DNA of 24,020 bases from a virus: the IMG/VR virus record IMGVR_UViG_3300032245_000657, positions 1 through 24,020 of that record. The stretch is one strand, 5' to 3'. Below the pieces are notes generated by a model. That model saw only the letters and a list, made by a program, of their open reading frames with translations. It was not told where the DNA came from and searched no databases. Positions 1-24,020 of the stretch are shown piece after piece (the first letter of the stretch is position 1; each line of letters starts with the position of its first letter). The position numbers were made by a program, and so were the translations under genes.

Positions 1-497
1 CATTATTTTTATTCCCTGTACAGCCTGTAAACGCTTTACCTGCACCAACAGTAAAAACTGAATACCAATTAAAGCAAGCGACGTTGCATAGACTAAGTAC
101 TGCAAAGTACACGGAATGGCAGCAGCTCACAAATAAAGATCTTATAGCCCTTTTAGAAGGCGTAGGATTTAAAGGTACAAGCCTTAAAACGGCTTGGGCT
201 ATAGCAAAGAGGGAATCTAATGGACGACCACTTGCATATAACGGAGACAGAAAGACTGGAGATAGTTCCTATGGAATATTTCAAATTAACATGTTAGGAA
301 GTCTTGGAAAAGACCGACTTGAATTGTTTAATAAGAAATTTAACATGAAAACTAAAACTGAGTTATTCAACCCAGTAACAAACGCAGAGATAACGTACTA
401 CATGTCCAACGGCGGTAAAGATTGGACAGCCTGGAAAGGTTTAACCCCAAAGGCTAGGGAATGGCTTAAGCAATTTCCTACTAATAGAAAAGCATAA
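1..497 (+). CDS. Lysozyme-like (SLT/goose-type fold) protein, 5' partial
   Basis: The reading frame is open to the window edge, so the start lies upstream; 164 residues are visible. The first residues, LFLFPVQPVNA followed by LPAP, look like the end of a signal peptide with a cleavage site after NA. The segment AKRESNGRP holds the likely catalytic Glu, and SSYGIFQINM is the typical SLT/lysozyme SxGxxQ core, so peptidoglycan is the probable substrate. It could be an endolysin, a virion-associated lysin or a secreted muramidase. The small gene at 506 follows after 8 bases. The fold is clear; the exact family and role are inferred. Confidence 0.7.
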   Translation, partial: LFLFPVQPVNALPAPTVKTEYQLKQATLHRLSTAKYTEWQQLTNKDLIALLEGVGFKGTSLKTAWAIAKRESNGRPLAYNGDRKTGDSSYGIFQINMLGSLGKDRLELFNKKFNMKTKTELFNPVTNAEITYYMSNGGKDWTAWKGLTPKAREWLKQFPTNRKA

Positions 498-505
498 GAG
501 GAATA

Positions 506-721
506 ATGAGGATACAGTACGTATCTAAATATATATCTTTATCAGAAGAAGGCCTTGTATCTAAATTGGAATGCCCAATAGATCAGGGTCTTCTTCTTCC
601 TAATTTAAATGAAAATGATAATATATTTTTATATTGTATTTCATGCTCATACAAAAAAATTGTAGGTATAGACCTTTACAATAAAATAATGAATAAAGTA
701 AATGAGGTGGAAAATGGCTGA
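506..721 (+). CDS. Small putative zinc-binding protein
   Basis: A 71-residue protein with a Cys at residue 23 (ECPID) and a CISC pair near residue 45, a spacing that could bind a metal. RBS AGAGGAAT lies just before the ATG. It overlaps the next gene by 8 bases, so the first four small genes probably form one transcript with the lysozyme-like gene. Function unknown. Confidence 0.7.
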   Translation: MRIQYVSKYISLSEEGLVSKLECPIDQGLLLPNLNENDNIFLYCISCSYKKIVGIDLYNKIMNKVNEVENG

Positions 722-932
722 CGAGCCAAATAGCAGCAATCTAGAGGATAACCTCCCTATGGTTAACTACATCATGCTACATAGAATTTATGACCTATTA
801 ACTGTAATAGGGAATAAATTAGTTGGTGGCGATGAAATATCTAAAATGGTAGAATATCATGACAAAGGTTATTTACTGGGTCCAAGCCCATCGTATACAG
901 TAGACGAAATAGGAGAACAAAATGGTAACTAA
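714..932 (+). CDS. Hypothetical protein, 72 aa
   Basis: The start at 714 (MADEPNSS) is preferred over the in-frame ATG at 702 because GAGGTGG at 704-710 sits just ahead of it as a ribosome binding site. Acidic N terminus, then a helical segment (YIMLHRIYDLLTVIGNKL). It overlaps both neighbours. This size and layout are common for small chaperone or accessory proteins near phage lysis genes, but no family is recognised. Confidence 0.65.
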   Translation: MADEPNSSNLEDNLPMVNYIMLHRIYDLLTVIGNKLVGGDEISKMVEYHDKGYLLGPSPSYTVDEIGEQNGN

Positions 933-1116
933 AGAACAGGCGACTGAAATTATGGTTGAGGCAATTAATATTATGCAACGCCAAGCAGCAGTTCATCAAA
1001 AGCAGGACTTAGTTGAACTTGAAAAACAATTGCTTACAGTTCAACCACAATATAGACAAATGTGTGCAAGTCTTTATGACACACTAGTATTAAAAGGCGT
1101 AATTACTACTAACTAG
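922..1116 (+). CDS. Hypothetical helical protein, 64 aa
   Basis: Starts inside the end of the previous gene, with GGAGAA upstream of the ATG. The protein is Gln-rich and predicted mostly alpha-helical, possibly a coiled coil (EKQLLTVQPQYRQM). It is the last gene of the leftward plus-strand cluster; a promoter starts three bases after its stop. Function unknown. Confidence 0.65.
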   Translation: MVTKEQATEIMVEAINIMQRQAAVHQKQDLVELEKQLLTVQPQYRQMCASLYDTLVLKGVITTN

Positions 1117-1118
1117 CC

Positions 1119-1147
1119 TTGACTTTGTATAATAATCGTTTTATACT
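1119..1147 (+). promoter_or_regulatory. Sigma70-type promoter of a possible small RNA
   Basis: TTGACT (1119-1124), a 17-base spacer and TATACT (1142-1147). The predicted start is near 1154, only about 85 bases ahead of a strong terminator, with no ORF between. Confidence 0.5.
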
Positions 1148-1153
1148 ATTATT

Positions 1154-1238
1154 GTACAGGTTGAGTAAGTAATTGCTCCTTGTATTAGCTCTTACGAGCA
1201 GCAGAACCCAATCGGATCCGCCTCTGGTTGGGTTTTTT
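1154..1238 (+). ncRNA. Candidate small RNA of about 85 nt
   Basis: The interval lies between a promoter and an intrinsic terminator and has no coding potential. It can form three stems: GAGTA/TGCTC (1163-1178, one G-U pair), GCTC-TTAC-GAGC (1188-1199) and the terminator. The first stem resembles hairpins at 10617-10639 and 12111-12134. It could instead be only a short attenuated leader for the gene at 1253. Confidence 0.35.
1205..1238 (+). terminator. Rho-independent terminator
   Basis: Stem AACCCAA (1205-1211) with TTGGGTT (1228-1234), ending in a run of six T (1233-1238). Confidence 0.8.
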
Positions 1239-1246
1239 GCTATAAT
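1238..1246 (+). promoter_or_regulatory. Extended -10 promoter, leaderless start at 1253
   Basis: TGC followed by TATAAT (1241-1246) gives an extended -10. Six bases then separate it from the ATG at 1253, which is where transcription should start, so the mRNA is predicted to be leaderless. No good -35 is seen. Confidence 0.5.
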
Positions 1247-1252
1247 AAAGGT

Positions 1253-1405
1253 ATGACCAGAGATCATTTTTCTAAACAAATGAGTAATCCTTACTTTCAA
1301 ACAAAACATTACGAGGAAGAATCTGTCGGCACGGAATTAGAAAAATCTATTGAGAAAAAAATCTCAAAATTAATTAAAAAGATATGGAAATCAAAAAATG
1401 TTTAA
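1253..1405 (+). CDS. Small basic protein, 50 aa
   Basis: ATG at 1253, stop at 1405, overlapping the next gene by 8 bases. The C-terminal half is Lys-rich and amphipathic (KKISKLIKKIWKSKN). No SD sequence of useful spacing is present; the start fits a leaderless mRNA. The overlap suggests translational coupling to the 2OG oxygenase gene. Function unknown. Confidence 0.6.
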   Translation: MTRDHFSKQMSNPYFQTKHYEEESVGTELEKSIEKKISKLIKKIWKSKNV

Positions 1406-1979
1406 AGAAAATCCAAACATAACAAAACTTGCAGAAGAAATATTTTTATACAAAAATTTTATATCTAAAGAAGAGGCATCTGAACTTCACAAAGCATGTC
1501 TAAATTATCCTGAAGAAGTTTGGAACACTACAGTAAACCCCATAGAATGGTACAACGGCAAAACAAGTATTTTCGTAGATGAAGCAAAGCCTTATCTAGA
1601 AAGACTTAGAGATCTTGTTAAAGATACACATACTCCTACCCCAAGTTTATCTTTTACTAGAATGTTTCCTGGAGACAGCCTGCATGTGCATCAAGATACG
1701 TGTGGAGACGATGAACCAACTGCAAATGATCATTTTGGAACATGTGCAATTACAGAATATGGTGTTGTTCTTTATCTAAATGAGTGTTTTAATGGTGGAG
1801 ATATATTCTATCCAGATTTAAATATAAATTATCAGCCATCTGCTGGTGATTTAGTTATACATAACGCAATGATTAAACATGGAGTTAATAAAGTTATAGA
1901 AGGCGTAAGATATTCATATCCAACGTTTTTAGTAAAAAATTCTTTAAAAGAAAAGATTTTAGAAAAAACTCCAATTTAA
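1398..1979 (+). CDS. 2OG-Fe(II) oxygenase, prolyl 4-hydroxylase-like
   Basis: A 193-residue protein of the 2OG-Fe(II) oxygenase superfamily. Iron ligands are H98 and D100 (HVHQD) and H161 (KHGV); R171 in GVRYS is the likely 2-oxoglutarate-binding residue. NGGDIFYPD and PSAGDLVIH are typical strands of the double-stranded beta-helix. Such enzymes hydroxylate a protein, base or small molecule with O2 and 2-oxoglutarate; the substrate cannot be read from sequence. It is the only oxygenase in the window on the plus strand. Paralogous proteins lie at 2304, 20731 and 22239. Confidence 0.85.
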   Translation: MFKENPNITKLAEEIFLYKNFISKEEASELHKACLNYPEEVWNTTVNPIEWYNGKTSIFVDEAKPYLERLRDLVKDTHTPTPSLSFTRMFPGDSLHVHQDTCGDDEPTANDHFGTCAITEYGVVLYLNECFNGGDIFYPDLNINYQPSAGDLVIHNAMIKHGVNKVIEGVRYSYPTFLVKNSLKEKILEKTPI

Positions 1980-2040
1980 GATACAGTTTAATTTAGCCAG
2001 TATAGTGCGAAAAAAGTGCGCCGTCGGTAGAAGAACCCAA

Positions 2041-2307
2041 TTAAATTTTGGGATTATATTTATCATTCTCTGTGAATTCGTACAGTAAATCCATTAGTAA
2101 CTTACAGCTAGAATGTCCATCTAAGTACCAGATGTCACAGTACCCCTGATCTGCATTCAAACATTTGGCTAAACGCCCTTGTAGCCGTTCTACGGCCCAT
2201 TCCAGGGCGGAGTTAGCCAGTAAAGTATCAGCCATATAATAATTACACTCTCTGTATCTAGCATCCTTAAATTTTTTAACTAATTCGTGGACTAGAGAGT
2301 TATTCAT
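2041..2307 (-). CDS. Hypothetical protein, 88 aa
   Basis: Its ATG overlaps the stop of the upstream oxygenase gene (ATGA), so it is probably translated by coupling. Four Cys are spread through the protein, but no clear metal motif is seen. It is the last gene of the left minus-strand unit and ends convergent with the plus-strand oxygenase. CCCAA/TTGGG around 2037-2053 might act as a weak shared terminator. Confidence 0.65.
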   Translation of the reverse strand: MNNSLVHELVKKFKDARYRECNYYMADTLLANSALEWAVERLQGRLAKCLNADQGYCDIWYLDGHSSCKLLMDLLYEFTENDKYNPKI

Positions 2308-2906
2308 CTATAGATGCTCCCAGGATTAAAAGCAAATGTGGCTAAAGTATATCTTTCTCCAGAAGTAACTTTTTTGACTCCGTGAATATATTCTTTTTTT
2401 CCACTATGAACTAATATAGTATTAGGTTTAGGTTTAAATGTCATGTTTTTCTCAGTATATGATACTTCTCCACCCGTGTAGTCATCATTAATATAAAAGA
2501 TAACTCCGTAGATCATTTCTGTTCCTTCAGGTAAAGTTCCGTAGGCATTATCCCAATGTGGATTTAAAGACCATTCATCGTCATCCCACCAAGTAGATCC
2601 TTCTACTTTAGGGTTAGACTTAGGAGTATATCTATTAACATTATAATGGGGGTGGTGAACAGCGATATTCGAATTCACTAATTCAGCCATAGCTAAATTC
2701 ACTTTATGTATAGCCAAAGCTGCTCTATCATCAGATACGTGTTTAGTATTATTATTCCAAAGAGATTCGTTATCTAAACCTAAAACTGAGACCCATTCTC
2801 CAGAATTTTTACAAAAGTCTTGCAAGTACTTGAGTTCCTCTGGTTCAAGGATATCTTCTACATAGAATATCTCTGGATCTAGATACTTAGCTCTGTCTTT
2901 GATCAC
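2304..2906 (-). CDS. 2OG-Fe(II) oxygenase
   Basis: A 200-residue protein starting at GTG 2906. Iron ligands are H117 and D119 (HWD) and H175 (YIHGV); R185 (GERYT) is the likely 2-oxoglutarate contact. TGGEVSY and PKPNTILVHSG match the double-stranded beta-helix core. It is only distantly similar to the plus-strand oxygenase and closer in motif style to the one at 22239. The gene begins within the end of the membrane-peptide gene at 2887-3036 and overlaps the next gene at its stop, so the three are probably co-transcribed. Substrate unknown. Confidence 0.85.
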   Translation of the reverse strand: MIKDRAKYLDPEIFYVEDILEPEELKYLQDFCKNSGEWVSVLGLDNESLWNNNTKHVSDDRAALAIHKVNLAMAELVNSNIAVHHPHYNVNRYTPKSNPKVEGSTWWDDDEWSLNPHWDNAYGTLPEGTEMIYGVIFYINDDYTGGEVSYTEKNMTFKPKPNTILVHSGKKEYIHGVKKVTSGERYTLATFAFNPGSIYR

Positions 2907-3036
2907 TGTCTATATCTTCATTTAGATCAATGTCGAAAATATCTTCTAGTCCCGCTTTTTTTAAAATTTGATTTAGTGCATAGCCAGTTCCCACTGCTGC
3001 TGCAAGAAATACTGCAATTACTCTTAATCTCTTCAT
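2887..3036 (-). CDS. Small membrane or exported peptide, 49 aa
   Basis: Starts MKRLRVIAVFLAAAVGTGYA: a basic N terminus followed by a hydrophobic stretch, either a single membrane segment or a signal peptide. The tail is acidic (DIFDIDLNEDIDSD). AGGA lies about six bases ahead of the ATG. It overlaps the start of the oxygenase gene. Function unknown. Confidence 0.6.
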   Translation of the reverse strand: MKRLRVIAVFLAAAVGTGYALNQILKKAGLEDIFDIDLNEDIDSDQRQS

Positions 3037-3062
3037 ATATATCCTAGTCGACTACAATTATA

Positions 3063-3602
3063 TCAATCCTTATTAGGATGATATTCTCCACCTGAAAAAA
3101 CAATTCCTGCTCTAGGCGTTAAAGATTCTACTCCATGTTCTGTTCCATATTGAATATAGACAATATCCCCAGGTTCCACCAAATATTCGTGTGCTTGACC
3201 ATCCTGATATAACGTCCAAATAGTGGCTCCTACTGTTGTCCAGTGAATTGTATCAGTAGTGTCAGTATGTCTTACAATTCCGCTTTTTTCAGCAAGTGCT
3301 CTGTAATTTTCAGAAATTACAAAAGTAAATTGTCCTTGTGATGCTTTACTTCCATATACTGCACCCATAACTTTAAGAAAATCTGCTGCACCATTAAAGT
3401 GAGATATATCGTGATCTTGATCTACGTGTAAGATATAGAATCCTTTATAGTCAGATCTATAGTTTCCCGCCGTTTTTGAAAGTTCAACATAATCCATAAA
3501 ATTCTGCCAACTTGGTGTTTGCACCAAAGCTTTCTTAAAAATTTTATGATTGATGTTAGGATCTGCCATAACATCTTTAAATTCTTGGATTAATTTTTCC
3601 AT
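3063..3602 (-). CDS. JmjC/cupin-like putative oxygenase
   Basis: A 179-residue protein when started at ATG 3602. That start is preferred over a TTG 15 bases upstream because the TTG codon abuts a -10 box TATAAT (3609-3614). Cupin/JmjC features are clear: RHTDTTDTIHW holds candidate metal ligands (H112, D114, H120), and EPGDIVYIQYGTEHGV has H156 in the usual distal position. It may be a 2OG-dependent hydroxylase or a plain metal-binding cupin. The N-terminal half (residues 1-60) is unrecognised. Confidence 0.65.
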   Translation of the reverse strand: MEKLIQEFKDVMADPNINHKIFKKALVQTPSWQNFMDYVELSKTAGNYRSDYKGFYILHVDQDHDISHFNGAADFLKVMGAVYGSKASQGQFTFVISENYRALAEKSGIVRHTDTTDTIHWTTVGATIWTLYQDGQAHEYLVEPGDIVYIQYGTEHGVESLTPRAGIVFSGGEYHPNKD

Positions 3603-3608
3603 ATCTTT

Positions 3609-3636
3609 ATTATACAATATTTCAGATAATAGTTAA
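3609..3636 (-). promoter_or_regulatory. Promoter of the JmjC-like gene, leaderless
   Basis: On the minus strand TTAACT, a 16-base spacer and TATAAT (complement of 3609-3614), followed by six bases and the ATG at 3602. Confidence 0.55.
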
Positions 3637-3699
3637 TAGTGAATAATATACCACAAGGATTATACCTAGCACAGTTAGAAATTTTTGTCCTTTATTCAT
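3622..3699 (-). CDS. 25-residue membrane microprotein
   Basis: The sequence reads MNKGQKFLTVLGIILVVYYS and ends LLTII, a basic start plus one membrane-length hydrophobic helix. A near-consensus promoter ends six bases before its ATG. This argues that the ORF is real despite its length. Its end overlaps the promoter of the next gene. A holin-like, toxin-like or regulatory role is possible; nothing in the sequence decides. Confidence 0.5.
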   Translation of the reverse strand: MNKGQKFLTVLGIILVVYYSLLTII

Positions 3700-3705
3700 A
3701 ATAAT

Positions 3706-3734
3706 ATTATATCTCCTATTAATATTCTAGTCAA
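3706..3734 (-). promoter_or_regulatory. Sigma70-type promoter, leaderless start at 3699
   Basis: On the minus strand TTGACT, 17-base spacer, TATAAT, then six bases to the ATG. The -35 overlaps the stop codon of the SGNH gene. Confidence 0.7.
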
Positions 3735-4305
3735 CTGCTTTATCTATATAGTTAACTACATATTTTGCTACGTTTATTCCGCAATCTCTATTGAAGTGAC
3801 ATCCATCCCACAAGTAATCTTTTGTTGCTACTTCTATCCCAAATATATCTTGCATACTAATAAACTCAATTCCTTTATATTCTGCAAGAGTCTTGGTAAA
3901 AATTCTTTGTTGCTCTAATCGTTGTTCTAGTGTATAAAAATTGTTTTGAGAAGAATTAAATTCGTGAGTAAGTTCATCTAAAGCTTGAGGTGTTGGTCCC
4001 AAAAATATAACCCTATTGTCTTTAAAAAAATCTAAAGTTTTTTGAATATATTTTTTTGCAGTTTCTTCCGCATTTTTGTGTTTTGGTAATTGATGTCGAA
4101 TATCATTTTCTCCAAAGTGAGCCAAGATTATATCAGAGCTAAAATCATGTATATTTATATTGCTATAGTTTACATTATATGCACAGACACCTTTATAGAC
4201 TACAAATCCTGTTTTGATATCTTTTTTATATATTCTTGCATATTCACAGAATCCAGATGCTAAACCTTCGGCATGAGAATCACCTACTAGAGTTATATAT
4301 TTCAT
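3727..4305 (-). CDS. SGNH/GDSL-like hydrolase
   Basis: 192 residues with the blocks of the SGNH superfamily: GDSH with nucleophile S10, GEND with N67, and DGCH with D167 and H170. Family members cleave esters such as acetyl groups on lipids, polysaccharides or cell-wall sugars. In a phage it could deacetylate a surface polymer during entry or release. No signal peptide is seen, so it may work in the cytoplasm or as part of a virion. A TATAAA lies five bases upstream of the ATG. Confidence 0.75.
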   Translation of the reverse strand: MKYITLVGDSHAEGLASGFCEYARIYKKDIKTGFVVYKGVCAYNVNYSNINIHDFSSDIILAHFGENDIRHQLPKHKNAEETAKKYIQKTLDFFKDNRVIFLGPTPQALDELTHEFNSSQNNFYTLEQRLEQQRIFTKTLAEYKGIEFISMQDIFGIEVATKDYLWDGCHFNRDCGINVAKYVVNYIDKAVD

Positions 4306-4330
4306 ATGTTTTTATATCTATATATATAAT

Positions 4331-4351
4331 ATATTTAATATTATTAAATAT
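4331..4351. repeat. Perfect inverted repeat upstream of the SGNH gene
   Basis: ATATTTAAT and its reverse complement ATTAAATAT separated by ATT. It lies between the end of the HNH gene and the SGNH gene, and could be a hairpin or operator. Confidence 0.5.
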
Positions 4352-4360
4352 TGATTTACT

Positions 4361-4376
4361 GACCCCCCGACCCCCC
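4361..4376. repeat. Tandem C/G-run repeat
   Basis: GACCCCCC occurs twice in direct succession, giving two runs of six G on the minus strand between the HNH and SGNH genes. Unusual in such AT-rich DNA. Confidence 0.5.
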
Positions 4377-4391
4377 TACAGAAGTATAACA

Positions 4392-4811
4392 TTAGAAATT
4401 TTCTTTGGTCAAGCTTTTTGACAAATATTTTATTGCATTGTCCATAATGTCCGTATTGTCATTAAATTGACCAAGAGCTAAATTACAACCATTACAAAGT
4501 AAGCCTCTAACTTTATTCGTGCTATGGCAATGGTCTACATGGGTATCTTTAGAGTTTTTAAATATATTGCCGCAGATCTTACATCTATTGTTTTGATCTA
4601 AAAGCATTTGATCAAATTGCTCTTGAGTAATTCCATACCTACGCTCTTTAGTACGCTCTCGCATTCTAACTAAATGTCTTTCAACATTTTCTGGATTATC
4701 TTTTCTCCATTGTCTAGCTGCTGCATTTTTGCAATCTTTGCAATCTTTTCTACCAGAATAAAAATCAGAAATATTTTTTTCTACCCCGCAAACTTTACAT
4801 ATTTTTAACAT
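4392..4811 (-). CDS. HNH endonuclease, endonuclease VII family (copy 2)
   Basis: 139 residues when started at ATG 4811, chosen because the protein then begins MLKICKVCGVEKN like its neighbour. The ATG lies inside the last codons of the upstream gene. Zinc-binding pairs C5/C8 with C24/C27 form an N-terminal ribbon. The nuclease core has C77/C80, DHCH (D93, H94, H96), and C106/C109-N110, as in T4 endonuclease VII relatives. It could be a free-standing homing endonuclease or a junction resolvase. The adjacent similar gene points to a tandem duplication. Confidence 0.8.
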   Translation of the reverse strand: MLKICKVCGVEKNISDFYSGRKDCKDCKNAAARQWRKDNPENVERHLVRMRERTKERRYGITQEQFDQMLLDQNNRCKICGNIFKNSKDTHVDHCHSTNKVRGLLCNGCNLALGQFNDNTDIMDNAIKYLSKSLTKENF

Positions 4812-5247
4812 ATTCAATTGCCTTTCTAATTGTTTCAATATTATCTTTGAATGCTCCAATACCTAGATTACATTTTCTGCAAAGAAGTCCACGCACCACA
4901 TTTGTAGTATGACAATGATCTACTGATGCTTCCCATCCGATTTCTTTTTTGCATATAGCACACTGATTATTCTGGTCGACTAGCATTTGTTCATAGTCTT
5001 CACGAGATATTCCATATTTTATTTTTCTAGAAGTTGCAATTGATGCAGATTTAGATTTTTCTGGATTATCTTTATTCCATTTAACATTCCTTTGATTAAA
5101 ACAAGGTTTGCAGTAGGCAGTTAATCCGTCTTGCCTAGACTTCCATTTATAGAACTTTGATCTTTCTTTTAGTTCCCCACAAACAGGACATTTTTTGTGC
5201 GTCGCAGTATTTGCCATATAAAACTTGCCTTTTCCAATATTTGCCAT
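4795..5247 (-). CDS. HNH endonuclease, endonuclease VII family (copy 1)
   Basis: 150 residues with the same layout as the next gene. An N-terminal zinc ribbon (C20/C23, C46/C49) is followed by YGISREDYEQML, C96/C99, VDHCH (D110, H111, H113) and C123/C126-N127, the endonuclease VII-type beta-beta-alpha-metal site. Such proteins nick or cut DNA, as branch resolvases or homing endonucleases. TACAAT six bases before the ATG predicts a leaderless mRNA. It overlaps copy 2 by 17 bases. Confidence 0.8.
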   Translation of the reverse strand: MANIGKGKFYMANTATHKKCPVCGELKERSKFYKWKSRQDGLTAYCKPCFNQRNVKWNKDNPEKSKSASIATSRKIKYGISREDYEQMLVDQNNQCAICKKEIGWEASVDHCHTTNVVRGLLCRKCNLGIGAFKDNIETIRKAIEYVKNM

Positions 5248-5253
5248 TGAATT

Positions 5254-5282
5254 ATTGTATCATATATATTAACATTTTTAAA
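5254..5282 (-). promoter_or_regulatory. Promoter of the endonuclease VII pair, leaderless
   Basis: Minus-strand TTTAAA, 17-base spacer, TACAAT (complement of 5254-5259), then six bases to the ATG at 5247. The -35 is weak. Confidence 0.45.
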
Positions 5283-5373
5283 TCTCACAGATGTTAGCGG
5301 AGAAAATTCTTGTATGATACACACATTTTAAAATGTCCAATTTGTCCGATAGTCCGCCCATAATAGGGCTAAA

Positions 5374-5389
5374 TGTGGTGAGGATCACA
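5374..5389. promoter_or_regulatory. CRP/GlxR-like site (one mismatch)
   Basis: TGTGG-N6-TCACA, one base off the TGTGA-N6-TCACA palindrome. It lies in the divergent gap 5248-5505. A palindrome CATTTTAAAATG is upstream near 5325-5336. Confidence 0.45.
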
Positions 5390-5437
5390 AAGATATTTTG
5401 AGAAATGTCCGAATTAGGTATTTTGCGAGTTGATAAA

Positions 5438-5467
5438 TGTCATACCCCCGTGTTACGCTTATATCAT
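5438..5467 (+). promoter_or_regulatory. Probable start region of the middle block
   Basis: TGTCAT (5438-5443) is followed 10 bases later by TACGCT and 18 bases later by TATCAT (5462-5467). Either reading could be the promoter of the gene at 5506. GTTAAG and CTTAAC form a small inverted repeat just downstream. This is a degenerate version of the middle-block promoter. Confidence 0.35.
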
Positions 5468-5505
5468 AAGAAGTTAAGAAGTACTTAACAAGAAAGGAAA
5501 TCTAA

Positions 5506-5664
5506 ATGATTTCACTAAAATATAAAGCACAGCGAGTTGGTCGCTATGGTAATCCTGAAACTACTACGCTTACTATCCCTTGGGATACTGAGCAACAGGC
5601 TAACCAATGGTTAGATATAGAAACCCGTAACGGGTGGACTATCTTAGAAATGGAGATCAAGTAA
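5506..5664 (+). CDS. Hypothetical protein, 52 aa
   Basis: First gene of the middle block. AGAAAGGAAA, a strong actinobacterial-type SD, precedes the ATG. The protein (MISLKYKAQRVGRYG, ending TILEMEIK) has a beta-rich pattern. It is joined to the next gene by a TAATG overlap. Family not recognised. Confidence 0.65.
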   Translation: MISLKYKAQRVGRYGNPETTTLTIPWDTEQQANQWLDIETRNGWTILEMEIK

Positions 5665-5807
5665 TGAATATCCTTACTCATAACCTAGGTTATATCCAAC
5701 AGTATAACCGCCACCTAATGCACAATAACCGCTTAGGTGTTACTAATTGCCAATGTGCCCTATGGTGTGCGCCTGACGCTACCTATGCGGACAAGGTAGG
5801 CAACTAA
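5664..5807 (+). CDS. Hypothetical protein, 47 aa
   Basis: Begins in a TAATG overlap with the previous gene and ends in another with the next one. A Cys cluster (NCQCALWC) in the middle could bind metal. Function unknown. Confidence 0.6.
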   Translation: MNILTHNLGYIQQYNRHLMHNNRLGVTNCQCALWCAPDATYADKVGN

Positions 5808-5929
5808 TGAACCTTGATGAATTCCGTGCCCTAGCCCTTGCGACACGCAAGGCTAGCACAATGCAAGCGATGTCGGTGCTATGCGCTACAATACCTACTA
5901 TACCAACTAACGAAAGTGAGACTAACTAA
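5807..5929 (+). CDS. Hypothetical peptide, 40 aa
   Basis: Continues the chain of TAATG overlaps. Its second half is unusual because the codons also spell a promoter for the next gene (TGTCGG, 10 bases, TACAAT, then AACGAAAG). The peptide's sequence there (MSVLCATIPTIPTNESE) may be dictated by that signal. Function unknown. Confidence 0.5.
   Translation: MNLDEFRALALATRKASTMQAMSVLCATIPTIPTNESETN
5871..5892 (+). promoter_or_regulatory. Middle-type promoter TGTCGG-N10-TACAAT
   Basis: TGTCGG (5871-5876), 10 bases, TACAAT (5887-5892), then AACGAAAG ahead of the ATG at 5929. Located inside the 3' half of the preceding gene. Confidence 0.6.
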
Positions 5930-6117
5930 TGTCCTACGCATACTCATACGAAACTAACAGCGTATCTAAATGGGATACTATTCAGGCAGATGTCGCAGAC
6001 CAATACACTTACCTTGATGAGGTAGATGTAGTAGATGAGGACTTAGATGACCTTGATGTGGAATTAACTGATGAGCAAGTAGATGCCTACTTAGCGGATA
6101 TGTGGGAGGTAGCGTAA
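5929..6117 (+). CDS. Acidic hypothetical protein, 62 aa
   Basis: Strongly acidic: the stretch EVDVVDEDLDDLDVELTDEQ makes it a possible DNA mimic or a partner of a basic protein, though charge alone proves nothing. It has its own middle-type promoter and is coupled by TAATG to the next gene. Confidence 0.65.
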   Translation: MSYAYSYETNSVSKWDTIQADVADQYTYLDEVDVVDEDLDDLDVELTDEQVDAYLADMWEVA

Positions 6118-6269
6118 TGACTATCACTTATACACTATGGCAAGGCTCTCAACTATTAGCCGTAAATCAAAAGGCTAGCAAACCTGAAGAAATCTTAGCC
6201 GTAATAGCCGAACTAAATAAACTAGGTAAGGGATTTACCTACAATATCCGAGAGGTAGATACTAAGTGA
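6117..6269 (+). CDS. Hypothetical protein, 50 aa
   Basis: Starts in a TAATG overlap and ends in a GTGA overlap. The sequence (MTITYTLWQGSQ, ending YNIREVDTK) suggests a small alpha/beta fold. No recognised domain. Confidence 0.6.
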   Translation: MTITYTLWQGSQLLAVNQKASKPEEILAVIAELNKLGKGFTYNIREVDTK

Positions 6270-6376
6270 ATAGACTACTAACTAGCCTAGTACAGGTAGC
6301 CTTACTAGTACCCGCCCTTTATTGTATGCGATACTTAATCGCAGGTATAAAAGAGATGTGGCAAGAATCACAATAG
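6266..6376 (+). CDS. Small membrane peptide, 36 aa
   Basis: Begins at GTG 6266, overlapping the stop of the previous gene. MNRLLTSLVQVALLVPALYC forms one hydrophobic membrane-length helix; the tail is polar. It is the last gene before the first full intergenic module. Function unknown. Confidence 0.5.
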   Translation: MNRLLTSLVQVALLVPALYCMRYLIAGIKEMWQESQ

Positions 6377-6442
6377 AATAGCGGCGTGTCGCCTTGACAA
6401 AAGGCGACAGCTGCCCCTATATGTAGGGGGTTATCCACAGGC

Positions 6443-6471
6443 TTACGTGTACTTATCCACAACCCCTGGAA
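6443..6471 (+). repeat. Bipartite element TTACG-N17-CCTGGAA
   Basis: First of nine copies of a two-part motif with fixed spacing. This copy overlaps the second DnaA box. Confidence 0.6.
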
Positions 6472-6474
6472 TTT

Positions 6475-6490
6475 TGTGAGAAATCTCACA
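6475..6490. promoter_or_regulatory. Perfect CRP/GlxR-type site
   Basis: TGTGA-GAAATC-TCACA, centred about 70 bases upstream of the predicted start from the -10 at 6540. This is the consensus of CRP and of actinobacterial GlxR. Confidence 0.6.
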
Positions 6491-6523
6491 AACCCTACGA
6501 CACGCCGAGGATAGATTAGGAAA

Positions 6524-6545
6524 TGTTGGAGGCTTAGGCTATAAT
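6524..6545 (+). promoter_or_regulatory. Middle-type promoter TGTTGG-N10-TATAAT
   Basis: TGTTGG (6524-6529), 10 bases, TATAAT (6540-6545), then AACGAAAGG before the ATG at 6575. One base off the TGTCRG box. Confidence 0.65.
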
Positions 6546-6574
6546 TGCAGCATAACCTAACGAAAGGCTCAGAA

Positions 6575-6730
6575 ATGGGAAACTTAATCGAAATGATCTG
6601 CCAGCGTTGCATTGGCGAAACTAATACATCTACACGCATTGACGAATTGTGCCAAGAACACTTTTTTGAATGGGCTGCTGAAAAAACTTTTGACGAATTA
6701 GATCGTTCTACTGAAGGGCTTTATCTATAA
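6575..6730 (+). CDS. Small Cys-containing protein, 51 aa
   Basis: ATG 6575 is chosen because CGAAAGG lies just upstream; a longer frame from 6545 would begin inside the -10 box. It holds CQRC near residue 9 and a further Cys-x-x-His (CQEH), a plausible four-ligand zinc site. First gene of a five-gene operon with TAATG-type couplings. Function unknown. Confidence 0.65.
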   Translation: MGNLIEMICQRCIGETNTSTRIDELCQEHFFEWAAEKTFDELDRSTEGLYL

Positions 6731-6888
6731 TGAAAATTGAATTAACTGATGTAATTACTTTAGCAAAACACATAGACGGAGATGCAACTGGTGTTCACTA
6801 TTTGCTAGGTTATATTTGGGCCACTCTTTCTAATGAGCAACAAGAAAATATTTATAAATCATTCTCTAATAAAGAAGGTGGAATTTAA
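6730..6888 (+). CDS. Hypothetical protein, 52 aa
   Basis: TAATG overlaps at both ends. MKIELTDVITLAKHIDGDAT and the following segment look like a compact helical fold. No family recognised. Confidence 0.6.
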   Translation: MKIELTDVITLAKHIDGDATGVHYLLGYIWATLSNEQQENIYKSFSNKEGGI

Positions 6889-7082
6889 TGAAAACACAAT
6901 TTGAAAAAGATTTAGAAATCAAAGAGGCTTGGAATGCGTTGCTTGATGAGGTTTATCCTGATGTAACTATTGGCTATTCAACATTCACCGCTTCCGAAAT
7001 TCTTTTCAATTGCGATCCTGTAATGTACGAGCAAGGCTTGCTTGATTATGCAGACGGCTTAATGCAGATGGAGGACGAATAA
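6888..7082 (+). CDS. Acidic hypothetical protein, 64 aa
   Basis: Third gene of the operon, translated from a TAATG overlap. Acidic and aromatic (LDEVYPDVTIGYSTF, ending LMQMEDE). No recognised domain. Confidence 0.65.
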   Translation: MKTQFEKDLEIKEAWNALLDEVYPDVTIGYSTFTASEILFNCDPVMYEQGLLDYADGLMQMEDE

Positions 7083-7250
7083 ATGGACGATTTAAATGAT
7101 ATGGAAGATTTAGATCATATGAATACTTTAACTTATTGTGAACATTGTTTTATTAATATGGAAGATGATTTTTTTGATTTCCGTTTTGAATATCCAATTT
7201 GTTTATTTTGCGCTCCAATGTATGAATTGCTTTTAGAATGGGTGGAATAA
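7083..7250 (+). CDS. Zinc-ribbon-like acidic protein, 55 aa
   Basis: Starts directly after the previous stop. CEHC and CLFC lie about 20 residues apart, a typical zinc-ribbon arrangement, in a very acidic protein (DDLNDMEDLD). A role in binding RNA polymerase, DNA or protein is possible but not shown. Confidence 0.6.
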   Translation: MDDLNDMEDLDHMNTLTYCEHCFINMEDDFFDFRFEYPICLFCAPMYELLLEWVE

Positions 7251-7361
7251 ATGACTGAGATGACTAGCGTCGCACAAGATTTTGCAAATGCAATTCAAAT
7301 TGATCATCTTACTGATGAGCAAATAAATATTGTTGCAAATATTTTAAAAGATTTTAAATAA
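7251..7361 (+). CDS. Hypothetical peptide, 36 aa
   Basis: The ATG follows the previous stop with no gap. Helical peptide (VAQDFANAIQIDHL, then QINIVANILKDFK). Last gene of the operon; module 2 follows. Function unknown. Confidence 0.5.
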   Translation: MTEMTSVAQDFANAIQIDHLTDEQINIVANILKDFK

Positions 7362-7374
7362 CTAAAGCGTGTCG

Positions 7375-7412
7375 GCTTGACTTCTCCTCAAGCTGGCCCG
7401 CATATTTGTGGG
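7375..7412 (+). other. Intergenic module 2: paired hairpins
   Basis: Hairpin 1 is GCTTGA (7375-7380) with TCAAGC (7388-7393). Hairpin 2 is CCCGCA (7397-7402), loop TATT, TGTGGG (7407-7412), with one G-U pair. Same order as module 1. Confidence 0.6.
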
Positions 7413-7419
7413 GGGCGCT

Positions 7420-7435
7420 TGTGAGTTACGACACA
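7420..7435. promoter_or_regulatory. CRP/GlxR-like site (one mismatch)
   Basis: TGTGA-GTTACG-ACACA. Here the site overlaps the TTACG half of the bipartite element instead of following it. Confidence 0.4.
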
Positions 7436-7454
7436 TTTTAAAAATGCCCTGAAA
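7426..7454 (+). repeat. Bipartite element TTACG-N17-CCTGAAA
   Basis: Second copy. The spacer holds CATTTTAAAAATG, similar to the palindrome near 5325. Confidence 0.6.
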
Positions 7455-7476
7455 ATACGGCGTGTCGATTAGGAAA

Positions 7477-7498
7477 TGTCAGCGGGGTGTGTTATTAT
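7477..7498 (+). promoter_or_regulatory. Middle-type promoter TGTCAG-N10-TATTAT
   Basis: TGTCAG (7477-7482), 10 bases, TATTAT (7493-7498), then AACGAAAGG before the ATG at 7526. Confidence 0.6.
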
Positions 7499-7525
7499 TC
7501 TCTTAAATCTAACGAAAGGCTTAAA

Positions 7526-7735
7526 ATGAACCCATTTACAGTTGCTTGCTTAAACTATGAAATCTGTGGCGCTCAAGAAACTTTTGAGGACGAATCAGAA
7601 TACGAAATCTATGGTGATGACTATATGTGTGCAGAATGCTACGCTTCTGAGGAATATCACTTCTTTGAAACTATTGGTTGGTCTGATTCAGATGCGCTAA
7701 CTTCTGCTGGCTTTGGAATGGACGAGGATTACTAA
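7526..7735 (+). CDS. Putative zinc-binding protein, 69 aa
   Basis: ATG 7526 follows AACGAAAGG. Cysteines at CLNYEIC and CAEC could form a zinc site of ribbon type; the rest is strongly acidic and aromatic (DESEYEIYGDDY). Adjacent to the small protein at 7736, whose paralogue lies at 8865. Function unknown. Confidence 0.65.
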   Translation: MNPFTVACLNYEICGAQETFEDESEYEIYGDDYMCAECYASEEYHFFETIGWSDSDALTSAGFGMDEDY

Positions 7736-7915
7736 ATGTTAACTAAAAAAACTTATATTGCTACTTCTGAAATTCTTTCATCTTACAAAGATTTAATTGG
7801 TGATGAGTTTACTTATCACGATCTTGTTGATGATTTTGCTGCAATGTTTGCAGAGGATAATCCACGCTTTGATTCAGATAAATTCTTTAATGCGTGTATG
7901 ATTAATGTGATGTAA
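7736..7915 (+). CDS. Small phage protein, paralogue of the gene at 8865
   Basis: 59 residues. It aligns along most of its length with the protein at 8865: TKKTYIATSEIL against TRKDYVATAEIL, and DDFAAMFAEDNPRFD against HDFAEMFAKDNPRFD. The DNPRFD signature recurs in small phage proteins of unknown role. The pair points to a duplication within the middle block. Confidence 0.7.
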   Translation: MLTKKTYIATSEILSSYKDLIGDEFTYHDLVDDFAAMFAEDNPRFDSDKFFNACMINVM

Positions 7916-7927
7916 CTAACGGTGTGT

Positions 7928-7968
7928 CCTCTTGACAAGATCAAGAGGATGCCCCCATATATGCGGGG
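7928..7968 (+). other. Intergenic module 3: paired hairpins
   Basis: Hairpin 1 is CCTCTTGA (7928-7935) with TCAAGAGG (7941-7948). Hairpin 2 is CCCCCA-TATA-TGCGGGG (7952-7968) with one bulged base. A reversed DnaA box TGTGGATAA follows at 7991-7999. Confidence 0.6.
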
Positions 7969-7980
7969 TCGGGCGTGTCG

Positions 7981-8008
7981 TTACGATACCTGTGGATAAC
8001 CCCTGGAA
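7981..8008 (+). repeat. Bipartite element TTACG-N16-CCTGGAA
   Basis: Third copy. Its spacer holds the reversed DnaA box at 7991-7999. Confidence 0.6.
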
Positions 8009-8011
8009 TTT

Positions 8012-8027
8012 TGTGAGATTAATCACA
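8012..8027. promoter_or_regulatory. Perfect CRP/GlxR-type site
   Basis: TGTGA-GATTAA-TCACA, about 84 bases upstream of the predicted start from the -10 at 8092. Confidence 0.6.
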
Positions 8028-8052
8028 TTACCCACGCTCCATATATTGAGAT

Positions 8053-8066
8053 TTACTGGCCAGTAA
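8053..8066. repeat. 14-base perfect palindrome
   Basis: TTACTGGCCAGTAA lies between the CRP-like site and the promoter, in an operator-like position. Confidence 0.5.
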
Positions 8067-8075
8067 TTAACACAA

Positions 8076-8097
8076 TGTCGGTGGGGTAGGCTATAAT
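8076..8097 (+). promoter_or_regulatory. Middle-type promoter TGTCGG-N10-TATAAT
   Basis: TGTCGGTGG at 8076, 10 bases after TGTCGG, TATAAT (8092-8097), then AACGAAAGAAGG before the ATG at 8132. Confidence 0.7.
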
Positions 8098-8131
8098 ATC
8101 CCTATAACAACAACGAAAGAAGGTAGCATAT

Positions 8132-8362
8132 ATGCTAATCTCAACAACACTAGAAGGTAAATACTATCGCTCAAACTCTCGCAATATTGACGGGATCATA
8201 CAATTTGCGGAACGCCGCCCCGTATCAGATAAGCACCACTTTGATAGCGTTAACGGAACAGGCTACGCCTATTCCGTACAGGTTCGCCCTACATATAAGG
8301 GAGAAGGTTTCCCTAAGCCTGATTTTTATTCTACAGTTTATGTCTATGTAGACAACGACTAA
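8132..8362 (+). CDS. Hypothetical protein, 76 aa
   Basis: Preceded by AACGAAAGAAGG. A beta-rich, Tyr-rich pattern (GTGYAYSVQVRPTYKG, then FYSTVYVYVDND) suggests a small all-beta fold. A new middle-type promoter begins two bases after its stop, so it may form its own unit. No recognised family. Confidence 0.65.
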   Translation: MLISTTLEGKYYRSNSRNIDGIIQFAERRPVSDKHHFDSVNGTGYAYSVQVRPTYKGEGFPKPDFYSTVYVYVDND

Positions 8363-8363
8363 A

Positions 8364-8385
8364 TGTCGGTGCAACCTGATACAAT
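8364..8385 (+). promoter_or_regulatory. Middle-type promoter TGTCGG-N10-TACAAT
   Basis: TGTCGGTG at 8364, TACAAT at 8380-8385, then AACGAAAGG before the ATG at 8414. No hairpins or CRP-like site accompany it, so the promoter can act without the rest of the module. Confidence 0.65.
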
Positions 8386-8413
8386 GTCCAAAACAACGAA
8401 AGGAAAACTAACT

Positions 8414-8524
8414 ATGGATTACTATGATGAGATTTATTTAGATATATATGAGGAATTTGGCGAGGAAGCCGTCTCAGATGTATCATATGCAAAACAACTA
8501 CAACAACAACGAAAGGAAAACTAA
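8414..8524 (+). CDS. Acidic peptide, 36 aa
   Basis: MDYYDEIYLDIYEEFGEEAV followed by a basic, Gln-rich tail. The codons for the tail (QLQQQRKEN) also contain AACGAAAGG, the ribosome binding site of the next gene, so its C terminus is probably set by that signal. TAATG coupling downstream. Confidence 0.55.
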   Translation: MDYYDEIYLDIYEEFGEEAVSDVSYAKQLQQQRKEN

Positions 8525-8724
8525 TGTATAAACTAACTATCTCATATGACGGAGAGCAGATCGCTACATATCAGTATTCTGATATATTCTCAGCCGTTCA
8601 TAACTTTGAAAAATGCTCAGACTATGGAGATGCAAAAGAATACGCCACCTATAACTTGTCGGAGCCTAGTGGTAAAATGCACACTAAGACATTCTATCGT
8701 AATGGAAAGGTGGCGGTTAAATAA
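8524..8724 (+). CDS. Hypothetical protein, 66 aa
   Basis: AACGAAAGG lies inside the preceding gene. The protein shows alternating beta strands (YKLTISYDGEQIATYQYSD, then MHTKTFYRNGKVAVK). Coupled by TAATG at both ends. No recognised family. Confidence 0.65.
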   Translation: MYKLTISYDGEQIATYQYSDIFSAVHNFEKCSDYGDAKEYATYNLSEPSGKMHTKTFYRNGKVAVK

Positions 8725-8864
8725 TGGAACAGGTTGCAGTTATTTGGAATTGTAATGAACAGTCAGAGTTTATACAGAATATGACTTCAGATGAATTTTA
8801 TTTATTTGACGCAGACATAAGAGACGCTATTGACGGAGTAATAGAGGACTGGGGAAATAAATAA
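8724..8864 (+). CDS. Acidic hypothetical protein, 46 aa
   Basis: Starts in a TAATG overlap and ends directly before the next ATG. Acidic (DADIRDAIDGVIEDW). Function unknown. Confidence 0.6.
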   Translation: MEQVAVIWNCNEQSEFIQNMTSDEFYLFDADIRDAIDGVIEDWGNK

Positions 8865-9050
8865 ATGATGACTAGAAAAGACTATGTAGCAACGGCAGAA
8901 ATTCTAAAGTATATGAGCAATAAGACTCACCCTGCACTATTCTCAAAAGTCGTTCACGACTTTGCAGAGATGTTCGCAAAAGATAATCCCCGATTTGATG
9001 TAAATAAATTTCACGAAGCAAGTAACTACAAGGTAAAGGCGGTATATTAA
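8865..9050 (+). CDS. Small phage protein, paralogue of the gene at 7736
   Basis: 61 residues from the first of two adjacent ATG codons (8865, 8868). It shares the YxATxEIL start and the F-A-x-MFA-x-DNPRFD core with the protein at 7736, but differs at the C terminus. Duplicates of this kind are common in dense phage accessory regions. Function unknown. Confidence 0.7.
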   Translation: MMTRKDYVATAEILKYMSNKTHPALFSKVVHDFAEMFAKDNPRFDVNKFHEASNYKVKAVY

Positions 9051-9051
9051 A

Positions 9052-9354
9052 ATGGGTCGTAATATGGCATATGAGTTATCAGATACAGAGTTATTCCCTG
9101 AAATGGAATTGGAGCAAGCGATTACAATTCAACTACGATCTAATCACTATCCACCCGTTCCTTATTCGATGGTTCCAATTTGCATAGAAGCGATCTATGC
9201 TTACAATGAGGGAGACTATCAAAAGGAAATTAAATTACCTGAAGGCGTGTTATGGCGTGGGCAAGAGTCTGCACCTGCAGCAGCGATCATAGACTCTCAC
9301 CACTTAGATGCTTGGTGCAATTCTGATGATGAGTACTTTGATGATGAGTATTAA
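9052..9354 (+). CDS. Hypothetical protein, 100 aa
   Basis: Starts two bases after the previous stop; MAYELSD four codons in is an alternative start. Acidic, ending DDEYFDDEY. No domain recognised. It is the last gene before intergenic module 4. Confidence 0.65.
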   Translation: MGRNMAYELSDTELFPEMELEQAITIQLRSNHYPPVPYSMVPICIEAIYAYNEGDYQKEIKLPEGVLWRGQESAPAAAIIDSHHLDAWCNSDDEYFDDEY

Positions 9355-9366
9355 AACTTATGTACA

Positions 9367-9412
9367 ACGGATACAGGATCTGCGCCGCAGCAATGCGGCG
9401 CAACCTGTCCGT
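9367..9412 (+). other. Strong GC-rich hairpin with GCAA tetraloop
   Basis: A 9-bp stem (TGCGCCGCA 9381-9389 with TGCGGCGCA 9394-9402) closed by the GNRA tetraloop GCAA sits on a second helix (ACGGATACAGG 9367-9377 with CCTGTCCGT 9404-9412). It is followed by an A-run, not T, so it is not an intrinsic terminator on either strand. It takes the place of hairpin 1 in module 4. Confidence 0.6.
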
Positions 9413-9466
9413 AATAAAAAAAAATACATTAGAAAAATAAAACACAAAAATAAAATTACAGAGTAG

Positions 9467-9482
9467 CCCGCATATGTGTGGG
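9467..9482 (+). other. Module 4 hairpin 2
   Basis: CCCGCA-TATG-TGTGGG with one G-U pair. An A-rich stretch (9413-9460) separates it from the GC-rich hairpin. Confidence 0.55.
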
Positions 9483-9495
9483 GGCAAAACTCCTC

Positions 9496-9523
9496 TTACG
9501 TCAAGCTCCAACACTCCCTGGAA
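9496..9523 (+). repeat. Bipartite element TTACG-N16-CCTGGAA
   Basis: Fourth copy. Its second half ends two bases before the CRP-like palindrome. Confidence 0.6.
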
Positions 9524-9525
9524 AT

Positions 9526-9541
9526 TGTGAGATTTATCACA
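9526..9541. promoter_or_regulatory. Perfect CRP/GlxR-type site
   Basis: TGTGA-GATTTA-TCACA centred about 63 bases upstream of the predicted start from the -10 at 9585, close to a CRP class I position. Confidence 0.6.
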
Positions 9542-9561
9542 AAGTAATCAAAGATTACTTT
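9541..9561. repeat. 21-base perfect inverted repeat
   Basis: AAAGTAATC and GATTACTTT flank AAA. It starts at the last base of the CRP-like site and ends just before the promoter box, a good position for an operator. Confidence 0.6.
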
Positions 9562-9568
9562 GTTTAGA

Positions 9569-9590
9569 TGTCGGTGGCCTACGCTATAAT
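9569..9590 (+). promoter_or_regulatory. Middle-type promoter TGTCGG-N10-TATAAT
   Basis: TGTCGGTGG at 9569, TATAAT at 9585-9590, AACGAAAGG before the ATG at 9620. Confidence 0.7.
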
Positions 9591-9619
9591 ATCCTTATCA
9601 ACCAAACGAAAGGTAACAA

Positions 9620-9826
9620 ATGACTAAAGTACCACACAACCTAAAGTTCGTAACTGAACTAGACGAAACACACCCAACTGCTCAGCGATTCTTGCAACTC
9701 TCAGCAACTGAACAGGTAGAAATGCTAGAGTCAATGCTAAAAGATCTAATAGCACCTAAAATCCAACCAACCCTTGATCACTTTAACGAAAATGGTTCTT
9801 GGGCTATTCTAAAGGTCGCACAATAA
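9620..9826 (+). CDS. Hypothetical protein, 68 aa
   Basis: Preceded by AACGAAAGG. Helical (RFLQLSATEQVEMLESMLKDLI). It seems monocistronic, since a new promoter starts 22 bases after its stop. Function unknown. Confidence 0.65.
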   Translation: MTKVPHNLKFVTELDETHPTAQRFLQLSATEQVEMLESMLKDLIAPKIQPTLDHFNENGSWAILKVAQ

Positions 9827-9847
9827 TTAGCAGGGGGTATTGTCAGA

Positions 9848-9869
9848 TGTCAGTACCCCCTGATATAAT
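9848..9869 (+). promoter_or_regulatory. Middle-type promoter TGTCAG-N10-TATAAT
   Basis: TGTCAG (9848-9853), TATAAT (9864-9869), then AGAAAGGAAG before the ATG at 9896. A second TGTCAG lies seven bases upstream (9841-9846). Confidence 0.65.
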
Positions 9870-9895
9870 AAACCCCTACATAGAAAGGAAGCATA

Positions 9896-10072
9896 ATGAC
9901 AGTAAATGGATATACATATAGCGTTGGTGATTTATTCACCACACTAAAGTCAAAAAAGACAGGGGTTATCAAAGAGATAATTCCTAACGCATCTGGCTCG
10001 GTGCGTGTATTGCTAGAAATGCCAACTAAGGAAACTCGTTGGACAACAGTTAGCAACGCAAGCCTAGTATAA
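9896..10072 (+). CDS. Hypothetical SH3-like small protein, 58 aa
   Basis: The pattern YSVGDLFTTLKSKKTGVIKEI followed by VRVLLEM and RWTTV resembles a small SH3/KOW-like barrel with G-x-I turns. That is a fold impression, not a family match. Its own promoter precedes it and a further one follows. Function unknown. Confidence 0.6.
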   Translation: MTVNGYTYSVGDLFTTLKSKKTGVIKEIIPNASGSVRVLLEMPTKETRWTTVSNASLV

Positions 10073-10089
10073 TGCGGAGGCAGGGGGGT

Positions 10090-10111
10090 TGTCAGACCCC
10101 CCTGCTATAAT
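10090..10111 (+). promoter_or_regulatory. Middle-type promoter TGTCAG-N10-TATAAT
   Basis: TGTCAG (10090-10095), TATAAT (10106-10111), AACGAAAGG before the ATG at 10144. GCAGGGGGG and CCCCCCTGC flank the box as an inverted repeat, so it can also fold as a hairpin. Confidence 0.65.
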
Positions 10112-10143
10112 ACAACCAACAACCAACCAACGAAAGGTAATAT

Positions 10144-10563
10144 ATGTCAAGAGCAATTACAGTTAAAGTATCAACACCAAAGGTCATCAAGGCACTAGAA
10201 GCGACACTCGCTAAACTAGAACTTGATTGGTCTAGTCAAGAAGCCAACGAAGCAAAGTTTGAGAAGGCACGGGAAGCGTGGCGCAAAGAAGTACAGGAGT
10301 TTGCTATTGCTAATATCAAAAAGGCAACTAACTTCCGCACATCTTATCGTTCATACAACAACACGCTAAACATTGACTATGATATTATCATAGCAAAAGA
10401 AAAAGATATGCCAGTAGAGCCTGAGCGTGAGTACGAGCAAATGCACCAGCACCAGTATCGTGAAACAAAAGAGGACATCACAAATGCCCTTAACATCTTA
10501 AAGATGACAGATGAGGAAACAGTAAATGCTTCTACAATGAAGCAGATTGCTCGTTATCTCTAA
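10144..10563 (+). CDS. Hypothetical helical protein, 139 aa
   Basis: Preceded by AACGAAAGG and a middle-type promoter. Charged and mostly helical (ALEATLAKLELDWSS, AREAWRKEVQEFAIANIKK), with a possible coiled coil in the first 60 residues. No family recognised. The structured region at 10569-10652 follows its stop. Confidence 0.7.
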   Translation: MSRAITVKVSTPKVIKALEATLAKLELDWSSQEANEAKFEKAREAWRKEVQEFAIANIKKATNFRTSYRSYNNTLNIDYDIIIAKEKDMPVEPEREYEQMHQHQYRETKEDITNALNILKMTDEETVNASTMKQIARYL

Positions 10564-10568
10564 ATAAA

Positions 10569-10652
10569 GTTTGGGGGGTTAGCACGCAAAGTCTAGACAC
10601 CTAAACCCAAACGACCTGAGTAAGTCGCCAAACTGCTCACACCTTCGGGTGT
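10569..10652 (+). ncRNA. Structured leader or RNA element upstream of 10674
   Basis: GTTTGGG (10569-10575) can pair with CCCAAAC (10606-10612). The same CCC can instead pair within GGGTTAG/CTAAACCC, giving mutually exclusive folds. Next come CGAC/GTCG (10612-10627) or TGAGTA/TGCTCA (10617-10639), and ACACC-TTCG-GGTGT (10639-10652). No TATAAT lies between this element and the gene at 10674, so it may be a 5' leader or a processed intercistronic RNA. A riboswitch is possible, but no known class is recognised. Confidence 0.4.
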
Positions 10653-10673
10653 AACTACTAACAAAGGCTACAA

Positions 10674-10928
10674 ATGAAAAATAGATTTAGAATAGAAATC
10701 TATGATGACATCAAAGCAAATGATCTAACTATATTTGCAGATAATAACGTAGACAGAGAACTTCTTTCTGAATACGTGTTTGGCAACATCAGAAAATTCA
10801 ATACAACAGTGCACGCATATGTGTTTGATACGCTTAAAAAGAAAAAAACTGCAGCGATGTTTCTACCAATGGAAACAGTTCAAAGCATTCAATCTAAGAT
10901 GAGTTATCCTTCACGCATACTGGCTTAA
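10674..10928 (+). CDS. Hypothetical protein, 84 aa
   Basis: ATG 10674 is preceded by AACAAAGG. Alternating strands and helices (NRFRIEIYDDIK, then HAYVFDTLKKKK). It lies between the structured RNA element and module 5. Function unknown. Confidence 0.65.
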   Translation: MKNRFRIEIYDDIKANDLTIFADNNVDRELLSEYVFGNIRKFNTTVHAYVFDTLKKKKTAAMFLPMETVQSIQSKMSYPSRILA

Positions 10929-10936
10929 AGTAGGCC

Positions 10937-11009
10937 GCTCCCTGCTATGCAGGGAGCTGGCCCTCATATGTGAGGGGTTATCCACAGCCTTACGGCTACC
11001 TGTGGATAA
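10937..11009 (+). other. Intergenic module 5: three perfect hairpins
   Basis: Hairpin 1 is GCTCCCTGC with GCAGGGAGC (10937-10957). Hairpin 2 is CCCTCA-TATG-TGAGGG (10961-10976). Hairpin 3 pairs two exact DnaA boxes, TTATCCACAG (10978-10987) with CTGTGGATAA (11000-11009), with AGCC-TTAC-GGCT inside. No T-run. Confidence 0.65.
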
Positions 11010-11018
11010 ACCCTGAAA
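10990..11018 (+). repeat. Bipartite element TTACG-N17-CCTGAAA
   Basis: Fifth copy. Its first half forms the loop of the DnaA-box hairpin. No CRP-like site is present in this module. Confidence 0.6.
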
Positions 11019-11042
11019 ATAATTGTAACTAACTATTGATGA

Positions 11043-11064
11043 TGTCGGTGGCATAGGCTATAAT
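11043..11064 (+). promoter_or_regulatory. Middle-type promoter TGTCGG-N10-TATAAT
   Basis: TGTCGGTGG at 11043, TATAAT at 11059-11064, AACGAAAGG before the ATG at 11092. TTGATG lies 17 bases before the -10, so this copy also has a fair -35. Confidence 0.7.
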
Positions 11065-11091
11065 AAGCCTAACAACAAACGAAAGGTCAAA

Positions 11092-12099
11092 ATGGCTCAC
11101 AATCTAGAAATGGAAAATGGCGAAGTTGCATTTGCTTTGCGTGGCGCACCTGCGTGGCACAATTTAGCAAATCGCATCTTTACTAAAGATGAAGAAGTTA
11201 CAACCGCTACAATGCTATCAGAAGCAAAACTATCAAATTGGAATGTTCGTTTATCTCCAATTACCGATCATATCTCTACTGAATGGAACGATGTATCTAA
11301 TGCTCAATTAGTTATTCGTGATAATCCTTTCAAGTCTCAAGTTGATGTTCTTGCTACTGTTGGAAAGCGTTACAAGCCAGTACAAAATGAAGAACTATTT
11401 GCATTTGCCGATGCAATTCACGATGCAAATCCTGAGTGCCGTTGGGAGTCTGCGGGTTCTCTTAAGAAAGGCAAAGTTGTATTTGGTACTGTTGAAATTC
11501 CACGTACAATGGTTCTTGACCCAGAAGGCGCTAATGATGAAACAAAACTTTATCTTATCGTCTGGACGTCTCACGACGGTTCTGTTGCTGTTCAAGCAGC
11601 CGTTACCCCTGTTCGTGTAGTCTGCCAAAATACTTTAAATCTTGCTATGGCTCACGCTAAGCAATCATTTAAAATTCGTCATACACAATCTGTTGATGGT
11701 CGCATCGCTGTTGCTCGTGAGACTCTAGGTCTTGCGCTAGGCTACTTTGATGAATTTGAAAAGGAAGCCCAAGCGCTTTATTCTCAAACAATTACTGATG
11801 CAGAATTCTCTAAGTTAATTCAAACAATTTATCCTAAGCCACCACAAGATGCAGCAAAAGTTGCGCTAACTAAGTGGGAAAACAAGGTTGTATTGCTTGA
11901 TGAACTTTATCACAATTCACCAACAAACGCTACAATCAAGGGAACTAAGTGGGGCGCATTTAATGCTATCACTGAACGTCTTGATTACTATCGTTCATCT
12001 CGTGGAAATGCTGAAACACTTATGGCAGGTGCGTCAGGATTTGACCCAATTCTAACTGCTGAGAAAAACAAAATCAAGCGATTGGTTTCGGCTTTCTAA
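11092..12099 (+). CDS. DUF932 (phage/plasmid-like) protein
   Basis: 335 residues, the normal length for DUF932 proteins found in phages and plasmids. The N terminus (MAHNLEMENGEVAFALRGAPAWHNLA) and the VVCQNTLNLAMA segment near residue 180 are typical. The biochemical role of the family is not established; it is often found in early or accessory phage regions. It has its own module 5 promoter and is the largest gene of the middle block. tRNA-Asp follows downstream. Confidence 0.85.
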   Translation: MAHNLEMENGEVAFALRGAPAWHNLANRIFTKDEEVTTATMLSEAKLSNWNVRLSPITDHISTEWNDVSNAQLVIRDNPFKSQVDVLATVGKRYKPVQNEELFAFADAIHDANPECRWESAGSLKKGKVVFGTVEIPRTMVLDPEGANDETKLYLIVWTSHDGSVAVQAAVTPVRVVCQNTLNLAMAHAKQSFKIRHTQSVDGRIAVARETLGLALGYFDEFEKEAQALYSQTITDAEFSKLIQTIYPKPPQDAAKVALTKWENKVVLLDELYHNSPTNATIKGTKWGAFNAITERLDYYRSSRGNAETLMAGASGFDPILTAEKNKIKRLVSAF

Positions 12100-12110
12100 A
12101 TAAATAAATC

Positions 12111-12135
12111 CTGAGCAAGATTTAAAACTGCTCAC
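12111..12135 (+). repeat. Hairpin repeat upstream of tRNA-Asp
   Basis: TGAGCA (12112-12117) pairs with TGCTCA (12129-12134). The flanking text CCTGAG..AAG and AACTGCTCACNCCTT matches the element at 10616-10645, where the stem is TGAGTA/TGCTCA. The C-to-T change keeps the pairing. Confidence 0.45.
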
Positions 12136-12141
12136 CTTAAA

Positions 12142-12215
12142 GATCTGTTAGAATAGTTGGTTAATTCGCTACCCTGTCACGGTAGAGATCACGGGTTCAA
12201 GTCCCGTACAGATCG
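12142..12215 (+). tRNA. tRNA-Asp (GTC)
   Basis: A full cloverleaf of 74 bases. Acceptor stem GATCTGT/ACAGATC; D stem GAAT/ATTC with GG in the loop; anticodon stem CTACC/GGTAG with loop CTGTCAC, so anticodon GTC; variable loop of 5; T stem ACGGG/CCCGT with loop TTCAAGT; discriminator G, as expected for Asp. The 3' CCA is not encoded. Transcription probably continues from the DUF932 gene. Confidence 0.93.
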
Positions 12216-12245
12216 CAAGGCCCCCAAATGTGAAGGCAGGGATTT

Positions 12246-12261
12246 TGTGTTACGGATCACA
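12246..12261. promoter_or_regulatory. CRP/GlxR-like site (one mismatch)
   Basis: TGTGT-TACGGA-TCACA, overlapping the TTACG half of the bipartite element as in module 2. A degenerate hairpin 2 (CCCCCAAATGTGAAGG) lies upstream at 12221. Confidence 0.4.
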
Positions 12262-12278
12262 TAAAAAATACCCTGAAA
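12250..12278 (+). repeat. Bipartite element TTACG-N17-CCTGAAA
   Basis: Sixth copy, between the tRNA gene and the promoter at 12291. Confidence 0.6.
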
Positions 12279-12290
12279 GCTCTAGACAAA

Positions 12291-12312
12291 TGTCAGTGGG
12301 TACCGCTATAAT
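12291..12312 (+). promoter_or_regulatory. Middle-type promoter TGTCAG-N10-TATAAT
   Basis: TGTCAGTGG at 12291, TATAAT at 12307-12312, AACGAAAGG before the ATG at 12338. Confidence 0.7.
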
Positions 12313-12337
12313 ACTCCTATACAACGAAAGGAATAAT

Positions 12338-12772
12338 ATGGACCGCAGAGAATCAAGAATGAATGGCTATGTTGGCAGAATTATTGACGGAGAAAAACTT
12401 GCAGCAATTGCAAACGGAATCTATGCATTGCAATATAGTAATGATTTTAGTAAATGTACAGTAGATAATCTATTATTTATTGAGCTTGAAGAGAAGAATG
12501 TATTTGGAGACCCTAAGTATGCTCTTGTGTGCTCAGAAGGTGTTGGCTGGGAACAGGATACATATGGTTGCCTAGAAGTCCCTACAAACATCGGTCAGAT
12601 GGGTCTATGGAATGGACGTGTCTTTATCTCAGTAGATACCGTTAAAGAATGTCTAACAGATAAAACCGAGGATATAGCAGATTACATTAGAATCTTTGGC
12701 GATAGATTAGATAGTAATTGTTATCTATGGCAGTCTAAGATGTCAGTAGCGCCTGCTACAATGGCGCTCTAA
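12338..12772 (+). CDS. Hypothetical protein, 144 aa
   Basis: The start MDRRESRMNGYVG at 12338 follows CGAAAGG; the longer frame would cross the promoter. A mixed alpha/beta protein with no recognised domain. Its last codons (MSVAPATMAL) also spell the next promoter, TGTCAG-N10-TACAAT, so the C terminus is partly set by a DNA signal. It heads a run of five genes to 13761. Confidence 0.7.
   Translation: MDRRESRMNGYVGRIIDGEKLAAIANGIYALQYSNDFSKCTVDNLLFIELEEKNVFGDPKYALVCSEGVGWEQDTYGCLEVPTNIGQMGLWNGRVFISVDTVKECLTDKTEDIADYIRIFGDRLDSNCYLWQSKMSVAPATMAL
12741..12762 (+). promoter_or_regulatory. Middle-type promoter inside a gene end
   Basis: TGTCAG (12741-12746), 10 bases, TACAAT (12757-12762), AACGAAAGG before the ATG at 12783. 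Lies wholly within the preceding coding sequence. Confidence 0.65.
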
Positions 12773-12782
12773 CGAAAGGGAT

Positions 12783-13001
12783 ATGATGTATTTTGAACTC
12801 ACCGCTCCCGATAAGTTGTCTCTTGAGATGGCTTATTGGGACGCACAGATAATGGGATTAGATCCTGAATATATGCCACCATTGACTTTCAACATTGGAA
12901 CTGGTAGCATTGAGAAAGTTTCTCGTATTCGTGATAAGTATAACTTAAGTGAGTCATACTGGTCAGAGCACGAACCAACAGAAATTTACAATAGGAGATA
13001 A
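12783..13001 (+). CDS. Hypothetical protein, 72 aa
   Basis: Two adjacent ATG codons (12783, 12786) follow AACGAAAGGG. FELTAPDKLSLEMAYWDAQI suggests a small alpha/beta fold. Function unknown. Confidence 0.65.
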   Translation: MMYFELTAPDKLSLEMAYWDAQIMGLDPEYMPPLTFNIGTGSIEKVSRIRDKYNLSESYWSEHEPTEIYNRR

Positions 13002-13002
13002 T

Positions 13003-13149
13003 ATGTCAGACTATAAAGACGGATTTGATGACGGGTATAAGTTTGCTCGTGAAGAACTAATGGAAAAACTAGCAGAGATTGATATCGCTGATATCGATTC
13101 TTGGATGTTAAGTAAACTTTCTGAAATGATTGAAGGAGGCGACCTTTAA
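13003..13149 (+). CDS. Acidic helical protein, 48 aa
   Basis: ATG 13003 is chosen for the SD ATAGGAGATA directly upstream. The start MSDYKDGFDDGYKFAREEL is a GFxxGY-type helix that recurs in small phage proteins. Coupled by TAATG to the next gene. Function unknown. Confidence 0.65.
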   Translation: MSDYKDGFDDGYKFAREELMEKLAEIDIADIDSWMLSKLSEMIEGGDL

Positions 13150-13358
13150 TGATTGAAGAAGATCTAACAAGATGGATAGCCTGCGACAAATGTCAGACCG
13201 CTCAAGCGATGTGGCAAATCAAGATGGTTGACGGAGAACTATATTTCTGTGGCCATCATAAGAACAAATTCTCAGAGGCCCTAGACAAAGTGGCATATGA
13301 GATGATAGAATTAAACAAAATAGAAGAAGCAGTACCTCAACTAGAAAAGGCGGAATAA
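13149..13358 (+). CDS. Zinc-ribbon protein resembling DUF7455 of actinophages
   Basis: 69 residues. CDKC near residue 13 and CGHH near residue 34, separated by a QAMWQIKMVDGELYF beta hairpin, match the layout of small zinc proteins common in actinobacteria and their phages (CDRCG ... LxxCGHHxRKHE). This supports an actinobacterial host. The function of such proteins is not known. Confidence 0.65.
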   Translation: MIEEDLTRWIACDKCQTAQAMWQIKMVDGELYFCGHHKNKFSEALDKVAYEMIELNKIEEAVPQLEKAE

Positions 13359-13359
13359 G

Positions 13360-13761
13360 ATGGGCGACAGAGCAAATTTTGGTTTTAAACAAAGCAATGG
13401 CGAAACAATTATTTTGTACGGGCACTGGGCTGGAGATAGAATGCTGGAGAACTTGGCGTCTGCAGTAAGCAAAGCACGGCCACGATGGTCCGATGATGGT
13501 TATGCCACACGCATTGCTATATCTCAATTGGTGGCGGACGAATGGCGCAATGAGACTGGCTGGGGCCTGTACGTCAATGCCATTATGGATAATGAGCACA
13601 GGATTCCTATTATTGATTGGCAAGGTAGAACGTTTTCATTACACGAAGAGGCTCCTTGGTCCGAGTCCACGGATTATCAGGTCCGAGGGATGGTTACCGA
13701 ACCACTGTTTACAATGTCCTTAGATTCATTTATTAATAAGTATTCTAAGGTATCTTTATAA
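13360..13761 (+). CDS. Conserved phage protein, 133 aa
   Basis: The sequence MGDRANFGFKQ, with YGHWAG and ATRIAISQLVADEW, resembles a conserved protein I recall from actinobacteriophages, of unknown function. The SD is weak (GGCGGAATAAG) and the ATG follows the previous stop by one base. The gene is more GC-rich than its neighbours and uses CCG and CGG codons more often, a possible sign of separate acquisition. A terminator follows. Confidence 0.65.
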   Translation: MGDRANFGFKQSNGETIILYGHWAGDRMLENLASAVSKARPRWSDDGYATRIAISQLVADEWRNETGWGLYVNAIMDNEHRIPIIDWQGRTFSLHEEAPWSESTDYQVRGMVTEPLFTMSLDSFINKYSKVSL

Positions 13762-13850
13762 TTAATTGAAGGTGCCCCTATCAGTCCATTGGGCCAGGGG
13801 TTAAATAAGGCAGAGGTTACTTTCGTTGGTTACTCTAGCAGCCTTTATAT

Positions 13851-13887
13851 GGTCCCTTGAGAGCGGTGCTCAAGGGACCAGCTTTTT
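13851..13887 (+). terminator. Rho-independent terminator
   Basis: An 11-bp perfect stem, GGTCCCTTGAG (13851-13861) with CTCAAGGGACC (13869-13879), then AGC and five T. The upstream gap 13762-13850 holds a degenerate hairpin 2 (GCCCCT/AGGGGT) and nothing else I recognise. Confidence 0.8.
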
Positions 13888-13918
13888 GCCCACAAAAGAT
13901 AAGGGAAACATATTTGTC

Positions 13919-13947
13919 TTACGGTGTCAATATCAAATCGCCTGAAA
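13919..13947 (+). repeat. Bipartite element TTACG-N17-CCTGAAA
   Basis: Seventh copy, downstream of the terminator and just before a CRP-like site. Confidence 0.6.
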
Positions 13948-13950
13948 TTC

Positions 13951-13966
13951 TGTGATTCTGACCACA
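13951..13966. promoter_or_regulatory. CRP/GlxR-like site (one mismatch)
   Basis: TGTGA-TTCTGA-CCACA. A further palindrome GGTGTG-AAA-CACACC lies at 13981-13995, between it and the promoter. Confidence 0.5.
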
Positions 13967-14011
13967 TAGATGGAAAATGTGGTGTGAAACACACCAATAT
14001 CTATTCCCAAA

Positions 14012-14033
14012 TGTCAGTGGTCCATTGTATAAT
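14012..14033 (+). promoter_or_regulatory. Middle-type promoter TGTCAG-N10-TATAAT
   Basis: TGTCAGTGG at 14012, TATAAT at 14028-14033, AACGAAAGG before the ATG at 14061. Confidence 0.7.
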
Positions 14034-14060
14034 TAAGCCATATCAACGAAAGGATATAAT

Positions 14061-14795
14061 ATGCCAAATTGGGTGTATAACGGTTTAACTATTGAAGGAG
14101 ACCCTTCACAAGTAAAGGCTTTAATGGCTCAGATGAATAAGCCATTTACTCAGGAGCACGATTCTTGGAATGTAAAGACTAATGCTATGGAGAAGGAAGT
14201 TATTGTTTATTCTAATCCCGTCTTTGCTTTCCGTAATATCTATTCTCATTTAGATCACGGTGTAACTGATGATGAATATAATTCTCAGCCGCCTGCCAAA
14301 TCAGCAGACCTTTCATTTGCAGACTTTCTTAAATTTGAATCTAATGACTGGTACAACTTCAACTGCCGTGAATGGGGTGTCAAGTGGGATGTTGCTGTAT
14401 CTGATGAAAACTCTTATTCTAATACTTATTTTGAAGAATCAGAAAATGGCGAGAACTATGTAGTCTTTTACAACTTTGAGACTGCTTGGGCACGCCCTGT
14501 TTCTGCCCTTGAAAAATTATCTGCACAATACCCTAATTTACTTATGACCTTGAACTATGAAGAAGAAACAGGCTGGGGTGGTGAAATGGAATTCCTTCGT
14601 GGTGGAATAATCTCAGATAATTTTTGGGAGAGCAAATGCCGTAATTGTGATGAAATAGATTGTTTAGAGTATTGCGACAATGGCTGTGGCGAGATATGTT
14701 TATCTTGTAATTGGACTGATGACCTAGATGCCGAATGTGCAGAGAAATGTCAGACCCATATGGTACTATTAAATTCTACCGAAGGAGCGGAATAA
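14061..14795 (+). CDS. Api92/DUF1281-like protein with Cys-rich tail
   Basis: 244 residues. The start MPNWVYNGLTIEGDP and the later WGVKWD and ETGWGGEMEF are typical of Api92/YubB-like (DUF1281) phage proteins with a ferredoxin-like fold, role unknown. The C-terminal 55 residues hold nine Cys (CRNCDEIDCLEYCDNGCGEIC and beyond), probably a zinc-binding extension not usual for the family. The extreme C terminus overlaps the promoter at 14748. Coupled by TAATG to the next gene. Confidence 0.75.
   Translation: MPNWVYNGLTIEGDPSQVKALMAQMNKPFTQEHDSWNVKTNAMEKEVIVYSNPVFAFRNIYSHLDHGVTDDEYNSQPPAKSADLSFADFLKFESNDWYNFNCREWGVKWDVAVSDENSYSNTYFEESENGENYVVFYNFETAWARPVSALEKLSAQYPNLLMTLNYEEETGWGGEMEFLRGGIISDNFWESKCRNCDEIDCLEYCDNGCGEICLSCNWTDDLDAECAEKCQTHMVLLNSTEGAE
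14748..14769 (+). promoter_or_regulatory. Middle-type promoter inside a gene end
   Basis: TGTCAG (14748-14753), 10 bases, TACTAT (14764-14769), then CGAAGGAG before the ATG at 14795. Confidence 0.5.
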
Positions 14796-15064
14796 TGGAA
14801 GGTATGGATTTTCTAGATCGGCAAACAGATATGATTAATGATTTAATCATTGATGATATCAAAAATGACCTATTCCAAAATTGGATAGATAGCGCATATG
14901 AAGAAGGACCTGAATATGCTGAATATAAAATAATGCAATATGCTTCAGAAGATTTACAGCAAGCATATAATGATCACTATGGTTTAACTATGGATGATGA
15001 TAACTACTTTGTAGCCGCCAACAAATGGGATGAATATCTTGAATATCACGGAAGGAATATCTAA
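14795..15064 (+). CDS. Acidic hypothetical protein, 89 aa
   Basis: The start at 14795 (MEGMDFLDRQTD) follows GAAGGAGCGG; a longer frame from 14735 would run through the promoter. Helical and acidic (MINDLIIDDIKNDLFQNWID). TAATG coupling on both sides. Function unknown. Confidence 0.65.
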   Translation: MEGMDFLDRQTDMINDLIIDDIKNDLFQNWIDSAYEEGPEYAEYKIMQYASEDLQQAYNDHYGLTMDDDNYFVAANKWDEYLEYHGRNI

Positions 15065-15237
15065 TGAGAAGTTATGACTTTGTAATTAAATTAGCAGGTA
15101 ACGTAATGGCTAATAGCGAACAGGAAGCGTGGAATAAAATTAATTCTCACGTTGATGATTTAGGCAATGTAGAAAGTGAACAATATGATTTACATTGGCC
15201 TGATGTATCTTGGGAATTGGAGTATGAATTATGCTAG
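15064..15237 (+). CDS. Hypothetical protein, 57 aa
   Basis: MRSYDFVIKLAGNVMANSEQ, then EAWNKINSHVDD: a beta strand followed by a helix, as in short phage proteins that mimic one half of an alpha/beta repeat. It overlaps the next gene by 7 bases. No family recognised. Confidence 0.6.
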   Translation: MRSYDFVIKLAGNVMANSEQEAWNKINSHVDDLGNVESEQYDLHWPDVSWELEYELC

Positions 15238-15413
15238 GTTATACTAAATTAGATTTAGATCGTATGACTAATGCTGTGCACGACTCTAAATTATTCTATC
15301 TTAGAACTCCGTCCGATTTAATTGACAAGCAACCTTTAATTAAAGATTTAGAGGATACTGTTAGTTTCTTACAGGGCCTATGGGCAGAAGGGTATTTTGA
15401 TTATGCAAACTAA
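15231..15413 (+). CDS. Hypothetical protein, 60 aa
   Basis: Starts inside the previous gene (ATGCTAG). Helical, with TNAVHDSKLFYLRTPSDLID. It overlaps the next gene. Function unknown. Confidence 0.6.
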   Translation: MLGYTKLDLDRMTNAVHDSKLFYLRTPSDLIDKQPLIKDLEDTVSFLQGLWAEGYFDYAN

Positions 15414-15603
15414 ATCTAGTAGATTCCTGGAATATATGAAGTTACATCTAATTAGTTTAGAACAAGATAGGGATGAAGTTGTGGCTACAGTTGGAGATGA
15501 ATCTGTTGACTGGGAATTTGTTTCAGGACAAATTCACGCTACCCAGCATTTGTTGTCAGTGGCAACTGATATAATGAATAACAGCGAAAGGACCTATGAA
15601 TGA
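15403..15603 (+). CDS. Hypothetical helical protein, 66 aa
   Basis: ATG 15403 is preferred to a TTG two codons upstream; AGAAGGG lies ahead of it. Two helices (FLEYMKLHLISLEQDRDEV and the Gln/His-rich second half). The codons for LLSVATDIMNNSER also form the next promoter and its CGAAAGG site. Confidence 0.6.
   Translation: MQTKSSRFLEYMKLHLISLEQDRDEVVATVGDESVDWEFVSGQIHATQHLLSVATDIMNNSERTYE
15554..15575 (+). promoter_or_regulatory. Middle-type promoter inside a gene end
   Basis: TGTCAGTGG at 15554, TATAAT at 15570-15575, then GCGAAAGG before the ATG at 15600. Confidence 0.65.
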
Positions 15604-15842
15604 ACTCAGAAGACATCGGGCTTTTGCCGCACCTGCAACGTATGGTTAATGCGGGTGTTAGTGGATTAGATATAATGCACGGGGAACTAAAAAACTTAAT
15701 GTTAATTGCAGAGAATAATCTATCCGAAGCCTTGCACGGTGAAGGATATGAATATAAAGAAGGTGTACTAAATACATTAGTAGAACTGTATAATCTAACA
15801 TATGATCTATCATTTGCGATTGGAGCAAGAGATGAGTACTGA
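15600..15842 (+). CDS. Hypothetical helical protein, 80 aa
   Basis: The ATG overlaps the previous stop (ATGA). Helical and acidic (GELKNLMLIAENNLSEALHG). It overlaps the next gene by 11 bases. Function unknown. Confidence 0.65.
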   Translation: MNSEDIGLLPHLQRMVNAGVSGLDIMHGELKNLMLIAENNLSEALHGEGYEYKEGVLNTLVELYNLTYDLSFAIGARDEY

Positions 15843-16173
15843 AATGGACCTACAAGAAAAAACCCGTATGCAGGATGTCTATCGAGATATTGAGGACATC
15901 ATTGAGAGAATTAATAAACTTCCCCTTGGCCTGCCCCTAGTTTGGGTCTATGCCTGGGATGTTGCTAGGGACCTATACACAAGCATTCAAGAGGGTCAAG
16001 AAGAAGATTACTGTACTACAGAGGACATAGAAGATGTCTGGGAGATGTTCTGGGAGGATGCGGGCAAGAATGGCTTTTCCTTAGAGTATGGCCCAGAAAA
16101 CCTATATGATGCTATTAGAGACTGGATGACCGACAGACGCATCATTGATGAGGTTCCTGAAGATGAAGACTAA
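15832..16173 (+). CDS. Acidic hypothetical protein, 113 aa
   Basis: ATG 15832 (MSTEMDLQEK) is preceded by GGAGCAAGAG; ATG 15844 is an alternative. Acidic and Trp-rich (VWVYAWDVARDLY, EDVWEMFWEDAG). It overlaps the next gene by 11 bases. No recognised domain. Confidence 0.65.
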   Translation: MSTEMDLQEKTRMQDVYRDIEDIIERINKLPLGLPLVWVYAWDVARDLYTSIQEGQEEDYCTTEDIEDVWEMFWEDAGKNGFSLEYGPENLYDAIRDWMTDRRIIDEVPEDED

Positions 16174-16321
16174 TAAAGTAATCATAGAAATAGTTGGGGG
16201 CGTTCCAAAAATACTTGAGTGCCCCCAGGATGTTGAGGTGGAGATTAGACACGTCAATCATTGGCAGAGGTGGAAAGAAGAGTTACAACTAATCAAAGAT
16301 AAGGCTAGCAAAACAATTTAA
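16163..16321 (+). CDS. Hypothetical protein, 52 aa
   Basis: Starts within the acidic C terminus of the previous gene. The pattern VIIEIVGGVPKILECPQDVEVEIRH recurs in small phage and plasmid proteins of unknown function. Last gene of the unit starting at 14061. Confidence 0.65.
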   Translation: MKTNKVIIEIVGGVPKILECPQDVEVEIRHVNHWQRWKEELQLIKDKASKTI

Positions 16322-16355
16322 TACTAAGGGCGAAGAAATTCGTTTACGGCAGCTA

Positions 16356-16384
16356 TTTACAATTCCGTGAATAGTTGATATAAT
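16356..16384 (+). promoter_or_regulatory. Sigma70-type promoter of the Lsr2-like gene
   Basis: TTTACA (16356-16361), 17-base spacer, TATAAT (16379-16384). No TGTCRG box, so it differs from the other middle-block promoters. Confidence 0.65.
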
Positions 16385-16414
16385 TAATAAAACATCTCTT
16401 GAAAGGGGATTAAT

Positions 16415-16561
16415 ATGACAACAAAGCGTGAATATCTAAAAGCTCAGGGAATCACAGTTGGTGCTCGTGGCCGCTTCTCAGGTGCAGCAAAGGTAGCATT
16501 GCAGGAGGCAGTCCAAAAGGGCGTAACCTTCACTGCAGAAACACCAAGCACAAAGAAGTAA
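16415..16561 (+). CDS. Miniature Lsr2-like DNA-binding protein
   Basis: 48 residues with SD GAAAGGGG. The segment REYLKAQGITVGARGRFSG and the helix after it resemble the C-terminal DNA-binding domain of actinobacterial Lsr2, whose RGR loop enters the minor groove of AT-rich DNA. The N-terminal oligomerisation domain of Lsr2 is absent. Lsr2-like proteins are known in actinobacteria and their phages. A lone DNA-binding domain could compete with the host silencer or act locally. The match is by eye and short. Confidence 0.55.
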   Translation: MTTKREYLKAQGITVGARGRFSGAAKVALQEAVQKGVTFTAETPSTKK

Positions 16562-16574
16562 GGTCCCAAAGATC

Positions 16575-16610
16575 GGAAGGGTTGGTAGGTCTAGGCTTGC
16601 CAATCCTTCC
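16575..16610 (+). terminator. Possible terminator after the Lsr2-like gene
   Basis: GGAAGG (16575-16580) with CCTTCC (16605-16610) and an inner TTGG/CCAA. Only a short T-run follows (CCATTTTGG). Confidence 0.45.
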
Positions 16611-16625
16611 CCATTTTGGTACAAT
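16597..16625 (+). promoter_or_regulatory. Sigma70-type promoter
   Basis: TTGCCA (16597-16602), 17-base spacer, TACAAT (16620-16625). It drives the gene at 16649 and overlaps the terminator stem. Confidence 0.55.
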
Positions 16626-16648
16626 AGACAGTTACAGGGAGGCGGAGT

Positions 16649-16993
16649 ATGAAATCAGTAGAGCAGAAGTTGGCAGATGATATTGCTAACGCAGTGGAAA
16701 GCCATTGGTTCAACCCAGCAGTTATAGCAAGACTATTAGCAAATCAACCTATCTACACAACAGACCGAGTTATGGAATTGGTCGCACAGATCATTAGAAC
16801 TATCTCTATGAAAGAAGACGAAGCCGAAGGCGTGGCTCTGGCTAAAGTATTAGATAGTCAAATAAAGTTATTACAGACTGAACATAAGTTCCAAATTAAA
16901 CTTCCTAATCGCAATACATATAAAGTAAAGCGGGCGGAACCGATTAGACAAGCATCCTTTGGTTGGAAGGAAGAGTCTAATCCATTTACATAA
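16649..16993 (+). CDS. Hypothetical protein, 114 aa
   Basis: SD GGGAGGCGGAG precedes the ATG. The first 80 residues are helical (KLADDIANAVESHW, RVMELVAQIIRTI); the tail is basic and extended (LPNRNTYKVKRAEP). Last plus-strand gene before the convergent junction. No family recognised. Confidence 0.65.
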   Translation: MKSVEQKLADDIANAVESHWFNPAVIARLLANQPIYTTDRVMELVAQIIRTISMKEDEAEGVALAKVLDSQIKLLQTEHKFQIKLPNRNTYKVKRAEPIRQASFGWKEESNPFT

Positions 16994-17049
16994 GGTATAT
17001 ATGAGAGAAGCATACCTGCTATATAGATAAACATATATAGCCCAAATTA

Positions 17050-17081
17050 TCCACAGGTTTTCCACAGCCTGTGGATTTTTT
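17050..17081 (+). terminator. Rho-independent terminator overlapping a DnaA box
   Basis: TCCACAGG (17050-17057) pairs with CCTGTGGA (17068-17075), followed by six T. The exact DnaA box TTATCCACA at 17047-17055 overlaps its left arm. It ends the middle block. Confidence 0.75.
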
Positions 17082-17113
17082 GTATGTGTGGGAATGAGGG
17101 CCATTTTTTTTAT

Positions 17114-17142
17114 TTACGACCAAGCTATAAAAATCCCTGAAA
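17114..17142 (+). repeat. Bipartite element TTACG-N17-CCTGAAA
   Basis: Eighth copy, part of a longer direct repeat with the copy 70 bases downstream. No promoter box or CRP-like site is attached. Confidence 0.6.
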
Positions 17143-17183
17143 GCTGTAGCTTATATCTATAAATTGTGGGCAGATTTTTCCAT

Positions 17184-17212
17184 TTACGACAAGTCTAAAA
17201 AAATCCCTGAAA
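17184..17212 (+). repeat. Bipartite element TTACG-N17-CCTGAAA
   Basis: Ninth copy; TTTACGAC and AAAAATCCCTGAAA are shared with the copy at 17114. Confidence 0.6.
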
Positions 17213-17218
17213 TCTCTG

Positions 17219-17325
17219 CAGAATCTGTATAAATGTATATTAAATCTAACATAATATATACAGAATTAGGCAGAATATGCCAGAAATTCTGCACAATTTA
17301 TAGCATAAATCATTGACAAATTCTG
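17219..17325. repeat. CAGAAT iteron-like cluster
   Basis: CAGAAT at 17219, 17261 and 17271, CAGAAA at 17281, and the reverse form ATTCTG at 17286 and 17320. Three copies are spaced by exactly 10 bases. Confidence 0.45.
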
Positions 17326-17573
17326 TGCAATATGCTGGTATATATACCCTATTGACATCCAAATAGGGATATGCATACATATGGAGCAAAGTGGAGGATT
17401 ATGGAGCAAATGGGATATACGCTCAATTACACATATATATTATTATCTATAAATAGATAGTATTTAGACATAAATTAATAGTCATTCATATCCAAGATGA
17501 TCTCTAGAATAGGTCAAATAAAGCCTTAGAAGGCTATCTGAGACGTGTTTAAATGCGGGGGGATATAATGGTG

Positions 17574-17864
17574 TTAGCCAAATTTGCTTCTATTTTGTCT
17601 AGACTTCCTAGACCAAGTTGAAGGCTTTTGGCTAGGTGTTCCTTTGACTGTATGTGATTCAATTAGCAGCTTATTCTTCTCTAGGTCTTGTATTGCTCTA
17701 TTGAGTTCTATCATATCCTTGGCAGATTCTCTTATACTGCTTAATTCCCGCCCTTTAATTGAATCTAATTTGCGCCTAGTTTTTTCAATATCAGACAGAC
17801 TTTTCTGCTTTTCAGCAGCAATTGATGCTCTAGATTGTCCTTTGTATTTTTTCTTTTTGGCCAT
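17574..17864 (-). CDS. Basic coiled-coil protein, 96 aa
   Basis: ATG 17864 (MAKKKKYKGQSR) is preferred over an upstream TTG because that TTG lies in the -35 box. Lys-rich start, a long helix (IAAEKQKSLSDIEKTRRKLD onward to residue 75) that could form a coiled coil, and a basic Ser-rich tail. It could be a scaffold or nucleic-acid-binding virion protein. Last gene of the right block. Family not recognised. Confidence 0.6.
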   Translation of the reverse strand: MAKKKKYKGQSRASIAAEKQKSLSDIEKTRRKLDSIKGRELSSIRESAKDMIELNRAIQDLEKNKLLIESHTVKGTPSQKPSTWSRKSRQNRSKFG

Positions 17865-17871
17865 ATGATAT

Positions 17872-17900
17872 ATTCTATCATTTAAGTCAGGTACTGACAA
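17872..17900 (-). promoter_or_regulatory. Sigma70-type promoter
   Basis: Minus-strand TTGTCA, 17-base spacer, TAGAAT, then seven bases to the ATG at 17864. Confidence 0.55.
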
Positions 17901-17941
17901 TAGGGCTTCTACCGCCGATTTTTCACTAATTGGGATCTAAA

Positions 17942-18133
17942 TTATGAAGATAAACCTTTATATGAATGACATTGACATACGCCTACTACTTGGTAGCCTT
18001 GTTTGGCTATTTCAGCAATATCTGTGTATTTAGCTTTATGTGTACAATAGTGACATTTCTCTTGATTGTCTTCTATTGGATCTATGTTGTATCTAGACTC
18101 TAAATAAGATTCAAAGTTATCTAGTATACCCAT
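17942..18133 (-). CDS. Small zinc-binding protein, 63 aa
   Basis: CHYC near residue 27 and CQCH near residue 53 fit a zinc-ribbon or treble-clef arrangement. GGAAGAG lies ahead of the ATG, which follows the upstream stop by one base. Probably co-transcribed with the gene at 18135. Function unknown. Confidence 0.6.
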   Translation of the reverse strand: MGILDNFESYLESRYNIDPIEDNQEKCHYCTHKAKYTDIAEIAKQGYQVVGVCQCHSYKGLSS

Positions 18134-18134
18134 A

Positions 18135-18911
18135 TTATCTCTTCCTTGGTTTAAAGATACCGTCCCAAGATTTAGTCTCTTCTGGTAGTCCCGTCGCTTT
18201 ATCTACAGGTACACAGTTAGGTACTTTCTTGCCATTCTTATCTTTCATGCCAACTTGCTTATATCCGCTCCAGCAAGCCTTCTCCATATTGTTCCACTTA
18301 TCCATATGCTCATCATCTGAAATATAGTTCTTTGAGATATCTTCATCTGATAGTTCTTCAAATTTAGTCATGCCTGTATGACCTTTGCATTTCTTCATAT
18401 CGCATCCGCCTGATGCCTTGCATTCCATACATCCATCGCATTTGCAACCTGCTGTATCGGTCATATCTTCTGCTTTTTCTACATTTTCATCTTCGATCTC
18501 AATTACCTTAGTAATTGGATTTACTACATCGTCAAGGATATCTTTAATCTCTTCTACAAAATCATTTACTTCTGATGACTTCTTCATGTTCTTCTCTCTT
18601 TCAACAATTTTTCTAGACCAAGAAAATCCTGCATCCCCGCCCCAAGCAAGCCACATAATCTTACCATTTGAAGGGTTCTCTGCATTGTCCCAGTCTTTAC
18701 CCTTTTTATCTACTTCATGGCGAGAGAAAAATGAATACATACGCTTAACTGTAGATAGACTTAAAGATTCGCCTCTAGCTAGTTGTCCAGCCCTGGTCCA
18801 GCCTACGGCAGTTCCTGCACCTTTAGCCTTACCCTTTTCTTTTAATTTAATTGCTCTACGTGCAGCAGACTGCATTCCTGAAGTTGGCTTATATCCTGTT
18901 TTTTCGCTCAT
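18135..18911 (-). CDS. Phage head-associated-like protein with Cys cluster
   Basis: 258 residues in three parts. Residues 1-105 (AVGWTRAGQLARGESLS, VKRMYSFFSRHEVDKKG, WLAWGGDAGFSWSRK) match a module seen near or within phage prohead or capsid-maturation proteins. The middle holds a Cys cluster (CKCDGCMEC, CDMKKC). The C terminus, ACWSGYKQVGMKDKNGK followed by PNCVP, is a motif recalled from myovirus prohead core and protease proteins. The combined architecture suggests a virion assembly or internal head protein. TATAAT six bases before the ATG predicts a leaderless mRNA. Confidence 0.6.
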   Translation of the reverse strand: MSEKTGYKPTSGMQSAARRAIKLKEKGKAKGAGTAVGWTRAGQLARGESLSLSTVKRMYSFFSRHEVDKKGKDWDNAENPSNGKIMWLAWGGDAGFSWSRKIVEREKNMKKSSEVNDFVEEIKDILDDVVNPITKVIEIEDENVEKAEDMTDTAGCKCDGCMECKASGGCDMKKCKGHTGMTKFEELSDEDISKNYISDDEHMDKWNNMEKACWSGYKQVGMKDKNGKKVPNCVPVDKATGLPEETKSWDGIFKPRKR

Positions 18912-18917
18912 ATGAGT

Positions 18918-18923
18918 ATTATA
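18918..18923 (-). promoter_or_regulatory. -10 box, leaderless start at 18911
   Basis: Minus-strand TATAAT, six bases before the ATG. No clear -35 is seen. It overlaps the end of the upstream gene. Confidence 0.5.
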
Positions 18924-18925
18924 CC

Positions 18926-19093
18926 TTATCCGTTATTTAACTGCTCTACACAGTCTGGACAGGCATAAAATAATCTTTCTTTAACTGCTATTAGATCTAA
19001 TTGACTATCCTTATATTCCTTTTTACATTGGGCGCATATGGCTTTCATCAATCTATTTTTCTCCCTTATATAATCTAAGTATCTCTTACTCAT
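18926..19093 (-). CDS. Zinc-ribbon protein, 55 aa
   Basis: CAQC near residue 21 and CPDC near residue 46 form a classic CxxC...CxxC ribbon; the N terminus is basic (MSKRYLDYIREKNRLMK). The ATG lies seven bases after the previous stop, with GGCGGGA directly before it. End of the operon from 20689. Function unknown. Confidence 0.6.
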   Translation of the reverse strand: MSKRYLDYIREKNRLMKAICAQCKKEYKDSQLDLIAVKERLFYACPDCVEQLNNG

Positions 19094-19100
19094 TCCCGCC

Positions 19101-19280
19101 CTAAAAGTCTGCTCTAATTAAGTTCCCATCGCTAAATGGGTCTTCTATATCTGGATCATATTCTGGCTCTGGCCTAGCTATATCACCAGATTCCTGGTGG
19201 AATTCTAGGTGTCTGACCATAAAATCCATACTTATCATAGCATAACATATAGGGCAAGTTGTTGTGTCAGGTACTGACAT
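19101..19280 (-). CDS. C2H2-like zinc finger protein, 59 aa
   Basis: ATG 19280 is chosen because GAGGAAGAG lies just upstream; the GTG at 19316 has no SD. CPIC followed by HLEFH about a dozen residues later matches a C2H2 finger. The acidic tail (PEYDPDIEDPFSD) argues against simple DNA binding. Function unknown. Confidence 0.6.
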   Translation of the reverse strand: MSVPDTTTCPICYAMISMDFMVRHLEFHQESGDIARPEPEYDPDIEDPFSDGNLIRADF

Positions 19281-19331
19281 ATTTTCTTCTCTTCCTCGCC
19301 GCACTTTTCGCTTCACTAATTGCGGGCAACA

Positions 19332-19613
19332 TTAGTTTATTTTAATATATATATGATCTATAGATCCATGTGTATTAATCTCATATGCTGAGACTTCTGG
19401 TTCTTTGTCTTCTTTGCGCCAAAGTAAGTAAGATTTAATATAAACTGCTGAATAAGCAGTGGCCATAAGTATAAATCCATATTGTTTTGTAGCTAAAGCA
19501 TATGCTACCCAAATACATTCATTAATAAGTAATATAAGCCAGCCCCATATTGTCTTTCGCCCGACAAAAAATATGCCAGTTACACCTATTGCTGCTAATA
19601 TATAAGACCACAT
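19332..19613 (-). CDS. Small membrane protein with PnuC-like pattern, 93 aa
   Basis: Three hydrophobic segments: residues 1-17, 23-40 and 46-65 (MWSYILAAIGVTGIFF; WGWLILLINECIWVAYAL; YGFILMATAYSAVYI). The NECIWVAYALATKQYGFI block resembles small phage and bacterial membrane proteins distantly related to PnuC-type transporters. The tail is soluble and charged. Too short for a full transporter. Overlaps the end of the JmjC-like gene closely. Confidence 0.6.
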   Translation of the reverse strand: MWSYILAAIGVTGIFFVGRKTIWGWLILLINECIWVAYALATKQYGFILMATAYSAVYIKSYLLWRKEDKEPEVSAYEINTHGSIDHIYIKIN

Positions 19614-19614
19614 A

Positions 19615-20190
19615 TTAGTTTTCTTCTATGCGAAAGTTTAAGGTAGCTCTAGATGAGTTTGATGTAACCCTATGAACGGCATTGGCAGGTACTAACATAA
19701 GGTCTCCCTCTTCTAAAGGTATACACTCTAAAATTGTTTGTCCATCTTCATCAAAGATATCCCATGTAGTTGTACCCTTTAATTGAAATGCAACTGCATC
19801 CCAAGCATCTGAATGTATTTCAGACACATATTCAGTAGCAACTAAATTACAAAATAATTGAACAGCATCCCTTTGATTAGGCTGCCTAAAAATATTATCA
19901 ATGGTTTTTATAGCATAATCAACTTCATTTAAAAGAAGTGGTAATTCTGGTACAAATTGAACATATCCTATTGTTCCTATTATAGAAGAAACACGATTTT
20001 TATAAACATATTTAGGCTCTGAATAATTCTTATTCATAGTAGACAAAATGTCAGTTTCTTTAGATAAGCTTTTGTTCATTAGATCTATAAGGCTATCCCA
20101 AGAAACATCTACGTCCTTAAAGCCTTTTATATGCATGATTTTTTTAGAAGACCTATAATTTTTCCATTTATTAAGATCTATTTCTTTCAT
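19615..20190 (-). CDS. JmjC/cupin-like putative 2OG oxygenase
   Basis: 191 residues. HSD (H126, D128) and PANAVHRV (H173) are the expected metal ligands of a JmjC/cupin_8-like dioxygenase; LEEGDLMLVPANAVH is the typical turn before the distal His. R181 or R187 could bind 2-oxoglutarate. Relatives hydroxylate proteins such as ribosomal proteins, but the substrate here is unknown. The ATG overlaps the upstream stop (ATGA). It is related only at fold level to the protein at 3063. Confidence 0.7.
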   Translation of the reverse strand: MKEIDLNKWKNYRSSKKIMHIKGFKDVDVSWDSLIDLMNKSLSKETDILSTMNKNYSEPKYVYKNRVSSIIGTIGYVQFVPELPLLLNEVDYAIKTIDNIFRQPNQRDAVQLFCNLVATEYVSEIHSDAWDAVAFQLKGTTTWDIFDEDGQTILECIPLEEGDLMLVPANAVHRVTSNSSRATLNFRIEEN

Positions 20191-20333
20191 TTAAGCCTAC
20201 GCCAATCTCTATATATTCTATATTCATCAAGCCATCTTATGATGGTTGTTGGTGTTACTTTGCAATTATTAGCAATATCTTCTATGCTTATCTCTTGGAC
20301 TACGTATTGATCTCTTAGCCAAGATTCATTCAT
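20187..20333 (-). CDS. Small HTH protein, 48 aa
   Basis: ATG 20333 (MNESWLRDQYV) is preferred to an upstream TTG at 20387, which would overlap the previous gene. ISIEDIANNCKVTPTTIIRW is a clear helix-turn-helix of the resolvase/homing-endonuclease-linked type, where recognition helix residues follow VTPTT. It may regulate transcription, or be a remnant DNA-binding domain of a larger enzyme. Confidence 0.6.
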   Translation of the reverse strand: MNESWLRDQYVVQEISIEDIANNCKVTPTTIIRWLDEYRIYRDWRRLK

Positions 20334-20343
20334 ATACCTAGGA

Positions 20344-20520
20344 TTACCCAAGATGCGCCGTACATACTCTAGGGCTAAGCGGTTCAATGGGAATCATTGC
20401 GCTACATCTTTCACAATAATTATAAGTTAATCCAGTATATGGACAAGATCCTGCTTTAACTAAATTATGATCTTTAATCTTACAAATTAAAGCTTTGATC
20501 AGATTTACCTTTGGTCGCAT
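20344..20520 (-). CDS. Zinc-binding small protein, 58 aa
   Basis: The start MRPKVNLIKALICKIKDHN at 20520 has GGAGACGG upstream; an ATG at 20544 is the alternative. C-K-I-K-D-H, then CPYTG and CERC, give a four-ligand zinc site like small phage proteins of the LICxxxGH type. It overlaps the previous gene. Function unknown. Confidence 0.6.
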   Translation of the reverse strand: MRPKVNLIKALICKIKDHNLVKAGSCPYTGLTYNYCERCSAMIPIEPLSPRVCTAHLG

Positions 20521-20689
20521 CTTTAATCCGTCTCCATTTACCATATAGGTTTGGCTTATCTGAACCTATATATTCCTGCCCAGTTTCTAAATCAATCAGT
20601 AACCATTTTGCTGGAGCTTTTGTATGAATAGTTAGATCTATTGCTTTATCAAACTCTTCCACTTCAGTTCCATCTATAAGCCGTCTCAT
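20480..20689 (-). CDS. Conserved small phage protein, 69 aa
   Basis: ATG 20689 (MRRLIDGTEVEEFD) is preferred over an upstream TTG because a promoter ends six bases before it. The sequence around WLLIDLETGQEYIGSD and WRRIKD resembles a small phage protein I recall of unknown role. First gene of an operon reaching 18926 with several overlaps. Confidence 0.7.
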   Translation of the reverse strand: MRRLIDGTEVEEFDKAIDLTIHTKAPAKWLLIDLETGQEYIGSDKPNLYGKWRRIKDATKGKSDQSFNL

Positions 20690-20695
20690 AAAACC

Positions 20696-20724
20696 ATTGT
20701 ACAATTTTATGAACATATAGTCAA
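20696..20724 (-). promoter_or_regulatory. Sigma70-type promoter, leaderless start at 20689
   Basis: Minus-strand TTGACT, 17-base spacer, TACAAT, then six bases to the ATG. Confidence 0.75.
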
Positions 20725-20730
20725 TATTTT

Positions 20731-21297
20731 TTATTTTCCAATAGAATCAGAATATATTAATCTTAACCAAATTGGCATAGCATATCTTTTATTGTTTCCT
20801 AAAACTGGTTTTGTGCCATGCTCATAAAGACTAATAGTTGGATGTATTATTAGATCCCCAGGCTTTGGCTTGTACTGTATGTTTAATTGTGGATAATAAA
20901 TTTCTCCACCTTCAAATTCATTTAAGTATAATACTGCTCCCCAGATATTAAAAGCATTTGTTGGTACGGAGCTTTCCGATAATACATTATCAAACCACGG
21001 GTTATCACAATGTACGTGCATTTGATCGCCTGGAGACTGCCTTATTATTGTATCTCCATCAGCAACGTCATATTGTCCCCAAAAAAGTTCATCCACACGA
21101 TTTTTAATTAATTTTGTTATTTCTGTGTTTTTAACCAAACAAACCCTATTACTAACAAATGGTCCTTCTAATACGTTCCAGTTTAATTCTGTTTTAGTTT
21201 GTTCAGTTAATTCATTTAACATAGATTCTTCTAGAAAATTTTCAATAACGTAGATATGTTTATCTAAATTAAAGTATTTTTGTGAATTTATTTTCAT
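20731..21297 (-). CDS. 2OG-Fe(II) oxygenase
   Basis: 188 residues from ATG 21297, chosen because the promoter -10 ends six bases earlier. Ligands are H96 and D98 (HVHCD) and H160 (YEHGT); R171 follows in NNKRYAMP. GGEIYYPQLNIQYKPKPGD is close to GGDIFYPDLNINYQPSAGD of the oxygenase at 1398, so these two are the nearest paralogues. Likely monocistronic, with its own promoter on each side. Substrate unknown. Confidence 0.87.
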   Translation of the reverse strand: MKINSQKYFNLDKHIYVIENFLEESMLNELTEQTKTELNWNVLEGPFVSNRVCLVKNTEITKLIKNRVDELFWGQYDVADGDTIIRQSPGDQMHVHCDNPWFDNVLSESSVPTNAFNIWGAVLYLNEFEGGEIYYPQLNIQYKPKPGDLIIHPTISLYEHGTKPVLGNNKRYAMPIWLRLIYSDSIGK

Positions 21298-21303
21298 ATG
21301 ACT

Positions 21304-21332
21304 ATTATACAATTTATAAATATGATAGTCAA
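21304..21332 (-). promoter_or_regulatory. Sigma70-type promoter, leaderless start at 21297
   Basis: Minus-strand TTGACT, 17-base spacer, TATAAT, six bases to the ATG. The -35 overlaps the stop of the upstream small gene. Confidence 0.78.
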
Positions 21333-21433
21333 TGATTGAGAAAAGAATCTAGTTCTAAAGTCTTATCTATTGCATCATCAATTGTTTTAATAACATCTGG
21401 CATTATTACATCATTTTTAACTCTACCGCACAT
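21329..21433 (-). CDS. Hypothetical peptide, 34 aa
   Basis: MCGRVKNDVIMPDVIKTIDD, then AIDKTLELDSFLNH. GGAGAA lies ahead of the ATG at useful spacing. The terminator at 21454 sits just upstream, so its transcription may depend on read-through. Function unknown. Confidence 0.45.
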   Translation of the reverse strand: MCGRVKNDVIMPDVIKTIDDAIDKTLELDSFLNH

Positions 21434-21453
21434 ATATTCTCCAAATAGTTAAA

Positions 21454-21471
21454 CCCCATCCGAAGATGGGG
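21454..21471 (-). terminator. Terminator hairpin with TTCG loop
   Basis: On the minus strand CCCCATC-TTCG-GATGGGG followed by TTTAACT. Placed after the gene cluster 22171-21488. Confidence 0.65.
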
Positions 21472-21487
21472 CCTAACACTAAATTAA

Positions 21488-21694
21488 TTATACCTTCTTA
21501 GGTCTTCCCTTTTTTTGGCCTGTAGTTGTTTCTCTACGAATGCCGTGTTTATTGGTATCGATCTTAGTTGGTGGGCGCACTCCTGATTGGAATTTGCCTT
21601 GTGATGGCTTCTTACGTGTAGCCTCTTGCGAAGTTACTGCACCAGATGGTTGATTATTTGGTGGCGTTGCCATACCTGTTCCGTTTTCAGACAT
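21488..21694 (-). CDS. Basic disordered protein, 68 aa
   Basis: Low-complexity, rich in Lys, Thr, Gln and Pro (KKPSQGKFQSGVRPPTK; ends KKGRPKKV, an AT-hook-like GRP). Could bind DNA or RNA, or be a disordered part of the virion. The ATG overlaps the upstream stop by one base. Confidence 0.6.
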   Translation of the reverse strand: MSENGTGMATPPNNQPSGAVTSQEATRKKPSQGKFQSGVRPPTKIDTNKHGIRRETTTGQKKGRPKKV

Positions 21695-21966
21695 TAATCA
21701 ATGTCCTCTCCGTATGCGCCTCTAGGCTCTGAAGTTTCATGTTGAGCTGTTTCCATCTCATCTTCCATTTCAGTTTCGCCTTCGGCATTAGGACTCATTT
21801 CAAATCCACCACGGTATTCTTCTGATACTCCAAGAGTATTCATTGAATCTGTTCCAAACATCATTGGTGAAGAAAGTTGTCCTGGTCCAACGTCGTAGAC
21901 GTTTTGATTAGGAAGCGCAACACCCATAAAGTTTTCTGAGCTTCCGCATCCACACATCAAGCACAT
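21694..21966 (-). CDS. Hypothetical protein with N-terminal Cys cluster, 90 aa
   Basis: Begins MCLMCGCGSSENF, a compact Cys cluster, then a polar middle and an acidic end (EGETEMEDEMETAQ). Weak GGGAACTAAT upstream; probably translated by coupling with the gene at 21968. Function unknown. Confidence 0.6.
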   Translation of the reverse strand: MCLMCGCGSSENFMGVALPNQNVYDVGPGQLSSPMMFGTDSMNTLGVSEEYRGGFEMSPNAEGETEMEDEMETAQHETSEPRGAYGEDID

Positions 21967-21967
21967 A

Positions 21968-22171
21968 TTAGTTCCCTGTACCGAATGCTGATGTCTCTGC
22001 TGCTGTGTGAACCATCTTATTTGTTACGCCTGCTGGTCCCTGTGATGACTTATCTGCTGCTGCTGGAAATGATCCTGTAGCTGGTGAGTATGCACCTGAT
22101 GCATTAATGTCGTTTGTTCCTGCTTCTTTGCGGTTAGCTGTGAAGCCGTCCAAGTTTAATCCGTCTGTCAT
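21968..22171 (-). CDS. Hypothetical protein, 67 aa
   Basis: AGGAGAAAT is a good SD before the ATG. Gly, Ala and Ser rich (INASGAYSPATGSFPAAAD), probably disordered or extended. Together with the next two genes it looks like a small virion-related cassette. No family recognised. Confidence 0.6.
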   Translation of the reverse strand: MTDGLNLDGFTANRKEAGTNDINASGAYSPATGSFPAAADKSSQGPAGVTNKMVHTAAETSAFGTGN

Positions 22172-22189
22172 TTTATTTCTCCTATAGGT

Positions 22190-22222
22190 TTATAATTTAG
22201 ATGGTTCTAGAAGGCCACCCAT
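22190..22222 (-). CDS. Possible 10-residue leader peptide
   Basis: MGGLLEPSKL, stop at 22190. TATAAT lies exactly six bases before its ATG, as for other leaderless starts in this block. The gene at 22171 follows 18 bases later with its own SD. The peptide may simply be part of the 5' leader. Confidence 0.3.
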   Translation of the reverse strand: MGGLLEPSKL

Positions 22223-22228
22223 AACTCT

Positions 22229-22234
22229 ATTATA
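22229..22234 (-). promoter_or_regulatory. -10 box of the 22171-21488 cluster
   Basis: Minus-strand TATAAT with no good -35; predicted start at or near 22222. Confidence 0.45.
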
Positions 22235-22238
22235 TCAT

Positions 22239-22763
22239 TTAGCTAGTTATGGAGATTCTTATCCTTTTGGGCCAAAAGAATCCTACAAATGCATTTCTAT
22301 TGCCAGATTTTACTTCTTTAACCTCATGCATGAGGCTTTCATCTCCTTTAAAGAATATAAAGGTTCCAGCTTTTGGTTTAATTATTTTGTTTTGATCTGG
22401 AAAATGTAGTTCTCCACCGATATAGTCTTCATTTAAATAAAACAATGTAGATATATCATCTTGACCATTTTCAATATAGTTATCCCAATGAAGTGGATTA
22501 ACTGCTCCAGGAGTCATGATACTATGAAATAATGATTTTAATTCCATTTCTTCATTATAATAAGCAGATAGGTATAACCCTATTCTCTTTGTAATATTAG
22601 ATAGTAGAGTATCTTGGTTATAAAATTCAAGTGCTTTTTCTGTACCTACACCAAAACCTGTTTTAACAAATGGATCCTCTGCATCCCATATATTTTTATT
22701 ATAATGATTAAAGAGATCATCACATTCCTGTTGAGATAAAAATCCCTCTATAATATTTATCAT
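22239..22763 (-). CDS. 2OG-Fe(II) oxygenase
   Basis: 174 residues. H92 and D94 (LHWDN), H146 (LMHEV) and R156 (GNRNAFVGFFW) are the ligand set. IGGELHFPDQN and PKAGTFIFFKG are beta-helix strands. The HWD and GNR style links it more to the oxygenase at 2304 than to those at 1398 and 20731. The ATG overlaps the upstream stop (ATGA), so it is coupled to the small zinc-binding protein gene. Substrate unknown. Confidence 0.87.
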   Translation of the reverse strand: MINIIEGFLSQQECDDLFNHYNKNIWDAEDPFVKTGFGVGTEKALEFYNQDTLLSNITKRIGLYLSAYYNEEMELKSLFHSIMTPGAVNPLHWDNYIENGQDDISTLFYLNEDYIGGELHFPDQNKIIKPKAGTFIFFKGDESLMHEVKEVKSGNRNAFVGFFWPKRIRISITS

Positions 22764-22879
22764 ATTTTATATTTTTCGTGCCAATGTTTTTCACATACCT
22801 CTATATATTTAGTTTCAGTAGAAGTAATGTATTTGGATTCTAAATTACAGTCTTTTATTTCACAATTACTTTGGGCCAC
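22760..22879 (-). CDS. Small Cys/His protein, 39 aa
   Basis: Begins at GTG 22879 (MAQSNCEIKDCNLESKYI), within the end of the upstream gene, and ends in an ATGA overlap with the oxygenase gene. Cys 6, 11 and 29 plus His 32 and 34 could bind zinc. The non-ATG start and size keep confidence moderate. Confidence 0.5.
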   Translation of the reverse strand: MAQSNCEIKDCNLESKYITSTETKYIEVCEKHWHEKYKI

Positions 22880-23009
22880 GTGCCGTTTGACCTCTATAAC
22901 CAGTTTTCTTTTTATTCATAGATCCTGGTTTCTTGTATCCCGCTCCGTTTGGAGTTGCTGCAATTCTTTGTTCTAAAGCTCTTTTAATTTTATCATGATG
23001 TTTTGACAT
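22866..23009 (-). CDS. Small basic protein, 47 aa
   Basis: MSKHHDKIKRALEQRIAATP, then Gly/Lys-rich (NGAGYKKPGS, KKKTGYRGQTARGPK). TAATG overlap with the upstream membrane-protein gene. Likely binds nucleic acid or is a virion component; not recognised. Confidence 0.6.
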   Translation of the reverse strand: MSKHHDKIKRALEQRIAATPNGAGYKKPGSMNKKKTGYRGQTARGPK

Positions 23010-23227
23010 TATTTAATCTTTTCTCCAAATTTATTCCACATTCTTTCGTGTAGAAAATATCCTATCATTTCACATACTGTATAGATAATTGCAAACGCAC
23101 TGGCATATTCCCAATGTCCTTCTCCAGTAATAATAACTTCAAATAGATATACTAATGTTCCTACAAAAAGGATGTGTACTGCTGGCCATGTGATTGATTT
23201 ATATAAGCTTCTTTTATTTGATTCCAT
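23009..23227 (-). CDS. DUF2061-like membrane protein, 72 aa
   Basis: Two hydrophobic segments (ITWPAVHILFVGTLVYLFEVII and YASAFAIIYTVCEMIGYFL) ended by LHERMWNKFGEK. The SLxKSITW start and the YxLHERxWN end are the DUF2061 signature. The role of the family is not known. TAGAAT six bases before the ATG predicts a leaderless mRNA. First gene of a four-gene unit ending with the oxygenase. Confidence 0.75.
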   Translation of the reverse strand: MESNKRSLYKSITWPAVHILFVGTLVYLFEVIITGEGHWEYASAFAIIYTVCEMIGYFLHERMWNKFGEKIK

Positions 23228-23233
23228 ATTACC

Positions 23234-23239
23234 ATTCTA
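23234..23239 (-). promoter_or_regulatory. -10 box, leaderless start at 23227
   Basis: Minus-strand TAGAAT, six bases before the ATG, with TTGCCC at an 18-base spacer inside the upstream terminator stem. Confidence 0.5.
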
Positions 23240-23252
23240 TCATTTTAATATT

Positions 23253-23282
23253 AAAGGGGCAAGACCTTAGTCCTGCCCCTTT
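23253..23282 (-). terminator. Terminator after the Ig-like protein gene
   Basis: AAAGGGGCA (23253-23261) pairs with TGCCCCTTT (23274-23282). On the minus strand the stem ends in TTTAATATT. Confidence 0.6.
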
Positions 23283-23294
23283 AACTGAAGTAAT

Positions 23295-24020
23295 CTACTT
23301 CTTTAGTGCTACCTTGGCCTTTGGATTCTTTGCGTTCCACCTCTTTGCAAGAGCATTATACTCTGCAATGTAAGTAGCCTTTGCAAGATCCGCTGCTGCC
23401 TTGTTAGAAAGTGCTGCTGCTTCCGCTGATGCCTTGGCTGCTGCTGCTTCTGTTGCACGTGCTGACTTTTCTGCTGCTAGTTGTGCAGTTAAAGAAGCAA
23501 TTTGTGCATTAGCTAATGCAAGAGCATCTGCTGCACTTGTAATAGCAATGAATTTAGTTGCAGACTTTGCTGCTGCTGCAAATCCAGTAACGTCTGTTGC
23601 TGTAATTGCTGCAGTAAATGCTGCGTTACCAGTTGTTGCTGGTGCTGTAAGGTCAAAGGCAAATGTGCCAGTTGTTGTATCTGATACAGATACAGACCCT
23701 GCTGTTGCACCGATTACAGTAATTGCTGGTGTTGATGTAACGACTGGATTACCAAAAGCATCCGTTGTCTTTACATATACCTTATTGACTGAAGATATAT
23801 TTGCAGTATCTGCTGCTACAACTGAAAGATTATATGCTGATCCTGCTGATCCCTTAAGGTAGTAAGTTGTTGTGTTTCCGCCAACAGTTATTACAACTGT
23901 TCCTGCGTTAACTGTCTTTGTGAATACATAGAAATCAGCTGTTGTGCCAGTTCCTGTATTAATTGAAAGAGATGATGTTCCTGCTGATGCAGTTACTGGT
24001 GCTGAAACTGTTGCCAACGC
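23295..24020 (-). CDS. Ig-like, Ala/Thr-rich surface protein, 5' partial
   Basis: 241 residues visible; the frame stays open to the window edge, so the start lies beyond it. Repeated Thr/Ser/Val-rich beta strands and VYVKTTDAFGNPVVTSTPAI look like a bacterial Ig-like (invasin-type) domain. Residues 155-225 form an Ala-rich coiled coil (LANAQIASLTAQLAAEKSAR), ending in a basic tail (KRWNAKNPKAKVALKK). Such proteins decorate phage capsids or tails. An S-layer-like host origin cannot be excluded. Followed by a terminator. Confidence 0.6.
   Translation of the reverse strand, partial: ALATVSAPVTASAGTSSLSINTGTGTTADFYVFTKTVNAGTVVITVGGNTTTYYLKGSAGSAYNLSVVAADTANISSVNKVYVKTTDAFGNPVVTSTPAITVIGATAGSVSVSDTTTGTFAFDLTAPATTGNAAFTAAITATDVTGFAAAAKSATKFIAITSAADALALANAQIASLTAQLAAEKSARATEAAAAKASAEAAALSNKAAADLAKATYIAEYNALAKRWNAKNPKAKVALKK

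Follow-up and report, generated by a model that had tools for sequence, protein, structure and literature searches.

For the analysis of this locus, the window was the whole 24,020-base IMG/VR virus record. An open reading frame with an ATG start lies on its plus strand at positions 16,415-16,561 (stop codon included) and encodes a 48-residue protein, MTTKREYLKAQGITVGARGRFSGAAKVALQEAVQKGVTFTAETPSTKK, with a net charge of +6. Scanning IMG/VR recovered 179 relatives, and most loci that came up in a rescan with a broader alignment were already among them. Eighty of the 179 were kept for comparison, among which 52 distinct proteins were found, and the length of the protein is nearly constant (47-50 residues at 80/80 loci). 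Twenty-two columns are invariant across the 52 proteins, including K4, R5, Y7, G12, V15, R18-G19-R20, F21, S22 and A24-A25-K26. The AT-hook-like Arg-Gly-Arg motif at residues 18-20, encoded at 16,466-16,474 (plus strand) and aligned with the RGR of Lsr2, is identical in 52/52 proteins, while the near-invariant surface extends beyond the loop that carries it. The gene closes a rightward block, which also contains a tRNA-Asp and a DUF932 gene, and its position in this block is kept at 80/80 loci. Median identity of the protein is 83%, compared with 30-65% for the widely shared flanking genes, and the median pairwise dN/dS is 0.14. The open reading frame is a real gene under purifying selection; the number of relatives, the invariant columns, the kept locus and the low dN/dS rule out a chance reading frame.

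A second candidate, a piece of a longer Lsr2 whose N-terminus had been overlooked, was also rejected, as in-frame stops lie close upstream (0-49 codons) at all 80 loci. No fused, longer form was detected among these loci. Among the 15 related contigs exceeding 67 kb, none encodes the Lsr2 oligomerisation domain (PF11774, 0/15), and in none does an Lsr2 DNA-binding domain pass the Pfam cut-off (0/15). The upstream stops and the lack of PF11774 bear out an earlier note, drawn from the letters of this DNA, which had described the protein as having no oligomerisation domain. Searches of bacterial genomes for relatives gave 26 pattern matches, none of which was confirmed, and 0/151 Nanopelagicales genomes contained one in a search run without a positive control.

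The 48-residue protein scored 14.2 bits against the Pfam family Lsr2_DNA-bd (PF23359), below the curated cut-off of 26.9 bits, and all 52 members matched this family weakly, with a best E of 0.0082. PHROG 6269, annotated as 'Lsr2-like DNA bridging protein', was matched at E 3.6e-7 over profile positions 6-44, and was also matched by all 52 members (best 4e-9). An hhalign comparison of the family profile with 18 C-terminal domains of Lsr2, taken from phages and from bacterial genomes, gave a match of 93.3% over 30 ungapped columns, and adding the Streptomyces-phage homologues described below gave 94.5% over 32 columns. The hhalign scores were 33-35, against at most 17.5 for column shuffles and at most 13 for reversed profiles; 100 column shuffles of each profile stayed at or below 15%, and the reversed profiles gave about 2%. 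The invariant R5, G12, V15 and R18-G19-R20 match the Lsr2 pattern R......G..V..RGR. Neither the protein nor its family profile found a match by sequence in the PDB, and NCBIfam gave none either. We consider it very probable that the protein is homologous to the Lsr2 DNA-binding domain, and the likeness of its RGR segment to the DNA-binding half of Lsr2, already proposed in the earlier note, stands as a remote homology on the hhalign (93-94%) and PHROG 6269 matches. With the C-terminal domain of Lsr2 (PDB 2kng, 6qkp, 6qkq) the protein shares the R.W/Y....G..V..RGR pattern and the ungapped 30-column profile match; that domain, however, is only the C-terminal half of Lsr2, whereas here the corresponding domain makes up the whole protein and falls below the Pfam cut-off. 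Lsr2 proper (PF11774 plus PF23359) begins with the N-terminal dimerisation and oligomerisation domain PF11774, which the 48-residue protein lacks, while the family has a conserved C-terminal segment, G36-x-x-F39, that is missing from the Lsr2 domain. AT-hook-like residues serve both Lsr2 and H-NS for reading the minor groove of DNA (PMC6936261).

The nearest annotated relatives come from Streptomyces phages of the Stanwilliamsviridae, in which 103 records match Wakanda gp234. The first ~40 residues of Wakanda gp234, Blueeyedbeauty gp212 and Bmoc gp7 are 43-55% identical to the 48-residue protein (tblastn), and these homologues keep the motif as (K/R)GR. In these proteins of 172-194 residues, the same domain is followed first by a canonical Lsr2 domain for DNA binding and then by a Cys-rich tail. 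In the two proteins scanned, those of Wakanda and Blueeyedbeauty, the second domain matched PF23359 above the cut-off, and no Lsr2 oligomerisation domain was found. Thus, the Stanwilliamsviridae proteins of PHROG 6269 share their N-terminal ~40-residue domain with the 48-residue protein but carry a second Lsr2 domain and a Cys-rich tail, whereas the 48-residue form is the first domain alone. In phage Bmoc, the Lsr2-like gene is located near the genome end, ~2 kb away from a gene whose DNA resembles that of the window's DUF932 gene. Another Wakanda protein, gp233 (L082:2584-2862), consists of 92 residues with two tandem Lsr2-type DNA-binding domains, and is annotated as a DNA bridging protein despite the missing Lsr2 oligomerisation domain.

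An AlphaFold2 model of the 48-residue protein, built on a thin alignment, had a pLDDT of 75 and placed helices at residues 4-10 and 23-34 on either side of a 12-residue loop. The control, a genuine phage Lsr2 C-terminal domain, was modelled with a pLDDT of 84, with helices at 7-19 and 32-41 and a loop of 12 residues as well. RGR occupies positions 8-10 of the loop in both models (residues 18-20 here, 27-29 in the control). The 48-residue model differs from Lsr2 in having short terminal strands on either side and a shorter first helix. Foldseek retrieved no Lsr2 structure with this model, while with the control domain it retrieved 2kng and 6qkp, at 66-68% sequence identity; because the control is so close in sequence to these structures, the miss is a caution rather than a refutation. 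The structural comparison with the Lsr2 C-terminal domain, which the earlier note had put forward as a check, therefore came out divided: the helix, 12-residue loop, helix arrangement and the place of RGR agree, but Foldseek finds no Lsr2.

Upstream of the gene, a sigma-70-type promoter on the plus strand (16,356-16,384; TTTACA-17-TATAAT with TG before the -10) matches the consensus at 11/12 positions and has an equivalent upstream in related loci, in agreement with the plain sigma70-type promoter read from the letters before. An imperfect dyad (CAGCTATTTAC...GTGAATAGTTG; 16,350-16,377, plus strand) overlaps the -35. In many relatives it is more perfect, as CTATTTAC-aaatc-GTAAATAG, and in some both arms are altered to CTATTGACC-aaatc-GGCAATAG as against CTATTTAC/GTAAATAG. 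The dyad is a possible operator. Between promoter and start codon lies a leader hairpin, ATCTC-TTGAAAG-GGGAT (16,394-16,410, plus strand), which folds and has the Shine-Dalgarno sequence GAAAGG in and beside its loop. The sequence of the stem varies among the phages yet stays paired, with 4/5 pairs changed on both sides. Its covariation score, calculated with rows of other loop length left out, was 0.585 compared with 0.207 in shuffles, none of which (0/500) reached 0.585, and sliding the pairing partners abolished the signal. The closest published parallels to this hairpin are the Start Associated Sequences of two groups of actinophages, the cluster K mycobacteriophages (GGGATAGGAGCCC; PMC3203893) and the cluster EF Microbacterium phages (GGGAAAGGACCCC; PMC7302621), which, in our own reading, may likewise form stem-loops whose loop holds the ribosome-binding site. 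A hairpin specific to the 48-residue gene is ruled out by the same arrangement at the gene at 14,061, upstream of which a hairpin at ~14,036-14,057 holds the Shine-Dalgarno sequence GAAAGG in its loop; as a single sequence, this second hairpin folds no better than its shuffles.

After the stop codon, a terminator-like hairpin of 16 pairs with a weak T tail (16,575-16,610, plus strand) closes the transcription unit, and a 10-17-pair hairpin of varying sequence occurs 3' of the stop in 49/49 distinct downstream regions. In several phages (window 16,575-16,625; L001, L011, L012) the -35 belonging to the next gene lies within the 3' arm of this hairpin, so stem pairing and the promoter of the next gene appear to be constrained together. 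With its own promoter, a structured leader and a hairpin after the stop, the gene thus forms a short transcription unit of its own, served by RNA polymerase of the host type, and its host-sigma-70-type promoter would permit high and early expression of the protein. The next gene (16,649-16,993, plus strand) encodes 114 residues of no known family and adjoins in 78/80 loci.

Other features were observed elsewhere in the window. A tandem pair of direct repeats, each of 70 nt and with 73% identity between them, occupies 17,095-17,234, an AT-rich non-coding stretch between convergent gene blocks, and each contains TTTACGAC and AAAAATCCCTGAAA. Close by, an inverted repeat at 17,043-17,082, which includes a DnaA-box-like TTATCCACA ahead of a T run, is a candidate replication-origin signal or terminator. 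Several 2OG-Fe(II) oxygenase and cupin-fold genes are found within this one 24-kb phage fragment, comprising 2OG-Fe(II) oxygenases at 1,398-1,979, 2,304-2,906, 20,731-21,312 and 22,239-22,763 and cupin-like genes at 3,063-3,617 and 19,615-20,190. Two adjacent, overlapping genes at 4,392-5,247 resemble recombination endonuclease VII (both E ~9e-23).

WhiB is an actinobacterial marker. It is encoded in 13/15 of the related contigs longer than 67 kb, which argues that this phage group infects Actinobacteria. Similarity of WhiB itself pointed to no single host, giving only five weak matches at ~40% identity in scattered genomes. The related loci have a GC content of 0.33-0.41, and that of the phage genome is 37%. 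Their dinucleotide signature was nearest to that of Nanopelagicales (0.09-0.18, against 0.15-0.32 for other genomes, which had not been selected for a freshwater origin; the comparison is also confounded by GC). The tRNA-Asp was 81-82% similar to those of Nanopelagicales, near the top of the ranking, with three large genomes higher at 84%. Many of the related contigs presumably derive from lake metagenomes, as we take it from the IMG numbering, and Nanopelagicales dominate the freshwater Actinobacteria (PMC6802176). Low GC, dinucleotides, tRNA-Asp and freshwater dominance together suggest that the hosts are probably Nanopelagicales.

The Nanopelagicales genomes were selected by what we take to be the 16S signature of the acI clade, which record titles confirm for several of them (Planktophila versatilis, P. 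lacus, LanE43). PF11774 was found in 0/151 genomes of this order, to which P. versatilis belongs, and PF23359 above the cut-off in 1/151; there, a 534-residue open frame (G123:C27:4372-4464, L131) has a C-terminal Lsr2 DNA-binding domain (1.5e-10). Run over the whole class, the search for Lsr2 was positive in 235/297 genomes (79%), which indicates that the absence is particular to Nanopelagicales, and some other small genomes, and is not a failure of the search. We found no paper that joins Nanopelagicales and Lsr2, and the absence should be useful to anyone who proposes anti-silencing in their phages.

On balance, we favour, with somewhat better than even confidence, the explanation that the 48-residue protein is a single Lsr2-type domain which acts as a non-bridging, AT-hook-like phage DNA-binding protein, either a regulator or a coat of AT-rich DNA. 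Two short helices are predicted to hold the 12-residue loop, from which Arg-Gly-Arg would enter the minor groove of AT-rich DNA. Since the oligomerisation domain is absent, the protein should not bridge or polymerise as Lsr2 does, and it is therefore most likely a small nucleoid-associated or regulatory protein. As to what it regulates or coats, we infer AT-rich sites in promoters of both phage and host and in the phage genome itself, with its 37% GC, where its occupancy would tune transcription or shield DNA during takeover. Such an action would be independent of host Lsr2, which is absent from the likeliest hosts.

A quite different role was suggested for the protein in the earlier note, which saw in it a minimal anti-silencing strategy that could block Lsr2 from phage DNA: with AT-rich phage DNA occupied by the isolated domain, host Lsr2 could neither nucleate nor spread there, and early phage genes would escape silencing. 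An Lsr2-type domain free of the oligomerisation domain, a conserved promoter and a homologous domain in phages of Streptomyces, which do have Lsr2, are all compatible with this proposal, and dCas counter-silencing, in which an Lsr2-like silencer is displaced by steric interference, shows that such blocking works in principle (PMC12239563). However, the proposal received no support from the distribution of Lsr2, found in 0/151 genomes of the order inferred as host against 235/297 in the class, and it is doubtful because the likeliest hosts are without the very Lsr2 it needs. A monomer would moreover face a cooperative oligomer, and many phages of mycobacteria depend on Lsr2 and are hindered, not helped, by its loss (PMC10066036). 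The precedent for a silencer homologue with the DNA-binding domain only, sRok/RokLS20 of plasmid pLS20, binds genome-wide and complements Rok rather than antagonising it (PMC7074111, PMC6936261). It resembles the 48-residue protein as a DNA-binding-only xenogeneic-silencer homologue on a mobile element, but it belongs to the Rok family, has a winged helix of unrelated fold and acts like Rok in competence. The known dominant-negative fragments, H-NST and truncated CgpS, keep the oligomerisation half and have no DNA-binding half (PMC7074111, PMC8612146); they too are truncated xenogeneic-silencer homologues, but the truncation is opposite to that of the 48-residue protein. Similarly, the short Lsr2 proteins of the lytic actinophage clusters BD, BK, EE and EH are described as the N-terminal oligomerisation domain without the DNA-binding domain (PMC10066036), and so, though also shorter than 80 residues, represent the reverse half. 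Taken together, we regard competition with host Lsr2 as unlikely, though conceivable should the true host be a different one.

Two further explanations concern what the domain binds. It could be a DNA-targeting subunit that works only with a partner protein of phage or host (for example the 114-residue neighbour, WhiB or RNA polymerase), having arisen as a split of the multi-domain Streptomyces-phage protein. The homologues in those phages do belong to larger proteins that also contain another DNA-binding domain and a Cys-rich tail, the gene for the 114-residue protein adjoins at nearly all loci, and the near-invariant surface is larger than the RGR loop; nevertheless, the absence of any fused form among the 80 loci, the apparently separate transcription unit of the neighbour and its failure to match any family make a subunit rather improbable. 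Drift of the domain to another role, such as binding a host protein or RNA, with DNA binding lost, would agree with the Pfam score below the cut-off, the missing Lsr2 structure in Foldseek and the extra conserved G36-x-x-F39, but is quite unlikely given that R18-G19-R20 is invariant in the family and is retained as (K/R)GR in the Streptomyces-phage homologues.

A more specific and tentative idea is that, in a widespread group of large phages, a minimal, monomeric, Lsr2-derived binder of AT-rich DNA works alone in bacteria that have no Lsr2 and stands in for host sensing of AT-rich DNA. The phage might use such a substitute for marking or shielding its own 37% GC genome, or for shutting host promoters. 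The domain and its family are already known from annotations in Streptomyces phages, as are DNA-binding-only silencer homologues in another family. The stand-alone 48-residue form across a large group of uncultured phages and its conserved transcription unit are new, and so, probably, is the use of this form in bacteria without Lsr2. Phage homologues of Lsr2 are discussed as full-length silencers or as oligomerisation fragments that poison the host protein. With only 48 residues the protein is easy to make, which renders the question directly testable, and if its hosts are truly without Lsr2, the DNA-binding domain would have a use that is independent of Lsr2 silencing.
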